Positions 1 to 64,000 of a stretch of DNA of 64,000 bases are shown piece after piece. The stretch lies in NCBI GenBank assembly GCA_902593165.1, contig CACJHI010000009.1, positions 1 through 64,000 of the forward strand, in the 5' to 3' direction. The notes under the pieces were generated by a model, which did no database searches, was not told where the DNA came from, and was given only the letters and a program-made list of their open reading frames with translations. The DNA is from an uncultured Bacteroidota bacterium. GTDB lineage: Bacteria; Bacteroidota; Bacteroidia; Flavobacteriales; Flavobacteriaceae. Within the stretch, counting starts at the first letter, position 1. Every line of letters begins with the position of its first letter. A program made the position numbers and the translations under genes.

Positions 1-380
1 TCAATTGTTTCCTTATACTGAGCAATCTTTTTCTCAGATAGCTTAATCTCTAACTCCTGAAACTCTTGTTCTTTAACAATGGCATTATATTCTCTATTAT
101 TTCTGACCTTTTTTAGATCACCTTCATATTTTTTGTGGTTTTCTTTTGAAGTTTTTATTGAATTTTCTTCGTACTTAATACCATCCTGACTTTCTTTAAT
201 TTCATTCTCAAACCCTTCGAGTCTTTTGTTTAGTCCTTCAATTTCATTTTCAAGATCCTCAACTTCTAATGGAAGTTCTCCTCTGATACTTCTAATTTGA
301 TCAATTCTTGAGTCTATTAATTGAAGATCAAAAAGAGCTCTTAATTTTTCTTCAACTGATGTTTCAACTTTTTTTGCCAT
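1..380 (-). CDS. Zinc-ribbon (C4-type) coiled-coil protein, N-terminal part
   Basis: Reading from an ATG at 380 toward the left edge gives an open frame starting MAKKVETSVEEKLRALFDLQ and rich in Glu, Lys, Leu and Asn, typical of a long antiparallel coiled coil. The start, the heptad-like segment and the position directly after nif3 match the bacterial C4-type zinc-ribbon family (DUF164-like), which usually ends in a CxxC...CxxC ribbon. That end lies outside the window, so the zinc site cannot be checked. The molecular role of the family is not settled; a nucleic-acid or scaffolding role is usually assumed. Only one base separates it from the nif3 stop, so the two are almost certainly co-transcribed. 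Confidence 0.8.
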   Translation of the reverse strand, partial: MAKKVETSVEEKLRALFDLQLIDSRIDQIRSIRGELPLEVEDLENEIEGLNKRLEGFENEIKESQDGIKYEENSIKTSKENHKKYEGDLKKVRNNREYNAIVKEQEFQELEIKLSEKKIAQYKETI

Positions 381-381
381 T

Positions 382-1176
382 TTAATAATACTTTACTGGG
401 TTAACATTTTCCTCAGATAAAAGGAGCGTAAAATTAGGTAATTTTTTATTAAGAAATTCTTTTATTATCAATTTTATATGGTTTTCACTCTCGTAATGAC
501 CAATATCAACCAAAATAGCCTTGTTGTCTGCCTCAAAAAAATTATGATACTTTAAATCTGATGTGATAAACGCATCAATATTAGAATCCAATGAGTTTTT
601 TATCGCAAAACTTCCAGAGCCAACAACAATTGAGACTTTTGATATTTTTCTATTAAGTTTTTTTGTATGTCTTAAATACTTTAAGTTTAGATTATCCTTT
701 AATAAGTCAAAAAAGGCATCTTCATCTAACGACTTATCCAATTGACCAATAACTCCCATTCCAGTATTTAGATTTTTAAATTCAGTTTCTTTTGGAATAA
801 GTGTTGAGAGGTTAGTTAACCCTATTTTTTTTGATAGAAAATAACTGATTCCTTTTGGATGATTATCTAGTGAAGTGTGAATAGCGTATATAGATATATT
901 ATTCTTTACAGCCTTTATTATAGACTTTTGGACATAACCTGAGTCAGGTGTTATTCTCTTTAACCCATTAAAAATAATTGGATGATAACTAATTATAAGA
1001 TTGCAACCCTCTTTAATAGCCTCATCTACCACATCAATAGTTGTGTCTAATGTAATTAGAATTTTATTAACTAAATTCTTAGGATCTCCAACAATTAAAC
1101 CAACATTATCAAAGTCCTCAGCAATAGATGTTGGCATCCAATTGTTTAGAATTTCGGCAATTTCACTAACTTTCAT
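382..1176 (-). CDS. Nif3-like dinuclear metal-centre protein
   Basis: This 264-residue protein belongs to the NIF3/YbgI (DUF34) family of toroidal hexamers with a two-metal site. The start MKVSEIAEILNNWMPTSIAE, the EDFDNVGLIVGD segment, the SYHPIIFNGLKRI motif with its metal-binding His, and a late VDIGHYESE segment with His and Glu ligands are all present. Many Bacteroidota members are about 100 residues longer because of a central PII-like insert; this copy is the short form without it. The biochemical role is uncertain, and older GTP cyclohydrolase labels are doubtful. It is the first gene of a two-gene unit with the zinc-ribbon protein. Confidence 0.9.
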   Translation of the reverse strand: MKVSEIAEILNNWMPTSIAEDFDNVGLIVGDPKNLVNKILITLDTTIDVVDEAIKEGCNLIISYHPIIFNGLKRITPDSGYVQKSIIKAVKNNISIYAIHTSLDNHPKGISYFLSKKIGLTNLSTLIPKETEFKNLNTGMGVIGQLDKSLDEDAFFDLLKDNLNLKYLRHTKKLNRKISKVSIVVGSGSFAIKNSLDSNIDAFITSDLKYHNFFEADNKAILVDIGHYESENHIKLIIKEFLNKKLPNFTLLLSEENVNPVKYY

Positions 1177-1194
1177 ATAATAATAGTTTCATTG

Positions 1195-1202
1195 CAAATA
1201 TA
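1195..1202 (-). promoter_or_regulatory. Probable -7 promoter element of nif3
   Basis: On the minus strand this reads TATATTTG, a full match to the Bacteroidota -7 consensus TAnnTTTG, 19 bases before the nif3 ATG in the gap between divergent nif3 and lpxK. No clear TTTG -33 box is seen at the usual spacing, so this is an inference from motif and position. Confidence 0.45.
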
Positions 1203-1219
1203 ATACTATCTTTCCTCAG

Positions 1220-2245
1220 GTGAAAAAATTGAAATTTTTATTATATCCTCTTTCAGTATTTTACAGCATATACTCTTCTTTTCGAAATTTATTATTTGAT
1301 ATTGGAATAATTGACTCTATTGAATATAAAATTCCCACAATTGGTATTGGTAATATTTCAACTGGAGGAACAGGAAAATCTATTATAGTTGACTACATTA
1401 TCGAAAAATTTAAAACAAACAAAAAAATCACAACTTTAAGTAGAGGATATAACAGAAAAACAAAGGGCTACGTGCATGCCTCTGAAAGTTCAAATGCATA
1501 CGAAATTGGAGATGAACCATTTCAATTCTTTTCTAAGCATCCTGAGATTAATGTAGTTGTTTGTGAAGATCGTAGAAAAGGAATGAATATTATTCTAAAT
1601 AATCTTCCAAATACAGAACTGTGTATATGGGATGATATTTTTCAGCATAGGTTTGTGAAACCTGGTTTAATGATATTAGCAACCACTTTTCAATATCCAT
1701 TTTATAAGGATGAAATTCTTCCGATTGGAAATTTAAGAGAGAATAAGGAGTCTTATAAAAGAGCTGACATAATAATTGTTACTAAGTGTCCAGTTGATCT
1801 TAAGACTATAGATAAAGAGACGTTTATAGAATCATTAAATCCAACAGATAATCAAAAGGTTTTTTTTAGCACATTAACATACAAACAAAATATTAAATCT
1901 GATTTGGGTGAGGTTAATATTGACACATTAGGTGAAAATGATTTTATTCTGGTAACTGGAATAGCAGATTCATCATATCTTGTAAATTTTTTAAAAAGCA
2001 AGAACTTTAATTTTAAGCATTTAAAATATTCTGATCATTATAATTTTAACAAGCCTTCCATTGATAAAATAAGGAGCCTGTCCAATGGTAAAATAGTATT
2101 GACAACTGAAAAAGACTATGGAAGACTAAGGCCTAAGATTAATGACAGAGAAATTTACTATGTAGAAGTATCAATGATATTTAATACTGAAATGAATGAA
2201 TTTAATTTTAAAGAAACAATCTCAGACTATATAAATAAAGATTAA
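1220..2245 (+). CDS. lpxK: Tetraacyldisaccharide 4'-kinase LpxK
   Basis: LpxK phosphorylates the 4' position of the lipid A disaccharide at the inner membrane. The 341-residue product has the N-terminal membrane-associated segment (LLYPLSVFYSIYSSFRNLLFD), the Walker A loop GNISTGGTGKS at residues 44-54, a DDIFQHR segment matching the family's conserved DDGxQH region (Asp-Ile here), and a late TTEKDYGRL motif. The start is GTG; it gives the usual N-terminus for the family and no nearby ATG does. The stop codon sits inside a TTAA shared with the convergent lipA stop. It shows that the organism makes lipid A; waaA, which acts later in the pathway, is at 9829-11109. Confidence 0.95.
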   Translation: MKKLKFLLYPLSVFYSIYSSFRNLLFDIGIIDSIEYKIPTIGIGNISTGGTGKSIIVDYIIEKFKTNKKITTLSRGYNRKTKGYVHASESSNAYEIGDEPFQFFSKHPEINVVVCEDRRKGMNIILNNLPNTELCIWDDIFQHRFVKPGLMILATTFQYPFYKDEILPIGNLRENKESYKRADIIIVTKCPVDLKTIDKETFIESLNPTDNQKVFFSTLTYKQNIKSDLGEVNIDTLGENDFILVTGIADSSYLVNFLKSKNFNFKHLKYSDHYNFNKPSIDKIRSLSNGKIVLTTEKDYGRLRPKINDREIYYVEVSMIFNTEMNEFNFKETISDYINKD

Positions 2246-3159
2246 AGTACGTGCTTGTGCGCTTTATATGAAGATCTAACCAAAGGCCCACTCTCAACAT
2301 GTCTAAACCCCATTTCTTTTGCAATAATTTCAAACTCTTTAAATTCCTCTGGAGTGACAAAATTATTAACAGGGAGGTGTTTCTTTGAAGGCTGAAGATA
2401 TTGACCTAGAGTTACAACATCAACTCCAACATTCCTGAGATCATTTAAAGTTTCCAAAACCTCATGTTTTTCTTCTCCAAGCCCCAGCATAACACCTGAC
2501 TTTGTTCTGTTTATTCCATTATCTTTCAAATATTTCAATACATCTAAGCTTCTGTCATATTTTGCTTGAACTCTAACTTCTCTAGTTAGTCTTCTTACTG
2601 TTTCAAGATTGTGTGATACCACTTCGGGTGCAACTTCAATAATTCTGTCAATATTTTCAGTTTCACCTTTAAAATCAGGTATAAGTGTTTCAATCGTTGT
2701 TTTAGGATTTAAATCTCTAACAGCTTTCACAGTCTCAGCCCATATTATAGAACCTCCATCTTTTAAATCATCTCTATCAACCGAAGTTAAAACGGCATGT
2801 TTAACTCCCATTATATTAATTGATCTAGCAACTTTAAATGGCTCAAACTCATCTGCTGGTAAAGGACTACCAGTCTGAACATTACAAAAACCACAAGATC
2901 TTGTACATATATTTCCTAGAATCATAAATGTAGCAGTTCCCTCAGTCCAACATTCTCCCATATTGGGACAATTACCTGAGACACAAATTGTATGAAGATT
3001 ATTTTTCTCTACAGTAGACCTTAGCTCAGTATACTTTTTACCAATAGGAAGTTTAACACGAATCCAACTTGGCTTTTTAGTTCTGACCTTATTTTCAGAT
3101 GTCTTTTTGGGTAAGCTTAACTTCACCCATCCTTTGTTTACTGTTTTGGAAACTGACAT
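2242..3159 (-). CDS. lipA: Lipoyl synthase
   Basis: LipA is a radical-SAM enzyme that inserts two sulfur atoms into protein-bound octanoyl groups to make lipoate for dehydrogenases such as pyruvate dehydrogenase. It carries the auxiliary cluster motif Cx4Cx5C (C59, C64, C70 from the chosen start) and the radical-SAM motif Cx3Cx2C (C85, C89, C92), plus the C-terminal SGPLVRSSYKA motif with the RSS cluster-ligand serine. I start at the ATG at 3159; an in-frame TTG at 3174, one base after the Nramp stop, would add five residues. It is the last gene of a likely minus-strand unit with the two genes to its right. Confidence 0.95.
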   Translation of the reverse strand: MSVSKTVNKGWVKLSLPKKTSENKVRTKKPSWIRVKLPIGKKYTELRSTVEKNNLHTICVSGNCPNMGECWTEGTATFMILGNICTRSCGFCNVQTGSPLPADEFEPFKVARSINIMGVKHAVLTSVDRDDLKDGGSIIWAETVKAVRDLNPKTTIETLIPDFKGETENIDRIIEVAPEVVSHNLETVRRLTREVRVQAKYDRSLDVLKYLKDNGINRTKSGVMLGLGEEKHEVLETLNDLRNVGVDVVTLGQYLQPSKKHLPVNNFVTPEEFKEFEIIAKEMGFRHVESGPLVRSSYKAHKHVL

Positions 3160-3175
3160 CCCACAAAGATACAAA

Positions 3176-4390
3176 CTAAATAAACCTAGTCAAAATATAT
3201 CCTAGAGCAAAAAGTGAAAGAAATAAAATCCCAGCAACGCTAAGAATTCTCATTGATTTAGAGGGTCTATGGGACTCAGGCATATTATTGCTAACAACTA
3301 GTTTATAATTTAAGATTGCATAAAAGGGTGCAGTAACAAAGGATAAAATAGTAGCTAATTCAACTAAAGCTCCCATTTCAGATAGTAAATAATAAAATAT
3401 TAACATTGTACCCACTGACAAAAGAGAAATCCAATGAAAATAATAGTTTTTGTTACTATTATTTGTTAATAATTGAGTAGCTCTTGACATAGTTCTAGGT
3501 GAGGCGTCTAAACAGGTGATAGTCGTACTAAGCATTGTAGTAAAGGCACATATTGAAATTATTAGATAAAAACTATCTCCCAGATTAGATGTATATAATT
3601 CAATTAATTGACCTGCAAATATACTACCACTGTTAGAAAAACTAACTCCAGAGTTGAACATAACTAAAGCGCCTAAACTTACAAAACAAATACCTAAAAT
3701 AACGGTAGAAATGTAACCAACATTGAAATCAAATAGACTTTCTTTTTGAGTAATTTTTTCATTTTTATTTTTTTCAATAGCCCAAATTGAGTGCCAAATT
3801 GATATATCAAGAGGTGCTGGCATCCAGCCCATGAAAGCAACTAAAAAAACAAGACCAGTTCCAGTGGGAAAAACTTGTTCTAAATTTAATACTTCATTTG
3901 AGTTAAATGAAGCTAGACCTGTTGAAAAAACGGTACTTACAGCTAGAATTAGAATTATGACTTTAATCATTTTATCTAAAAGCTGATATTTTCCAAATAA
4001 TAAAATCAAGTAACACCCAACTGTAATTATTAAGCTCCATACAACCATATTATCTGTAAGACCAAACAGACTGGAGGCAAGCCCTGCTGTAACAATTGTA
4101 ACAGCTGTTTGGATTGTAAACATAGTTGCAATATTTAATATAAAGTATGTTACTAAAAAAACTTTTCCAACTTTGTAGTATCCATCTAATAGGCTTTCGC
4201 CAGTAGCCATTGCATATCTTGGGCCATACTGAAAAAATGGATATTTAAAAATGTTTACCAATATTAACGCCCAAATTAAACCCCATCCAAAGTCAGCACC
4301 AGCTCGAGTAGACTGAACTAGATGTGAAACTCCAATAGCAGCGCCAGCAAAAAGTAATCCAGGTCCAAGTTTAGAAATTAATTTGATCAT
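3176..4390 (-). CDS. Nramp-family transporter with altered metal site
   Basis: This 404-residue integral membrane protein with about 11 hydrophobic helices has the SLC11/Nramp fold: the start KLGPGLLFAGAAIG, then RAGADFGWGLIWALI, matches TM1 to TM2 of the family. The canonical TM1 DPGN motif, whose Asp and Asn bind Mn2+, is replaced by GVSH (G20, H23), and the TM6 MPH motif reads MPAP (M190-P193). Classical Mn2+/Fe2+ transport therefore cannot be assumed; it may be one of the Nramp-related proteins with another substrate. It overlaps the upstream small Cys protein by four bases (ATGA) and precedes lipA. Confidence 0.85.
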   Translation of the reverse strand: MIKLISKLGPGLLFAGAAIGVSHLVQSTRAGADFGWGLIWALILVNIFKYPFFQYGPRYAMATGESLLDGYYKVGKVFLVTYFILNIATMFTIQTAVTIVTAGLASSLFGLTDNMVVWSLIITVGCYLILLFGKYQLLDKMIKVIILILAVSTVFSTGLASFNSNEVLNLEQVFPTGTGLVFLVAFMGWMPAPLDISIWHSIWAIEKNKNEKITQKESLFDFNVGYISTVILGICFVSLGALVMFNSGVSFSNSGSIFAGQLIELYTSNLGDSFYLIISICAFTTMLSTTITCLDASPRTMSRATQLLTNNSNKNYYFHWISLLSVGTMLIFYYLLSEMGALVELATILSFVTAPFYAILNYKLVVSNNMPESHRPSKSMRILSVAGILFLSLFALGYILTRFI

Positions 4391-4584
4391 TGAATATCAT
4401 TAGCACATTCGGAGCTTGTAGGAACTTTTCCACATATGCCACAAGGTTCATCAGATTTATTTAAAAAAGGACTTTGACTAGCACAAGTACCAGAAAACTC
4501 GCCATTTTTTTTAAATATTAGTTTAATTGCAATACCTGAGAAAGCAATTGCGATTAATCCAACAGATATCAGAAATATCTCCAT
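4387..4584 (-). CDS. Small membrane protein with Cys cluster
   Basis: This 65-residue protein has one N-terminal hydrophobic helix (about residues 3-25), then KKNGEFSGTCASQSPFLNKS and a CGICGK motif, with a further Cys near the end, giving four cysteines after the helix. The pattern resembles a small Bacteroidota protein of unknown function that is often found near nqr/apbE genes. Here it is instead coupled by a 4-base overlap to the Nramp-like transporter. The cysteines could bind a metal or a small cluster, but that is a guess from spacing. No function is assigned. Confidence 0.8.
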   Translation of the reverse strand: MEIFLISVGLIAIAFSGIAIKLIFKKNGEFSGTCASQSPFLNKSDEPCGICGKVPTSSECANDIQ

Positions 4585-4588
4585 TGGA

Positions 4589-4596
4589 CAAAGCTA
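4589..4596 (-). promoter_or_regulatory. Probable -7 element of the Nramp/lipA unit
   Basis: On the minus strand this reads TAGCTTTG, matching TAnnTTTG. Its last base is only five bases before the ATG of the small Cys protein, so the transcript may start at or within the start codon. No convincing -33 TTTG is seen. Confidence 0.4.
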
Positions 4597-4633
4597 TAAA
4601 AAAATCGTAATTTTAGTTGTGCTTAACTTAATT

Positions 4634-5089
4634 ATGAATATTAAGTTTTATATGTTGTGGTCATTTCTGATAATCACGATGCTATCTTGTGACTCGAAAT
4701 ATGTGACTGTTCCTGATTCTGAAATTGAATCTGCGTCTTCATGGAGTATTAATGATCAACCACCATCATTCCCTAAGTGTGAAAATTTAAAAAATAATCA
4801 GCATTTAGATTGTTTTAGAAATATTATTGAAATAGAAATAAACAACTTTCTTAATAATAAAGTTTTCCCTTTAGATTCAAATGAATACATACTTACACTT
4901 AAAATAGATACAATAGGAAAATTTAGTTTAGACAAGCTTAATCCTTCAAATAAACTAGATAATACATCAATTAATTTGATCAAAAGTGCAGTAGAGAATA
5001 TTCCAAATGCATTACCTGCAATAAAAACTAACGTTGGAGAGTTCGTGGAAGTAAGTTTCAATCTCCCATTTAAACTTAAATATGAATAA
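4634..5089 (+). CDS. Lipoprotein resembling a TonB C-terminal domain
   Basis: From the ATG at 4634 the product starts with a lipoprotein signal peptide ending LSC (Cys at residue 19). The mature part has PPSFPKCENL with a later DCFRN, then a region ending ALPAIKTNVGEFVEVSFNLPF. These two blocks match the C-terminal part of Bacteroidota TonB proteins (FPGCE...CF...LP...V.YSLPF). There is no inner-membrane anchor or proline-rich spanner, so it is not a classical energy transducer; it may be a periplasmic or outer-membrane helper. A GTG at 4619 would add five residues before the signal peptide and is less likely. It overlaps ruvC by eight bases. Confidence 0.7.
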   Translation: MNIKFYMLWSFLIITMLSCDSKYVTVPDSEIESASSWSINDQPPSFPKCENLKNNQHLDCFRNIIEIEINNFLNNKVFPLDSNEYILTLKIDTIGKFSLDKLNPSNKLDNTSINLIKSAVENIPNALPAIKTNVGEFVEVSFNLPFKLKYE

Positions 5090-5645
5090 AAAGCTTAATA
5101 ATAACTCAACAATTATGGGAATTGATCCTGGAACAAATATTATGGGTTTTGGAGTAATTAAAATAATCAAAAATGAAATGAATTTAGTTGATATGATCGA
5201 ATATAAACTTCCTAAAAAAGATGATCATAATGTCAAGCTTTCTAAAATATTTCAAAAAACATCTGAGTTAATCAAAAATTATAATCCAAATTATATTGCA
5301 ATAGAATCTCCATTTTTTGGTAAAAATGTACAATCAATGTTAAAGCTTGGAAGAGCTCAAGGAGTATCAATTGCTGCAGCATTAAATTTCAACATTCCAA
5401 TAACTGAGTATTCACCAAAAAAAATAAAAATGGCAATTACTGGAAATGGTAATTCAAGTAAAGAGCAGGTAGCTAAAATGCTAAAAAGTATGCTGAATAT
5501 AAAAGAGTTGCCAAAAAATCTTGATTCTACTGATGGTCTAGCTGCCGCTGTATGTCACTATTTTAATTTTGATAGTGAAAATGAAAAAAAAAAATATTCA
5601 AACTGGTCAAGTTTTATTAATAAGAATCCAGACAAACTTGCTTAA
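5082..5645 (+). CDS. ruvC: Holliday junction resolvase RuvC
   Basis: RuvC cuts Holliday junctions held by RuvAB during recombination repair. The 187-residue product has the four expected acidic positions: D15 in GIDPGT, E75 in AIESPFFG, and D148 and D151 in DSTDGLAAAVCH. The neighbouring GRAQGVSIAAA segment is also conserved in the family. The start overlaps the preceding lipoprotein gene by eight bases. The stop is shared through TTAA with the convergent dipeptidase. Confidence 0.95.
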   Translation: MNKKLNNNSTIMGIDPGTNIMGFGVIKIIKNEMNLVDMIEYKLPKKDDHNVKLSKIFQKTSELIKNYNPNYIAIESPFFGKNVQSMLKLGRAQGVSIAAALNFNIPITEYSPKKIKMAITGNGNSSKEQVAKMLKSMLNIKELPKNLDSTDGLAAAVCHYFNFDSENEKKKYSNWSSFINKNPDKLA

Positions 5646-7015
5646 TCACCAAAATGTTTATAAAAGTTTTGGATCGTCTCTATCCCAATAAAAAAGTTTT
5701 TAACCCCAAAGTTCTCATTTGGAGAATGAATTGCATCACTGTCAAGTCCAAATCCCATTAAAACAGTTTTAATTCCTAGAATGCTCTCAAACATAGGAAC
5801 TATTGGAATACTACCACCATCCTTCTGAGGAATAGGGTCAATTCCAAAGCTATCTTTATAAGCTTTTATTGCAGACTCATAACCTTTAAAATCTTCTGGA
5901 GTAACGTATGGATTTCCTCCATGGTGAGTTGAAACTTCTACTGAAACTGTTCTTGGTGTAATATTCTCAATATGCTTTTTGAATAATTCACTTATCTTTT
6001 CCCAATTTTGATTTGGAACTAATCTCATAGAAATTTTTGCATGAGCTTCACTTGGTATAACAGTTTTAGATCCTTCACCGATATAACCACCCCAAATTCC
6101 GTTAACATCTAGAGTTGGACGAATAGATTTTCTCTCTAATGTAGAATATCCCTCCTCACCTTTTACATCATGAAGGCCCAATGAATCTTTAAATTTTTGA
6201 ACATTAAATTTTGATTTTTCTTCAATTATGTCACGTTTGGATTTTTCAATTTCTACAACATCATCATAAAATCCTGGAATAACTATTTTACCATTTTCAT
6301 CTATAAGAGAGCTTATAATGTCTGACAAAGTATTAATAGGGTTAGCAAGTGTTCCTCCATATGTGCCAGAATGAAGATCTCTATTAGGACCAGTTAATTT
6401 AATTTCCATGTATGATAAACCCCTAAGTCCAACTGTTAAGGTTGGATTATCAAGACTACTCAGCCCAGTATCAGAAATTAGTATAACGTCTGCACTTAGT
6501 TTAGATTTATTGTCAATAAGGAATTTCTCTAAATTTTCACTTCCAACTTCCTCTTCACCTTCAATCATAAACTTTACATTACAATTAAGCTTATTCTTCT
6601 TTATTAGCTGTTCGAAAGCTTTTACATGCATAAATACTTGACCTTTATCATCACATGCACCTCTTGCAAAAATTGCACCTTCTGGATGAATATTGGTCTT
6701 CTTTATAACCGGTTCAAAAGGAGGGCTAGTCCAAAGTTCCAATGGATCTGGTGGTTGAACATCATAGTGGCCATATACAAGAATTGTTGGACATGAAGGA
6801 TTGATTATTTTTTCACCATAAACTATAGGATGCCCATCAGTTTCATAAACATTTGATGAATCACAACCAGACTTTAAAAGCTCATTTGATAACCAATTTG
6901 CTGTTGTATTCATATAATCTGAGAACTTAGAATCTGCGCTTACAGATGGTAATTTCAAAAATTCAAATAGCTCTTTTAAGTATTTACTTTTTTCGTCTTC
7001 AGATAATGTGCTCAT
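5642..7015 (-). CDS. M20-family dipeptidase
   Basis: This 457-residue zinc peptidase of the M20 (ArgE/DapE/ACY1/CPG2) family hydrolyses dipeptides or related amides. Metal ligands and catalytic residues appear in order: H83 in YGHYDVQPP, D122 in GACDDKGQ, and the EGEEEVGS triple glutamate at about 154-156, followed by the lid domain with NGIWGGYIGEGSKTVIPSEA and a late IHSPNE His. There is no signal peptide, so it acts in the cytoplasm. The exact substrate cannot be read from the sequence. It stands alone between ruvC (convergent) and tRNA-Leu. Confidence 0.9.
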   Translation of the reverse strand: MSTLSEDEKSKYLKELFEFLKLPSVSADSKFSDYMNTTANWLSNELLKSGCDSSNVYETDGHPIVYGEKIINPSCPTILVYGHYDVQPPDPLELWTSPPFEPVIKKTNIHPEGAIFARGACDDKGQVFMHVKAFEQLIKKNKLNCNVKFMIEGEEEVGSENLEKFLIDNKSKLSADVILISDTGLSSLDNPTLTVGLRGLSYMEIKLTGPNRDLHSGTYGGTLANPINTLSDIISSLIDENGKIVIPGFYDDVVEIEKSKRDIIEEKSKFNVQKFKDSLGLHDVKGEEGYSTLERKSIRPTLDVNGIWGGYIGEGSKTVIPSEAHAKISMRLVPNQNWEKISELFKKHIENITPRTVSVEVSTHHGGNPYVTPEDFKGYESAIKAYKDSFGIDPIPQKDGGSIPIVPMFESILGIKTVLMGFGLDSDAIHSPNENFGVKNFFIGIETIQNFYKHFGD

Positions 7016-7059
7016 AGTTGATATATTTTTAAAAACTTATTTATATTTGTTCACCTTTT

Positions 7060-7141
7060 GCGGGTGTGGTGAAATTGGTAGACACGCTAGACTTAGGATC
7101 TAGTGCCTAACAGCATGGGGGTTCGAGTCCCTTCACCCGCA
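7060..7141 (+). tRNA. tRNA-Leu (anticodon TAG)
   Basis: The 7-bp acceptor stem GCGGGTG/CACCCGC closes a cloverleaf with anticodon stem CTAGA/TCTAG, loop CTTAGGA (anticodon TAG, reading CUA), a long variable arm typical of class II tRNA-Leu, and the T loop GTTCGAGTC. The discriminator is A at 7141. The CCA end is not encoded. Confidence 0.96.
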
Positions 7142-7146
7142 CTATT

Positions 7147-8757
7147 TTAGTTAGAGGGGCTATAACCTGCTCCTTTAACAAATCTCCCAGGATATTCTCC
7201 TGTATGCTCACTTCCAGATAACACTTGTACACCATTTACAAATACATCTTCAACTCCAACAGCAAACTGAAGTGGTTTCTCAAAAGTTGCTTTGTCCTCA
7301 ATTAGTTCTGGGTCAAAAACTACAACATCTGCAAAATAACCAGGTTTTAAATATCCTCTATTCTTAATACCTAGATTATTGGCAGGGAATCCAGTTAATC
7401 TACGAATAGCTTCCTCCATTGTAATTAATTTCTCCTCTCTAACATATTTACCAAGAACCCTGGCAAAACTTCCAAAAGCTCGAGGATGTGTTATGAAATC
7501 TTTTGTAATATCTGAGTAAGATCCTGCATCTGAGTCAAAAGAAACCCATGGAAGCATAATTTTCTTTCTTACATTTTCTTCAGACATGCTAAAATATATA
7601 CATTGGATTCTACTTCCATCTTCAATTATCAAATTTACTATAGCCTCTTCAGGAGACTCACCTCTCAACTCTGCTGCCTCAGCAATAGTCATACCTCGGT
7701 ATTTATTTGACATTGATTGTTTATTAAAACCAACCATTAAAATATCCTCAGGTGGTTGCTCTGAAAGTTCTTTTCTAATATCTTTAAAAAGTCTTTCTCT
7801 TACATCTGGTTTTTTCATTCGATTGATCCATGCTTTTGTTCCACCCTCTTGAACCCAAGTTGGTATAACACCTGTCAGACCTGTGGAGGAAGCAGGATAG
7901 GTATACATATCAGCCGTTATCCTTAATCCATTTTCCCTTGCAGTTTCAACTTTATTAATTACAGAATCTAATAAATGCCAATTAGGTTTTCTTGAAGTTT
8001 TAAGGTGATAAATCTGAGCAGGTATATCAGCTCTTTCTGCAATTTCAAGTAATTCATCAACGGCTTCAAGAACTCTAAAGTCCTCATTTCTCATATGAGA
8101 AATATATCTTCCACCATAAGAAGATGCAATCTTTGATAGTTCAACTAATTCATCCGTATCTGCATAATCTCCAGGAGCATAAATCAAAGAGGATCCAATA
8201 CCAATTGCACCTTGCATCATAGCGAGCTTAACAATATTTCTCATTGATTCCATTTCATTAGGAGTAGCTTTTCTATTTGCATAACCAATTTCTTGAATTC
8301 TAACTGTTGCGGCACCTAGGTATGAAGCAATATTTGTTGATACTCCACTAGACTCTAAATTCTCCATTGCTTCACCAAAAGAAACATAGTTATTACTATT
8401 TATAGATCCGCGGGGTCCAGGAGAAGTGCCTTCACCAAAAACCTCTAATGTAACACCTTGCTTTAAATCGCTTAGGGATCTTCCATCTTGCATTAAGGTA
8501 TTATATCCCCAACTAAGCATGTTTATAAAACCTGGAGAAACTACTTTTCCTGAAGCGTCAATAGTTCGATTAGCAATAAAATTATCTTTTCTCCCTACAT
8601 AAAAAATTGTGTCATTATTAATAGCAACATTACCAACATATCCTGACATTCCAGTGCCATCGTGAATAACTCCACCTCTGATTAAAACATCAACATTAGT
8701 AGGCTCAGTTTTGCATGATAAAGTAAATATTACAAAAACTAAAAGTATTTTTTTCAT
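7147..8757 (-). CDS. Lipoprotein amidohydrolase, D-aminoacylase-like
   Basis: This 536-residue lipoprotein (signal peptide ending TLSC, Cys15) has the amidohydrolase layout of N-acyl-D-amino-acid deacylases: N-terminal DVLIRGGVIHDGTG, strand-end His in YISHMRNED and IYHLKTSRK, a late WVSFDSDAG aspartate, and the C-terminal GYFADVVVFDP return to the beta-sandwich. The usual PGFIDxHxH metal motif reads PGFINMLSW and the GNCG cysteine region reads FGEGTSPGP, so the first metal site is lost or rebuilt. It may still be a one-metal enzyme using the Glu. The start overlaps the alkaline phosphatase stop by four bases (ATGA). Confidence 0.8.
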   Translation of the reverse strand: MKKILLVFVIFTLSCKTEPTNVDVLIRGGVIHDGTGMSGYVGNVAINNDTIFYVGRKDNFIANRTIDASGKVVSPGFINMLSWGYNTLMQDGRSLSDLKQGVTLEVFGEGTSPGPRGSINSNNYVSFGEAMENLESSGVSTNIASYLGAATVRIQEIGYANRKATPNEMESMRNIVKLAMMQGAIGIGSSLIYAPGDYADTDELVELSKIASSYGGRYISHMRNEDFRVLEAVDELLEIAERADIPAQIYHLKTSRKPNWHLLDSVINKVETARENGLRITADMYTYPASSTGLTGVIPTWVQEGGTKAWINRMKKPDVRERLFKDIRKELSEQPPEDILMVGFNKQSMSNKYRGMTIAEAAELRGESPEEAIVNLIIEDGSRIQCIYFSMSEENVRKKIMLPWVSFDSDAGSYSDITKDFITHPRAFGSFARVLGKYVREEKLITMEEAIRRLTGFPANNLGIKNRGYLKPGYFADVVVFDPELIEDKATFEKPLQFAVGVEDVFVNGVQVLSGSEHTGEYPGRFVKGAGYSPSN

Positions 8758-9806
8758 TTTTCTATGATTGCCTTTAATTTATCAAAAATTTCAGTATTAT
8801 CATAAACACCTGTAAAGTATGAAGAATTATAACCAAAACTATATACTGGAACCATTTCTGCAGTATGTTCATCTGAGGAGTATTCAGTCTTTGTAATAGA
8901 TTCTTCCAGACTACCATCAACAATAGAAGCACCTCCAGTTTCATGATCTGCTGTTACAACTACTAAGGTATTTTTATTTTTTTCAGCAAAGTTGTAAGAG
9001 CTTTCAACAGCAGCGTCAAACTCTAACATTTCGCTGAGAAGATATTCAGGATCATTATCATGCTCAGCCCAATCAATTTGAGACCCCTCTATTAAAAGAA
9101 AGAAAGGTTTATTAAAACTTTTAAGTTTTTGAAGAGTTACCTCAATTAAATCATCAAGAGATGGTTCTCTACCAAGATACTTTTCTATAGGATCATCATA
9201 AGCTGTAAAAAAACCAATATTTTTTGAGTCAGTATTTCTATAGTTCTCCATACTATTTACAAATTCGTAATCCACCATCTCATTAATTATATCTCTTTTA
9301 TCATCTCTATCATTAAAGTATCTTTCTCCACCGCCAACAAAAAAATTGATACCGCTTTTAGATAATTCATCAGCAATATTATCATACTCGTATCTGCTCT
9401 TTGATTTGGAAAAATAAGCTGCTGGTGTAGCATGCACAATAGTAGAGGTAACTATAATTGCAGTCATGTAGCCTTTATCTCTAGAAATTTCTAGAATTGA
9501 TTTTACAGGATTATAGTCTTTATCTAATCCTAAAACTCCATTATATGTTTTTACTCCAGATGATAATGCCGTTCCACTTGCAGCAGAATCAGTCACCAGA
9601 TCGTCAAGAGAGTGAGTCTTACTTAAACCTACAAATTCGGATCTTTCAAGAGGAGTATAATTATCACTTGAATACATACTTGTTGAAACTTGTGATATCC
9701 CCATACCATCACCAATCATCATAATAATATTTGGTGACTCAGTTTGTTGATCACAAGAATAAATAGATGATAAGAATAATGTTATCAAAATTGATTTTTT
9801 TAACAT
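8754..9806 (-). CDS. Alkaline phosphatase, lipoprotein
   Basis: This PhoA-type phosphomonoesterase has 350 residues and a lipoprotein signal ending YSC (Cys18), so it should be held at the cell envelope facing the periplasm or outside. Motifs are IGDGMG with D33, the nucleophile S74 in TDSAASGT, IEGSQIDWAEHDND, TADHETGG, and the C-terminal HTAEMVPVYSFG with its metal-binding His. It should release phosphate from organic esters. It lies 22 bases after waaA and overlaps the amidohydrolase gene, so the three are probably one transcript. No Pho box was recognised. Confidence 0.92.
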   Translation of the reverse strand: MLKKSILITLFLSSIYSCDQQTESPNIIMMIGDGMGISQVSTSMYSSDNYTPLERSEFVGLSKTHSLDDLVTDSAASGTALSSGVKTYNGVLGLDKDYNPVKSILEISRDKGYMTAIIVTSTIVHATPAAYFSKSKSRYEYDNIADELSKSGINFFVGGGERYFNDRDDKRDIINEMVDYEFVNSMENYRNTDSKNIGFFTAYDDPIEKYLGREPSLDDLIEVTLQKLKSFNKPFFLLIEGSQIDWAEHDNDPEYLLSEMLEFDAAVESSYNFAEKNKNTLVVVTADHETGGASIVDGSLEESITKTEYSSDEHTAEMVPVYSFGYNSSYFTGVYDNTEIFDKLKAIIEK

Positions 9807-9828
9807 ACACCAAATTTAATTTTTTAAT

Positions 9829-11109
9829 TTATAAATACTCTATTTTTTCTACTAATGAATCAATAAACACTTTATTTTTTTGAACATTTTTTTGGATATA
9901 GCTTGAATTAATTTCTCCAGATTTATTTCTTAGCTCTTCTGAATCGTCAAGCATATTGAAACATTTGTAGAACTCATCAGGATTATTTAATGAAAATACT
10001 CCACCTAATGAAGTTAAATCTTCAGCTTCAGCAAAACCCTTAAAATTTTTACCAATTAAAACTGGAATTGAAAAAACTGCTGGTTCAAGAATATTGTGAA
10101 GGCCATTATATCCCATACCACCTCCTATATAGACAATGTGTGCATATCTATACAAATATTTTAAAATACCTATTGAGTCAATTATTAATATATTTTTTTT
10201 GAAATCATTCTCATTTTTTAGATTTGATAACGTGATACAGTTATCCCCATATTCTTTATTTAAACTTGTTATAAAATCTACAGATGTATCGTGAGGAGCT
10301 ATTATAGACTTAATATTGCTCTTTAGAACTTTATCAATCAATTTAATATCATTATCCCATATACTTCCGGCGATAAAACACTTTTGACCATTTATAAATT
10401 TTTCAACTTTATCTATAGGTTTGTTTTTATTTAATGTATCTAAAACTGAAGTATATCTTGAATCACCTGAGATGTGAATATTTTTGAATGAGTTTTTTTC
10501 AAGTATGTTTTTTGAGTTATTGTCTTGCACATAAAAAAAGTCTATTTTCTTTAGTTGATTTAAAAACCAGTATCCATAAAATTTAAAATAAAACTGTGAT
10601 TTATTAAATCTTGAAGATACAGAGTATATCATAGTACCATTCTCCTTTAAATAGTTTAGGTAATTAGACCAAATATCATTCTTAATGAAAATTGCAATTT
10701 TGGGATTCACAGTTCTTACAAATCTTTTTGCATTATAGGAACTATCAAGTGGTAGGTATACTTTTGAATCTGCATATCCATATTTTTTTGAATTTTCATA
10801 TCCTGAAGGAGAAAAAAATGTAACAATAATTTTTAGATTATCAAACCTTTTTTTTAATGACTCAATCATAGGTTTAGCTATTTCAAATTCTCCCAAAGAA
10901 GAAACATGAAACCAAATATTTTTTTCATTTGGGTTAACTTCCTTTTCTAAAATTTCAAATGATCTTCCTCTCCCTTTATAGGATAAGTTAACTTTGGTGG
11001 AAATAAGCCTTAGAGGTTGACATATTATATATGCTACAATAATAAAAAAATCATAAATTAATTTCACTAAATCCTTTTTCCAAAAATACTTTTTTAATTT
11101 TGTTTTCAA
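9829..11109 (-). CDS. waaA: Kdo transferase WaaA (KdtA)
   Basis: WaaA adds Kdo sugars to lipid IVA at the cytoplasmic face of the inner membrane. The 426-residue GT-B enzyme has an N-terminal membrane helix (about residues 15-35), the catalytic-region segment IWFHVSSLGEFE with the conserved Glu, the central IKNDIWSNYL where the family usually has E-x-E/D-W-P, and the C-terminal YIGGGMGYNGLHNILEPA nucleotide-binding motif. The start is TTG at 11109; no early ATG exists. That base is also the first base of the divergent degT-type gene, so the two starts overlap by one base. Confidence 0.93.
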   Translation of the reverse strand: MKTKLKKYFWKKDLVKLIYDFFIIVAYIICQPLRLISTKVNLSYKGRGRSFEILEKEVNPNEKNIWFHVSSLGEFEIAKPMIESLKKRFDNLKIIVTFFSPSGYENSKKYGYADSKVYLPLDSSYNAKRFVRTVNPKIAIFIKNDIWSNYLNYLKENGTMIYSVSSRFNKSQFYFKFYGYWFLNQLKKIDFFYVQDNNSKNILEKNSFKNIHISGDSRYTSVLDTLNKNKPIDKVEKFINGQKCFIAGSIWDNDIKLIDKVLKSNIKSIIAPHDTSVDFITSLNKEYGDNCITLSNLKNENDFKKNILIIDSIGILKYLYRYAHIVYIGGGMGYNGLHNILEPAVFSIPVLIGKNFKGFAEAEDLTSLGGVFSLNNPDEFYKCFNMLDDSEELRNKSGEINSSYIQKNVQKNKVFIDSLVEKIEYL

Positions 11110-12239
11110 TGAAAAAAATTAATATGGTTGACCTAAACGGTCAATACAGGAAAATTAGGTGGCAAATAAACAGAGAGATTAAAAAAGTAATTAAGTCCAC
11201 TTCCTTTATAAATGGACCTGCTGTTAAAGAATTTCAAAATAATTTACAAGATTATTTAAATGTTAGACACGTTATACCTTGTGCAAACGGAACAGATGCT
11301 CTTCAAATTGCACTAATGGCATTAGACCTTAAAAGAGGAGATGAAGTCATAACCACTAACTTTTCATTTGCATCAACTATTGAGGTTATACTTTTATTGG
11401 GTTTAAAGCCAGTAATTGTTGACATTGATCCAAGAACTTTTAATATAGACCCTGGCTTAATAGAAAGTAAGATCACTAAAAAAACGAAAGTCATAATTCC
11501 TGTTCATCTTTTTGGTCAATCTTGCAGAATTGAAGAAATAATTGAGATTGCAAACAAAAACAATCTTCAAGTAATTGAGGATAATGCTCAAGCATTAGGA
11601 GCAAAATATAAGTTTTCAAATTCAGAAAAACAGATGTCAGGAACTATAGGTGATATTGGAACTACATCTTTTTTTCCATCAAAAAATTTAGGCTGTTATG
11701 GTGATGGGGGTGCAATATTTACTAATTCAGATAATCTAGCATATAAAATGAGAGGTATTGTAAACCATGGAATGTATGAAAGGTATTATCATGATGAAAT
11801 TGGAGTTAATTCAAGACTTGATTCAATTCAAGCTGCTATTCTAAATGTTAAATTAAAATATTTAGATAAGTATAATAAAAGAAGACAGGAATCAGCACAT
11901 TCTTACAATCAAGCATTTGAAAAAATTGAAAAAATTAAAACCCCATTTGTAGAATCAGATATTGAGTCTCACGTTTATCATCAGTATACAATTAAAGTTC
12001 CAGCTGAAACGAGAGATGAGCTAGCAGAACATTTGTCGAAGAAGAATATACCATTTGGAATATATTATCCTTTAGGTTTTCATGAACAAAAGGCATACAA
12101 ACAAGAGTTCTTTTCAGAGGGAGACTTCCCTGTAACGAACGAAGTTAAGAATCAGGTTATTTCTTTACCAATGCATACTGAATTATCAAGAAGACAGATA
12201 AATTATATCACTAATACTATCATTAGTTTTTTTGAATAA
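11109..12239 (+). CDS. DegT/DnrJ/EryC1 sugar aminotransferase
   Basis: This 376-residue PLP-dependent aminotransferase of the DegT/DnrJ/EryC1/StrS family probably makes an amino sugar for surface polysaccharide or LPS. It shows CANGTDALQIALMAL (cofactor phosphate), VIEDNAQALGA (Asp stacking on the PLP ring), FFPSKNLGCYGDGGAI with the PLP lysine in SKN, and NSRLDSIQAAIL. I start at the ATG at 11109; an in-frame TTG nine bases upstream is less likely. Its head-to-head overlap with waaA fits a role in envelope glycan synthesis, but the exact sugar is unknown. Confidence 0.9.
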   Translation: MKKINMVDLNGQYRKIRWQINREIKKVIKSTSFINGPAVKEFQNNLQDYLNVRHVIPCANGTDALQIALMALDLKRGDEVITTNFSFASTIEVILLLGLKPVIVDIDPRTFNIDPGLIESKITKKTKVIIPVHLFGQSCRIEEIIEIANKNNLQVIEDNAQALGAKYKFSNSEKQMSGTIGDIGTTSFFPSKNLGCYGDGGAIFTNSDNLAYKMRGIVNHGMYERYYHDEIGVNSRLDSIQAAILNVKLKYLDKYNKRRQESAHSYNQAFEKIEKIKTPFVESDIESHVYHQYTIKVPAETRDELAEHLSKKNIPFGIYYPLGFHEQKAYKQEFFSEGDFPVTNEVKNQVISLPMHTELSRRQINYITNTIISFFE

Positions 12240-12273
12240 TTCATCATTCCATTTACTTTAGTTAAAAATAATC

Positions 12274-13146
12274 TCAAATTCTGTCTACAGCTATATCTCT
12301 GTCTATTTTCCTAATTAGTCCTTGGAGAGTATTACCGGGACCTACCTCATAAAACTGTTTGACTCCATCATCTATCATTTTATTGATACTCTGGTTCCAA
12401 AGTACTGCTCCAGTAAGTTGTTTTAATAAATTTATTTTGATTTTTGATGGATCTTGTTCAGGCTTTCCAGTAAAATTCTGATAAATAGGACATTTAGGTT
12501 TTCTAAATTCAGTTTCATCAATACCTTTTTTTAATTCATCAGCGGCAGAACTCATTAACTCGGAATGAAATGCCCCGCTAACTGGAAGTATTAATGCTCT
12601 TTTTGCACCTTTTTCTTTTAGTATTTCACAAGCTTTTTCAACTGCTTTAATTTCACCTGAAATCACTAGTTGCCCAGGACAATTATAATTTGCTGGTTTA
12701 ACTATTCCATCAACATCATTACAAGATGATTCAATAATTTCATCAGGTAAGCCAAGAATTGCTGCCATAGTCCCTTCTGAATTTTGACATGCTTTTTGCA
12801 TTGCATTGGCTCTAATTGAAACTAATTTTAAACCATCTTCAAAACTTATTGAATTTGATGCAGCAAGAGCAGAGAACTCACCCAAAGAGTGACCAGCAGA
12901 TACATCAGGTTTAAATGATTTGGTTGTTAAAGCTAATATAACTGAATGAATAAAGATTGCAGGTTGGGTTACTCTAGTTTGAAGTAGATCTTCGCTTGTC
13001 CCATCAAACATTAACTCTGTTATATCAAAATTCATAATTTCATTAGCTTTTTTAAATAGAGCTCTTGAATCAATTATTTCATTATATAGTCTCTGTCCCA
13101 TTCCTGGTTTTTGAGACCCTTGACCTGGAAATACATATGCTTTCAT
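12274..13146 (-). CDS. fabD: Malonyl-CoA:ACP transacylase
   Basis: FabD loads malonyl groups onto acyl carrier protein for fatty acid synthesis. The 290-residue product has the start YVFPGQGSQKPGMG, the nucleophile S87 in GHSLGEF, the substrate Arg region ANAMQ, and the late GAFHSELM with the catalytic His. It follows folA by one base, as the last gene of a four-gene minus-strand run. Confidence 0.95.
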   Translation of the reverse strand: MKAYVFPGQGSQKPGMGQRLYNEIIDSRALFKKANEIMNFDITELMFDGTSEDLLQTRVTQPAIFIHSVILALTTKSFKPDVSAGHSLGEFSALAASNSISFEDGLKLVSIRANAMQKACQNSEGTMAAILGLPDEIIESSCNDVDGIVKPANYNCPGQLVISGEIKAVEKACEILKEKGAKRALILPVSGAFHSELMSSAADELKKGIDETEFRKPKCPIYQNFTGKPEQDPSKIKINLLKQLTGAVLWNQSINKMIDDGVKQFYEVGPGNTLQGLIRKIDRDIAVDRI

Positions 13147-13147
13147 A

Positions 13148-13639
13148 TTACTTTTTTATATAGGTTAAGAAGGAGTACTTAATATTTTCATTTCCATCAA
13201 GTTCATAGGCATCATCCTTAATAAGTTTAAATTTCTCTTCTGGAATCTCTGGAAAAAATGCATCTCCATTATAATCCTTATATACCCTGGTTAATTCAAT
13301 TTTATCAACTAAGTCTATAGTTTGAGAATATATTTCTCCTCCTCCAATAATAAATGGTTGTGAATCATTAGTACAATGGGTAAGAGCCTCTTCAATACTT
13401 TCACAAACTATGATTCCATCATGATTATAATTAGTATTCCTAGTTACAACTATATTTAATCTGTTAGGTAATGGGTTTGGAAGAGATTCAAAGGTCTTTC
13501 TTCCCATTATTACTGTATGGTTTAAAGTAAGTTCTTTAAACCTCATTAAATCTTTTGGTATATGCCAAATAAGTTTGTTATTATTTCCTATAACGTTATT
13601 ATTGGATGCCGCTGCAATAATTGTAAGTTCGTTAGTCAT
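13148..13639 (-). CDS. folA: Dihydrofolate reductase
   Basis: This 163-residue DHFR reduces dihydrofolate to tetrahydrofolate with NADPH. It has IIAAASNNNVIGNNNKLIWH with the WHIP segment, DLMRFKELT with the substrate acid, the GRKTFESLP NADPH motif and FIIGGGEIY. It sits three bases after thyA, the enzyme that makes the dihydrofolate it recycles. Confidence 0.96.
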   Translation of the reverse strand: MTNELTIIAAASNNNVIGNNNKLIWHIPKDLMRFKELTLNHTVIMGRKTFESLPNPLPNRLNIVVTRNTNYNHDGIIVCESIEEALTHCTNDSQPFIIGGGEIYSQTIDLVDKIELTRVYKDYNGDAFFPEIPEEKFKLIKDDAYELDGNENIKYSFLTYIKK

Positions 13640-13642
13640 CTA

Positions 13643-14467
13643 TTAAACCGAAATTTTACCTTTTATTGGTGGGTGAGAGTTATAATTTAGTATCTCAATA
13701 TCTTCAAATTTAAAGTCTTCTATATTCTTAACATCTTTATTTAATTTCAATGTAGGAAGTGGCATTGGCTCTCTAGTCAATTGAAGCTTTACTTGCTCAA
13801 GATGATTTAAATATATGTGAGTATCACCAAATGTATGTATAAAGTCTCCCGGATCATACCCACAAACTTGAGCAATCATGTGAGTTAGAAGAGAATATGA
13901 CGCAATATTAAAGGGAACACCCAAAAAAACATCAGCACTTCTTTGATACATCTGACATGACAACTTATTATCAGAAACATAAAATTGAAAAAAAGCATGG
14001 CAAGGAGGTAAAGCTGCCTTACCATTTTTAACGTTTTCTTCAAAAGACTTTTTACTATCTGGAATTATATTTGGATTCCAAGCAGTTACAATCATTCTTC
14101 TACTAAAAGGGTTGGTTTTTAATGAATTTATTACATCATTAAGTTGATCAACCCCATCACTGTTCCAGTTTCTCCATTGGTGCCCATAAATAGGTCCTAG
14201 ATCTCCATTTTTATCTGCCCATTCATCCCATATAGTAACTCCATTATCTTTTAAATACTTAATATTTGTCTCACCATTTATAAACCAAATTAACTCATGA
14301 ATAATTGATCTTAAGTGTAATTTTTTTGTAGTTACTAATGGAAAACCATCTTGAAGATTAAATCTCATTTGATGTCCAAATACACTTATTGTTCCAGTAC
14401 CTGTCCTGTCTTTTTTTTCAACACCATTTTCTTTTATATGTTTGAGTAAATCTAGGTATTGTTTCAT
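13643..14467 (-). CDS. thyA: Thymidylate synthase
   Basis: ThyA methylates dUMP to dTMP with methylene-tetrahydrofolate. The 274-residue protein has the RTGTGT arginine loop at 21-26, the catalytic C156 in [29 protein letters not shown], and HIYLNH. Its start overlaps the bifunctional nuclease stop by four bases. Together with folA it forms a thymidylate/folate cycle unit. Confidence 0.97.
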
Positions 14468-15081
14468 TTTATACTTTTTCTAAGGTTAAGTTCATCTCTA
14501 AGTTTAGCTGCCATCTCATAGTCTTCGTCTTCAATACTGTTTTCAAGCATTTTTTTAATTTTATTAGTTGAGATTTTCTTTATGTCTTTTGGTTTATGAG
14601 ATTTTTTTTCTGACTCTTTACTGTCAAAAAAATTATTATCGGTAAGATTTACTTCTTCCGAATACTTTAAATCATCCTCAAAGCCAGCCTCATCTAAAAT
14701 ATTTTTTTTCACAAAAATGGGGGCATTAAATCTTAATGATAATGCAATTGCATCAGATGTTCTTGAGTCTATCTTGATTACCTTATCATTGTCTTCACAT
14801 ACAATATTTGAGAAAAAAACACCATCAGTTAGTTTATTAATAATGATATGATTTAGTTTGATTCCAAACTTGTCAGCAAATCTCTTAAATAGCTCATGTG
14901 TAAGTGGTCTCGTAGTTTTAATTTTTTTTTCTAATCCAATTGCAATTGCTTGAGCTTCAAACCCTCCAATCACAACTGGTAGTTTTCTATTACCATTTGT
15001 TTCCTGAAGTATAAGGGCAAATGCACCTGAGGTATTATCACTGTAGGAGATTCCTTGAATTTTTAACTCTACTAATTCCAT
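14464..15081 (-). CDS. Bifunctional nuclease-family protein with UVR motif
   Basis: This 205-residue protein has an N-terminal BFN (DUF151) domain: [38 protein letters not shown], and the [21 protein letters not shown] signature. A lysine-rich linker (about 150-170) leads to a C-terminal UvrB/UvrC-type helical hairpin motif ([15 protein letters not shown]). DNase and RNase activity is reported for some family members, but the physiological role here is unknown. It heads the thyA-folA-fabD run. Confidence 0.88.
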
Positions 15082-15184
15082 TCAAAATTATAATGGCACA
15101 AATTAATTAAATAATATTTAAATCTCGTTAGAGCACTATAGGAAATATTTTTTTTATCATTAAATTCGCATAAAATTATTCTAT

Positions 15185-16162
15185 ATGAAAACAGTGCAGT
15201 TTAGACAGGCTATATGTGAGGCTATGTCAGAAGAGATGAGAAGAGATGAGAGTATCTACTTAATGGGGGAAGAAGTTGCTGAGTATAATGGTGCATACAA
15301 AGCGTCTAAAGGTATGCTTGATGAATTTGGAGAATTAAGAGTAATAGACACACCAATATCTGAAGCCGGATTTTCGGGAGTTGGAGTTGGCTCAACAATG
15401 GTAGGGGCAAGGCCAATTATTGAATTTATGACATTTAATTTTTCTTTAGTAGGGATTGACCAAATCATCAATAATGCTGCAAAGATCAGACAAATGTCAG
15501 GAGGTCAGTTTCCATGTCCAATAGTGTTTAGAGGACCTACTGCTTCTGCTGGTCAACTAGGGGCAACACATTCTCAAGCATTTGAAAGTTGGTTTGCAAA
15601 TTGCCCTGGGTTAAAAGTAATTGTACCATCTAATCCTTATGATGCAAAGGGACTATTAAAGTCTGCTATAAGAGATGATGATCCTGTAATTTTTATGGAA
15701 TCAGAACAAATGTATGGTGATAAAGGAGAAATTCCTGAGGGAGAATACACACTGCCAATCGGTGTTGCAGATATTAAAAGAAAAGGAAAAGACGTTACAA
15801 TAGTATCATTTGGAAAAATAATAAAAGAGGCATTTAAAGCAGCTGATATTCTTGAAAAGGAAGGTATTGAATGTGAGATTATAGACTTAAGGACCCTAAG
15901 ACCAATAGATTATGACACAGTTTTAGAGTCAGTGAAAAAGACTAATAGACTTGTAATTCTTGAAGAAGCATGGCCTTTTGGAAATATTTCAACAGATATA
16001 TCTCACAAAGTTCAAAATGAAATTTTTGATTTTCTAGATGCACCTGTTGAAAAAGTGAATAATGCAGATACTCCAACGCCTTATTCCCCTGTTCTATTAG
16101 AAGAGTGGCTTCCCAATAGTGAGGAAGTAATTAAGGCAGTTAAAAAAGTTCTATATATTTAA
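15185..16162 (+). CDS. pdhB: Pyruvate dehydrogenase E1 beta subunit
   Basis: This 325-residue transketolase-like subunit pairs with E1 alpha in the pyruvate dehydrogenase complex. It begins [20 protein letters not shown] and has [16 protein letters not shown] with the ThDP-interacting Glu, [36 protein letters not shown] and the C-terminal [15 protein letters not shown]. The alpha and E2 genes are not in the window. The stop shares TTAA with hppA. The 103 bases upstream contain TAAATTCG at 15161-15168, one mismatch from the -7 consensus. Confidence 0.93.
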
Positions 16163-18282
16163 CCGACTAGTAGTGGTGCTATTACTAGAGCAACAACAGC
16201 AATCAATTTTAAAAGAATATTAAGTGATGGTCCAGACGTATCTTTAAAAGGATCACCAACGGTATCACCAACAACTGCGGCTTTATGAGCTTCAGTACCT
16301 TTTCTTCCATCCTCCTCAATCATTTTTTTTGCATTATCCCATGCACCTCCAGCATTTGATTGAAAAATTGCCATCAAAACACCACATGATGTAACCCCAG
16401 CTAAAAGACCACCAAGCATCTCTGCACCACCTGCAAATCCAATTATAACAGGAACTGATATAGCCATTAAGCCTGGAAGAACCATCTCTCTTAATGCAGC
16501 TTGCGTAGAAATTTCAACACATTTACTGTATTCTGCAACTCCATCAGCATCATTAAAGATTTTTAAATCTTCTTTTGATGCTTTAGAAAGATCTGAATCA
16601 TACTTTCTCATTACTTCAAGTGCTGCTTTTAATTTTGGAAGGTCTTTGAATTGTCTTCTCACTTCTTCAATCATACTCATTGCAGCCTTACCAACTGCCT
16701 TCATTGAAAGAGCAGAAAAAACAAATGGTAACATTGCACCAAGTAAAAGTCCAGCCATAACAACTGGTTTTGAGATATCGATTGCAGTAATTTGAGCAGT
16801 TTGCATATATGCTGCAAATAAAGCTAAAGCTGTTAGAGCGGCTGAAGCAATAGCAAAACCTTTTCCTATTGCAGCAGTTGTATTTCCTACTGCATCAAGT
16901 TTATCTGTTCTCTCTCTAACTTTTGGATCTAACTCCGCCATTTCTGCAATACCTCCAGCATTATCTGAAATAGGTCCATACGCATCTACAGCTAATTGTA
17001 TACCAGTATTTGCTAGCATACCTACAGCAGCAATCGCAATACCATAAAGACCTGCAAAATGATAAGAAGCTAATATAGCACCACAAATAAAAATTATTGG
17101 AAGGGCAGTGGAAATCATACCAACACCAAGACCAGCAATTATTGTAGTTGCAGGCCCAGTTTCTGATTGATCAACAATTGATAGAACTGGTTTCTTTCCT
17201 GTTGCAGTGTAATACTCTGTTACTTTACCAACTGCAAGACCAGCTATTAAACCACTTATTGTAGCAACGAAAACTCCTACTGAGGTGTATTCAGTACCAC
17301 TAAAAACCCAAGATTCAGGGAGTAAATATTGGATTAAGAACCAAGTTATGGCAATCATTAATCCAGCTGAAACGAATTCACCCAAATTTAAGGCCTTGTG
17401 AGGATCACCACCTTCTTTAACCTTCACAAAGAAAGTACCTATTATAGACATGATGATTCCTGATGCAGCTATAAATAATGGAAGTAATACTGCATTAATT
17501 TCAATTCCAGAAAATTCGTTTAAACCAACAAAGGCAGCACCTAATACCATTGCCCCTATAATTGATCCTACAAAAGATTCAAATAAATCTGCTCCCATTC
17601 CAGCAACATCTCCAACATTATCTCCAACATTATCCGCAATAGTTGCAGGATTTAAAGGATGATCTTCAGGTATTCCAGCTTCAACTTTTCCAACTAAGTC
17701 AGCTCCAACATCTGCAGCTTTAGTATATATTCCACCACCAACTCTAGCAAATAATGCAATAGATGAAGCACCTAGTGAAAATCCAGATAAAACCTGTATG
17801 ACAGTATTTATGTCAGTAAACATTGGTCTATAAATAATAAATAGAGAACCAACTCCTAATACACCTAAACCGACTACACCCATTCCCATTACAGAACCAC
17901 CAGAAAACGCAATTTCAAGTGCTTTTCCAAGGGAGTCTTGAGCAGCATTTGTAGTCCTTACATTAGCCTTTGTTGCTACCTGCATACCAATAAAACCTGC
18001 AAGACCGGAACATAAAGCTCCAACTACAAAAGACACAGCAACTAACCAGCTGCTTCCTTCGTTAATACCTTTGAATGCAAGTAACACAGCAGTAATAATT
18101 ACAAAAACTGATAATATTTTATATTCGGCTTTTAAAAATGCCATTGCACCATCTGCAATATTTTTTGCAATTTTTGCCATTTTTGCATTTCCAACTTCTT
18201 TCTTTGAAACTGATGAATTTTTAATAAAAACAAATATTAATGCGATAACACCAGCTAAGGGGATAAGATTTATGTAGTCCAT
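16159..18282 (-). CDS. hppA: Ion-translocating membrane pyrophosphatase
   Basis: This 707-residue integral membrane protein with about 16 helices couples pyrophosphate hydrolysis to Na+ and/or H+ export. It has the substrate motif [19 protein letters not shown] (about 191-209), DNVGDNVGD at 217-225 and [18 protein letters not shown]. The [10 protein letters not shown] segment (466-475) has Ala where K+-independent enzymes have Lys, so it should be K+-dependent. The gate glutamate is E235 in DLFESFVGS, the position used by Na+-pumping types rather than the plant H+ type. The ion is inferred from the motif, not shown. Confidence 0.95.
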
Positions 18283-18297
18283 TTTTTAAATTTTTTT

Positions 18298-18331
18298 CAA
18301 ATATAATACAATGCTAAAAATGGAAAGCAAA
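18298..18331 (-). promoter_or_regulatory. Probable promoter of hppA
   Basis: The minus strand reads TATATTTG at 18305-18298, matching TAnnTTTG, and TTTG at 18331-18328, with 22 bases between them. The -7 box is 16 bases before the hppA ATG. Both boxes of the Bacteroidota sigma-A type promoter are present, with slightly long spacing. Confidence 0.5.
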
Positions 18332-18350
18332 AATATGGAGAAAGATATAA

Positions 18351-18953
18351 CTAAAGTTCCTTTTTAATTAATTTAAGGATAGTCTCATAATCTGATTTAT
18401 TTTCAACAAAATCAAGATCATCTACATTAATTTTTAAAAGTTTACCACTGTCATAATTAGTAATCCAAGCCTCATATCGTTCATTAAGTCTACTTAAATA
18501 CTCAATACTTATAGTCTTTTCATAGTCTCTTCCTCTTTTATGAATTTTATTCACAAGGTTAGGAATACTACTTTGAAGGTAGACTAGTAAATCTGGTGGT
18601 TTGACCAAATTAAGCATTGTATCAAATAAGGATAAGTAGTTTTCATAATCCCTTTGAGGCATGAGACCCATTGCATTTAAATTTGGTGCAAATATGAATG
18701 CATCTTCGTATATAGTTCTGTCTTGAATGACATTTTCTTTAGAATTGTCAATAGATACTAATTGCTTGAATCTGCTATTAAGGAAATAAATCTGAAGATT
18801 AAACGACCACCTCTCCATATGATTATAAAAGTCATCTAGGTAGGGATTAGCAATGACGTCTTCATAATATGCTTTATATTTTAAACTCTTAGAAAGTTGT
18901 TTTGTAAGACTCGTTTTACCAGCACCGATATTTCCTGCAATTGCTATTCTCAT
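18351..18953 (-). CDS. Deoxynucleoside kinase
   Basis: This kinase of the deoxyadenosine/deoxyguanosine kinase family phosphorylates salvaged deoxynucleosides. From the ATG at 18953 it starts MRIAIAGNIGAGKTSLT, with the P loop at about 6-13, then YYEDVIANPYLDDFY, the ERWSFNLQIYFLNSR block, the IQDRTIYEDAFIFA motif with the DRT/ERS-type catalytic region, and the lid RGRDYEK. A TTG at 18965 would add four residues before the P-loop strand and is unlikely. The nucleoside preference cannot be decided. Confidence 0.9.
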   Translation of the reverse strand: MRIAIAGNIGAGKTSLTKQLSKSLKYKAYYEDVIANPYLDDFYNHMERWSFNLQIYFLNSRFKQLVSIDNSKENVIQDRTIYEDAFIFAPNLNAMGLMPQRDYENYLSLFDTMLNLVKPPDLLVYLQSSIPNLVNKIHKRGRDYEKTISIEYLSRLNERYEAWITNYDSGKLLKINVDDLDFVENKSDYETILKLIKKEL

Positions 18954-19000
18954 AATTGTAGCCAAAATAACAGGTTTTTTTTAAAAAAAAAACAGAATAA

Positions 19001-19030
19001 TTTGAAATAAAAATTTTTTATTTAATTTTG
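19001..19030 (+). promoter_or_regulatory. Promoter of the metK operon
   Basis: TTTG at 19001-19004 and TAATTTTG at 19023-19030, 18 bases apart, match the Bacteroidota -33/-7 pair. Transcription should start a few bases downstream, just before the SAM-II aptamer. An A/T-palindromic tract (18975-18992) lies just upstream. Confidence 0.65.
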
Positions 19031-19035
19031 TCTGT

Positions 19036-19095
19036 AACAGAGGAAGGATTTGACTGATTGCAACCTCTCAAAAAAATTGCTAAAGCAGTAATTCT
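19036..19095 (+). promoter_or_regulatory. SAM-II riboswitch aptamer
   Basis: Stem P1 AGAGG (19039-19043) pairs with CCTCT (19064-19068). Its loop holds GATTTGACTGATTGCAA (19047-19063), close to the SAM-II core GATTTnAC...ATTGCAA. Downstream comes the invariant GCTAAA (19079-19084), then CAGT (19086-19089), which pairs with ACTG in the loop (19053-19056) to make the expected H-type pseudoknot. The position before metK-metY-metX agrees with SAM sensing. There is no intrinsic terminator between it and metK, so translational control is more likely. TGATTGC (19055-19061) is exactly complementary to GCAATCA (19103-19109), a possible competing fold. Confidence 0.9.
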
Positions 19096-19137
19096 TTTAC
19101 AAGCAATCATTCATTTTCTTTCTCACAAACTAATTTT

Positions 19138-20391
19138 ATGTCGTATCTATTTACGTCTGAATCTGTAAGTGAAGGACACCCTGATAAAGTTTCAGATCAA
19201 ATAAGTGATGGGATTCTCGATAACTTCCTAGCTTTTGATCCTAAAAGTAAAGTTGCGTGTGAGACATTAGTAACTACTGGCCAAGTTATACTTTCTGGTG
19301 AAGTGTCAAGTAATACTTATATAGATGTTCAAGAGATTGCCAGAGATATTATAAAAGATATTGGATATAACAATGATCAGTACAAATTCTCTGGAGAATC
19401 ATGTGCAGTAATGTCTCTAATTCATGAACAGTCAGAAGACATACTTAGAGGAGTAGAAAGAAGCATAAAAGAAGAACAAGGAGCTGGTGATCAAGGAATA
19501 ATGTTTGGTTATGCATGTAATGAAACTGAAAATTCAATTCCTCTAACTTTGGATATTGCAAATAGACTTCTATTGGAGCTCTCAAAACTTAGAAGATCTA
19601 AAGAGATTCCATATTTAAGGCCAGATTCAAAATCTCAGGTTACAATAGAATATGACGATAATGATGTCCCCATAAGGATAGATACAATTGTTGTTTCAAC
19701 TCAACATGATGAGTTCGATAATGATGATGAGAAAATGTTAAACAAAATTAGGGAAGATATAATCAAAATTTTAATCCCAATAGTAAGAGATACATATGCT
19801 CCTGAAATTCAAAAATTATTTAATGATGATATCAAATTCTATGTAAATCCAACAGGAAAATTTGTCATTGGCGGTCCACATGGTGATACTGGTTTGACTG
19901 GTCGAAAAATTATAATTGACACATATGGGGGGAGAGGAGCTCACGGAGGAGGTGCTTTTAGTGGAAAGGATCCAAGTAAAGTTGACAGAAGTGCAGCATA
20001 TGCAGCTAGACATATTTCAAAAAATCTTGTAAAGGCTGGAGTATCCGATGAAATATTAATTCAACTTGGCTATGCAATTGGAGTTGCTGAACCCGTATCA
20101 CTCAATATAGATACTTGCGGTAAGTCTAAACTTAACATTTCAGATTCTAAACTATCCGAAATAGTAAACGAAATATTTGATTTAAAACCACATTCGATTG
20201 AATCAAGATTCAAACTTAGAGATCCTATATATCTTGAGACTGCATCATATGGTCATATGGGTAGAAAATCTGAAAAAAAAACCAAGACATTTAATTCTAA
20301 ATACTCTGGAGTTAAAAAAATTGAGGTTGAACTATTCCCATGGGAAAAATTAGAGTATGTAAATCAATTAATTAAAACACTTAAATTATGA
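19138..20391 (+). CDS. metK: S-adenosylmethionine synthetase
   Basis: MetK makes SAM from methionine and ATP. The 417-residue product has TSESVSEGHPDKVSDQISDG at the N-terminus with the ATP-contacting His, GAGDQGIMFGYA, and GGPHGDTGLTGRKIIIDTYG with the phosphate and Mg2+ residues, then GGGAFSGKDPSKVDRSAAY. It is the first gene after a SAM-II riboswitch, so its product represses its own operon by feedback. The stop overlaps the metY start by four bases (ATGA). Confidence 0.97.
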   Translation: MSYLFTSESVSEGHPDKVSDQISDGILDNFLAFDPKSKVACETLVTTGQVILSGEVSSNTYIDVQEIARDIIKDIGYNNDQYKFSGESCAVMSLIHEQSEDILRGVERSIKEEQGAGDQGIMFGYACNETENSIPLTLDIANRLLLELSKLRRSKEIPYLRPDSKSQVTIEYDDNDVPIRIDTIVVSTQHDEFDNDDEKMLNKIREDIIKILIPIVRDTYAPEIQKLFNDDIKFYVNPTGKFVIGGPHGDTGLTGRKIIIDTYGGRGAHGGGAFSGKDPSKVDRSAAYAARHISKNLVKAGVSDEILIQLGYAIGVAEPVSLNIDTCGKSKLNISDSKLSEIVNEIFDLKPHSIESRFKLRDPIYLETASYGHMGRKSEKKTKTFNSKYSGVKKIEVELFPWEKLEYVNQLIKTLKL

Positions 20392-21659
20392 GTCAAAATG
20401 ATCAAACTCTAGCATTACATGCTGGACATAACACAACAAAAACAGAGGGAACTAGAGCAGTTCCAATATATCAAACAACATCATATGTGTTTGATGACAC
20501 TGACCATGCAGCAAAATTATTTTCACTTGCTGAACCTGGATATATATATACAAGACTTAATAATCCCACAGCAGATGTCCTTGAGCAAAGGTTAGCATCT
20601 TTAGAGGGAGGAATAGCTGCGGTTGCAACTTCATCTGGTTCAGCAGCTTTAGCTACAACATTACTGACACTTCTTAAGACAGGAGATCATATTGTATCTT
20701 CTAATAGCCTTTATGGTGGTACATATAACTTACTTAACGTAACATTACCTAGATATGGAATAACAACAACTTTCGTTGACCCTAATGAGGTTGATAATTT
20801 TTCTAAGGCAATTAATGAAAATACAAGAGCTATCTACATTGAAAGTATGGGGAATCCAAAGTTAGATGTCTTAGATATTGAATCAATTTCAAAAATTGCA
20901 AAAAAAGCAAAGCTTCCGTTAATTGTAGATAATACTGTCGCTACTCCATATTTGTTAAAACCTATAAATTATGGTGCTGATATTGTTATTCATTCTACTA
21001 CAAAATATATAACAGGTAATGGAACCTCAATTGGGGGGATAATAATTGATGCTGGTAATTTTGATTGGAGCAATGGATTGTTTGATGAATTTACAGAACC
21101 ATCTGCAGGCTATCACGGGTTAGTTTATCATGATGTGTTGGGTCCAGCAGCGTTTATTGCTAAGGTTAGGATTGAAGGTTTGAGAGATCTTGGAAGTGCT
21201 CCAAGTCCTTTCAATTGTTTTCAAACAATACAGGGATTAGAGACTTTATCTGTTAGAATCAAAAAACATTCTGAAAATGCACTCAAGGTCGCAGAATGGT
21301 TAGAGAAACAAAGTCAAGTTGCTTGGGTGAATTATCCTGGTCTTAAGTCCTCAAAATATTATGACTTATCTCAAAAATATTTGAAAGACGGTCAAAGTGG
21401 AATTGTAACATTTGGATTAAAAGGAGGATTTGATTCTGCAAAAAAACTAACTGATAGTACAAAAATATTTTCTCTATTAGCTAATTTTGGAGATTCTAAG
21501 TCTTTAATCATCCATCCTTCAAGTACTACACACCAACAATTAAATGAGGAACAACAAATTTCAACAGGTGTAACTTCTGATTTAGTTCGATTGAGTATTG
21601 GTCTTGAAGATCCAGCTGACTTGATCGATGACTTAAAAAATGCAATAAAATCTTTGTAA
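20388..21659 (+). CDS. metY: O-acetylhomoserine sulfhydrylase
   Basis: This 423-residue PLP enzyme of the Cys/Met metabolism family makes homocysteine from O-acetylhomoserine and sulfide. It begins QTLALHAGHNTTKTEGTRAVPIYQTTSY, has YIYTRLNNPTADVLEQRLA, and the PLP lysine in HSTTKYITGNGTSIGGII. The length over 420 and the GNGTSIGG segment favour MetY over cystathionine synthases. The partner substrate maker, metX, is three bases downstream. Confidence 0.93.
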   Translation: MSQNDQTLALHAGHNTTKTEGTRAVPIYQTTSYVFDDTDHAAKLFSLAEPGYIYTRLNNPTADVLEQRLASLEGGIAAVATSSGSAALATTLLTLLKTGDHIVSSNSLYGGTYNLLNVTLPRYGITTTFVDPNEVDNFSKAINENTRAIYIESMGNPKLDVLDIESISKIAKKAKLPLIVDNTVATPYLLKPINYGADIVIHSTTKYITGNGTSIGGIIIDAGNFDWSNGLFDEFTEPSAGYHGLVYHDVLGPAAFIAKVRIEGLRDLGSAPSPFNCFQTIQGLETLSVRIKKHSENALKVAEWLEKQSQVAWVNYPGLKSSKYYDLSQKYLKDGQSGIVTFGLKGGFDSAKKLTDSTKIFSLLANFGDSKSLIIHPSSTTHQQLNEEQQISTGVTSDLVRLSIGLEDPADLIDDLKNAIKSL

Positions 21660-21662
21660 ATA

Positions 21663-22628
21663 TTGAAAGATGAACTAAAAAAGATAGTAATTGAAAACTT
21701 TGAACCCTCATCAGGTAATAAATTTCAAAGTTTTCAATTAACCTATCAGTTTTTTGGAAAGAAATTAGGTACTGCTCCAATTATTCTTATTAATCATGCG
21801 TTAACTGGGAATTCTCTTGTCTGTGGAAAAAATGGATGGTGGAGTGAAATTGTAGGTATAGATAAGGCAATTGATTTAAATGAATACACTGTATTATGTA
21901 TTAATATACCAGGAAACGGATTTAATGAGAACAACTTTGATCATAGTATAGAATTAAACCTAGGAGATATAGCACATCTATTTATTAAAGTTTTAGAAAA
22001 ATTAAAAATTTCTAAACTATACGCTATAATTGGTGGATCTATTGGAGGATGTTTATCATGGGAAATGATTGCTATAAAAAATGACATAGCAGATAAGATT
22101 ATTCCTATAGCTTCTGATTGGAAAGCAAATGACTGGTTAATAGCTAATACCTTTTTACAGGATAGAATTTTAGAAAACTCAAGAGATCCTGTCGGAGATG
22201 CCAGAATTCATGCAATGTTGTTCTACCGCACACCTGAGTCTTTAAATCAAAGATTCTCAAGATCAAAGAACATTGAAAAAGGAATATATAATGTTGAATC
22301 TTGGCTTGATCATCATGCAGTAAAACTCCATCAAAGGTTTAGTCTTAATTCCTATAAATTTTTAAATAATCTTTTAAGATCTACTGATATTACTAGAGAT
22401 GATTTAAGTTTAGAGTCTAAAATTAAGCCTTCAAAATCAGAAATTCATATAATATCAGTAGACTCAGATATTTTCTTTCTACCTGATGAAGATAAAATCA
22501 CTACCTCAAGGCTAAAAAAACAAGATGTAAAAATTGAAAACCATATTATTGAATCAACTCATGGTCATGATGCTTTTTTGATTGAAACAAAACAAATTTC
22601 AGATATCTTTACTAAAATTTTAAAATAA
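21663..22628 (+). CDS. metX: Homoserine O-acetyltransferase
   Basis: MetX acetylates homoserine, giving the substrate for MetY. This alpha/beta hydrolase fold protein of 321 residues has INHALTGNS (oxyanion region), the nucleophile S126 in GGSIGG, an Asp in SVDSDIFFL and the His in ESTHGHDAFL. A MetX with GGSMGG is more usual; Ile for Met is conservative. The start is TTG at 21663, supported by the family N-terminus and the 3-base spacing from metY. No ATG is available nearby. Confidence 0.92.
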   Translation: MKDELKKIVIENFEPSSGNKFQSFQLTYQFFGKKLGTAPIILINHALTGNSLVCGKNGWWSEIVGIDKAIDLNEYTVLCINIPGNGFNENNFDHSIELNLGDIAHLFIKVLEKLKISKLYAIIGGSIGGCLSWEMIAIKNDIADKIIPIASDWKANDWLIANTFLQDRILENSRDPVGDARIHAMLFYRTPESLNQRFSRSKNIEKGIYNVESWLDHHAVKLHQRFSLNSYKFLNNLLRSTDITRDDLSLESKIKPSKSEIHIISVDSDIFFLPDEDKITTSRLKKQDVKIENHIIESTHGHDAFLIETKQISDIFTKILK

Positions 22629-23056
22629 TGGCAATTTATTTAGACAGAATTAATGACAAGTATTTATTTGAACTTTCAAATGAAAATGGACACAAGGTTT
22701 TACTAGATCGAAAATATTCACCTGATTATAATGTCCAAGGGTCAAGTCCTATGGAATTATTATTAATGGGGGTAGCTGGATGTAGTAGTATTGATGTTAT
22801 TTCAATATTAGAGAAACAAAAGCTAAATCCAGACTCTTATAAAATGGAAGTTGAAGGGGAAAGAGAGTCTACACCAGGTAAGCCCTGGAAAAGTATTCAT
22901 GTGAAATTGTATATTGAAGGTAACATTCCAAGTGATAAAATTATACGTGCTGCAGCTTTAAGCTTTGATAAATATTGTTCAGTTTCCAAAAACCTAGAGA
23001 AGTCAACTTCAATTGATCATTCAATTTATCTCAATGGGTCTTTAATCAAAAAATAG
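22628..23056 (+). CDS. OsmC-family protein
   Basis: This 142-residue protein has the OsmC/Ohr fold with the two reactive cysteines in VAGCSSIDVIS and FDKYCSVSKNL, so it could reduce organic peroxides or handle sulfur species. It is joined to metX by TAATG, making it the last gene of the SAM-II-controlled operon. Linkage to methionine genes hints at a role near sulfur metabolism, but this is inference. Confidence 0.88.
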   Translation: MAIYLDRINDKYLFELSNENGHKVLLDRKYSPDYNVQGSSPMELLLMGVAGCSSIDVISILEKQKLNPDSYKMEVEGERESTPGKPWKSIHVKLYIEGNIPSDKIIRAAALSFDKYCSVSKNLEKSTSIDHSIYLNGSLIKK

Positions 23057-23065
23057 GATAAAAAG

Positions 23066-23096
23066 TTTGTTTTTATTGATACCTATTATACTTTTG
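23066..23096 (+). promoter_or_regulatory. Promoter of the aromatic amino acid operon
   Basis: TTTG at 23066-23069 and TACTTTTG at 23089-23096, 19 bases apart, match the Bacteroidota -33/-7 consensus. The -7 box ends seven bases before the leader-peptide ATG, so the leader mRNA has almost no untranslated 5' end. Confidence 0.7.
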
Positions 23097-23102
23097 TAAA
23101 TT

Positions 23103-23168
23103 ATGAACAACAAATTTAATTTTTACTTTAACTATTATTTCTACTTCCTAGACCAGAAGGCAGGATAA
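23103..23168 (+). CDS. Phe/Tyr-rich attenuator leader peptide
   Basis: This short frame codes for 21 residues starting MNNKFNFYFNYYFYFLDQ, with five Phe and four Tyr within eleven positions (residues 5-15), and ends with TAA at 23166-23168. Such a run is very unlikely by chance in a 66-base frame. It lies between a promoter and an intrinsic terminator that immediately precedes pheA, the arrangement of a ribosome-mediated attenuator. Its job is to be translated, not to make a working protein: stalling at Phe or Tyr codons reports low charged tRNA. It is too short for routine gene callers. Confidence 0.85.
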   Translation: MNNKFNFYFNYYFYFLDQKAG

Positions 23169-23202
23169 CTATGTAATTAAAAATTAAAATATTATAGTCC
23201 TG
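23161..23202 (+). promoter_or_regulatory. Antiterminator pairing of the attenuator
   Basis: CAGGATAACTAT (23161-23172) contains the leader stop codon and can pair with ATAGTCCTG (23194-23202), the left arm of the terminator, with TAA bulged out. A ribosome at the stop codon would cover the upstream strand and let the terminator form. A ribosome stalled on the last Phe codon (23145-23147) would reach to about 23160 and leave the strand free. Confidence 0.75.
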
Positions 23203-23223
23203 TCAAATCAGGACTTTTTTTTT
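23196..23223 (+). terminator. Intrinsic terminator (attenuator) before pheA
   Basis: A perfect 7-bp stem AGTCCTG (23196-23202) / CAGGACT (23209-23215), loop TCAAAT, is followed directly by T's through 23223. It ends three bases before the pheA ATG, so it can only serve as a regulated terminator of the operon. Confidence 0.92.
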
Positions 23224-23225
23224 AT

Positions 23226-24038
23226 ATGAAAGTATCAATTCAAGGAATAAAAGGATCATTCCACCATAAGGTGACAGCTGAGTACTTTAGTTCATTCGAA
23301 TTAAATGAATGTTCAACTTTTGATAAACTTGTTAAGTCTGTCATTAATGAAGATTCAGATTATGGAGTAATGGCTATTGAAAACTCTATAGCTGGGTCAA
23401 TACTTCCTAATTATGCTTTAATAGATGAATATGATTTGTCAATAACTGGTGAATATAGTCTTAGTATTGATCATAATCTAATGTGTCTTTCGGGTCAAAG
23501 TATTGATAATATCAGGGAAGTTCATTCTCATCCAATGGCATTGCTTCAGTGTACAAAATTTTTTACTAAACATCCCAATATAAAGCTAATCGAGAGTGAG
23601 GATACAGCCTTATTTGCAAAAAAAATCAGTGAAAATCAAATTAATGGAGTGGGGGCAATAGCTAGTAAAGAAGCTGCTGAGATATATGATTTAGAGATTT
23701 TGAATTCTTCAATTCAAACAATCAAGAATAATATGACAAGATTTGTCATAGTTGAAAAGAATAAGAAAAATATATCAAATTTTAATAAAGCTGCTCTCAA
23801 GTTTATCCTTGATCATAAAAGAGGTAGTCTAGCATCAATATTAAATATGATGAGCGATTGTAACTTGAATCTTACAAAAATCCAATCTCTTCCAGTAATT
23901 AAAACACCTGGTAAATATGCATTCTTTGTAGACATTACTTTTGATTCAATTGAAAATTATAAAAAAGCAATCAAGATTATTGAGCTTATGGCTCAAGAGT
24001 TAAAAATACTTGGTGAATATAAAGATCAAAAATTATGA
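23226..24038 (+). CDS. pheA: Prephenate dehydratase
   Basis: PheA converts prephenate to phenylpyruvate. The 270-residue product has the start VSIQGIKGSFHHKVTAEYF, DYGVMAIENSIAGSI, the EVHSHPMALLQC loop and NNMTRFVIVEK with the catalytic Thr region. A C-terminal ACT domain (GSLASILNMMSDCNLNLTKI) should bind Phe for feedback inhibition. There is no fused chorismate mutase; that domain is on the DAHP synthase three genes later. It is the first structural gene after the Phe/Tyr attenuator and overlaps tyrA by four bases. Confidence 0.95.
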   Translation: MKVSIQGIKGSFHHKVTAEYFSSFELNECSTFDKLVKSVINEDSDYGVMAIENSIAGSILPNYALIDEYDLSITGEYSLSIDHNLMCLSGQSIDNIREVHSHPMALLQCTKFFTKHPNIKLIESEDTALFAKKISENQINGVGAIASKEAAEIYDLEILNSSIQTIKNNMTRFVIVEKNKKNISNFNKAALKFILDHKRGSLASILNMMSDCNLNLTKIQSLPVIKTPGKYAFFVDITFDSIENYKKAIKIIELMAQELKILGEYKDQKL

Positions 24039-24883
24039 AAGTTGGTATAGTTGGTTTAGGATTAATAGGTGGATCGATAGGATTAAAACTGAAAGATTTA
24101 TATGATAATATGGTAATTTATGGTTATGATATAGATGATGATTCAATTAGTTATTGTCTAAAAAATAAAATTATTGATGTAAAATTTGATGAAGAATTTA
24201 TATCTGAGTTAGATTTTCTATTTCTTGCTATACCTGTTGAATCAATTAAGAATCAACTTTCTCACTACTTGAATAAAATATCTGATAAAACACTAATAAT
24301 TGATCTAGGTTCTACAAAATTTCAAATCTGTAATTCAGTTGAGAATAATCAAAACAGAAAGAATTATTTAGCTGCTCATCCAATTGCTGGAACCGAGTTT
24401 TCTGGACCTAATTCAGCAACAAAAGACTTATTCGATGACAAGGTTATGATTCTATGTGATACTGAAAAAACAGATCCCAATTTATTATTAGATGCTAAAA
24501 AAATCATTAAATCATTAGGGATGAGTATCAAAACAATGAATTCAAAAGAACACGATAAACATATTGCCTATGTGTCTCATCTTTCACATATTTCATCTTT
24601 TATGTTAGGTAAGACAGTCATGGACAAAGAAGATGATGAACATGCTATATATAATATGGCAGGTAGTGGATTTGAATCAACGGTAAGATTAGCAAAGAGC
24701 TCACCTGAAATGTGGTCTTCAATATTTGTTGAGAATAAAAAAAATATTATTGAGTCTCTTGATGAATACATTTCAAATATTAATAATTTTAAAAAATTAA
24801 TTGAGGTCAGTGATCAAAAAACTCTAAATGATGAAATGAGGAGAATCAATGGAATTAAAAAAATATTAAAAGGAATTAATTAA
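24035..24883 (+). CDS. tyrA: Prephenate dehydrogenase
   Basis: TyrA oxidatively decarboxylates prephenate to 4-hydroxyphenylpyruvate. The 282-residue protein starts with a Rossmann motif GIVGLGLIGGSIG (4-16), then LAIPVESI, LIIDLGSTK, AAHPIAGTEFSGP with the prephenate-binding His, and HDKHIAYVSHLSH. It has no ACT domain. It overlaps pheA and is followed six bases later by the DAHP synthase fusion. Confidence 0.94.
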   Translation: MKVGIVGLGLIGGSIGLKLKDLYDNMVIYGYDIDDDSISYCLKNKIIDVKFDEEFISELDFLFLAIPVESIKNQLSHYLNKISDKTLIIDLGSTKFQICNSVENNQNRKNYLAAHPIAGTEFSGPNSATKDLFDDKVMILCDTEKTDPNLLLDAKKIIKSLGMSIKTMNSKEHDKHIAYVSHLSHISSFMLGKTVMDKEDDEHAIYNMAGSGFESTVRLAKSSPEMWSSIFVENKKNIIESLDEYISNINNFKKLIEVSDQKTLNDEMRRINGIKKILKGIN

Positions 24884-24889
24884 GTAATT

Positions 24890-25972
24890 ATGGAAAATAA
24901 AAAAGAATATCGTAACTGGCTTGATCAAATGAATCTAGATCATCCACTTGTTATAGCTGGCCCATGTAGTGCTGAGACTGAGGAACAAGTCTTAAAAATT
25001 GCGCATGAATTAAAAGATAGCGACGTAACTGCATATCGTGCTGGAATTTGGAAGCCAAGAACTAGACCTGGAATGTTTGAAGGGGTTGGAGCTATTGGTT
25101 TGAAGTGGCTTCAAAAAGTTAAAAAAGAAACGGGACTCATGTTAGCAACAGAAGTTGCTAATTCTGTTCATGTTGATCTTGCACTAGAGCATGATGTAGA
25201 TATATTATGGATAGGAGCTCGATCAACTGTTAGCCCTTTTATTGTTCAAGAAATTGCAGATGCACTTAAAGGAACAGATAAAATAGTTTTAATTAAAAAC
25301 CCAGTAAATCCCGACCTTTCGTTATGGATGGGAGGTATTGAGAGAATATATACTGCTGATATAAAAAATATTGGAGTAATTCATAGAGGTTTTTCATCTT
25401 ATGATAAATCAAAATATAGGAATAATCCTGAATGGCAAATCGCTGTTGAATTTCAAAATAATTTTCCAGATATTCCACTAATATGTGACCCTTCTCATAT
25501 AGCAGGAAGAAGAGATTTAATCTTTGATTTAAGTCAAACTTCACTTGACTTAAATTATGACGGATTAATGATTGAATCTCATTGGGATCCAGATAATGCT
25601 TGGAGTGATGCAGCGCAACAAGTAACTCCAGAACGATTAATTGAGATAATGAGAGACCTCAAGATTAGAGATAAAACATCGCAAGGGGAAGACTACCAGA
25701 ATAAACTTAATAACTTAAGATCACAAATTGATGCAGCTGATCAAAATTTATTGACAACTCTTGGAAAGAGAATGGAAGTTGCTAAAGGTATTGGAAAACT
25801 AAAGTCTGAGAATAACGTGGCTATTCTTCAAAATAAAAGATGGAATGAAATTTTAGGGAAGATGATTCTAGATGGCGAAGACCATGGTTTAAGTGAAGAA
25901 TTTATTTTAAGAATTTTCAAAGCAATTCATCAAGAGTCAATTAATAATCAAAAAAAAATACTAAATAAATAA
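24890..25972 (+). CDS. DAHP synthase / chorismate mutase fusion
   Basis: This 360-residue bifunctional enzyme joins the first shikimate step to the first Phe/Tyr branch step. Residues about 15-260 are a type I-beta DAHP synthase: PLVIAGPCSAET, GIWKPRTRPGMFEGVG, TEVANSVHVDLA, LIKNPVNPDLSLW, ICDPSHIAGRRD. After a linker, residues about 270-360 are an AroQ-type chorismate mutase (LRSQIDAADQNLLTTLGKRM). In this fused class the mutase domain commonly gives feedback control of the synthase. It completes the enzyme set made by this attenuated operon. Confidence 0.95.
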   Translation: MENKKEYRNWLDQMNLDHPLVIAGPCSAETEEQVLKIAHELKDSDVTAYRAGIWKPRTRPGMFEGVGAIGLKWLQKVKKETGLMLATEVANSVHVDLALEHDVDILWIGARSTVSPFIVQEIADALKGTDKIVLIKNPVNPDLSLWMGGIERIYTADIKNIGVIHRGFSSYDKSKYRNNPEWQIAVEFQNNFPDIPLICDPSHIAGRRDLIFDLSQTSLDLNYDGLMIESHWDPDNAWSDAAQQVTPERLIEIMRDLKIRDKTSQGEDYQNKLNNLRSQIDAADQNLLTTLGKRMEVAKGIGKLKSENNVAILQNKRWNEILGKMILDGEDHGLSEEFILRIFKAIHQESINNQKKILNK

Positions 25973-25981
25973 TTCAAAAAA

Positions 25982-27163
25982 ATGTTATCAGATAAAATTA
26001 ATTCTTTACCAATTTCTCAAACTGTAGCAATGACTGCAAAAGCCCATGATCTAAAAAATCAAGGAGTTGATGTTATTACTTTAAGTGCTGGTGAACCAGA
26101 CTTTGACATACCTGATTATATTAAAGAGGCTGCTGTAAATGCTATTAATGAAAATTATCATAAATATTCTCCAGTTGACGGATTCCTAGATTTAAAAAAA
26201 GCAATTTGTAAAAAGTTTAAGAGAGATAATAACTTAGATTATAATACAGATCAGATTGTAGTTTCTACCGGAGCAAAACAATCAATTGCAAATGTATGTA
26301 TGTCATTAATAAATAAAGGTGATGAAGTAGTTATTCCTACACCTTATTGGGTAAGTTATAGTGCAATGGTTTCTCTAGCAGATGGAATTCCAGTTTTTGT
26401 TCATCCTAATGAGGATGCTAACTATAAGGTTACTGCAGCACAGATCGAATCAGCTATCACTGATAAAACTAAAATGATAATGCTAAACTCACCTAATAAC
26501 CCAAGTGGTTCTGTATTTACAAAGGAGGAGTATCTGGAATTTTCAAAAGTGCTTATGAAGTATCCTAAGATAATAGTTGTTTCAGATGAAATTTATGAAC
26601 ATATAAATTATGGAGTTGAAAGTGTAAGTTTTGCGTCTTTGCCTGGAATGTATGAAAGGACAGTTACTGTAAATGGGATATCGAAAGCCTTTGCAATGAC
26701 TGGATGGAGAATAGGCTACCTTGGAGCTCCAAAGATTCTAGCTAAGGCATGTAATAAAATGCAAGGCCAGATTACCAGTGGTGCAAATTGTATTGCTCAA
26801 AGAGCTGCAATTACAGCACTAGAAGAGTCGCCAAATAGAATAAAATATATGGTTGATGAATTTAAAATTAGACGAGATTTAATTATCGATCTAGTAAATC
26901 AGATTAATGGTTTTAATGTAAAGCAGCCTCCGACTGGAGCTTTCTATATTTTTCCAGAAGTTTCTCAGCTTTTTGGAAAGACCTTTGATGGGCATTTAGT
27001 TAATAATGCTAATGATTTATCAATGCTAATTCTTGAAAAAGCTCATGTAGCAACTGTCCCTGGAGATGCCTTTGGATACCCCCATTGTATAAGGATTTCA
27101 TATTCTGCATCACGTGAACAAATAAAAGAGGCTATTAGTAGAATTAAAGAATTATTAACTTGA
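25982..27163 (+). CDS. Class I aminotransferase (aspartate/aromatic)
   Basis: This 393-residue PLP aminotransferase has TLSAGEPDFDIPDYI at the start, STGAKQSIANVC, MLNSPNNPSGSVF, SDEIYEHI and the PLP lysine in NGISKAFAMTGWRIGY. Its place after pheA, tyrA and DAHPS/CM suggests that it makes Phe and Tyr from their keto acids, though the same fold also serves Asp. It overlaps rsmG by four bases (TTGA). Confidence 0.9.
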   Translation: MLSDKINSLPISQTVAMTAKAHDLKNQGVDVITLSAGEPDFDIPDYIKEAAVNAINENYHKYSPVDGFLDLKKAICKKFKRDNNLDYNTDQIVVSTGAKQSIANVCMSLINKGDEVVIPTPYWVSYSAMVSLADGIPVFVHPNEDANYKVTAAQIESAITDKTKMIMLNSPNNPSGSVFTKEEYLEFSKVLMKYPKIIVVSDEIYEHINYGVESVSFASLPGMYERTVTVNGISKAFAMTGWRIGYLGAPKILAKACNKMQGQITSGANCIAQRAAITALEESPNRIKYMVDEFKIRRDLIIDLVNQINGFNVKQPPTGAFYIFPEVSQLFGKTFDGHLVNNANDLSMLILEKAHVATVPGDAFGYPHCIRISYSASREQIKEAISRIKELLT

Positions 27164-27783
27164 TAGATCTCGATAAACACTTTTCTAAGATATCTCAGGA
27201 TCAGCTTAAAAAATTTAATAGTTTAATCCAATTATATAAAAGTTGGAATTCAAAAGTTAACCTTATATCTCGAAAAGATATTGATAATCTGTATGTAAAT
27301 CATATACTTCATTCTCTTTCAATTGCTAAGATCCATGAATTCATAGACGATACAGATGTTCTTGATGTTGGAACAGGAGGAGGGCTTCCAGGCATACCTC
27401 TGGCTATTCTTTTCCCAAAAGTAAATTTTACACTACTAGATAGCATTTCAAAAAAAATTAAAGTTGTAGAAGATATATCTAAGCAGTTGTCTCTAACCAA
27501 TGTAAGAACTGTCAATGATAGAGCTGAAAATCATAACCTAAAGTATGATTTTATAATTTCAAGAGCCGTATCTAAAATGGATGGATTTTATTCAATGGTT
27601 AATAAGAATATTAAATTAAAATCAAGAAGTAATATACCTAATGGAATAATTTCTCTTAAGGGTGGAGACTTGGAAGATGAACTAAAGAACTTCAATGATT
27701 ATAAGATATTTGAAATATCAGAATTTTTTTCAAATGATTTTTTTAAAACAAAAAAGATAGTCTTTATCCCTTACTCTAATTAA
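27160..27783 (+). CDS. rsmG: 16S rRNA (guanine-N7) methyltransferase RsmG
   Basis: RsmG (GidB) methylates a guanine of the 16S rRNA 530 loop. The 207-residue product has LYKSWNSKVNLISRKD, YVNHILHSLSIAK, the SAM motif VLDVGTGGGLPGIPLAILFP, and VNDRAENH...SRAVS. The start is TTG at 27160, overlapping the TGA of the aminotransferase; the family N-terminus fits this start. It is a passenger in the aromatic operon. Confidence 0.94.
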   Translation: MIDLDKHFSKISQDQLKKFNSLIQLYKSWNSKVNLISRKDIDNLYVNHILHSLSIAKIHEFIDDTDVLDVGTGGGLPGIPLAILFPKVNFTLLDSISKKIKVVEDISKQLSLTNVRTVNDRAENHNLKYDFIISRAVSKMDGFYSMVNKNIKLKSRSNIPNGIISLKGGDLEDELKNFNDYKIFEISEFFSNDFFKTKKIVFIPYSN

Positions 27784-27794
27784 TTAGAATAACA

Positions 27795-28505
27795 ATGAAT
27801 TTAATTAATCATCTCCTTATCACAATATCTGTTATAATTATTATTGGTTGCAATAATAAAACAAGTAAGAGTATTGAGACTAGAAGTATTAATCAAGATG
27901 AAGAGATTTTAAATCAGGATGAAGAGGTTTTAAATCAAGAGATTAAAGAAGAGTTTAAATTAACAGATGATAACGTAATTGATTTTCTTTTTGAATATGA
28001 AAAAAATAACAAAGAGAATAAGGTAAGAATATACACTAATTATGGTGAAATAGATGTTTTATTATTTTCAAACACACCTTATCATAGATCAAATTTTATT
28101 TATTTAACTAAATCAAACTATTTTGAAGGCACGCAGTTTTATAGAGTAGTTAATGACTTTGTGATACAAGCAGGAAACAGCGATAATATTAAAACTTCTT
28201 TAAAAAGACAAAAAATTGGCAAGTACCTTTTGCCTAATGATTTCAATAAGGGACATACTCATAAAAGAGGTATGATAAGTATGCCAAGTAGTTCAATTGA
28301 TAATCCATATAAAATGGCATCACCTTATGAATTTTTTATAGTTCAAAAAAAAGATGGAGCTCATCATCTGGATGGAAATTATACAATTTTTGGAACTGTT
28401 ATTAATGGGATGGAAATTGTAGATATAATTGCAAATCTTCCAACTGACGAGAGAGATTGGCCATTAAATAATGTCTACATCAATAAAGTTGAAATAATCA
28501 ATTAA
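27795..28505 (+). CDS. Cyclophilin-type peptidyl-prolyl isomerase, lipoprotein
   Basis: This 236-residue lipoprotein (signal peptide ending IGC, Cys19) has a short acidic linker with an imperfect 7-residue repeat NQDEEIL/NQDEEVL, then a cyclophilin domain: VRIYTNYGEIDVLLF, FYRVVNDFVIQAG, HKRGMISMPSS, FFIVQ and FGTVINGMEIVD. The usual catalytic Arg of FHRV appears as YRV, so isomerase activity is likely. It should fold proteins at the envelope. It ends the aromatic operon and shares TTAA with pruA. Confidence 0.88.
   Translation: MNLINHLLITISVIIIIGCNNKTSKSIETRSINQDEEILNQDEEVLNQEIKEEFKLTDDNVIDFLFEYEKNNKENKVRIYTNYGEIDVLLFSNTPYHRSNFIYLTKSNYFEGTQFYRVVNDFVIQAGNSDNIKTSLKRQKIGKYLLPNDFNKGHTHKRGMISMPSSSIDNPYKMASPYEFFIVQKKDGAHHLDGNYTIFGTVINGMEIVDIIANLPTDERDWPLNNVYINKVEIIN
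27891..27941 (+). repeat. 21-base tandem repeat in the PPIase linker
   Basis: Two 21-base units (27891-27911 and 27912-27932), differing at two positions, are followed by a partial third unit. They encode the NQDEEIL/NQDEEVL linker repeat, so length variation among relatives is likely here. Confidence 0.8.
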
Positions 28506-30127
28506 CCCATAAAAGGATATTTGAAGTCTTTGGGTGGAACAAAAACCTCTTTAATTAATCTAGGCGAGACCCATCTTAAAAGATTTAGATAAGATCCTGC
28601 TTTATCATTTGTCCCTGATCCTCTAGCTCCACCAAACGGTTGTTGTCCAACAACTGCTCCAGTACATTTATCATTTATGTAGAAATTACCAGCACAATTT
28701 TTTAATTTGTTTACAGCATCACTTAGTATGTATCTGTCCTCACAAAAAACTGCACCAGTTAGAGCATATTCAGAAGTTTCATCAACAATCTTTAAAGTCT
28801 CATCCCATTTATTATCATCATATTCATAAATTGTAACTACTGGTCCAAATAATTCTGTCTCCATAGAATAGTATTTTGGATTTGAAGTTTTGATTACTGT
28901 AGGTTCTATAAAATATCCTTTTGATTTGTCGTAGCCACCTCCAATAATTACCTCAGCATCTTTATCAGATTTTGCATTTTCAATAGCCACAACAAGTTTA
29001 TCAAATGATCCTTCATGAATTACAGCAGTCATAAAATTTTTAAAATCCTCTGGGCTACCCATTTTAATTTTTGCAATCTCACTTTTTAACTTCTTGAAAA
29101 ATTCTGTAGACTTTGAAGAAGGCACATAAACTCTTGATGCTGCTGAACACTTTTGACCTTGAAATTCAAATGCTCCTCTTATTACTGCAGTAACAAACTC
29201 ATCCATATCAGCAGATTTATGACCAATAATAAAGTCTTTACCTCCTGTTTCACCAACAATTCTTGGATAAGAATTATAGTTTTCAATATTACCACCTATC
29301 TTTTTCCATAAGCCTTTAAAAACTGAAGTAGATCCAGTGAAATGTATACCTGCAAAATGTTTTGACTCAAGAATGGTATTAGTAATCATTTCAGGATCAC
29401 CATAAACTGCATTAATTACTCCATCGGGAAGGCCAGCTTCTCTAAATACATCTATAACTATCTTAGCTGAAAATATCTGGTGATCACTAGGTTTCCATAC
29501 AACAGTATTTCCCATCATTGCAGCACTACCCGGAAGATTACCTGAGATAGCAGTAAAATTGAAAGGCGTCACAGCATATACAAATCCTTCTAGTGGTCTG
29601 TATCCTAATCTATTCCAAACTCCTGAGTCTGATTTTGGTTGTTGACTGTATATATGTTGCATACTGTAAACATTAAACTTTAAAAAGTCAACTAATTCAC
29701 ATGCAGCATCAATCTCAGCTTGAAATATTGTTTTTGACTGAGCTAGCATAGTAGCGGCATTAATTCTATCTCTATATGGACCAGCAACAAGTTCTGCAGC
29801 TTTTAGAAATATTGCTGCTCTTTCTTCCCATCTCATACCAGCCCACTTTTCTTTTGCATCTAGAGCAGATTTTACAGCCATCTCAACATGTTTTTTTTCT
29901 GCTAAATAATATTTACCAAGTATATGTTTATGATCATGAGGGGGAGACATGTTTGATGTCTTTGAACTTTCAATAAATTTCCCTCCAATCCACATCTTAA
30001 CATCAGTTGTTGAATTCTTTAGAGTCTTGTATGTTGCTAGAACTGATTCTTTTTCAGGACTATTTGGCTTGTAATTTTTAATAGGCTCATTTACTGGAAC
30101 TGGAACATTAACTATAGAGTTATTCAT
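28502..30127 (-). CDS. pruA: L-glutamate gamma-semialdehyde dehydrogenase
   Basis: This 541-residue aldehyde dehydrogenase oxidises pyrroline-5-carboxylate (as the semialdehyde) to glutamate in proline breakdown. It has the YAVTPFNFTAISGNL cofactor region, HFTGSTSVFKGL, VGETGGKDFIIG with the general-base Glu, the catalytic Cys in GQKCSAASR, and ELFGPVVTIY. The size and FEFQGQKCSA motif match the stand-alone P5C dehydrogenase. No proline dehydrogenase gene is in the window. Confidence 0.94.
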   Translation of the reverse strand: MNNSIVNVPVPVNEPIKNYKPNSPEKESVLATYKTLKNSTTDVKMWIGGKFIESSKTSNMSPPHDHKHILGKYYLAEKKHVEMAVKSALDAKEKWAGMRWEERAAIFLKAAELVAGPYRDRINAATMLAQSKTIFQAEIDAACELVDFLKFNVYSMQHIYSQQPKSDSGVWNRLGYRPLEGFVYAVTPFNFTAISGNLPGSAAMMGNTVVWKPSDHQIFSAKIVIDVFREAGLPDGVINAVYGDPEMITNTILESKHFAGIHFTGSTSVFKGLWKKIGGNIENYNSYPRIVGETGGKDFIIGHKSADMDEFVTAVIRGAFEFQGQKCSAASRVYVPSSKSTEFFKKLKSEIAKIKMGSPEDFKNFMTAVIHEGSFDKLVVAIENAKSDKDAEVIIGGGYDKSKGYFIEPTVIKTSNPKYYSMETELFGPVVTIYEYDDNKWDETLKIVDETSEYALTGAVFCEDRYILSDAVNKLKNCAGNFYINDKCTGAVVGQQPFGGARGSGTNDKAGSYLNLLRWVSPRLIKEVFVPPKDFKYPFMG

Positions 30128-30209
30128 AACATAATTTTTGGTTATCTAAATTAGTTTAAATTGATAATAATTTTAATAAAAATACTTTTTTTTCTTGATG
30201 TGTTATTAT

Positions 30210-30217
30210 TAAATTTG
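30210..30217 (+). promoter_or_regulatory. Probable -7 element of the nqr operon
   Basis: TAAATTTG matches TAnnTTTG, 22 bases before the nqrA ATG. A T-run (30186-30193) lies where a -33 TTTG would be expected. The 109-base gap to pruA holds no other structure that I can see. Confidence 0.55.
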
Positions 30218-30239
30218 CGACATAAATTATTAATAATTG

Positions 30240-31589
30240 ATGTCTACAGACATAAGCATTAGAAATGGTGCTAACCTAAATCTTAAAGGACTTGCTTCAA
30301 TGGATCTTGAAGTCGCTAAAAAGAGCTTAAATTATGCTCTTAATCCTGATGACTTTTTTGGTTTAACTCCTCGTATGCTTGTCAAAGAAGGTGATCAAGT
30401 TTCTCTTGGTCAACCAATTTTTCACGATAAAAGTGACGAATCAATAAAAATAGCTTCTCCAGTAAGTGGTAAAATTATTGAGATAGTGAGAGGGGCTAAA
30501 AGAAAAATCCTTAATATTATAATCAAGAGAGAAGGTGATAGAATTGTTAATTTCAAGATTCCAGCTTTATCTAACATTGGTAAGGATAAAATCTTAGAAC
30601 TTCTTGTCGAATCATGTTCACTTGCTTTTATAAGACAGAGACCATACAATATAATTGCAAGACCAGATAGGCTCCCAAAATCTATCTTCGTATCAATTCA
30701 CTCAACTGCTCCATATGCTGCTGATTATGCTTTTATTTTGAAAAATAGAATGGATGAATTCCAAACTGGAGTTGATGTTATGAGTCGATTAATTGACAAA
30801 CCAATTAACCTCTCAATCTCTCATAATTGTGAAAGTGATTTTACTAGTCTTCAGAATGTAGATATATATAAAATTAAAGGCGCGCATCCTTCAGGAAATG
30901 AAAGTTTTCAGATCAATCGAATCGATCCATTAAACTCTGGAGAAATAGTATGGGTAATTAAACCCGAGGATCTCGCAAACATTGGATCTTTTTTTAAGAC
31001 AGGAATTTATAATCCTAAAAGAATCGTAGCTGTGTCTGGAGATTCCTTGAAATATCCTAAGTATTTTGATACCGTTATAGGGTCCTCTATTTCCACGTTA
31101 GTTGATTCAAAACAATTATCTAATGCAGAAGATTATAGGTTTATTAATGGTGATCCTTTATCGGGAACTAAAGTTCAATATTCAGATTTTTTAGGATTCT
31201 ATAATAACACCCTAAGTGTTATTAAGGAAGGAAACCAATTTAGAATGTTAGGATGGCTTCCTTTCTTGTATAATTCAGTTCCTAGTTTTTCTAAAACCTC
31301 ATTTTCATGGTTATTAGGAGGTGAAAAGAGGGTTAATACAAACCTTAACGGTGAAGAAAGAGCAATAGTTGTTACGGGAGAAATGGAAAAATATTTTCCA
31401 ATGGACATATTCCCTATGCAATTAATCAAAGCATGTATGAGAGGAGATATTGAAAAAATGGAATCTCTGGGTATATATGAAGTTGTCCCTGAAGATTTTG
31501 GTTTAGTTGATTTTTCTTGTACTTCAAAAATTGAAGCTCAAGAAATAGTTAAAAGTGGAATTCAAATTATGTTAAAAGAAGTGGGTTAA
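30240..31589 (+). CDS. nqrA: Na+-NQR subunit A
   Basis: NqrA is the large cytoplasmic-side, quinone-interacting subunit of the sodium-pumping NADH:quinone oxidoreductase. The 449-residue product starts ISIRNGANLNLKGLAS and has the biotinyl-lipoyl-like N-terminal part with KEGDQVSLGQPIF and SPVSGKIIEI, as in all NqrA. I chose the ATG at 30240; the TTG just before it adds one Met. The stop overlaps the nqrB ATG by one base (TAATG), and all six nqr genes follow without gaps. Confidence 0.96.
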   Translation: MSTDISIRNGANLNLKGLASMDLEVAKKSLNYALNPDDFFGLTPRMLVKEGDQVSLGQPIFHDKSDESIKIASPVSGKIIEIVRGAKRKILNIIIKREGDRIVNFKIPALSNIGKDKILELLVESCSLAFIRQRPYNIIARPDRLPKSIFVSIHSTAPYAADYAFILKNRMDEFQTGVDVMSRLIDKPINLSISHNCESDFTSLQNVDIYKIKGAHPSGNESFQINRIDPLNSGEIVWVIKPEDLANIGSFFKTGIYNPKRIVAVSGDSLKYPKYFDTVIGSSISTLVDSKQLSNAEDYRFINGDPLSGTKVQYSDFLGFYNNTLSVIKEGNQFRMLGWLPFLYNSVPSFSKTSFSWLLGGEKRVNTNLNGEERAIVVTGEMEKYFPMDIFPMQLIKACMRGDIEKMESLGIYEVVPEDFGLVDFSCTSKIEAQEIVKSGIQIMLKEVG

Positions 31590-32746
31590 TGGATTTTATT
31601 AGAAAACAAGTAGATGTACTAAAAAAACCTTTTACAAAGGGAGGTAAATTAGAAAAATTATATCCGGCATTTAATGCATTTGAAACAATGCTTTTTGTTC
31701 CTGATCACACAACCTCTAAAGGGTCTCATATTCGAGATGGTGTTGATTTAAAAAGAACAATGATAACAGTTATAATTGCTCTTGTACCAGCATTATTTTA
31801 TGGAATGTATAATACCGGTTATCAATATTTTATTCAGACTAATATTGAATTTACCTTTCTAGATGCTGTTTTACATGGAGCATATAAAATATTCCCAATG
31901 ATTGCGGTTTCTTATGCTGTTGGATTAGCTATTGAATTTGCATTTGCAGTTTATAGAAATCATCCAGTAAATGAAGGATATTTAGTAACAGGGCTGCTTA
32001 TACCAATGATAATGCCAATTGACATGCCTCTTTGGATGCTTGCTATATCAGTAGTATTTGCTGTATTAATTGCCAAAGAAGCTTTTGGTGGAACAGGAAT
32101 GAATATTTTAAATCCTGCTCTTACTGCAAGAGCCTTTGCATTTTTTGCTTATCCCACATTTATGTCAGGTGACAAAGTATGGGTTTCTGAGGCAACTAAT
32201 GTTGATGGAATTTCTGGTGAAACTATTTTAGGAACTTTAGCTGCTAATGGAGAAGTTGCATATTCATCAGCTAGTATGTTTATGGGTTCAATACCTGGAT
32301 CTGTTGCAGAGACTTCTGTTTTCTTTGTTTTGATTGGGGCATTACTTCTAATCATTACTGGAGTTGGTAGTTGGAGGATCATGTTAAGTGGAGTAATTGG
32401 AGCTTCTGTAGTTGGAATTTTATTTAATCTTTGGGGTGCAAATTCTCTGATGAGTTTTGAATGGTATAATCACCTTTTAGTTGGAGGCTTCGCATTTGGT
32501 ATTGTGTTCATGGCCACTGATCCTGTTTCAGCAGCTCAAACCACAAAAGGAAAATGGATATATGGATTCCTAGTTGGAGTATTCTGTATACTTATTAGAG
32601 TGTTTAATCCTGCTTATCCAGAAGGAGTAATGCTTGCAATTCTATTAATGAATGTTTTCGCTCCATTAATAGATCACTATGTTATAGAATCTAATGTAAG
32701 TATGAGAAGAAAAAGATGGCAAGGTGTAAAACTAAATACTACCTAA
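31589..32746 (+). CDS. nqrB: Na+-NQR subunit B
   Basis: NqrB is a membrane subunit with about ten helices that carries covalent FMN and riboflavin and is part of the sodium path. The 385-residue product has GVDLKRTMITVIIALVPAL, MNILNPALTARAFAFFAYP and the FMN attachment motif SGETIL with T212 as the expected acceptor (SGAT is more usual). The downstream apbE supplies the FMN transferase. Confidence 0.95.
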   Translation: MDFIRKQVDVLKKPFTKGGKLEKLYPAFNAFETMLFVPDHTTSKGSHIRDGVDLKRTMITVIIALVPALFYGMYNTGYQYFIQTNIEFTFLDAVLHGAYKIFPMIAVSYAVGLAIEFAFAVYRNHPVNEGYLVTGLLIPMIMPIDMPLWMLAISVVFAVLIAKEAFGGTGMNILNPALTARAFAFFAYPTFMSGDKVWVSEATNVDGISGETILGTLAANGEVAYSSASMFMGSIPGSVAETSVFFVLIGALLLIITGVGSWRIMLSGVIGASVVGILFNLWGANSLMSFEWYNHLLVGGFAFGIVFMATDPVSAAQTTKGKWIYGFLVGVFCILIRVFNPAYPEGVMLAILLMNVFAPLIDHYVIESNVSMRRKRWQGVKLNTT

Positions 32747-33462
32747 TGAATAGAGAATCAAATAAACATACATATATTTTTGCAACAATTATGGTTGTAT
32801 CTGTAGCTTCAGTATTATCGTTCACATCTGAGTCATTGAAGGATCTTCAGAATGCAAACATTAAAAAAGAGAAGATGCAAAATATACTCTCTTCAGTTGG
32901 AATCAATGTTAGTAGAGATGAATCAGAGTCACTATATGGTGATTACGTAAAAGAAGAACTTTCTTTAAAGTCTGATGGATCTGTCGACGATCAAGTAAAT
33001 GCTTTTAATATAAATCTTGCACTAGAAGTAAAGAAAGATAAAGATATTCAAAGGTTCCCTCTTTACATAGCTAATGTTGAAGATCAAAAATTCTATGTAA
33101 TACCACTCAGGGGAGCAGGTTTATGGGCAGAAATTTGGGGTTATATAGCTCTTAAAGATGATATTAATACTATAAAAGGAGTTTCTTTTGACCATAAGTC
33201 GGAAACTGCTGGACTTGGTGCTGAAATAACTGAAGACTGGTTTATAGATAGTTTTAATGACGAAAAAATAAATGACTCAGAGGGAAATTTTGTGGGAGTA
33301 TATCTAACAAAAACAAATAATGATCCAGGTAACTCCGATAAAATGGATAATGAAATTGATGCAATATCAGGAGCAACAATTACTGGTGATGGTGTATCTG
33401 ATATGATTATTGAAAGAATTGAAAATTATCTGCCATATTTTAATAGTTTAAATAATGAGTAA
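32746..33462 (+). CDS. nqrC: Na+-NQR subunit C
   Basis: NqrC has one N-terminal helix and a periplasmic FMN domain. The motif SGATIT near residue 208-213 gives T213 as the FMN attachment site. Other family blocks are LRGAGLWAEIWGYIAL and DHKSETAGLGAEI. I start at the ATG at 32746, coupled to the nqrB stop; an ATG at 32716 would add ten residues read from inside nqrB and is less likely. It overlaps nqrD by eight bases. Confidence 0.95.
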   Translation: MNRESNKHTYIFATIMVVSVASVLSFTSESLKDLQNANIKKEKMQNILSSVGINVSRDESESLYGDYVKEELSLKSDGSVDDQVNAFNINLALEVKKDKDIQRFPLYIANVEDQKFYVIPLRGAGLWAEIWGYIALKDDINTIKGVSFDHKSETAGLGAEITEDWFIDSFNDEKINDSEGNFVGVYLTKTNNDPGNSDKMDNEIDAISGATITGDGVSDMIIERIENYLPYFNSLNNE

Positions 33463-34102
33463 AGAAAAAGAGCCTTTATTTTCAAAAAAGAATAGAGCAT
33501 TGCTTACTGACCCATTGGATGATGATAATCCAATCACAGTTCAGGTTTTAGGTATTTGTTCTGCTCTTGCTATTACTGTTAAACTTGAACCTGCAGTCGT
33601 TATGACACTCTCAGTAATTTTTGTAATGGCAGCTGGAAATGTTATTGTTTCTATTTTAAGAAATGTTATACCAACAAGAATTAGAATTATTGTACAACTG
33701 CTAGTTGTAGCAACACTCGTTGCACTTGTTGATCAATTTTTAAAAGCCTATGCATACGATGTAAGTAAACAATTAGCAATCTTTATTGGACTAATAATTA
33801 CTAATTGTATAATAATGGGAAGGTTTGAGGCCTTTGCGCTTGGTAATGGTGTCTGGAAATCTTTTCTAGATGGAGTTGGAAATGCTGCTGGATATGGATG
33901 GATCTTAATTGTTGTTGCTTTTATTAGAGAATTATTTGGATCAGGAGAGCTTTGGGGTGTCCCAGTAATACCTCAATTTGTTTATGATTTAGGTTATCAA
34001 GATAATGGACTAATGTTGCTTTCTCCTATGGCATTAATTGTTGTTGGTGTTTATATTTGGATTCAAAGATATTATAACAGAAAACTAATAGAGAAAGATT
34101 AA
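33455..34102 (+). CDS. nqrD: Na+-NQR subunit D
   Basis: NqrD is a six-helix membrane subunit that, with NqrE, is homologous to RnfA/RnfE and holds a buried Fe centre between the two. The 215-residue product has DDDNPITVQVLGICSALAIT, FIGLIITNCIIMGRFEAFA with the Cys-containing half-motif, and GWILIVVAFIRELFGSGEL. It directly abuts nqrE. Confidence 0.95.
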   Translation: MSKEKEPLFSKKNRALLTDPLDDDNPITVQVLGICSALAITVKLEPAVVMTLSVIFVMAAGNVIVSILRNVIPTRIRIIVQLLVVATLVALVDQFLKAYAYDVSKQLAIFIGLIITNCIIMGRFEAFALGNGVWKSFLDGVGNAAGYGWILIVVAFIRELFGSGELWGVPVIPQFVYDLGYQDNGLMLLSPMALIVVGVYIWIQRYYNRKLIEKD

Positions 34103-34720
34103 ATGGAAGATTTAGCTAATTTATTTATTAAGAGTATTTTCATTGAAAATATGGTATTTGCATATTTCCTTGGAATGTGTTCATATCTTGCAGTTTCAAA
34201 GACTGTAAAAACAGCTGATGGTTTAGGTAAAGCAGTAATCTTTGTCTTAACAATATCTGTTCCAATTAATTATTTAATTGACCAGTATCTTTTAGCTCCT
34301 GGTGCCTTAACATGGATAGGACCTCAATTTCAAGATGTAAACTTATCTTTCTTAACATTCATAATGTTTATTGCTGTTATAGCATCAATGGTTCAATTAG
34401 TTGAAATGATTGTTGAAAAAGTTTCTCCTACTTTATATGGGAGTTTAGGAATATTTCTTCCACTAATTGCTGTAAACTGTGCAATACTTGGAGGCTCACT
34501 TTTTATGCAGCAAAAAGACTTTGTAAATACTTTTGAGTCAGCTGTCTACGGTTTTGGTTCAGGAATTGGTTGGTATTTAGCAATAGTTGCCATTGCTGCA
34601 ATTAGAGAAAAAATCACATATTCTAATATTCCAGATCCATTAAAAGGTCTGGGAATAACTTTTATTATCACTGGTTTAATGGCTCTAGGTTTCATGAGTT
34701 TTATGGGAATTAAAATTTAA
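34103..34720 (+). CDS. nqrE: Na+-NQR subunit E
   Basis: NqrE is the six-helix partner of NqrD. The 205-residue product starts [20 protein letters not shown] with [10 protein letters not shown], and has [17 protein letters not shown] with the second conserved Cys and [14 protein letters not shown]. It begins one base after the nqrD stop. Confidence 0.96.
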
Positions 34721-34723
34721 AAA

Positions 34724-36019
34724 ATGGATATAAATGTAATAATAGCAAGCACCATAGGTCTTTTTGTGATAACCCTTCTCTTAGTTACAATGCTACTTGT
34801 TGCAAAAGAGAAACTTTTGCCATCTGGTCCTGTAAAACTTATAATTAATGGTGAGAAAGATGTTGAAGTTAGTTCTGGAGATACATTATTAACTACTCTT
34901 GGAAATAATAAAATTTTTCTTCCATCTGCATGTGGAGGAGGTGGAACTTGTGTTCAATGTAGATGCCAAGTAATTGAAGGAGGTGGCGATATACTTCCAA
35001 CAGAAGAACCTCATTTTACAAGAAAAGAAATTTCTGAAGGCTGGAGACTTGGATGCCAAGTTAAAGTAAAGCAGGATATGAAAATTGAAGTTCCTGAAGA
35101 AGTTTTTGGTATAAAAAAATGGGAAGCTAAGGTTAAAAGTAACTACAACGTTGCGTCCTTTATTAAGGAATTTGTGATTGAAATTCCTGAGGAAATGGAT
35201 TATAAAGCAGGAGGATATATCCAAATTGAGATTCCTGAGTGTGATATCAATTATCAGGATATGGATATAACATCTCATCCTAAAGAACATCCAGATGATC
35301 CTCAAAAATTCAAACTAGAATGGGATAACTTTAATCTGTGGCCCTTGAATATGAAGAACAACGAAACCGTTGAAAGAGCATATTCGATGGCATCTTATCC
35401 AGCTGAGGGTAAAGAGATAATGTTAAATGTTAGGATTGCAACCCCACCTTGGGATGGTAAAAAAAATGATTGGATGTCAGTAAACCCTGGAGTTGCATCC
35501 TCTTATATTTTCTCAAAAAAGCCTGGTGACACTGTTACAATCTCAGGACCATATGGAGAATTTTTTATTAATGAATCAGATTCAGAAATGCTATATGTTG
35601 GTGGAGGAGCGGGAATGGCACCAATGAGATCTCATTTATATGAACTGTTCAGAACTATCAAGACAGGTAGAAAAGTTACTTTCTGGTATGGAGGTAGATC
35701 TAAAAGAGAGCTTTTTTATGTTGATCACTTTAGGGCTTTAGAAAAAGACTATCCAAATTTTAAATTTTATATCGCTTTATCTGAACCCTTAGAGGAGGAT
35801 AATTGGAAAGTTAAAGATTCTCTTGATGGTGATGGAGATGGTTTTATTGGATTTATTCATCAAGTAGTTATTGACAACTATCTATCCAAGCATGATTCAC
35901 CAGAAGATATTGAAGTTTATTTCTGTGGACCTCCACTAATGAATCAAGCAGTTGAAAAAATGGCTGAAGATTTCGGTGTCCCACCTGAGAATGTCAGGTT
36001 TGATGACTTCGGTGGTTAA
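34724..36019 (+). CDS. nqrF: Na+-NQR subunit F (NADH-oxidising)
   Basis: NqrF accepts electrons from NADH. The 431-residue protein has one N-terminal helix, a [2Fe-2S] ferredoxin domain with the Cys pattern in [14 protein letters not shown] and LGCQV, an FAD domain with RAYSMASYP, and an NADH domain with [15 protein letters not shown] and YFCGPPLMN. The sequence ends at the usual FDDFGG. The stop overlaps apbE by one base. Confidence 0.97.
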
Positions 36020-37017
36020 TGAATATCTTAGTTAAAATATTTTCTTTACTCTCATTATTACTCATTAGTTGTAGTACAGACTCATCTAGTTATAAAAGAA
36101 TTCAGGGTGATGCTCTTGGTACTACTTATAATGTGATAGTTCAATCTGAGTTAAATTCCAGTAAAATTAAACAGAGTATTGACTCAATTTTTGAGGTTGT
36201 AAATAATTCAATGTCAACTTATAGGACTAATTCAATAATATCAAGAGTTAATCAGTCTCAAAGTCCAGTTAAAGTTGACTATCACTTTATTGAAGTTTTT
36301 AGAAAATCACAAGAGATATGGAAACTTTCTAATGGCTATTTTGATCCTACAGCTGGTTCTATTGTTAATTTATATGGAATGGGTCCAAATACTAATGTTC
36401 AGTCAATAAATAGATATAAAATTGATAGTGTAATGCAATATGTAGGTTTAGATAAAGTATACTTAAATAATCAGAATGAAATAGTGAAAGCTAAAGGAGG
36501 TGTTTATATTGATTTTAATGCTATTGCAAAAGGTTACTCTGTAGACTTAATTAAAGATTTATTGACTAAGATAAACTCAGAAAATTTTTTAATTGAGGTA
36601 GGAGGAGAATTAATCACCAAGGGGGTCAATGAAAAAAACACTAAATGGAAAGTTGCGATCCAAAATCCTATTGATTTGAATAGTTATTATACAGAGATTT
36701 CAATAGATGGAATGTCACTAGCTACCTCTGGAAACTATAGAAAATTTAGAATTGATTCTCAAACTGGTATAAGATATGCACACATAGTTAATCCAATTAA
36801 TGGTGAGTCAATGACGAATAATATATTAAGTGCTTCAGTAGTTTCTAGTTCATGTATTGAAGCAGATGCTTGGGCAACGAGTTTAATGTTAATGGACCCA
36901 ATAGAAGCTACAAAAATTATAAACAACATTGAAGATACAGAAGTATTAATATTGACTGCAGTAAATGATCAAATTATACCCATTAAATCAGAAGGCTGGG
37001 ATTTAATTACCAGGTAA
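36019..37017 (+). CDS. apbE: FAD:protein FMN transferase, lipoprotein
   Basis: ApbE transfers FMN to a Thr of target proteins; NqrB and NqrC upstream are its obvious targets. The 332-residue lipoprotein (signal ending LISC, Cys15) has GDALGTTYNVIV, NSMSTYRTNSIISRVN, GYFDPTAGSIVNLYG, KGGVYIDFNAIAKGYSVDLI, FLIEVGGEL and YAHIVNPINGES with Mg2+ and substrate residues. It faces the periplasm. The end overlaps the convergent methyltransferase gene by 15 bases. Confidence 0.95.
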   Translation: MNILVKIFSLLSLLLISCSTDSSSYKRIQGDALGTTYNVIVQSELNSSKIKQSIDSIFEVVNNSMSTYRTNSIISRVNQSQSPVKVDYHFIEVFRKSQEIWKLSNGYFDPTAGSIVNLYGMGPNTNVQSINRYKIDSVMQYVGLDKVYLNNQNEIVKAKGGVYIDFNAIAKGYSVDLIKDLLTKINSENFLIEVGGELITKGVNEKNTKWKVAIQNPIDLNSYYTEISIDGMSLATSGNYRKFRIDSQTGIRYAHIVNPINGESMTNNILSASVVSSSCIEADAWATSLMLMDPIEATKIINNIEDTEVLILTAVNDQIIPIKSEGWDLITR

Positions 37018-37770
37018 TTTTTTTCCAATTGGTATTATATCATCTTGGATTAGAGAATATTTTATAATCAGATCTTTAGAAATTTTTGTTGAATAGTTTA
37101 ACATTTCAACTTTGAATCCTGCCTGCTCAACTCTATCTTTAAAATCCAGTCCATATTCTCTGACATGGTCATATTGTCCAAAATATTTTTCTCGTTGAAT
37201 TTTAGATTTTATTGATGGATCTTCGAATGTTTTTTTTCTATTCAGGTTTATAGGTACTTGTAAAATTGATATACCATTATCCTTTAAAACTCTATATATC
37301 TCATTTAATGCTGATCTATCATCCTCTATGTGTTCAAGTACATGATTGCAAATAATTAAGTCAAAAGAATCATCTTCAAATTTCATAGATGTTAAGTCTC
37401 CTTTTATATCAGCAATTGGTGAATCTAAGTCAAAGGTTAAGTAGTCCCAGTTTTTTAATTTTTTAAATTTTTTATAAAAAACTTGTTCTGGAGCAACATG
37501 TAAGACCTTTAAATTCGAATTCAATAAATTTGTTTCTTTCTCAATATATAACCATAGAAGCCTATGTCTTTCAAGAGATAAAGTACCTGGGCATAGAGCA
37601 TTTTTTCTAAGTTTTCTATACCCATATGATAGAAATCGCGAATAATTACTTTTATCGATTGGATCTGTGTATTTTTTTCCTTGGAATATTATCCTGAGTA
37701 TCGGTGTAACAAGAAAGCTATATTTTATTAAAAATTTCCTTGGTAGGAATTTCAATATATACTTCATCAA
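37003..37770 (-). CDS. Class I SAM-dependent methyltransferase
   Basis: This 255-residue protein has a variant SAM-binding strand LKVLHVAPEQVFYKKF, a DLDSPIADIKGDLTSMKF acidic loop and FDLIICNHVLEHIEDDRSAL, a type-11-like methyltransferase core, followed by LQVPINLNRKKTFEDPS. The N-terminal 60 residues are basic and partly hydrophobic. The substrate is not known. It overlaps map by four bases, so it belongs to the gpmI-thioredoxin-map run on the minus strand. Confidence 0.85.
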   Translation of the reverse strand: MMKYILKFLPRKFLIKYSFLVTPILRIIFQGKKYTDPIDKSNYSRFLSYGYRKLRKNALCPGTLSLERHRLLWLYIEKETNLLNSNLKVLHVAPEQVFYKKFKKLKNWDYLTFDLDSPIADIKGDLTSMKFEDDSFDLIICNHVLEHIEDDRSALNEIYRVLKDNGISILQVPINLNRKKTFEDPSIKSKIQREKYFGQYDHVREYGLDFKDRVEQAGFKVEMLNYSTKISKDLIIKYSLIQDDIIPIGKKLPGN

Positions 37771-38576
37771 TTAAAAAATTTTTTAAACTTTCTTTCTTCA
37801 TTAGAATCTATTCCAAGTTCTTCATATATATAATCAAAGGTTGAGAGAATTTCAGGTTCCCCATTTATTATAGCAATATTATGTTCAAAGTGTGCGCTAA
37901 CCAGTCCATCTTGAGTTACAAATGTCCAACCATCATCTTCTAGACTAATTTTTTCTGTACCCAAGTTAATCATAGGCTCAATAGCCAAGACAAGTCCATC
38001 TTTTAAAATTTTACCTGATCCTGACCTACCATAATTTGGAATTTCAGGTTCTTCATGTAAATTTTTTCCTAAACCATGACCAACTAATTCTCTAACTATT
38101 CCATAACCATGCTGATTAATATAATTTTGAATAGCATTACCAATATCACCAACTCTATTATTAATCTGCATTTTATCTATACCTAAATACAAAGACTCTT
38201 TAGTTACATTCAATAATTTTTCAATTTTTTCAGATACTTCACCAACTTTAAAAGTATAAGCGTGATCACCATAGTATCCATTCTTAATGACTCCACAGTC
38301 GACAGATATTATATCCCCATCTTTTAATGGTTCACTACAGGGAATTCCGTGAACGACCTGATTATTTACACTCACACACAATGTGTTGGGAAAGTTGTTA
38401 TAACCTTTAAATCCTGGTTTTGCATCATTATCAAGAATAAATTCCTCTGCAATTTTATCAAGATATAAAGAGTTTACTCCTGGCTTAATTTCTCTTGCCA
38501 TAAGACCCAGAGTCTTAGATACTAATTGAGCACTATCACGAATTTTTGTTATTTCTTCAATTTGTTTTAATATCAT
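37767..38576 (-). CDS. map: Methionine aminopeptidase, type I
   Basis: Map removes the initiator Met from new proteins. The 269-residue type I enzyme shows metal ligands in order: Asp in SVDCGVIKNGYYGD (two), His in VGHGLGKNLHEEP, Glu in AIEPMINL and Glu in HFEHN. The C-terminal tail of about 20 residues (EELGIDSNEERKFKKFFN) extends past the usual end. It overlaps both neighbours by four bases. Confidence 0.95.
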   Translation of the reverse strand: MILKQIEEITKIRDSAQLVSKTLGLMAREIKPGVNSLYLDKIAEEFILDNDAKPGFKGYNNFPNTLCVSVNNQVVHGIPCSEPLKDGDIISVDCGVIKNGYYGDHAYTFKVGEVSEKIEKLLNVTKESLYLGIDKMQINNRVGDIGNAIQNYINQHGYGIVRELVGHGLGKNLHEEPEIPNYGRSGSGKILKDGLVLAIEPMINLGTEKISLEDDGWTFVTQDGLVSAHFEHNIAIINGEPEILSTFDYIYEELGIDSNEERKFKKFFN

Positions 38577-39076
38577 TCTGAATAATATACATTTTTATAC
38601 CCCATATTATTTATTATCCTGTAAATATCCTTTTCTAAATTTTCATATGGAAATTCAACTATTCGGTTTTCTTCACTTGAGTTTTTGAGAAATATAATAG
38701 TTGGAGTATTAGTTATCTCTTTCCCTATTTCAAGCCCATCTGCAGTTTTCTTTTCAGAATTTAATAAAACTATTCTGATATTTTCATTTGAAAAATTTAA
38801 TGAATTTAAAATTTTTAAAAATCTTGGGACTTCTCTCTCACTATCATGACATCTAGTATTCATAAAAATTTCAATATTATATTCATTTAATTTTGAAAAA
38901 TCTTCATTTAGGGCGAAATCATCTATTATATATGATTCATAATTTTTTTGAAACCAAGCAGTATTTGGTGAATTAAATAAATAGTCAATGTCAACTTCTC
39001 CCTCTGTTATAAGATACTTTTCACTTGAAGTACATGCTATAAATGAAAGAGTGAGTAAATAAATAATTTTTTTCAT
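38573..39076 (-). CDS. Thioredoxin-fold lipoprotein with single Cys motif
   Basis: This 167-residue lipoprotein (signal ending IAC, Cys15) has a thioredoxin-like core: strand YNIEIFMNT, then RCHDSEREVPRFLKI, and the cis-Pro loop NTPTIIFLK. The usual CxxC has Ser in place of the second Cys (CHDS), so it cannot make the standard intramolecular disulfide and may act as a monothiol reductase or a binding protein. It overlaps map and gpmI by four bases each. Confidence 0.75.
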   Translation of the reverse strand: MKKIIYLLTLSFIACTSSEKYLITEGEVDIDYLFNSPNTAWFQKNYESYIIDDFALNEDFSKLNEYNIEIFMNTRCHDSEREVPRFLKILNSLNFSNENIRIVLLNSEKKTADGLEIGKEITNTPTIIFLKNSSEENRIVEFPYENLEKDIYRIINNMGYKNVYYSE

Positions 39077-40617
39077 TTTATTAAAGATTTTCCATTCATT
39101 TCATTTGGTTTATGTATTCCTATAATATCTAAAATTGTGGGAGCAATATCAGCTAATATTCCATTATTTATATTGTCAGTACCAGAATTAACAATAATTA
39201 TTGGCACGGGATTGATTGTATGTGATGTATTCTCTGACCCATCATTATTTATCATTTTTTCACAATTACCATGGTCTGAAATAATAATAGTTACATAATC
39301 ATTGTTATTTGCTGTGTTAACTATTTCCCCTAAGTGCTTATCTACAGATTCACATGCCTCAATAGCTGCTTTGAAATTACCGGTATGTCCAACCATATCA
39401 GGGTTTGCAAAGTTTAGACAAATAAATCCAAACTTATTCTTTTTAATCTCAATGATTACATTTTTAGAAACTTCTTCTGCACTCATTTCGGGTTTTAAAT
39501 CGTATGTAGCAACTTTTGGAGATGGGCAAAGGATTCTTTCTTCACCTGTAAAAGATTCTTCCAGACCACCATTAAAAAAATATGTAACATGAGGATACTT
39601 TTCAGTTTCAGCAATTCTTAATTGAGGTATACCATTCTTAGACAGTACTTCACCTAAAGTGTTTTTTAAAACATTTTTTTTGAAAATAGGTTTAGCTACT
39701 GTAAAAGTTTCATCATAATTTGTTAGTGTATAAAAGTTTTTAGTAACTGATTTCATTCCAGCATCACTAAAATCTTTCTCACATAAAGTTGATGTAAGTT
39801 GTCTCCCTCTATCTGATCTATAATTAAAAAAAATTATTATATCATCTTGATTAAATCTATGAATGCTATTACCATTGACATCAGTTTTAATTATAGGTTT
39901 AATAAATTCATCAGTAATATTATTTTTATACGACTCATTAATTTCATCACAAAAACTAATTGTTTTTTTCCCAATGCCATTACAAATTAAATCATAAGCC
40001 TTTTTTACCCTTTCCCATCTGTTATCTCTATCCATTGAAAAATATCTCCCTATAACTGTAGCTAATTTTCCACCATTTCTTTCACAAAACTTTTCAATTG
40101 AATCTATAAATTTGACTCCTGATCTAGGATCAACATCTCTTCCATCTGTAAACCCATGAATAAAGATATTCTCTTTAACCTCTTTTAAAGAGATTATAAT
40201 TTCTTTTAAATGATTAATATGTGAGTGAACACCACCATCTGATATGAGTCCGAGTAAGTGAATATTAGAAGATTTATTTTTTGTGTATGAAATTATTTCT
40301 TGAAATTCTTTCATTTTATGAAACTGACCATTCTTTATTGATTCATCAATTCGTAATAAATCTTGTAGAACTATTCTCCCAGAACCTATGTTCATATGGC
40401 CTACCTCACTATTACCCATTTGACCAACTGGAAGTCCAACTTGTTCACCATGAGTAATTAAATAATTGTTAGGATTCTTGTCTTTTAAAAAATTATAATT
40501 TGGTGTTTTCGCTATATCTGGAGCAGAGACTTTCTTATCTGAGGAAATACCCCATCCATCAAGAATTAATAGTAAAACTTTATTATTCAATTTTTTATTT
40601 AAAGATACAAATATCAT
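39073..40617 (-). CDS. gpmI: Phosphoglycerate mutase, cofactor-independent
   Basis: GpmI interconverts 3- and 2-phosphoglycerate using two Mn2+ ions. The protein has LLILDGWGISSD, the phospho-Ser region VGQMGNSEVGHMNIGSGR, HIHGF-type segment FIHGFTDGRDVDPRSG, VIGRYFSMDRDNRW, NYRSDRGRQLT, FANPDMVGHTG and IISDHGNCEKM with metal ligands, ending in NGKSL. I use the ATG at 40617; the TTG before it adds one Met, and an in-frame Met-free N-terminus LNKKLNNKVLLLI suggests that the first few residues may not be conserved. Confidence 0.96.
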   Translation of the reverse strand: MIFVSLNKKLNNKVLLLILDGWGISSDKKVSAPDIAKTPNYNFLKDKNPNNYLITHGEQVGLPVGQMGNSEVGHMNIGSGRIVLQDLLRIDESIKNGQFHKMKEFQEIISYTKNKSSNIHLLGLISDGGVHSHINHLKEIIISLKEVKENIFIHGFTDGRDVDPRSGVKFIDSIEKFCERNGGKLATVIGRYFSMDRDNRWERVKKAYDLICNGIGKKTISFCDEINESYKNNITDEFIKPIIKTDVNGNSIHRFNQDDIIIFFNYRSDRGRQLTSTLCEKDFSDAGMKSVTKNFYTLTNYDETFTVAKPIFKKNVLKNTLGEVLSKNGIPQLRIAETEKYPHVTYFFNGGLEESFTGEERILCPSPKVATYDLKPEMSAEEVSKNVIIEIKKNKFGFICLNFANPDMVGHTGNFKAAIEACESVDKHLGEIVNTANNNDYVTIIISDHGNCEKMINNDGSENTSHTINPVPIIIVNSGTDNINNGILADIAPTILDIIGIHKPNEMNGKSLIK

Positions 40618-40621
40618 CAAG

Positions 40622-40629
40622 TAGATTTG
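40622..40629 (+). promoter_or_regulatory. Probable -7 element of rsgA
   Basis: TAGATTTG matches TAnnTTTG, 37 bases before the rsgA ATG, in the short gap between divergent gpmI and rsgA. No good -33 box is seen. Confidence 0.4.
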
Positions 40630-40666
40630 TTAATATGATTAGGAAAAAATATATTGTTAATTAATT

Positions 40667-41614
40667 ATGCCAGAAGGAATAGTATATAAATCAACAGGTA
40701 GTTGGTATTTAGTAAAATCAAAAAATAAATTTTTTGAATGCAGGATTAAAGGAAAGATCAGACTTAAAGATATAGCCACTACTAATCCAATAGCTGTTGG
40801 CGATGAAGTGGAATTTGAAATGGAAAGTGGTGGCAAAGGAGTTATTTCTAACATATTACCAAGAGTAAACTATATAATTAGAAAATCAGTTAATCTATCT
40901 AAACAGTATCATATAATTGCCTCTAATATTGACATTTCAGTCCTAGTAGTTACATTAAATAATCCTATTACATCAACAAATTTTATTGATAGATTTTTGG
41001 TGAGCTGTGAGGCATATGATATACCAGTAATTATTGCATTTAACAAAAAAGATACATACATAGAGAAAGAATCTGATGAAATAGAAAGAATAATTAACAT
41101 ATATAGAACGATAGGTTATAAATGTGAATTAATTTCTGCTAAATATGGTGATAGAGTAGATGAAATAATTAAATTAATCAGAAATAAAACTTGTATTATA
41201 TCAGGACATAGTGGAGTTGGTAAATCGACACTGATTAACTCAATATCCCCAAACTTGAAACTTAAGACAAAAGAAATTTCTTCATCACACAAGCAAGGAA
41301 AACATACTACTACATATGCTGAAATGTTTGACCTCGATTCTAACATTAAAATTATTGATACCCCTGGTATAAGAGGTTTTGGATTAGTTGATATTACAAA
41401 GTATGAGTTGGGTGATTTTTTTCCAGAATTTTTTGAGGCTAAGCAAAAATGTAAATTTAAAAATTGTTTACATCTAGATGAGCCTGATTGCAATGTGAAG
41501 AATAAGATAAAAAAGGGAGAAATATTTGAAAGTAGATATAATACATATCTAGACATGTTAAAGGATCAAAATATATACAGGAAGTCAGATGAAGCTAGTA
41601 ATACAGAGAGTTAA
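40667..41614 (+). CDS. rsgA: Ribosome biogenesis GTPase RsgA
   Basis: RsgA is a circularly permuted GTPase that helps mature the 30S subunit. The 315-residue protein has an N-terminal OB fold (GIVYKSTGSWYLVK), then G4 FNKKD, G1 GHSGVGKSTLINSI, the TTTYAEM switch, G3 DTPGIRGFG, and a C-terminal zinc motif C-x4-C-x-H-x5-C (CKFKNCLHLDEPDC). It overlaps dtd by 26 bases. Confidence 0.96.
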   Translation: MPEGIVYKSTGSWYLVKSKNKFFECRIKGKIRLKDIATTNPIAVGDEVEFEMESGGKGVISNILPRVNYIIRKSVNLSKQYHIIASNIDISVLVVTLNNPITSTNFIDRFLVSCEAYDIPVIIAFNKKDTYIEKESDEIERIINIYRTIGYKCELISAKYGDRVDEIIKLIRNKTCIISGHSGVGKSTLINSISPNLKLKTKEISSSHKQGKHTTTYAEMFDLDSNIKIIDTPGIRGFGLVDITKYELGDFFPEFFEAKQKCKFKNCLHLDEPDCNVKNKIKKGEIFESRYNTYLDMLKDQNIYRKSDEASNTES

Positions 41615-42041
41615 AGAATCAAGTGTAGAAATTGATAATAAGATAAAAGCTGAGATAGGAAAAGGTCTTTTAGTTTTGATTGGAATCAGTCAGGAAGACA
41701 ATAAATTAGATGTAGAATGGTTAGTAAATAAGGTTTTAAATATCAGAATTTTTAATGATTCAGATGGAGTCATGAATAAATCTATAATTGATATTAAAGG
41801 AGAGATTTTAGTTATTTCTCAATTTACATTAATGGCCTTGACTAAAAAGGGTAACAGGCCATCATATATAAAGTCTGCTTCACATGAAATAGCAATTCCA
41901 CTTTATAATTATTTTATTGAATTACTTGAATCTAATCTAAATAATAGGATTAAAACTGGAATTTTTGGTGCTGATATGAAAGTAAGATTAATAAATGATG
42001 GACCCGTAACAATTATTATTGATTCCAAGAATAAAGAATGA
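41589..42041 (+). CDS. dtd: D-aminoacyl-tRNA deacylase
   Basis: Dtd removes D-amino acids and Gly mischarged onto tRNAs. The 150-residue protein has MKLVIQRVKESSVEI, GLLVLIGISQEDN, the SQFTLMALTKKGNRPSY motif and TGIFGADMKVRLINDGPVTI with the cross-subunit Gly-cisPro equivalent. It starts inside rsgA and ends exactly where the convergent murB begins. Confidence 0.95.
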   Translation: MKLVIQRVKESSVEIDNKIKAEIGKGLLVLIGISQEDNKLDVEWLVNKVLNIRIFNDSDGVMNKSIIDIKGEILVISQFTLMALTKKGNRPSYIKSASHEIAIPLYNYFIELLESNLNNRIKTGIFGADMKVRLINDGPVTIIIDSKNKE

Positions 42042-43043
42042 TTAAATAATAAGCACCTCTTCCTCTAATTGAATATTAAAATTATTAAATATCGTTTCTT
42101 TAATATCATTTGCAAAATCCAGGATATCTTTACCTGAAGCACTTCCGCGATTTATAATAACAAGAGGCTGATTTTCATAAACACCAACATTCTTATTCCC
42201 TCTCTCTTTAAATCCTGATTTTTCAATTAACCATGCCGCTGGAATTTTATAATTGTTTGAATCAATTTTGAATGATGGTAGATTAGGATATACTGCTTTA
42301 ATTTTTTTAAGTTTTGATTGATTAACTATGGGATTTTTAAAAAAACTTCCACAATTACCAACTGACTTATGATCAGGTAATTTAGACTGTCTAATTTTTA
42401 TCACTTCATCAGAGATTACTTTTAATGAAAGTTCAGAATTAGATAAATTTTCTTTTAAGTCTTTATAATCTATGTTAAAGTGGTGATTATCTTTTGTTAG
42501 ATTTAATTTAATTGATGTAATAACTACTTTGTCTTTTAGCTCATTTTTAAAAATTGAGTTCCTGTAGCTAAATTTACAATCTGATTTTTTCATTTCAAAT
42601 TCTTCTAAGGAATCTAATTCAATTCCCGAGCAGCTATAAAAAATATCTTTTAGCTCTACACCATATGCTCCAATATTTTGTATAGGAGCAGCCCCAACAT
42701 TTCCAGGTATTAAAGACAGGTTTTCAATACCGCCATAATTATTTTCAACAGCCCAAATCACAAAATCATTCCAATTTTCACCAGCGGCTACCTCTACTAG
42801 TATTGAATCTTTATTCTCGCTTATAACTTTAATTCCCTTATTCTTAAGATTTATGATTGTACCTTCAAATCTTTTTGTAAATAATATATTACTTCCACCA
42901 CCTAAAATTAGGATTTTACCCTTACTGTTTGATAAAATTCCTTTAAGCTCACTTATTTCTTCAACTTCATAAATAAAATTTGCAGTTTCACTTACATTGA
43001 ATGTATTAAATTTTTTTAGGGAAGCTTCTTTATTAATTTTCAT
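42042..43043 (-). CDS. murB: UDP-N-acetylenolpyruvoylglucosamine reductase
   Basis: MurB makes UDP-MurNAc for peptidoglycan with FAD and NADPH. The 333-residue protein has the start LKKFNTFNVSETANF, ILILGGGSNILF, NLSLIPGNVGAAPIQNIGAYGVE, FSYRNSIFK with the catalytic Arg, the general acid Ser in NCGSFFKNP, and a late PLVIINRG. The YRxS loop and length fit the E. coli type. It lies three bases after the aminotransferase gene. Confidence 0.95.
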   Translation of the reverse strand: MKINKEASLKKFNTFNVSETANFIYEVEEISELKGILSNSKGKILILGGGSNILFTKRFEGTIINLKNKGIKVISENKDSILVEVAAGENWNDFVIWAVENNYGGIENLSLIPGNVGAAPIQNIGAYGVELKDIFYSCSGIELDSLEEFEMKKSDCKFSYRNSIFKNELKDKVVITSIKLNLTKDNHHFNIDYKDLKENLSNSELSLKVISDEVIKIRQSKLPDHKSVGNCGSFFKNPIVNQSKLKKIKAVYPNLPSFKIDSNNYKIPAAWLIEKSGFKERGNKNVGVYENQPLVIINRGSASGKDILDFANDIKETIFNNFNIQLEEEVLII

Positions 43044-43046
43044 TAA

Positions 43047-44237
43047 TTATCCAGTATATTCTTTCAACCCAATATTTATTATATTAATTGCTCTTTTAAT
43101 TTTCTCAGAGTTTAATACAAATGCAATTCTTACTTCATCTTCTCCATTATTTTCAGAGCTATAAAATCCAGATGCTGGGGCTACCATTACACTTTCATTA
43201 TTAATAGAAAAGTCAGTTAGTAAAAACTTTGCAAAATCTTCAGCATTTTTAACTGGTAGTTTGATAATGGAATAAAATGCACCCATTGGATTTGAGAATT
43301 TTATATCATTAATTTTTGATAATTCATCTATAAGCACCTCTCTTCTATGAGAATATTCACTTATAACGCCATCTATATACTTTTGATCAGAGTTCAGCGC
43401 TTTATTTGCAGCAATTAAAGCTAAAGTAGGAGGAGATAATCTTGCAAGTGCAAACTTCAAACATGTTTCAATAAAGTTTGAATTTTTTGATACTATAAAA
43501 CCAATTCTAGCTCCACATAAGCTATACCTTTTAGATGTAGAATCGATTAAAATTGCATTATCAAAAAACATTTTATCTTCTAAAATTGAGTAGTGTTTCA
43601 AATCAGTGTAGATAAACTCTCTATAAACCTCATCAACTACTATGAACAAATCATTTTTCTTTGCAAGGTTAGCAATACTTATGATCTCCTCTTTAGAATA
43701 AACATATCCTGTAGGATTACATGGATTACAGATAAGGATAGCTTTAGACCTCTTATTAATTTTTTTTTCAAAAGATTCTAGAGAGGGTAGTGCAAAATTA
43801 TCTTCAATTTTTGATGTAACTGGAATAACCTTTACATCTGAAGCATGGGCAAATCCATTATAATTTGCATAAAAAGGTTCAGGAATAATGACCTCATCTC
43901 CAGGATCACATATAGAATTCATTGTGAAGGATAGTGCTTCACTAGCACCAACAGTTGTAATTATATCATCAGGAGACACATTAATATTATGACCTGAATA
44001 ATATGAACATAAATTTTTCCGAAATTCATAAGATCCTTGTGAGTATTCATATTTTAATAACTCTAAATCAATATCTTTTATAGCATTAATCGACTCAACT
44101 GGAGACTTAATATCTGGTTGACCAATATTTAGATGAAGTATATCCATCCCATTCTGTTTTGCCTTATCCGCATAAGGTACCAGTTTTCTTATAGGTGAGG
44201 ATGGAATATTAATTCCTTTTTTTGAGATTGTTGGCAT
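43047..44237 (-). CDS. Class I/II aminotransferase
   Basis: This 396-residue PLP enzyme starts INIPSSPIRKLVPYADKAK and has LNIGQPDIKSP, TVGASEALSFT, ICNPCNPTGYVYS, VVDEVYREF and the PLP lysine in STSKRYSLCGARIGF. It differs from the aromatic-operon aminotransferase at 25982. The substrate cannot be fixed from the sequence; aspartate or another amino acid is likely. Its only close partner is murB. Confidence 0.9.
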   Translation of the reverse strand: MPTISKKGINIPSSPIRKLVPYADKAKQNGMDILHLNIGQPDIKSPVESINAIKDIDLELLKYEYSQGSYEFRKNLCSYYSGHNINVSPDDIITTVGASEALSFTMNSICDPGDEVIIPEPFYANYNGFAHASDVKVIPVTSKIEDNFALPSLESFEKKINKRSKAILICNPCNPTGYVYSKEEIISIANLAKKNDLFIVVDEVYREFIYTDLKHYSILEDKMFFDNAILIDSTSKRYSLCGARIGFIVSKNSNFIETCLKFALARLSPPTLALIAANKALNSDQKYIDGVISEYSHRREVLIDELSKINDIKFSNPMGAFYSIIKLPVKNAEDFAKFLLTDFSINNESVMVAPASGFYSSENNGEDEVRIAFVLNSEKIKRAINIINIGLKEYTG

Positions 44238-44255
44238 TTATTTAACTTAATTTTG
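44221..44255 (+). promoter_or_regulatory. Probable promoter of valS
   Basis: TAATTTTG (44248-44255) matches TAnnTTTG, with TTTG at 44221-44224 (23 bases away) or TTG at 44228-44230 (17 bases) as possible -33 boxes. It lies 56 bases before the valS ATG, between divergent genes. Confidence 0.45.
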
Positions 44256-44310
44256 TAAATATACTTCAAGGTATGTTATTTTTGTTTTACATTAAAATAT
44301 TTATGAATTG

Positions 44311-46941
44311 ATGCAGATTCCTCCCAAGTATAACCATATTGAAATTGAGAAAAAATGGTATTCATATTGGATGAAAAATAATCTTTTTAAATCAATTCCA
44401 AATGACAAAGAGCCTTTCACTATTGTTATCCCGCCTCCTAATGTTACAGGACTTCTTCATATGGGCCACATGCTTAATAATACTCTTCAAGATATTCTAG
44501 TAAGAAGAGCTCGTATGTTAGGTAAAAATGCATGCTGGGTTCCTGGAACTGACCATGCTTCTATTGCAACAGAGGCAAAGGTTGTTGAAAATCTTAAAAA
44601 AAAGGGAATCAATAAATCAGATATTTCTAGAGATGAGTTTTTAAAACATGCTTGGGACTGGACTGATAAATATGGAGGAGGTATTTTAGACCAATTAAAA
44701 AAGCTGGGTTGTTCATGTGATTGGGACAGAACGAAATTTACTCTTGATGATGATATGTATGAATCTGTAATTAAAGCCTTTGAAATTCTTCATAAAAAAG
44801 GATTAATATACAGAGGTCACCGAATGATAAACTGGGATCCTGAAGCCAAAACTACTGTTTCAGATGAAGAAGTAAATTACATTGAGGAGGATTCAAGCCT
44901 GTATTATATAAAATACTTAATAGAGGATTCAAATATTGATCTAGAAATTGCAACCACAAGACCTGAAACTATATTTGGTGATACAGCAATTTGTGTTAAT
45001 CCCAATGATGATAGATATAAAGAAATTATTGGTAAAAATGCAATTGTTCCAATTTGTAATAGAAAAGTACCTATAATTTCTGATACATATGTAGATTTAG
45101 AATTTGGTACTGGATGTCTAAAAGTTACACCTGCTCATGATATAAATGATTACAATCTTGGGATTAAACATAATCTTGAAACTATAGATATTTTTAATGA
45201 AGATGGAGCCCTTAATAGCCATGGTATGCATTACAACGGTAAGGACAGGTTTAAAGTTAGAAAGGAAATTGAAGCTGAGCTTAAAAAAAATAATCTCTTA
45301 ATAAAAAAAGAAAACTACACTCATAATATTGGTAGATCAGAGAGAACAAATGCAGTAATCGAACCAAGATTATCAAAACAGTGGTTCCTTAAAATGAATG
45401 ACATTACTAAACCTGCAATTGATAATGTCTTAAAAGATGAAAATATCAAGTTTTTTCCAAGCAAGTTTAAATCAACATATAAATATTGGCTTGAAAATAT
45501 TAAAGACTGGAACATATCAAGACAATTATCTTGGGGTCATCAAATACCTGTTTTTTATTATGGGGATAATGAAGACTATGTAGTAGCTATGAATAAGGAA
45601 GATGCATTAAAAAAAATAAACAATGATCAAACAAATAAAAAGTATAAAGAAGCTGATTTAATTCAAGATAACGACGTCCTAGATACTTGGTTTTCTTCTT
45701 GGCTCTGGCCAATCTCAGTATTCGATGGAATAAGGAATCCAGATAATGATGAAATAAAATATTATTATCCAACTCAAGATTTAGTTACTGGACCAGATAT
45801 TATTTTCTTTTGGGTTGCCAGAATGATAATATCAGGCTATGAGTTTAGAAATGAGAAGCCATTTTCAAATGTGTATTTTACAGGTATTGTTAGAGATAAA
45901 TTACGAAGGAAAATGTCGAAACAACTGGGTAATTCTCCTGATGCAATTAAACTTATTGAGGAATATGGTGCTGGCTCTGTAAGAGTTGGATTAATGCTAA
46001 GTTCTGCGGCTGGGAATGACTTACTATTTGACGAATCTCTGTGTCAACAGGGTAAGAATTTCACAAATAAACTGTGGAATGCTCTTAAACTTATTAATGG
46101 ATGGGAAATTGATCAAAAAAAACCCCAACCAATCGAAAATAAGTTAGCATTAGAATGGTACAATAGTAAATTTAATAATACCCTAGAGTTAATTGACAAA
46201 AACTTTGACAGTTACAGAATATCTGATGTTTTAATGTCATCGTATAAATTGATATGGGATGATTTCTGCTCATGGTTACTAGAGATATTAAAACCTGGTT
46301 ATGGAGATAAAATAGATAAAAAGTCAAAGACTGAATTAATAGAATTATTTGAGAAAAACCTTAAAATACTTCACCCATTTATGCCCTTCCTTACTGAAGA
46401 AATTTATCATAATATCCCTAATTCAAGTAACTCAGGTCCTCTAACAATATCACCTTGGCCAAATAAAGAAGACTATAAAATTTCAATTGTAGAAGAATTT
46501 GAGACTACAAAAGAGATAATTTCACAAATAAGAAACTACAGAAAAGAAAAAAATATTTCATTTAAAACATCATTGGATTTATATTTTATTCCAAATGACA
46601 ATCAACTGAATAATGTTGAAATAATTAAAAAAATTGCAACTATAGATAAACTCCAAGAGTCAAGTAAAGAAAATTTTGATATGGTGACATCTTTCATAAT
46701 CAAAAATTTTGAATTTTTTATTCCACTTGAAGATGGTTTTGATAAAGTATCTGAAATTAATAAGTTAAAAAAAGAACTTGATTACAACAAAGGTTTTTTA
46801 AAATCAGTTGAAAATAAATTGAAGAATGAAAATTTTGTAAACAATGCTCCTGATGTTGTAGTTGAAAAAGAAAAACAAAAAATAAAGGATGCTAAACAAA
46901 AGATTGAGTCTCTAAAAAAGTCTATTTCAGAGCTGAGCTAG
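44311..46941 (+). CDS. valS: Valyl-tRNA synthetase
   Basis: ValS charges tRNA-Val. The 876-residue protein has the HIGH-type motif PPNVTGLLHMGHMLNN, the editing domain with TTRPETIFGDTAICV, ARMIISGYEF, the KMSKS motif in RRKMSKQLGNSPD, and a C-terminal coiled-coil arm (about 800-876) usual for ValS. I start at the ATG at 44311; the TTG before it adds one Met. A tRNA-Val gene is at 62072. The stop touches the convergent psd gene without a gap. Confidence 0.97.
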   Translation: MQIPPKYNHIEIEKKWYSYWMKNNLFKSIPNDKEPFTIVIPPPNVTGLLHMGHMLNNTLQDILVRRARMLGKNACWVPGTDHASIATEAKVVENLKKKGINKSDISRDEFLKHAWDWTDKYGGGILDQLKKLGCSCDWDRTKFTLDDDMYESVIKAFEILHKKGLIYRGHRMINWDPEAKTTVSDEEVNYIEEDSSLYYIKYLIEDSNIDLEIATTRPETIFGDTAICVNPNDDRYKEIIGKNAIVPICNRKVPIISDTYVDLEFGTGCLKVTPAHDINDYNLGIKHNLETIDIFNEDGALNSHGMHYNGKDRFKVRKEIEAELKKNNLLIKKENYTHNIGRSERTNAVIEPRLSKQWFLKMNDITKPAIDNVLKDENIKFFPSKFKSTYKYWLENIKDWNISRQLSWGHQIPVFYYGDNEDYVVAMNKEDALKKINNDQTNKKYKEADLIQDNDVLDTWFSSWLWPISVFDGIRNPDNDEIKYYYPTQDLVTGPDIIFFWVARMIISGYEFRNEKPFSNVYFTGIVRDKLRRKMSKQLGNSPDAIKLIEEYGAGSVRVGLMLSSAAGNDLLFDESLCQQGKNFTNKLWNALKLINGWEIDQKKPQPIENKLALEWYNSKFNNTLELIDKNFDSYRISDVLMSSYKLIWDDFCSWLLEILKPGYGDKIDKKSKTELIELFEKNLKILHPFMPFLTEEIYHNIPNSSNSGPLTISPWPNKEDYKISIVEEFETTKEIISQIRNYRKEKNISFKTSLDLYFIPNDNQLNNVEIIKKIATIDKLQESSKENFDMVTSFIIKNFEFFIPLEDGFDKVSEINKLKKELDYNKGFLKSVENKLKNENFVNNAPDVVVEKEKQKIKDAKQKIESLKKSISELS

Positions 46942-47589
46942 TCAAGCAATAACTGAAATTCCTCCCTTAACTTTATCTCCAACATTAACTTTTAATTTAC
47001 AGTCTTTCGATAGAAAAATATCAACCCTAGATCCAAATTTAATAAACCCAGAATCATCTCCTTGCTCTACAATGGAATCAACTTTTGCATAGTTTACAAC
47101 CCTTCTAGCAACTGCTCCTGCTATCTGTCTGTACATTATTTTACCAAATTTTTTGTTTTCTATAACAACAGTACTCCTTTCATTTTTATCTGAGGACTTA
47201 GGGTGCCAAGCAACAAGATATTTACCCTTGTGATATTTACTATATAGAACTTTACCAGAAACTGGATATCTGTTTACATGAATGTCTAGAGGAGATAAAA
47301 AAATTGAAACTTTAACTTTCTTTTCATTGAAAAACTCTAATTCATCAACTTCTTCAATCAATACAACTTTTCCATCAGCAGGACTTAATATTATTTCGGG
47401 ATTTTTTAAAATATTTCTTTTGGGGTTTCTAAAAAACCAGAGTATAAATACAAATAAAATAAGTGAAAAAGTCTGTAAAATTAATTTTAAATATGATTGA
47501 TCGTCAATTAACATTTCAAGCATTATAACATCAGTAGTTATAACAATAAAAAATAGAATTATAAGACTATGTCCTTCTTTATGAAACAT
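46942..47589 (-). CDS. psd: Phosphatidylserine decarboxylase
   Basis: Psd makes phosphatidylethanolamine from phosphatidylserine. This 215-residue short type has two N-terminal helices, ILSPADGKVVLIEE, VSIFLSPLDIHVNRYPVSG with the catalytic His, RQIAGAVARRVV, and the self-cleavage site in IKFGSRVDIFL, where Ser becomes the pyruvoyl group. It abuts cdsA at one base (stop and start share 47589). Confidence 0.94.
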   Translation of the reverse strand: MFHKEGHSLIILFFIVITTDVIMLEMLIDDQSYLKLILQTFSLILFVFILWFFRNPKRNILKNPEIILSPADGKVVLIEEVDELEFFNEKKVKVSIFLSPLDIHVNRYPVSGKVLYSKYHKGKYLVAWHPKSSDKNERSTVVIENKKFGKIMYRQIAGAVARRVVNYAKVDSIVEQGDDSGFIKFGSRVDIFLSKDCKLKVNVGDKVKGGISVIA

Positions 47590-48239
47590 TATATAATGGT
47601 TATTAACAAAGATATATAAGAAATACCCATCGCACTATCAAGCCTATCAAAGATTCCACCATGACCTGGTAATATATTTCCACTATCTTTTACTCCAGCC
47701 ATTCTTTTTATTTTAGATTGATAAGTATCTCCTATAAGACCAAAAATTGGTATTAATATTCCAAGTGAAAGTGTTTTCCAAAAAGGAAATATTTCTTGAA
47801 AATATAAAAATGATAAAGTGCTAAACGCAACAGAGCATAAAAAACCTCCAATAAATCCTTCCCATGTTTTATTTGGAGATACTTTAATTTTCATTTTTGT
47901 TCTTCCGAAATAAGAACCAAAGAAGTAAGACATTGTATCACTTATCCATATTAAAATAAATATTAATAGAATTGGGAATGGAGTGTATGAATCACTAAAA
48001 TAGAAAGGTACTAAAATTAACGTAGTCATTGAAAAAAGAACATATAGCTGAGGTATTGGATAATCATATTTAGGATTATTTAATCTTATTTTTTTCCATA
48101 ATTGGTGTGATTCATATATGGCAAGAAGTGTAAAAATGCTAAAGATTAAGACAAAACTTTTGCTACTATACATTATTGAACCGCTAACAAGAGTAATATA
48201 TATAATACCTGTAATTAGCCTAGGCAGAAAATTAATCAT
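47589..48239 (-). CDS. cdsA: Phosphatidate cytidylyltransferase
   Basis: CdsA makes CDP-diacylglycerol, the precursor for phosphatidylserine and other lipids. The 216-residue membrane protein has about seven helices, IWISDTMSYFFGSYFGRTKM, the signature SPNKTWEGFIGG, and the late IKRMAGVKDSGNILPGHGGIFDRLDS with metal-binding Asp residues. I use the ATG at 48239; the GTG before it adds one residue. It is next to psd, so two steps of phospholipid synthesis are linked. Confidence 0.94.
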   Translation of the reverse strand: MINFLPRLITGIIYITLVSGSIMYSSKSFVLIFSIFTLLAIYESHQLWKKIRLNNPKYDYPIPQLYVLFSMTTLILVPFYFSDSYTPFPILLIFILIWISDTMSYFFGSYFGRTKMKIKVSPNKTWEGFIGGFLCSVAFSTLSFLYFQEIFPFWKTLSLGILIPIFGLIGDTYQSKIKRMAGVKDSGNILPGHGGIFDRLDSAMGISYISLLITII

Positions 48240-48813
48240 CACTCAATATTAGGTATATATCTTTAGCACTATTGCCATAGGTTAAAAAATTATCCTCATT
48301 GAGTTTATTTTTAACATTTATTGTTGTGATATTTGTAGGAAAATTATTCTTGTATTTATTTTTTAATTTGGTCATACCTTCACTTACGTCTGAGACAAAT
48401 TGATTTGATTTTGCCAAAATAATTACAACTGATGGTAAGTCTTCTATTTTATTAGCTTTAATCTGTTTATTGCAAATTAGTATTCTTCCAGTATTAGATA
48501 ATAAGAATTCACATTCTGTTACTAGTGCCTTAACATCTTCATTATCTATTTTCCTTATAGACCGAATTTCAAGGTTTTTAGAAATATTTGGATCAAGTGA
48601 ACAAACATTTTCTGGTTCCCATTGATTCTCCTCAATAATTTTTTCAAAAACTTCTTTTGTTGAGTTTATTTCGTCAATAAAAATAAATCTGCCACCTGAA
48701 TCAGTGAAGTTCTTTGCAAAGGTTAAATCATTTGAGCCATCTTTAGGTAATGTTGATTCATCACTTTTTGATTCATCATTTTCTTTACTTTTAAAAAAGT
48801 CCCAAAATCCCAA
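48232..48813 (-). CDS. LUD-domain (LutC/YkgG-like) protein
   Basis: This 193-residue protein has an acidic N-terminal stretch (KSKENDESKSDEST) and then a LUD-like fold with EFLLSNTGRILICNKQI and DLPSVVIILAKSNQFVSDV, similar to the small LutC/YkgG proteins. Here it is not next to lutA or lutB but between ftsH and cdsA, an order that I recall as common in Flavobacteriia. Function unknown. The start is TTG at 48813, five bases after the ftsH stop, with no ATG choice. Confidence 0.8.
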   Translation of the reverse strand: MGFWDFFKSKENDESKSDESTLPKDGSNDLTFAKNFTDSGGRFIFIDEINSTKEVFEKIIEENQWEPENVCSLDPNISKNLEIRSIRKIDNEDVKALVTECEFLLSNTGRILICNKQIKANKIEDLPSVVIILAKSNQFVSDVSEGMTKLKNKYKNNFPTNITTINVKNKLNEDNFLTYGNSAKDIYLILSDD

Positions 48814-48818
48814 AATAT

Positions 48819-50756
48819 CTATTCTTTAGTTTTATCCTTTACTTCTTCTTTATTATATGGTCTTTCTCCAAGAATCTTTACTAAATCTTCTTTAAAAATA
48901 ACTTCCTTTTCTAATAGCCTTGATGCTAAAGCAGATAACTTTGATTTATTCTTTTTAAGAATATCACAAGCTCTTTTATATTGCTTTTCTATAATTAACG
49001 ATATTTCCTCGTCAATTTTTTTTGCAGTTTCTTCTGAGTAAGGTTTTGTAAAATTATAATCTGTTTGTCCACTTGAATCATAATATGTAATGTTACCTAT
49101 CTTATCATTCAACCCATAAACAGACACAATTGCTCTTGCCTGTTTAGTTACTTTTTCTAGGTCACTTAAAGCACCTGTTGATATTTTATTAAACATAATC
49201 TTCTCAGCAGCTCTTCCTCCTAAAGTGGCACACATTTCATCTAACATTTGTTCTGTCCTTACAATTAACCTTTCTTCTGGAAGATACCATGCAGCACCTA
49301 ATGATTGTCCCCTAGGCACAATAGTTACTTTTACTAAAGGAGCAGCATGCTCTAAAAGCCAGCTTACTATTGCATGTCCAGCCTCATGAAATGCAATTGT
49401 ATTCTTTTCTTCTTTAGTAATAATTTTATTTTTCTTTTCTAGTCCGCCTACAATTCTGTCTACTGCATCTAAAAAGTCCTGTTTTCCAACAGATTTTTTA
49501 TTATTTCTAGCAGCAATTAATGCAGCTTCATTACAAACATTTGCAATATCAGCTCCAGAAAAACCAGGTGTTTGTTTAGCTAAGAATTCTACATCTAGGG
49601 CTCTACTTTTCTTAAGTGGTTTTAAGTGTACTTTAAATATTTCCCTTCTTTCGTTTAGATCAGGAAGATCAACAAAAATCTGTCTATCAAATCTTCCGGC
49701 CCTCATTAAGGCCTTATCAAGAACATCAGCTCTGTTTGTAGCTGCAACAACAATTACGTTAGTATCAGTTCCAAATCCATCCATTTCAGTCAATAATTGA
49801 TTTAAAGTATTTTCTCTTTCATCATTCGAACCAGTTATATTACTTCTACCTCTTGCTCTTCCAATAGCATCAATTTCATCGATAAAGATTATTGACGGTG
49901 ATTTATCCTTTGCTTGTTTAAATAAATCTCTAACTCTTGATGCACCAACCCCTACGAACATTTCAACAAAATCAGATCCAGACAATGAAAAGAATGGAAC
50001 CTTAGCTTCACCAGCAACTGCCTTTGCTAGAAGTGTTTTACCAGTACCTGGAGCACCAACTAATAAGGCCCCTTTAGGAATCTTTCCACCTAGTACAGTG
50101 TATTTTTTGGGATTTTTAAGAAAATCAACTATTTCTTGAACTTCTTCTTTGGCTCCCTCTAATCCAGCTACATCTTTAAAAGTAACTTTAACTTCTGTAT
50201 TTTGATCAAACAATTTCGCTTTCGACTTACCTATATTGAATATTTGTCCACCAGCTCCTCCAGCACCTCCAGACATCCTTCTCATTAAGAATATCCAAAT
50301 TCCGATTATAATAATTATAGGTAGAAAGCCAAGTAAAACATCCAACCACCTATTTTCCATAGTAATGAATTCAACTGAAAAGTTTAAACCTTCTATTTCC
50401 CTAATCTCTTGGAGTTTTGTTTCAAATAGTTCAGGAGTTCCTATTTCAAACTGATAGTGAGGTCCAGCAATATTCTCTTGACCTAAAAAGTTTTTTGACT
50501 TGACCCTTCGGTGAATATCTTTTTCAAGTGCATTTTCATTTAGCGTAATTCTCGCGTATCTTTGATTAATAATTGCTACTTTTTCAATATCTCCACTCCT
50601 TAAATAATTTTCAAAAGATGATATATCGGTTTGTTGAGTATTTTGAATACCACTGTCACCACCAAGTAGTCCAATACTTAAAATAAAGAACACTATGGAT
50701 GCATAGAACCAGTAGATGTTAATTTTAGATTTGTTATTTTTTTTCTTATTAGCCAT
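48819..50756 (-). CDS. ftsH: ATP-dependent zinc metalloprotease FtsH
   Basis: FtsH is a membrane AAA+ protease that degrades unneeded or damaged membrane and cytosolic proteins. The 645-residue protein has two helices (about 14-33 and 138-158), a glycine/alanine-rich [11 protein letters not shown] stretch, Walker [12 protein letters not shown], Walker [13 protein letters not shown], the second region of homology with [19 protein letters not shown], and the zinc motif HEAGH with the later [11 protein letters not shown]. It lies three bases after rsfS. Confidence 0.97.
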
Positions 50757-50759
50757 TAA

Positions 50760-51131
50760 TTACGCTTTTAATTCAACATTAATAATTTTTGCATCACCCC
50801 ATAAATTTTCAATATCATAGAACTCTCTGATTTCGCTTTGGAAAATATGAACTACAACATCGACATAATCAATAAGAACCCATTCTTGATTTTCAATACC
50901 TTCCATACTAAAGGGTTTTTCTTTCAATTTCTTACTAACATTCTTTCTTACCGAGTTTGCTATTGCTGTAACATGTGTGTTGGATGTGCCTGTACACAAA
51001 ATGAAAAATTTACAAACAGTATTTGAAATTTTACTAAGATCCATAATGTTAACTTCAATTCCTTTTACGTCTTCGATACCAAATATTATTTCATCAATTA
51101 AGCTTGTTTCTCCTGATTTGGCTTTAACCAT
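50760..51131 (-). CDS. rsfS: Ribosomal silencing factor RsfS
   Basis: RsfS binds L14 on the 50S subunit and blocks subunit joining under starvation. The 123-residue protein has DLSKISNTVCKFFILCTGTSNTHV, ENQEWVLIDYVDVVVHIF and REFYDIENLWGDAK, all hallmarks of the family. It is first in the rsfS-ftsH-LUD-cdsA-psd run. Confidence 0.95.
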   Translation of the reverse strand: MVKAKSGETSLIDEIIFGIEDVKGIEVNIMDLSKISNTVCKFFILCTGTSNTHVTAIANSVRKNVSKKLKEKPFSMEGIENQEWVLIDYVDVVVHIFQSEIREFYDIENLWGDAKIINVELKA

Positions 51132-51147
51132 GTATATTTTCTTTTTT

Positions 51148-51155
51148 CAAATTTA
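51148..51155 (-). promoter_or_regulatory. Probable -7 element of the rsfS-ftsH run
   Basis: The minus strand reads TAAATTTG, a full match to TAnnTTTG, 17 bases before the rsfS ATG, between divergent rsfS and birA. Confidence 0.45.
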
Positions 51156-51169
51156 TTACTTTTAACAAC

Positions 51170-51898
51170 ATGTCCACATCTAAGATAATCAAAGTTAATG
51201 CCACTAGGTCAACAAATGACAAAGTGAAGATGTTAATTAAATCAAAAAAAATATTAAGCGGAGATTTAATTATTGCAAAATATCAATATGGGGGTAGGGG
51301 ACAACGAATGAATAAGTGGTGCTCAAGTTATGGTAAAAACCTTCTATGCTCTTTATTTTACAGGCCTTTAGATATAAATGCGGATAAAACATTTATAATT
51401 AACCAAGCAGTAAGTCTTGCGGTATTAAAAACAATAAGAAAATTTAATAATGAAAAATGTCTAATTAAATGGCCCAACGACATTTTGTCAGTAAATAAAA
51501 AAATAGCTGGAATATTAGTTGAGAATTCATTGAGTTCAAATAAAGTAAATCATTCTATAATTGGAGTAGGTATAAATATTAATCAAGTATTTTTTAAAAG
51601 GTTACCTAATGCAACTTCTATAAAAAAAATCTCAAATAAAAATATTGATATTGAAAGAGTATTAAATGAATTGATTAATAGTTATAAATTCTACTTTACT
51701 AAAATAAATGATATCAAATATATAAATGATGAGTACAATCAAAACATATTTGGTAAAGAAGGGTGTAAGTTTATTATAAATGGTAAAGAATACAGCGGAA
51801 GAATAATTAGCATCTCAAATACTGGAATTATAAAATTGAATACAGGTTCAGAGATAGTAAATTACGATTCAAGAAAGGTTAAATTACTTTATGATTAA
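51170..51898 (+). CDS. birA: Biotin--[acetyl-CoA carboxylase] ligase
   Basis: BirA attaches biotin to the carboxylase carrier protein. The 242-residue protein is the short form without a DNA-binding domain: NATRSTNDKVK, the biotinyl-AMP loop YGGRGQRMNKWCSS, IKWPNDILSVNKKIAGILVE and GVGININQ. It is divergent from rsfS and shares TTAA at its stop with pyrE. With no HTH domain it should not act as a repressor. Confidence 0.94.
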   Translation: MSTSKIIKVNATRSTNDKVKMLIKSKKILSGDLIIAKYQYGGRGQRMNKWCSSYGKNLLCSLFYRPLDINADKTFIINQAVSLAVLKTIRKFNNEKCLIKWPNDILSVNKKIAGILVENSLSSNKVNHSIIGVGININQVFFKRLPNATSIKKISNKNIDIERVLNELINSYKFYFTKINDIKYINDEYNQNIFGKEGCKFIINGKEYSGRIISISNTGIIKLNTGSEIVNYDSRKVKLLYD

Positions 51899-52533
51899 CT
51901 CCAATTTTCAGGATCCTCCCTCCATCTCTTTAGTCTAGTTATATCATCATGCTCAAGGCTACCATTTGATTCTATAACTCCAACTAAAGTATTGTAATCT
52001 GCTAGTGAGTTAATAGTGATTTTTTCATTAATAAATTTTTTATTTGCAAAATCAAAATTATAAGAGAAAATAGATAACATACCCATTACATTTATGCCTT
52101 CAGACTTAAGAGCATTTATAGCATTTAGACTACTCTTACCAGTACTAATCAAATCCTCTATAACTACAACATTAGATTTATCCTCTATATATCCTTCAAT
52201 TTGGTTTCTTAGACCATGGCCCTTTGGTTCAGGCCTAACATATGCATATGGAACATTAAGTCTTTCAGATATCATTGCTCCAACAGCAATGGCACCGGTA
52301 GCCACTCCAGCAATAGATATATCATCTCCATATTTATTTTTTATAATATAGGTCATACTATCAGCTATAAATTCTCTAATTTTTGGATACGAAAGAACTA
52401 ATCTATTATCACAATAAATAGGAGATTTTATACCACTTGTCCATGTGAAAGGATTTTTGGTATTTAATTTAATTGCATTAATTTGTGTAAGAAAATTTAC
52501 TGTTTGCTCTGCAACTTTTTTGTCTAATACCAT
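51895..52533 (-). CDS. pyrE: Orotate phosphoribosyltransferase
   Basis: PyrE makes OMP from orotate and PRPP. The 212-residue protein has FTWTSGIKSPIYCDNR, IAGVATGAIAVGAMIS, AYVRPEPKGHGLRNQIEG with the catalytic Lys and flexible loop, and the PRPP motif VVVIEDLISTGKSS. It is divergent from the Nudix gene eight bases away. Confidence 0.95.
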   Translation of the reverse strand: MVLDKKVAEQTVNFLTQINAIKLNTKNPFTWTSGIKSPIYCDNRLVLSYPKIREFIADSMTYIIKNKYGDDISIAGVATGAIAVGAMISERLNVPYAYVRPEPKGHGLRNQIEGYIEDKSNVVVIEDLISTGKSSLNAINALKSEGINVMGMLSIFSYNFDFANKKFINEKITINSLADYNTLVGVIESNGSLEHDDITRLKRWREDPENWS

Positions 52534-52538
52534 TATTA

Positions 52539-52546
52539 CAAATGTA
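52539..52546 (-). promoter_or_regulatory. Possible -7 element of pyrE
   Basis: The minus strand reads TACATTTG, matching TAnnTTTG and ending six bases before the pyrE ATG. It overlaps the start codon of the divergent Nudix gene, so a leaderless pyrE transcript is possible. Confidence 0.4.
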
Positions 52547-53162
52547 TAAAGTTTTTTTCAACCAAAAGCCTTTGATCCTTACTAACGAAATTCAAGATTT
52601 ATCTGATAATGAACCATTACTTTTTATTAAGTATACAAGTGTAGCTCAAATTATCAAAGCTTTAAAATCGTCAAAAAATAGAAAAGTATTTTTATATCAT
52701 AAAGACATCGAAAAACTATGGAAATCTTTTAAAAAAAAATTTCCTATTGTCGAAGCTGCTGGAGGATTAGTTGAAAGAACTGATAATAAACTATTATTTA
52801 TTTTTAGAAATAATAAGTGGGATCTTCCAAAGGGAGGCGTCGAAAAAAAGGAACTTATTATTGAGGCTGCCCAAAGAGAAGTAACAGAAGAAACAGGAGT
52901 ATCAGACTTAATAGTCCAAAAACAGCTATCTGAGACATTCCATATTTTTAAAAAAGGTAAAAGATTTAGACTTAAGAAGACATATTGGTTTAAGATGTCA
53001 ACATCATATATGGGGGAAACTGTGCCTCAAATTGAAGAAGGGATAAAAAAAATTGAATGGGTGTCAAAAGAAAAAATTGATGAAATATTAAACGATGCCT
53101 TTGAAAATATTAGAATAATTGTTTTAGAGGTATTAAAGAGTGATACCCTTAGGAATAAATAA
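52542..53162 (+). CDS. Nudix hydrolase
   Basis: This 206-residue protein has an N-terminal region of about 70 residues and then a Nudix domain with the Nudix box GGVEKKELIIEAAQREVTEE continuing to ETGV (Gx5Ex7REUxEExG pattern with a small variation). The nucleotide substrate is unknown. The gene overlaps the convergent coaD by 30 bases, the longest convergent overlap in the window. Confidence 0.9.
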   Translation: MYKVFFNQKPLILTNEIQDLSDNEPLLFIKYTSVAQIIKALKSSKNRKVFLYHKDIEKLWKSFKKKFPIVEAAGGLVERTDNKLLFIFRNNKWDLPKGGVEKKELIIEAAQREVTEETGVSDLIVQKQLSETFHIFKKGKRFRLKKTYWFKMSTSYMGETVPQIEEGIKKIEWVSKEKIDEILNDAFENIRIIVLEVLKSDTLRNK

Positions 53163-53585
53163 TTTATAGTCGCCATTATTTCTAATTAGATCACGCACAA
53201 TACTACTACTAATAAAAGAGTTTTCAGGTGATGTTAAAAAAAATATAGTTTCTATATCAGTCATTTCTCTGTTGGTTAAGGCAATGCTTTTCTCAAACTC
53301 AAAATCTGCAGGATTTCTAAGACCTCTTATCATAAATTCAATATTATTTTTTCTACAAAAATCAACAGTTAAACCATCATATGATTCAATCTTGACATTA
53401 TCATAATTGTAAAATGTTTGTTTTACAAATTCAACTCTTTTTTCTTTAGGAAACATATATTTTTTGTCCGTATTATCTCCAACAGCAATAATAATTTCAT
53501 CAAAGACCTTGATGGCTCTTTCTACAATATCTAAATGGCCAATTGTGATTGGATCAAATGAACCTGGAAAAACAGCTTTTTTCAT
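53133..53585 (-). CDS. coaD: Phosphopantetheine adenylyltransferase
   Basis: CoaD transfers AMP to 4'-phosphopantetheine in coenzyme A synthesis. The 150-residue protein has KAVFPGSFDPITIGHLDIV with the TxGH motif, IRGLRNPADFEFE, and FISSSIVRDLI with the ISS loop. It lies 20 bases after ddl on the same strand. Confidence 0.96.
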   Translation of the reverse strand: MKKAVFPGSFDPITIGHLDIVERAIKVFDEIIIAVGDNTDKKYMFPKEKRVEFVKQTFYNYDNVKIESYDGLTVDFCRKNNIEFMIRGLRNPADFEFEKSIALTNREMTDIETIFFLTSPENSFISSSIVRDLIRNNGDYKLFIPKGITL

Positions 53586-53605
53586 AATTTAAAATTAAAA
53601 ATAAT

Positions 53606-54574
53606 TTAAAGAATTGATTCTATTTGATTATTAATTACTTCCTTTACAGATAATCCAAAAGCTTCTATTTGCTGAGGAATAATACTCTGTTTTGTGAATC
53701 CAGGAATTGTGTTTGTTTCAAGTATATGAGGAATTCCATCAACAATTATAAATTCAGATCTGGTAAACCCTTTTAACTCAATATTATCGTAGATTTTATT
53801 TATGTATTTATGTATTAAATTTTCCTCTTCACTAGAAATATTACCTGGAGTAATTTCTTTAGACTGTCCTAAATATTTAGCTCCATAATCAAAAAGTTCA
53901 TTTTCACTTATAATCTCTGTTACTGGAAGAATAATTCTTTTATTGTTCGTCTCAATTACACCGACTGAAACTTCTTTGCCAGAAAGATAGTCTTCTATTA
54001 ATACTTGATCGCTCTCTTTGAATGCAATTTTAATTTTGTCTTCAAGATCATTAATATGATTAACTTTTGAGACTCCGATACTGCTTCCTCCATTATTTGG
54101 TTTAACTATACATGGTATACTAATTTGACTTTTAATCTTAGATAATTCTGGAAACGCTTTATTTGTCAACATAATTTGTTTTGAGGAGGGGACATCAAGT
54201 TTATTTACAAAATCAATGTATTTCTTTTTATCAAAAGTTAAATCTGAAACAAAACTATTGCAAGCAGTTTGAGATAAATTCTTTTTTTCAAGAATATTAG
54301 CTAAATCTCCATTCTCTCCTGGTTCCCCATGAATAATATTAAAAATTCCATCTAATTTGACTACCTCACCTTTCATTGTAAATGAAAAATTATCATAATC
54401 AAAATCATACCTGTTGTTGTTGTATGTAACATAATTAGATTCTTTTGAAATACAAACTTGATAGACATTGAGATTTGGATTATCTTTTAGATTATCATAA
54501 ATGAACTTTCCGCTTTTTAAAGAAACCTCATACTCAGAGGAAAAACCACCAAAAACGACAGCAATATTTTTCAT
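53606..54574 (-). CDS. ddl: D-alanine--D-alanine ligase
   Basis: Ddl makes the D-Ala-D-Ala end of the peptidoglycan stem. The 322-residue ATP-grasp enzyme has VVFGGFSSEYEVSLKSG, IIHGEPGENGDLA, CIVKPNNGGSSIGVSKV, LIEDYLSGKEVSVGV and ILETNTIPGFTKQS with Mg2+ ligands. It precedes coaD and is divergent from the PASTA gene. Confidence 0.96.
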   Translation of the reverse strand: MKNIAVVFGGFSSEYEVSLKSGKFIYDNLKDNPNLNVYQVCISKESNYVTYNNNRYDFDYDNFSFTMKGEVVKLDGIFNIIHGEPGENGDLANILEKKNLSQTACNSFVSDLTFDKKKYIDFVNKLDVPSSKQIMLTNKAFPELSKIKSQISIPCIVKPNNGGSSIGVSKVNHINDLEDKIKIAFKESDQVLIEDYLSGKEVSVGVIETNNKRIILPVTEIISENELFDYGAKYLGQSKEITPGNISSEEENLIHKYINKIYDNIELKGFTRSEFIIVDGIPHILETNTIPGFTKQSIIPQQIEAFGLSVKEVINNQIESIL

Positions 54575-54582
54575 ATTATTTT

Positions 54583-54590
54583 CAAATGTA
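54583..54590 (-). promoter_or_regulatory. Possible -7 element of ddl
   Basis: The minus strand reads TACATTTG (TAnnTTTG), ending nine bases before the ddl ATG. No -33 TTTG is found at normal spacing. Confidence 0.4.
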
Positions 54591-54604
54591 AGCCATTATA
54601 TCAA

Positions 54605-54620
54605 AAGACAATTATGTCTT
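54605..54620. promoter_or_regulatory. Inverted repeat between ddl and PASTA gene
   Basis: AAGACA and TGTCTT are separated by ATTA, a perfect 6-bp inverted repeat in the 71-base divergent gap. It could be an operator or a small RNA hairpin, but no T-run follows. A chance palindrome in AT-rich DNA is possible. Confidence 0.3.
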
Positions 54621-54645
54621 AGTATATTTACACTAAATTATCGAA

Positions 54646-55197
54646 ATGAAAATTTTGGATCATTTTAAAAGTAACTCATTAGCTAAGCAGGTATTCCTGA
54701 TGTTAGTTGTCGTATTTATAGTATTTTTTTTGGTATATAATTCTCTTAAAATCTACACTAAACATAGTAGATATATAGAAGTTCCTGATTTAGCTGGAAA
54801 AAATCTTGATGAAGCAATAAGTGTTCTTGATGATAATAAACTAAGATATGAAGTATTGGACTCTTCGAAGTTTTTTGTTAACATCCCAAACTATTCAGTC
54901 ATATCTCAGATACCAAAAGAATTAGAGCTAGTGAAAAAAAATAGGAAAATATACTTAAATGTAAACCCTAAAAATTTTCAAAAAGTTTCACTCCCAAATG
55001 TAATTCAGATAACAAAAAGAAATGCTGAATCTATACTTACTGCACTTGGATTTAAAGTAAGAGATTACAGTTATGTTGATAATATTGGAAAGGATATGGT
55101 TTTAGATGTTCTATATCTAGGTGAAAAGGTATTACCTGGTCAAAAAATTCCAATGAATTCAGAAATTGATTTAATTCTTGGAAATGGAGAAAGATAA
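54646..55197 (+). CDS. PASTA-domain membrane protein
   Basis: This 183-residue protein has one N-terminal helix (about 15-33) and two PASTA repeats outside it: IEVPDLAGKNLDEAISVLDD and VSLPNVIQITKRNAESILTA, each followed by a GxxV/IP-type end. PASTA domains in other proteins bind peptidoglycan stems. There is no kinase or penicillin-binding domain. Its place between ddl and rluD is one I recall as conserved in Flavobacteriia; a wall-sensing role is inference. The rluD start lies inside its last codons. Confidence 0.9.
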   Translation: MKILDHFKSNSLAKQVFLMLVVVFIVFFLVYNSLKIYTKHSRYIEVPDLAGKNLDEAISVLDDNKLRYEVLDSSKFFVNIPNYSVISQIPKELELVKKNRKIYLNVNPKNFQKVSLPNVIQITKRNAESILTALGFKVRDYSYVDNIGKDMVLDVLYLGEKVLPGQKIPMNSEIDLILGNGER

Positions 55198-56215
55198 GTC
55201 AAAAGAGGAAGACTTTGAGCAAGAGCTCCATGAACATTTTTCATTTAAAATAGATTCTGGTCAAGAACCATTAAGGATTGATAAATTTCTTATGAGCAGA
55301 ATTGAGAATGCTACAAGAAATAAAATTCAAAAAGCAGCAAAAGAGGGATCTATAAGGGTAAATGATAAAATTGTAAAATCTAGTTATAAAGTAAAAAAGA
55401 ATGACGAAATAAGAATACTTTTTACTCATCCACCATACGAAAATCTTTTAACACCTGAGAAGATAGATTTAGATATAGTGTATGAAGACGAATATGTAAT
55501 AATTATAAATAAAGAAAGTGGAATGGTTGTTCACCCAGGTCATGGAAACTACTCTGGAACTTTAATCAACGCCTTACTATATCATTTTGATAATCTTCCA
55601 AACAACTCTTCAAATAGGCCTGGTCTAGTCCATAGGATAGATAAGGACACATCAGGTCTTCTTGTAATTGCAAAAACAGAGATATCAATGACGCTTCTAG
55701 CAAAGCAATTTTTTAAAAAAAGTGTTGACAGAGAATATTATGCATTAGTTTGGGGAGATGTTAAGGATGATGAAGGACAAATTAATGCCCCAATAGGAAG
55801 AAATCCAAAAAATAGACTTCAAATGATAGTCTATGAAGATATTGATGGTGGAAAAGATGCTATTACAGATTATAAAGTAATTGAAAGGTTTGGTTATGTT
55901 ACACTTATAAGTTGTAAGCTTCAAACTGGAAGAACACACCAGATTAGGGTTCATATGAAACATATTGGTCATGCACTATTTAATGATGAAAGATATGGAG
56001 GTAATAAAATTTTAAAAGGAACTGTATATACAAAATACAAACAGTTTGTAGACAATTGCTTTAGACTCCTACCAAGACAGGCACTTCACGCCAAAACATT
56101 AGGTTTCACTCATCCTAAATCAAATGAAAAAATTTCATTTGATTCTGAAATTCCTAAAGATATGAACTCCGTAATTAACAAATGGAGGCTTTATTCTAAA
56201 CATAAAAATTTATAA
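55184..56215 (+). CDS. rluD: RluD-type 23S rRNA pseudouridine synthase
   Basis: This enzyme makes pseudouridines in 23S rRNA helix 69. The protein of about 343 residues has an S4 RNA-binding domain (LRIDKFLMSRIENATRNKIQ), IVYEDEYVIIINKESGMVVHPG, the catalytic Asp in HRIDKDTSGLLVIAKT, LQTGRTHQIRVHM and RQALHAKTLGF. I use the ATG at 55184; a TTG at 55178 adds two residues. Confidence 0.94.
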   Translation: MEKDKSKEEDFEQELHEHFSFKIDSGQEPLRIDKFLMSRIENATRNKIQKAAKEGSIRVNDKIVKSSYKVKKNDEIRILFTHPPYENLLTPEKIDLDIVYEDEYVIIINKESGMVVHPGHGNYSGTLINALLYHFDNLPNNSSNRPGLVHRIDKDTSGLLVIAKTEISMTLLAKQFFKKSVDREYYALVWGDVKDDEGQINAPIGRNPKNRLQMIVYEDIDGGKDAITDYKVIERFGYVTLISCKLQTGRTHQIRVHMKHIGHALFNDERYGGNKILKGTVYTKYKQFVDNCFRLLPRQALHAKTLGFTHPKSNEKISFDSEIPKDMNSVINKWRLYSKHKNL

Positions 56216-56230
56216 ATTTGAAATAAAAAA

Positions 56231-56986
56231 ATGAAAATTCTTATTTCTCCTGCAAAGTCACTTGACTTCGATAACAAAGTTGAAACAAGTCTCAGCTCCA
56301 AGCCTATATTTACTGATCAAGCACATCAGATAAATGATATAATTAAAAATATATCTGTGCCAGAACTTTCTAACCTTATGAGCATATCACCTAAATTGAG
56401 TGAGCTAAATTGGTCTAGAAATCAAGATTTTAAAAATAATAATTCAAATGAAAAAGAAGCCATTTTCGCTTTTAACGGAGATGTTTATGATGGTATTGAT
56501 GCTAATACTATTAATGAGTATAGTCATGAAAAACTTCAAGATTCATTAAGAATACTATCTGGTCTTTATGGGATCCTAAAACCATTTGATAAGATTAAAG
56601 CGTATAGACTTGAAATGGGAACTAAAATTTCTATTAATGGTTCAAAAAATTTATATGAATTCTGGAAAGAGAATGTTACAAATTCATTATTAGAGGAAAT
56701 AAATGAGGATGATTTTATTATAAATCTTGCTAGTAATGAATATTTCTCTGTGATTGATAGAACAATTATTCCTAATACTATAGTTTCACCACAATTCAAG
56801 GATTTTAAGAATGGAAAGCTTAAAATTATTTCATTTTATGCCAAAAAAGCTAGAGGGTTAATGACAAGATATTTAATAGATAATAATATCAAGACTATAT
56901 CAGATATTGAGGGTTTCAACTCTTCTGGATACATGTTCAGTCAGGATGAAACCAGTAATCCTTTAGAGCCAGTATTTGTTAGATAA
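56231..56986 (+). CDS. yaaA: YaaA-family peroxide stress protein
   Basis: YaaA lowers free iron under hydrogen peroxide stress in E. coli and has a DNA-binding HhH-like fold. The 251-residue protein has MKILISPAKSLDF, AIFAFNGDVYDGI, RILSGLYGILKPFDKIKAYRLEMG, NLASNEYFSVI and SFYAKKARGLMTRYLI, all family signatures. It follows rluD by 15 bases. Confidence 0.93.
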   Translation: MKILISPAKSLDFDNKVETSLSSKPIFTDQAHQINDIIKNISVPELSNLMSISPKLSELNWSRNQDFKNNNSNEKEAIFAFNGDVYDGIDANTINEYSHEKLQDSLRILSGLYGILKPFDKIKAYRLEMGTKISINGSKNLYEFWKENVTNSLLEEINEDDFIINLASNEYFSVIDRTIIPNTIVSPQFKDFKNGKLKIISFYAKKARGLMTRYLIDNNIKTISDIEGFNSSGYMFSQDETSNPLEPVFVR

Positions 56987-57041
56987 TTATATATTGAACT
57001 TATCATTGATTTATTTGTAAATTTAAATAAATCAAAAGCTG

Positions 57042-57767
57042 ATGTTTAAAAAAATAATTTTATTACTTGCTCTAGCACAGTTTAGTTTTTCTCAAGAAAG
57101 AGAATTAATCCAGGGAAAAGTCATATATAGAAATATCAATGTGCCTGCAGCTAATGTTATAAACAATACTTCCCAAACATCAACTATAACAAATGATCAA
57201 GGAGAATTCGAAATTTTTGCAAAAGAAGGTGATGAAATAATCTTTTCTTCAGTTCAATACATAATTAGAACAGTTAGAGTAAATGATGAAATATTAAAAA
57301 ATAAAAGATTAATTGTTCAAATAAATCAAAGAGTTAGAGAATTAGATGAAGTGGTTATTACTCCTGATGATACTGATAAGTTTTTAGACTTAAAAGAAGA
57401 ACAATTTAAAGGTTTTGATTATTTAGCTGATAAATCTACTAAAATTGAAAATATACTTACTGACAATAGACAAGTTGTAAATGGACTCAACTTTGTGAAT
57501 ATCTTTAAACTTCTGTCTTCTCTCGTTGATTCTAAATCAGAAGAAGAAAAACTTAGTATCCTACCAAGTGAGGCTCTCCCACTTATTTTAGAAGAAAATT
57601 TTTTTACTGATATTCTTAAATTAGAATTTTTTGAGGTAAATGATTTTTTATTACAATTAGATCTCGATCCAGAAATTAAGCAGTTAATAATAAAAAAGAA
57701 TCAATTTCTGTTAATTGACTATTTACTAAATAAATCAGATACATATAAAGAACTTAGGGTTGAATGA
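57042..57767 (+). CDS. Secreted carboxypeptidase-regulatory-like protein 1
   Basis: This 241-residue protein has a Sec signal peptide (MFKKIILLLALAQFSFSQ) and then a beta-sandwich of the CarboxypepD_reg-like type: IQGKVIYRNINVPAANVIN, TITNDQGEFEIFAKEGDEII, FSSVQYIIRTVRV and LDEVVITPDD, as in the N-terminal part of SusC-like receptors, but no receptor barrel follows. The C-terminal 130 residues are helical and acidic with no recognised domain. It is a paralogue of the next gene and overlaps it (ATGA). Confidence 0.82.
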   Translation: MFKKIILLLALAQFSFSQERELIQGKVIYRNINVPAANVINNTSQTSTITNDQGEFEIFAKEGDEIIFSSVQYIIRTVRVNDEILKNKRLIVQINQRVRELDEVVITPDDTDKFLDLKEEQFKGFDYLADKSTKIENILTDNRQVVNGLNFVNIFKLLSSLVDSKSEEEKLSILPSEALPLILEENFFTDILKLEFFEVNDFLLQLDLDPEIKQLIIKKNQFLLIDYLLNKSDTYKELRVE

Positions 57768-58540
57768 GAAAATTTATTTTTGTTTTCCTTTTAATATCAT
57801 TCAGTTCCTTTTCACAATCAGAAAATCAAAAAATAATTGAGGGTGTAGTTTATAATGACAACTCATATTCTATTGAAGGAATACATGTTTTAAATATCAC
57901 ATCTGACGATGCTACAATAACTGACTCTGAGGGAAATTTTAAAATCCTAGTAGATATTAATGATGAACTTATATTCTCAGGTATTCAATTTAAAAGAAAA
58001 AAAATAATTGTAGATCAAGACATTTTTGATTCGGTATCATTAACAATTTATCTAGAGGAGTTTGTAAATGAATTAGATGAAGTAATCCTAAACTCAAGTG
58101 GTTTATCTGGAAACCTCTTAAATGATCTTCAAAATTCTGGTGTTATAAAAAATTTAAACTTTGATGATTTAGGTATACCTGGATTTACAGGGATTAGACA
58201 AGAGGATATTCCTTCCAACTCACAATTAGTAAAAGAGGTCTTACTTGCACCATTAGTGGGTGGTTTAGATATAGAGAGGATGTATAATTGGATATCAGGA
58301 TACTACAAACAGAAGAGAAAAGAAATTGAATTTAAAAATGACTTCAATATAATAGATCAAATTATAAAATTTTATGGTCTCAGATTTTTTATTGATGAGT
58401 TTAAGCTTGAAGAAATTGCCGTTCATGATTTTGTAACATCTACATACCAAAACTTTCCTATTGAAGAAGAATTTAAGATGGGTAATTACACAATAGTAAT
58501 AGAATATTTTAAAAAAAATTTTAAGAGGTTGAATTTATGA
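57764..58540 (+). CDS. Secreted carboxypeptidase-regulatory-like protein 2
   Basis: This 258-residue paralogue of the preceding protein has the same order: signal peptide ending SFSQ, IEGVVYNDNSYSIEGIHVLN, ATITDSEGNFKILVDINDELI, FSGIQFKRKKI and NELDEVIL, then a helical C-terminal part of unknown function with LGGLDIERMYNWISGYYKQ-like sequence. The pair probably came from a tandem duplication. It overlaps tatA by four bases (ATGA). Confidence 0.8.
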   Translation: MRKFIFVFLLISFSSFSQSENQKIIEGVVYNDNSYSIEGIHVLNITSDDATITDSEGNFKILVDINDELIFSGIQFKRKKIIVDQDIFDSVSLTIYLEEFVNELDEVILNSSGLSGNLLNDLQNSGVIKNLNFDDLGIPGFTGIRQEDIPSNSQLVKEVLLAPLVGGLDIERMYNWISGYYKQKRKEIEFKNDFNIIDQIIKFYGLRFFIDEFKLEEIAVHDFVTSTYQNFPIEEEFKMGNYTIVIEYFKKNFKRLNL

Positions 58541-58830
58541 TTAGTTTTGATATTATGATTTTATTCATTAGTGGGGCAGAGTTAGTCTTTGTCTTTTTTA
58601 TTGTCTTATTAGTGTTTGGAGCAGATAAAATTCCTTCAATTGCAAAAGGATTGGCAAAAGGTATGACTCAAATTAGGCAAGCTACAAACGAAATAAAAAC
58701 AGAAATATCAAAAAACACTGATATGAAAAATCCAACAGAATCTGTGACTAAAGATTTAAAGGATAGTGTCGGTGACATCAAAAAAGATTTTGATGATCTA
58801 AAAGACTCAATAAAAAGAGATTTAAATTAA
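58537..58830 (+). CDS. tatA: TatA/TatE twin-arginine translocase subunit
   Basis: TatA forms the pore of the Tat pathway for folded proteins. The 97-residue protein has a short N-terminal helix (about 8-28) with GAELVFVFFIVLLVFGADKIP, the FG hinge, an amphipathic helix IAKGLAKGMTQIRQATNEI and a charged tail. tatC is not in the window. The stop overlaps the convergent O-methyltransferase gene by nine bases. Confidence 0.93.
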   Translation: MISFDIMILFISGAELVFVFFIVLLVFGADKIPSIAKGLAKGMTQIRQATNEIKTEISKNTDMKNPTESVTKDLKDSVGDIKKDFDDLKDSIKRDLN

Positions 58831-59460
58831 TCTTGAAATAGAAAGCCCATCTCTAAGAGGGAGAATTATAGTTTCAAATCTTTCATCTTTGCTCAAAAGC
58901 TTATTAAACTTCTTTAAAGTATCTGTCTCTTGGTCATTTTCACTCTCCTCAACTACTTTACCTGACCATAAAACATTATCAGATATTATTATACCATTTG
59001 GATTTAATTTCTTTGAGACTATTTCAAAGTATTTTATATAATTTTCTTTATCTGCGTCAATAAAGATAAGATCAAAATTTTCATCAAGACCCATTAATAT
59101 ATCTACAGCATTTCCAGTAAGTTGAACTATTTTATCCCTATTCCCACTTTCTTCAAAGTATTTGTTTTGAATATTAATAAGTTCTTCATTTCTGTCAATA
59201 GTGAAAATTTTTCCATTAGTTGCTAAACCTTCTGCAAGACATAAAGTCCCATAACCAGTATATGTTCCTATTTCAAGTATATGAAGCGGTGACTTAATTT
59301 TAGATATTAAACTTAAAAACCTTCCTTGAATATGACCACTCAACATTCTTGGTTGAAGAATTTTTTGATGTGTCTCTTTATTGAGTTTTGATAAAATTTC
59401 TGGTTCTTTATCAGAGTTTTGCGAGAGATATTCAGCTAATTTTTCAGAAATAAAATCCAT
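58822..59460 (-). CDS. O-methyltransferase, class I
   Basis: This 212-residue SAM enzyme of the COMT/CCoAMT-like family has HILEIGTYTGYGTLCLAEGL (SAM motif I), IFTIDRNEELI, FDLIFIDADKENYIKYFE with the metal-binding Asp, and GIIISDNVLWSGKVV with the second metal site. It should act on a catechol-like or small phenolic substrate. It follows the flavin reductase gene without a gap on the minus strand. Confidence 0.9.
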   Translation of the reverse strand: MDFISEKLAEYLSQNSDKEPEILSKLNKETHQKILQPRMLSGHIQGRFLSLISKIKSPLHILEIGTYTGYGTLCLAEGLATNGKIFTIDRNEELINIQNKYFEESGNRDKIVQLTGNAVDILMGLDENFDLIFIDADKENYIKYFEIVSKKLNPNGIIISDNVLWSGKVVEESENDQETDTLKKFNKLLSKDERFETIILPLRDGLSISRLI

Positions 59461-60078
59461 TTATTTTTTAGGTCTTTGATATTCAAATCTATTTAATAAA
59501 CTTGGTAGAGCATATCCATCACAACCATTAACCGTAACTACATTTCCTTTATCTAATTGGAGAAATCCTGAATCACTAATTAAATCTTCATTAAAATATA
59601 GTTCTTCAATAGATGCAACTACAAGTATTGTTCCATTTTCTTCAATATTATATTCATTAAGATATTTACAAACTAATTGAACTGGTGAGCCTTTCACAAA
59701 TGGTGCTTTGCACCCATCTTTATATTCCTGCTCAAGATTAGTTTTATCAAATTCAGAGATTTCTTCTGGATACTTTGCACTCGTATGATGAGCATCATTA
59801 ATAATGTCACTAACTATATGGTTTACTGTAAACAATTTAGTTTCCTTAATATTCTTAAATGTGTTTCTTGGAACAGTTGTAGGCCTTAAAATATATCCAA
59901 GCATTGCAGGATTACTACCTAAATGTGTAATTGAACTAAAGACTGCTACATTTTCAACTCCTTCTTTTGAGATACTACCAATAAGATTAGCAGATTTATA
60001 CCCCGTACATGAATTTATAAGATTAATTCTATAAAATTTCTGTAAGTCGTCAAAGTCCTTTTTAGATAAATGTTTCAT
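59461..60078 (-). CDS. Flavin reductase-family FMN-binding protein
   Basis: This 205-residue protein has the split-barrel FMN-binding fold of flavin reductases: RINLINSCTGYKSANLIGSI, NVAVFSSITHLGSNPAMLGYILRP, and AHHTSAKYPEEISEFDKTNLE with the HxxS-like motif. It may give reduced flavin to a partner oxidase or be a flavoprotein of its own. It is joined to the O-methyltransferase gene (stop and ATG adjacent), which hints at a shared, unknown pathway. Confidence 0.85.
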   Translation of the reverse strand: MKHLSKKDFDDLQKFYRINLINSCTGYKSANLIGSISKEGVENVAVFSSITHLGSNPAMLGYILRPTTVPRNTFKNIKETKLFTVNHIVSDIINDAHHTSAKYPEEISEFDKTNLEQEYKDGCKAPFVKGSPVQLVCKYLNEYNIEENGTILVVASIEELYFNEDLISDSGFLQLDKGNVVTVNGCDGYALPSLLNRFEYQRPKK

Positions 60079-60082
60079 TAAC

Positions 60083-60090
60083 CAAAAGTA
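60083..60090 (-). promoter_or_regulatory. Probable -7 element of the flavin reductase gene
   Basis: The minus strand reads TACTTTTG, matching TAnnTTTG, ending five bases before the ATG. Together with 60104-60111 it makes a divergent pair of promoters in the 109-base gap. Confidence 0.45.
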
Positions 60091-60103
60091 TAAAGAAATC
60101 TTT

Positions 60104-60111
60104 TAAATTTG
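60104..60111 (+). promoter_or_regulatory. Probable -7 element of the S9 peptidase gene
   Basis: TAAATTTG matches TAnnTTTG and lies 76 bases before the ATG, leaving an AT-rich untranslated leader. No -33 TTTG at the usual spacing. Confidence 0.45.
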
Positions 60112-60187
60112 TACGCGAAAATAGATAAGCTAATAATTTATATAATTACTATAAATTAAATATCTTAAGCTCATTAAAAATCAAAAT

Positions 60188-62050
60188 ATGAAAAGTTTTT
60201 TAAAATTAATTATAGTATTTTTTCTTGTTATGTCATGTGCTGATTCACAAAACATTCAGCAATATTCAATAGAAACTCTTATGTCAAATAACAGAAGCTC
60301 AGGTGGTTATTTTTCAAAAGATGCAGACAAATTAATTTACAGTTCAGATAAATCTGGAATATTTAATATTTACGAAGTTGATTTAAGTACTAATGAAGAA
60401 ACTCAGTTAACATACTCAAAAGAGGAGTCATTCTTTGTAAGAGGTTACTCTCCAAGTACTGGTGAGGTTATATACTCAGCAGATAAAGGGGGTAATGAAA
60501 ACTCTCATATTTATATAATCAGGGAAGGGAATAGTATAGACTTAACCCCTGGTGAAAATACAAAAGCATCATATGTTGGTTGGACAAAAGATGAGCTAGG
60601 AATGTATGTCATTTCAAATTCTAGAGATCCAAGATTCTTTGATTTGTACAAGATAGACATTGTAACACTTAAGTCGGAGATTGTTTTTAAAAATGATAGT
60701 GGATATAATCTTAACAGTATATCTAATAATGATAATTACCTTGTTTTAAGTTTAAACCTTTCTAGGAGCGAGCAAAAATTATTTTTACATGATGTTAAAA
60801 GTAACCAACAAGTTGAAATTTCAGATCAAGCTGCTAATTTCTCAGGACAAAACTTTGACAAAAATGATGAAAACTACTTTTATACTACCAACTATGATAG
60901 TGAGTTTTATTATTTGATGTCATATAATTTAAAAAATGGTGAAAGAAGTACTGTATACAAAACAAATTGGGATGTTGCATTTAGTTATCTTTCAAAAAAT
61001 AATTCATATAGAGTAATAGCAGTCAATGAAGATGCTCAGAATAAGCTCAGTATTCAAAATATGAGTGATCAAACTGACCTAAATTTAATTGGCTTTGAGA
61101 ATATGAATATAAATAGTGTTGGTTTTTCTGAAGATGAAAAATTATTAAGAGTTTCTGCTGGAAGCCCAAATAGTCCGGGAGATATATATACCTATGAATT
61201 ATCAACCAATAAACTAAATAAAATTACCTCAAATTTAAATTCAAATGTTAACCCTAAAGATCTTGTAAATGCTGAAGTAATTAGATATGAATCCTTTGAT
61301 GGATTAGAGATTCCAGCTATACTTTATAAGCCACATTCAGCTAGTAAAAAAAATAAAGTACCAGCATTAGTTTGGGTTCACGGAGGTCCTGGTGGACAAT
61401 CGAGAGTTGGGTACCGTGCCTTAATCCAATACCTAGTAAATCATGGATATGCTATTCTTGCAGTAAATAATAGAGGTAGTAGTGGTTATGGAAAAACATT
61501 CTACTCACTAGATGATCTAAATCATGGTGAGGATGATCTTCAAGATTGTGTATGGGGTAAAAAATGGCTTCAGGATCAAGATTATATTAACCCTGAAAAA
61601 ATTGGAATAATTGGTGGAAGTTATGGTGGTTTTATGACAATGGCAGCAATGACTTTTGAACCTGAAGAATTCAAAGTTGGTGTAAATATATATGGAGTGA
61701 CTAATTGGATTAGAACATTAAGATCAATTCCTGCATATTGGGAATCAACAAGAGAATCTTTATACAAAGAAATGGGAAACCCTTATACAGAGGATTCATT
61801 AAGGCTTTATAATATTTCTCCATTGTTTCATGCAAAGAATATAAAAAATCCAGTAATGGTTCTTCAAGGGGCTAATGATCCTAGGGTGTTACAAATTGAG
61901 TCTGATGAAATGGTTCAAGAGGCAAGAGATGCTGGTGCATATGTAGAATATGTTTTGTTTGAAGATGCAGGTCACGGATTTATAAAAAAAGAACAGCAAA
62001 TTGAGGGTAATGAAAAGATTTTAACATTTCTTGAAAACTATCTTAAATAA
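60188..62050 (+). CDS. S9-family prolyl oligopeptidase-like lipoprotein
   Basis: This 620-residue lipoprotein (signal ending VMSC, Cys17) has an N-terminal beta-propeller (about 30-350) with WD-like blades such as YFSKDADKLIYSSDKSGIFN, and a C-terminal alpha/beta hydrolase: LVWVHGGPGGQSR, the catalytic Ser478 in GGSYGGFM, Asp in GANDPRVLQIES and His in DAGHGFIK. It should cut short peptides outside the cytoplasm, fitting growth on dissolved protein. It ends 21 bases before tRNA-Val. Confidence 0.93.
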   Translation: MKSFLKLIIVFFLVMSCADSQNIQQYSIETLMSNNRSSGGYFSKDADKLIYSSDKSGIFNIYEVDLSTNEETQLTYSKEESFFVRGYSPSTGEVIYSADKGGNENSHIYIIREGNSIDLTPGENTKASYVGWTKDELGMYVISNSRDPRFFDLYKIDIVTLKSEIVFKNDSGYNLNSISNNDNYLVLSLNLSRSEQKLFLHDVKSNQQVEISDQAANFSGQNFDKNDENYFYTTNYDSEFYYLMSYNLKNGERSTVYKTNWDVAFSYLSKNNSYRVIAVNEDAQNKLSIQNMSDQTDLNLIGFENMNINSVGFSEDEKLLRVSAGSPNSPGDIYTYELSTNKLNKITSNLNSNVNPKDLVNAEVIRYESFDGLEIPAILYKPHSASKKNKVPALVWVHGGPGGQSRVGYRALIQYLVNHGYAILAVNNRGSSGYGKTFYSLDDLNHGEDDLQDCVWGKKWLQDQDYINPEKIGIIGGSYGGFMTMAAMTFEPEEFKVGVNIYGVTNWIRTLRSIPAYWESTRESLYKEMGNPYTEDSLRLYNISPLFHAKNIKNPVMVLQGANDPRVLQIESDEMVQEARDAGAYVEYVLFEDAGHGFIKKEQQIEGNEKILTFLENYLK

Positions 62051-62071
62051 ATACATTTAGATTTGCACAAA

Positions 62072-62146
62072 GGGTGATTAGCTCAGTTGGTTTAGAGCAC
62101 TACCTTGACAGGGTAGGGGTCACTGGTTCGAATCCAGTATCACCCA
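62072..62146 (+). tRNA. tRNA-Val (anticodon GAC)
   Basis: The acceptor GGGTGAT/ATCACCC closes a cloverleaf with D stem GCTC/GAGC, anticodon stem CTACC/GGTAG with loop TTGACAG (anticodon GAC, reading GUC/GUU), and T arm ACTGG-TTCGAAT-CCAGT. The discriminator A is at 62146 and CCA is not encoded. A protein gene starts three bases later. Confidence 0.96.
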
Positions 62147-62148
62147 CT

Positions 62149-62583
62149 ATGACAAAAAAAATATTTTTATTACCAATAGTTACACTAGGAATTATTTTTA
62201 TCGTTCTTGGATTAAGATGGATGTTAGTTGACGAGCCTTGGATGCTTGATAAAGTTGCAAATGAAGAAAGGCTCAATATGACTTTTGGTCAATTATTTAA
62301 TGAAGAAATTAATCAAACTCTGCCAGGCTACCTCAAGCAAATCTATCGTTTCTTTGGTCTTTGGGTTTCTATAATTGGTATTTTTATAGTCTCTTTTGCT
62401 AAAACAAAATTTATTGAAAATAAAGCCTTTGCAAGAAACTTATTGATTTGTATTGGTTTAATGGTAATTTCTGCTCAGACAATGGCATATACCCTTATAC
62501 CTAGTTCTCCTTTTATTTACCTTGGTTGGGGAAGTATCCTTATGTTTTTAGTCTCATTATGGGGGTATAGAAAACTCTCTTAA
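62149..62583 (+). CDS. Small four-helix membrane protein
   Basis: From the ATG at 62149 this is a 144-residue protein with helices at about 5-22, 65-85, 95-112 and 118-138, and a charged loop between the first two containing EERLNMTFGQLFNEEI. I do not recognise a family. A longer frame starting upstream reads through the tRNA-Val gene and is an artefact. The spacing to the tRNA (two bases) implies a common transcript from which tRNA processing would leave a nearly leaderless mRNA. The stop shares TTAA with the convergent dehydratase. Confidence 0.75.
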   Translation: MTKKIFLLPIVTLGIIFIVLGLRWMLVDEPWMLDKVANEERLNMTFGQLFNEEINQTLPGYLKQIYRFFGLWVSIIGIFIVSFAKTKFIENKAFARNLLICIGLMVISAQTMAYTLIPSSPFIYLGWGSILMFLVSLWGYRKLS

Positions 62584-63521
62584 AAAGGAAGATTATCTAA
62601 ATCTATATTACCACCTGTAATAACAACTCCAATTTTTTTTCCTTTAAACTCATCTTTATTTTTTATGATTCCAGCTAGTGGAAGTGAACAAGATGGTTCA
62701 CATATTATCTTGAGGCGCTGCCAAATTAATTTCATTGAATCAATTATCTCATCTTCTGTAATTCTTATAATTTTTTTTACTTCATTAAGTATAATAGGAA
62801 AATTTTTATCTCCAAGCTGAGTTCTTAAACCATCAGCAATAGTGTTAGTTGTAATATTAGTCTCAATTTTACCGCTTATTAAAGATCTGTAGGCATCATC
62901 GACTTCAAAAGGTTCTGTCCCAATAACTGTGCAATTATCTCCAAAATATTTTGCTGCTAGTGCACTTCCAGCTATGAGACCTCCACCACCTATTGGAACC
63001 AATATATGATCAAAAGAACCATATTGTTCAATAAGCTCTTTAGATGCAGTACCTTGTCCTAGTATTACATCTAAATTATTGGAAGGATGAATAAAAGTAG
63101 CACTTTTAGAATGCATTACATCTCTAGCTGCAGCTTCTCTAGCTTCAAGATTTGATTCACATTCAATTAACTTTCCGCCATAACCTTTAACAGCTTCTTT
63201 TTTTATTTTAGGAGCATTTGATGGCATAACTATATATGCCTTTATTCCAATTTTTTTTGCAGCAAGTGAAATTGCCTGAGCATGATTACCTGAAGAATGA
63301 GTAACAACACCATTACTTTTCTGCTCATCAGAAAGTTTAAGAATTGCATTTGCTGCCCCTCTCATTTTAAATGCACCCATTTTCTGAAAATTTTCACATT
63401 TAAAATAAACTTCAGCACCTGTTATTTCATTTATGTAACTTGATGTTAAAACAGGAGTGTTATGAATAAATGGTTTGATCCGATTATGACAATCTGTTAA
63501 ATCTAATTTTTTTATTTCCAT
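62580..63521 (-). CDS. Threonine dehydratase / serine racemase-like enzyme
   Basis: This 313-residue fold-type II PLP enzyme has TPVLTSSYINEITGAEVYFKCEN, the PLP lysine in GAFKMRGA, VTHSSGNHAQAISLAAKK, and the phosphate loop VPIGGGGLIAGSA, then CEPSCSLPLAG. It has no C-terminal ACT regulatory domain, so it is the catabolic threonine/serine deaminase or serine racemase type rather than biosynthetic IlvA. The start overlaps the thioredoxin-like gene by 10 bases. Confidence 0.9.
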   Translation of the reverse strand: MEIKKLDLTDCHNRIKPFIHNTPVLTSSYINEITGAEVYFKCENFQKMGAFKMRGAANAILKLSDEQKSNGVVTHSSGNHAQAISLAAKKIGIKAYIVMPSNAPKIKKEAVKGYGGKLIECESNLEAREAAARDVMHSKSATFIHPSNNLDVILGQGTASKELIEQYGSFDHILVPIGGGGLIAGSALAAKYFGDNCTVIGTEPFEVDDAYRSLISGKIETNITTNTIADGLRTQLGDKNFPIILNEVKKIIRITEDEIIDSMKLIWQRLKIICEPSCSLPLAGIIKNKDEFKGKKIGVVITGGNIDLDNLPF

Positions 63522-64000
63522 TTTATATTACAACCAATACTTGGTTTCTGTAGATCATTATTTTCAATACCATTAATAAGACAATCAATTGCATTTTTAA
63601 TGTCATTCCCATTGGACTCAATTTCGTTACCTGGTCTCGAATCATCAAGTTGTCCTCTGTAAACTAATTTAAGGTTGTGATCATATAAATAAAAGTCTGG
63701 AGTACATGCTGCATCATATGCTTTAGCTACTTCTTGACTCTCATCATACAAATACGGGAAATTAAAATCATTTTCAATAGCATTTGTTTTCATTTTTTCA
63801 GGACTATCCTCGGGATAATTAATGACATCATTACTAGAGATAGCAATAAATTTTATTTCATCACTTTGGTATTCTTTAGCCAATTTACTTATTGTAGGAT
63901 TTACATGTTTAACATATGGACAATGATTACAGATAAACATTATAACTGTTCCAACAGTCCCTTTGTTTTCTTTTAAAGAAAAATTAGAATCAGAAGTCAC
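63512..64000 (-). CDS. Thioredoxin/peroxiredoxin-like protein, N-terminus missing
   Basis: At least 162 residues of a thioredoxin-fold protein are visible, with VIMFICNHCPYVKHVNP (redox CNHC), IAISSNDVINYPEDSPEKM, YDAACTPDFYLYD with a cis-Pro loop and YRGQLDDSRP. These match a bacterial AhpC/TSA-Redoxin-like family with a CxxC at the active site. The frame is open to the window edge, and the GTG at the very end is most likely internal, so 20-30 residues are probably missing. Confidence 0.85.
   Translation of the reverse strand: MTSDSNFSLKENKGTVGTVIMFICNHCPYVKHVNPTISKLAKEYQSDEIKFIAISSNDVINYPEDSPEKMKTNAIENDFNFPYLYDESQEVAKAYDAACTPDFYLYDHNLKLVYRGQLDDSRPGNEIESNGNDIKNAIDCLINGIENNDLQKPSIGCNIKWK

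Follow-up and report, generated by a model that had tools for sequence, protein, structure and literature searches.

A predicted ribosome-mediated attenuator with a Phe/Tyr-rich leader peptide ahead of the pheA operon of a Flavobacteriaceae bacterium

The region directly upstream of pheA in a 64,000-nt stretch of DNA from an uncultured Flavobacteriaceae bacterium (hereafter the window; source genome of 1.23 Mb, 75 % complete) very probably encodes a classical ribosome-mediated transcription attenuator, which would control an operon of pheA, tyrA, a DAHP synthase/chorismate mutase (DAHPS/CM) gene and an aminotransferase gene. The hallmarks of such a device found here are an ORF rich in codons for the products of the operon, an intrinsic terminator (as sequence), a mutually exclusive choice between the antiterminator helix 2:3 and the terminator helix 3:4, a hairpin 1:2 and a geometry suited to ribosome stalling. 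On re-reading the sequence we found the coordinates given in the original prediction for the promoter, leader, strand 2 and terminator to be correct. The regulatory elements are:

23066..23069, + strand: -33 element TTTG of a Bacteroidetes sigma-A type promoter (from sequence)
23089..23096, + strand: -7 element TACTTTTG, with the predicted transcription start at 23101-23102 (from sequence, conservation and the spacing known from F. johnsoniae)
23103..23168, + strand: leader peptide ORF MNNKFNFYFNYYFYFLDQKAG of 21 codons, ATG at 23103, stop codon TAA at 23166-23168 (from sequence)
23115..23147, + strand: regulatory codons, nine Phe/Tyr codons at codons 5-15, the final three C-ending (TTC TAC TTC)
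23146..23165, + strand: hairpin 1:2, formed by TCCT at the last Phe codon and the strand 2 AGGA (from the fold and the swap test)
23161..23172, + strand: strand 2, left strand of the antiterminator, CAGGATAACTAT, containing the stop codon, with its start 13 nt past the last Phe codon
23194..23202, + strand: strand 3, ATAGTCCTG, right strand of the antiterminator and left arm of the terminator (from sequence)
23196..23223, + strand: intrinsic terminator AGTCCTG-TCAAAT-CAGGACT followed by a T-run (as sequence)

The terminator stem (23196-23215) has seven pairs, four of them G-C, and a loop of six, its T-run ends at 23223, and it is the sole terminator-like site on the + strand within 21000-25000. 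Strand 2 can pair with strand 3 given a 3-nt bulge. The hairpin 1:2 segment is weak in the window (-5.2 kcal/mol), and since it engages TCCT with the AGGA of strand 2, it is exclusive with the antiterminator 2:3. The minimum-energy fold of the whole leader contains both the terminator and the TCCT/AGGA hairpin, and the transcript from 23103 to 23224 folds better than its own shuffles (z = -2.89; one of 200 equally good).

Profile matches to the downstream genes agreed with the operon content given in the original prediction (pheA, tyrA, DAHPS/CM and aminotransferase), which fits Phe and Tyr synthesis. The genes are:

23226..24038, + strand: pheA, prephenate dehydratase (best NCBIfam match NF008865, 202.3 bits, below the cut-off of 219)
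24035..24883, + strand: tyrA, prephenate dehydrogenase (NF006307, 347.2 bits, above the cut-off of 295)
24890..25972, + strand: DAHP synthase/chorismate mutase fusion (best match NF009239, 180.9 bits, below the cut-off of 279; separate families match both parts)
25982..27163, + strand: PLP aminotransferase related to aspartate aminotransferases (best match NF041091, 393.4 bits, below the cut-off of 550)
27160..27783, + strand: rsmG, 16S rRNA G527 methyltransferase, overlapping the aminotransferase gene (TIGR00138, 132.6 bits, above the cut-off)

Frames of equal lengths and in the same order, rsmG included, were present in all five same-genus loci examined, and the rRNA methyltransferase gene rsmG may also be under the attenuator of the pheA operon. 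On the upstream side, a SAM-II riboswitch (RF01726, 78.7 bits, 19034-19093) precedes a frame at 19138 that reads by eye as metK; it is followed by co-directional OAH sulfhydrylase-, metX- and osmC-like genes, the run ending at 23056, about ten bases before the promoter of the pheA leader.

The 21-codon frame with nine Phe/Tyr codons at codons 5-15 was borne out and departs strongly from chance. Its Phe/Tyr density, nine in 12 codons, was the highest among the 774 distinct small ATG frames found on both strands of the 64-kb window (8-50 codons), the runners-up having seven. When the upstream regions of 70 relatives were dinucleotide-shuffled (n = 3500), at least seven Phe/Tyr codons appeared in 25 shuffles and nine in none. 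All leader scans considered ATG starts only.

A pheA match was found in 74 of 100 related genomes, 23 of them within the genus of the source genome (25 genomes), and upstream DNA was read for 70 of the 74 (G064, G077, G083 and G096 were left out; loci L031-L040 were omitted as copies of same-genus genomes). Within the genus, all 23 loci carry a leader of 19-23 codons with 7-9 Phe/Tyr in 12 codons, and all 23 carry a terminator at the same position before pheA. Across the upstream regions of the 70 relatives, at least seven Phe/Tyr in 12 codons occurred in 60 and at least five in 63, and 57 combined at least seven with a terminator found by the scan; in seven relatives with pheA (L117, L120, L126, L140, L143, L145 and L150) no Phe/Tyr leader was found. 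Among the best matches listed from GTDB (L041-L110, mostly Flavobacterium), a leader with at least seven Phe/Tyr in 12 codons and a terminator were present in 70 of 70 loci. The original prediction had named as evidence against itself relatives that keep the terminator and lose the Phe/Tyr frame; what we found is that leader and terminator travel together.

The same arrangement extends through the class. A pheA match was obtained in 42 of 149 genomes (the window's own included), and 38 upstream regions were read, of which 25 had a leader with at least six Phe/Tyr in 12 codons; outside the family and order the count was 22 of 35 loci. The class-wide scan returned no Phe/Tyr leader in 13 of 38 loci, and these together with the seven relatives above indicate that attenuator control is dispensable. 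Two loci in other families of the class, L174 (G230) and L182 (G153), show two tandem Phe/Tyr leaders upstream of pheA with a terminator-like stem after each, the former found by the scan and the latter by eye, unreported by the scan; they are possibly double attenuators.

The gene upstream of the leader behaves differently. An osmC-like gene lies there in 23 of 23 same-genus loci. It is missing from that place in all 75 other loci whose upstream DNA spans 1000 nt or more (L024-L030 and 68 of L041-L110, among the best matches listed), yet all 75 retain leader and terminator. Conservation of the leader therefore follows pheA rather than the neighbouring gene upstream.

The original prediction had called for compensatory changes in both helices to be sought across relatives. 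Because spacer lengths were judged too different for alignment, we chose own-versus-swapped pairing tests over a column-by-column covariation count, scoring strand 2 by a simple pairing score against its own strand 3 or against the strand 3 of other loci. Fifty-eight representative loci entered the test and ten were dropped: six lacking a leader or terminator (L117, L120, L126, L140, L143 and L145), three with a leader in which the scan found no terminator (L142, L147 and L148), and L138, in which the scan chose a different terminator. For the remaining 48 loci, strand 2 scored 17.53 with its own strand 3 against 13.12 with swapped ones (0/10,000 permutations). The class-wide test began with 38 loci, of which 13 without a leader and one without a terminator were removed; the 24 kept scored 18.42 against 14.37 (0/10,000 permutations). 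Three of these 24 belong to the window's family, with L186 and L187 apparently the same contigs as L091 and L110, and the test was therefore repeated on the remaining 21 loci, all outside the order, giving 17.55 against 14.88 (0/10,000 permutations). The permutations ignore relatedness, but since kin loci should raise the swapped scores, this bias runs against the result.

The sequences that pair are diverse: the strand 2 forms CAGGAT, CGAGAC, ACGGGACT, GAGCGGGA, GAGGCTTTT, TCCGGG and AGAGCGGTC each match their own strand 3. Single loci often fail against the swapped mean (L015, 10.5 vs 10.6; L163, 14.0 vs 14.1; L172, 13.0 vs 16.0), the ungapped 2:3 runs seen within the genus are only 5-6 pairs long, and it is the summed score alone, not the individual loci, that is decisive. 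The two helices originally described, antiterminator 2:3 and terminator 3:4, are thus supported across relatives, and so is hairpin 1:2, which was absent from that description and scored 13.67 with own against 12.08 with swapped partners (48 loci; 0/10,000 permutations). In 36 of 48 loci the third-from-last Phe/Tyr codon has C as its final base, compared with 108 of 513 Phe/Tyr codons of the pheA sequence sampled, as pairing in 1:2 would require. This bias is strong at that codon only, the second-last being C-ending in 18 of 48 loci and the last in 10 of 48, which equals background.

Spacing between the regulatory codons and strand 2 is likewise conserved. In 46 of 48 loci strand 2 starts 7 to 14 nt past the last dense Phe/Tyr codon, in the other two it starts at +4, and class-wide it starts at +7 to +15 in 22 of 24 loci. 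The stop codon, by comparison, varies across relatives from +6 to +45 nt, counted from the last Phe/Tyr codon. A ribosome covers at most 12 nt downstream of the stop codon according to PMC4833913; with this footprint and the window's coordinates, strand 2 would be masked by a ribosome at the stop codon and left free by one on codon 15. The ribosome geometry originally proposed, with a stop codon embedded in the antiterminator strand, therefore fits the window, where strand 2 lies at +13 and holds the stop, but the stop lies far from strand 2 in some relatives (at +39 in L044), so that the stop-masking half of the geometry is not universal. It is the spacing of strand 2 from the regulatory codons that is conserved, not the position of the stop.

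Taken as a classical attenuator, the region would work as follows. RNA polymerase would start almost at the leader AUG, as the promoter spacing implies, and a ribosome would load on the 5′ end and translate the Phe/Tyr-rich leader. With an ample supply of charged tRNA-Phe, and probably of charged tRNA-Tyr, the ribosome would reach the stop codon and cover strand 2 (23161-23172), strand 3 would pair with strand 4, and transcription would end in the T-run. A ribosome waiting on one of the last Phe/Tyr codons would break 1:2 and leave strand 2 free; 2:3 would then form in place of the terminator and the operon would be read. Were the leader left untranslated, 1:2 would sequester part of strand 2, making the terminator the default outcome.

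The attenuator kind is known already, as is a family-level pheA element in outline. In E. coli the pheA leader (pheL) comprises a Phe-rich leader ORF, alternative hairpins and a terminator before pheA. The window's leader shares the rich ORF, the alternative hairpins and the terminator before pheA, whereas it mixes Phe and Tyr, lacks a Shine-Dalgarno site, is predicted to have its start codon at the 5′ end of the RNA and would control pheA-tyrA-DAHPS/CM-aminotransferase. The E. coli element is described as a leader controlled by Phe-tRNA (PMC11802643). Nearer to the window, a 2021 study of F. psychrophilum presents strong clues that leader-peptide attenuation operates before amino acid operons and lists, ahead of pheA, a structured element with no Rfam match whose conservation extends to other Flavobacteriaceae (PMC9723704). 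The statement in the original prediction that classical attenuators are best known from Proteobacteria consequently needs qualifying, such elements being not only proteobacterial.

By its description this element resembles the window's leader in gene, in family and in being a structured leader without an Rfam match, and the window probably holds a marine-genus copy of it, a reading compatible with the attenuator. The reported conservation in Flavobacteriaceae and the leader plus terminator in all 70 listed GTDB loci favour this identity; on the other side, the main-text section of PMC9723704 that describes the pheA element does not call it a Phe/Tyr leader and gives no codon or helix anatomy, and the window's leader is predicted to be leaderless. 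Our literature search, which left subscription journals largely outside, found no codon and helix anatomy for a Phe/Tyr leader of this phylum. What merits specialist attention is the predicted leaderless start, the candidate two-amino-acid leader and the spread through the class. With its anatomy and covariation, the pheA leader would extend a textbook mechanism to a phylum whose translation starts do without Shine-Dalgarno sites, and the attenuator type appears widespread there, in Flavobacteriales and in other orders of the class.

That the leader senses both Phe and Tyr is plausible. In the densest 12-codon stretches of the 48 leaders, Tyr accounts for 149 of the 333 non-Phe residues, against a baseline of 3.2 % of non-Phe residues in pheA (in those loci with enough pheA sequence), and every one of the 48 leaders has a Tyr codon among its last seven codons; this enrichment and position argue that the Tyr codons are wanted, and the operon makes Tyr too (tyrA). 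It is nevertheless possible, although we consider it the less likely case, that Phe alone is sensed, with the Tyr codons serving as passive spacers whose codon shape is similar. In 36 of 48 loci it is Phe that occupies the last regulatory codon, and a precedent exists in the AroR leader of C. glutamicum, which precedes a DAHP synthase operon and, like the window's leader, holds Phe and Tyr (as Phe-Tyr-Phe). Ribosome stalling raises transcription there (PMC11802643, citing Neshat 2014), and in the account given in PMC11802643 Phe limitation acted on the operon whereas Tyr supply was without effect; AroR comes from another phylum. A Trp codon is present in 19 of 48 leaders and absent from that of the window. 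In L026, L115, L116, L118 and similar family members Trp stands inside the Phe/Tyr run (NWFYFFF), where it may sense Trp as well or serve 1:2 pairing.

Much less probable than either version of the attenuator is a plain terminator that ends the upstream met-osmC gene run, the Phe/Tyr-rich frame having arisen by chance in AT-rich DNA. This reading draws on the lack of any other terminator-like site on the + strand within 21000-25000, on the osmC-like gene that ends at 23056 and keeps its place in every same-genus locus, and on TTT and TAT being common in AT-rich DNA. We rejected it as very unlikely on the extreme Phe/Tyr density of the leader frame, the covarying alternative pairing seen in the swap tests, and the retention of leader and terminator at the 75 loci without an upstream osmC-like gene.

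Rfam searches at the gathering score matched no family to the pheA leader region. Phe_leader (RF01859) was the top of 12 weak matches between 23040 and 23260 (E up to 10), at 22.4 bits and E 0.096, and the pheA leader region aligns to its model positions 1-125; with a gathering cut-off of 55 bits, membership was rejected, and Phe_leader also gave no match at the gathering score in the relatives L006, L022, L041 and L166. A gap in Rfam is thereby indicated. A T-box, metabolite riboswitch or protein-controlled terminator overlapping a small ORF by chance is highly implausible, for although such systems too look like a structured, terminator-bearing leader before biosynthesis genes, neither a T-box nor a known riboswitch appeared at the gathering threshold or among the 12 weak matches, so that both were rejected for want of a covariance model match, and the conserved features are the codons and their distance from strand 2.

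The promoter of the attenuator carries a further prediction. TTTG, a 19-nt spacer and a -7 box occur in 23 of 23 same-genus loci, the window likewise, and the end of TACTTTTG lies 6-9 nt before the leader ATG in all 23. Many transcription starts of F. johnsoniae lie 4 or 5 nt past the -7 box (PMC6847099), and by this rule the box-ATG spacing predicts an untranslated leader of 1-2 nt in the window and of 1-5 nt in the genus, in support of the near-absent 5′ leader originally predicted. The leader ORF of the pheA operon is thus predicted to be leaderless, with its start codon near the RNA 5′ end, which is uncommon for the phylum: 87 % of F. johnsoniae messages with a probable promoter are reported to have leaders longer than 10 nt (PMC6847099), and 5.5 % of F. 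psychrophilum messages to be leaderless (PMC9723704). Outside the genus, a pattern search located boxes in 36 of 41 loci, a clear -33 element being absent from some of them, and the box-ATG spacing there is mostly 8-34 nt.

For C. glutamicum ilvBNC, an attenuator carried by a leaderless mRNA has been discussed (PMC11857589), which is like the prediction for the window in this respect and unlike it in sensing branched-chain amino acids, in belonging to another phylum and in having one hairpin that also blocks translation start. The pheA leader could offer a clean setting in which to study the pacing of ribosome and RNA polymerase on a leaderless message, and to ask whether one leader serves two amino acids. 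A fuller reading, which we put forward tentatively and judge unlikely to hold as a whole, is that this streamlined marine genus builds its attenuators on leaderless mRNAs and that rescue would thereby be available only to transcripts started at the local promoter, whose 5′ AUG would load a ribosome; readthrough RNA from the upstream SAM-II/met-osmC run would offer an internal AUG without a Shine-Dalgarno site, stay untranslated and terminate by default via 1:2. If this reading is true, a single terminator would have two roles, gating the operon under Phe/Tyr control and closing the neighbouring gene run, and the design would be reused for Trp before trpE.

We also looked at other biosynthetic loci in the genus. 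In four of the eight ilvD upstream regions fetched, which were examined, no similar leader was recognised. A hisG match was found in one of 25 same-genus genomes, the assemblies being incomplete (54-95 %); upstream of this hisG (L151 in G006) lies a small frame, MKLVTIHHHIHFAYRRS, with His codons, and the locus may be foreign because the genome is listed at 4 % contamination. A trpE match was present in 19 of the 25 genomes. Bacteroid-trp RNA (RF01692) is listed as a cis-regulatory RNA of Bacteroidetes (PMC2864571); at the gathering score it matched neither the window nor the Trp-leader loci L200 and L198, and no Rfam family matched L200 or L198 at that score. A 14-codon leader with WWW stood upstream of trpE in eight of eight loci fetched, with a promoter box 4-5 nt before the ATG in seven (the pre-ATG stretch of L202 was not captured) and, seen by eye, a terminator-like stem and T-run just before trpE. 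One representative is:

L200, about 1355-1399 (G000:C3), before trpE: Trp leader peptide MKLIKKYWWWNCEI, with the promoter box 4 nt before the ATG

This trpE leader looks alike in design to that of pheA, and would provide a second case of a predicted leaderless leader in the genus.
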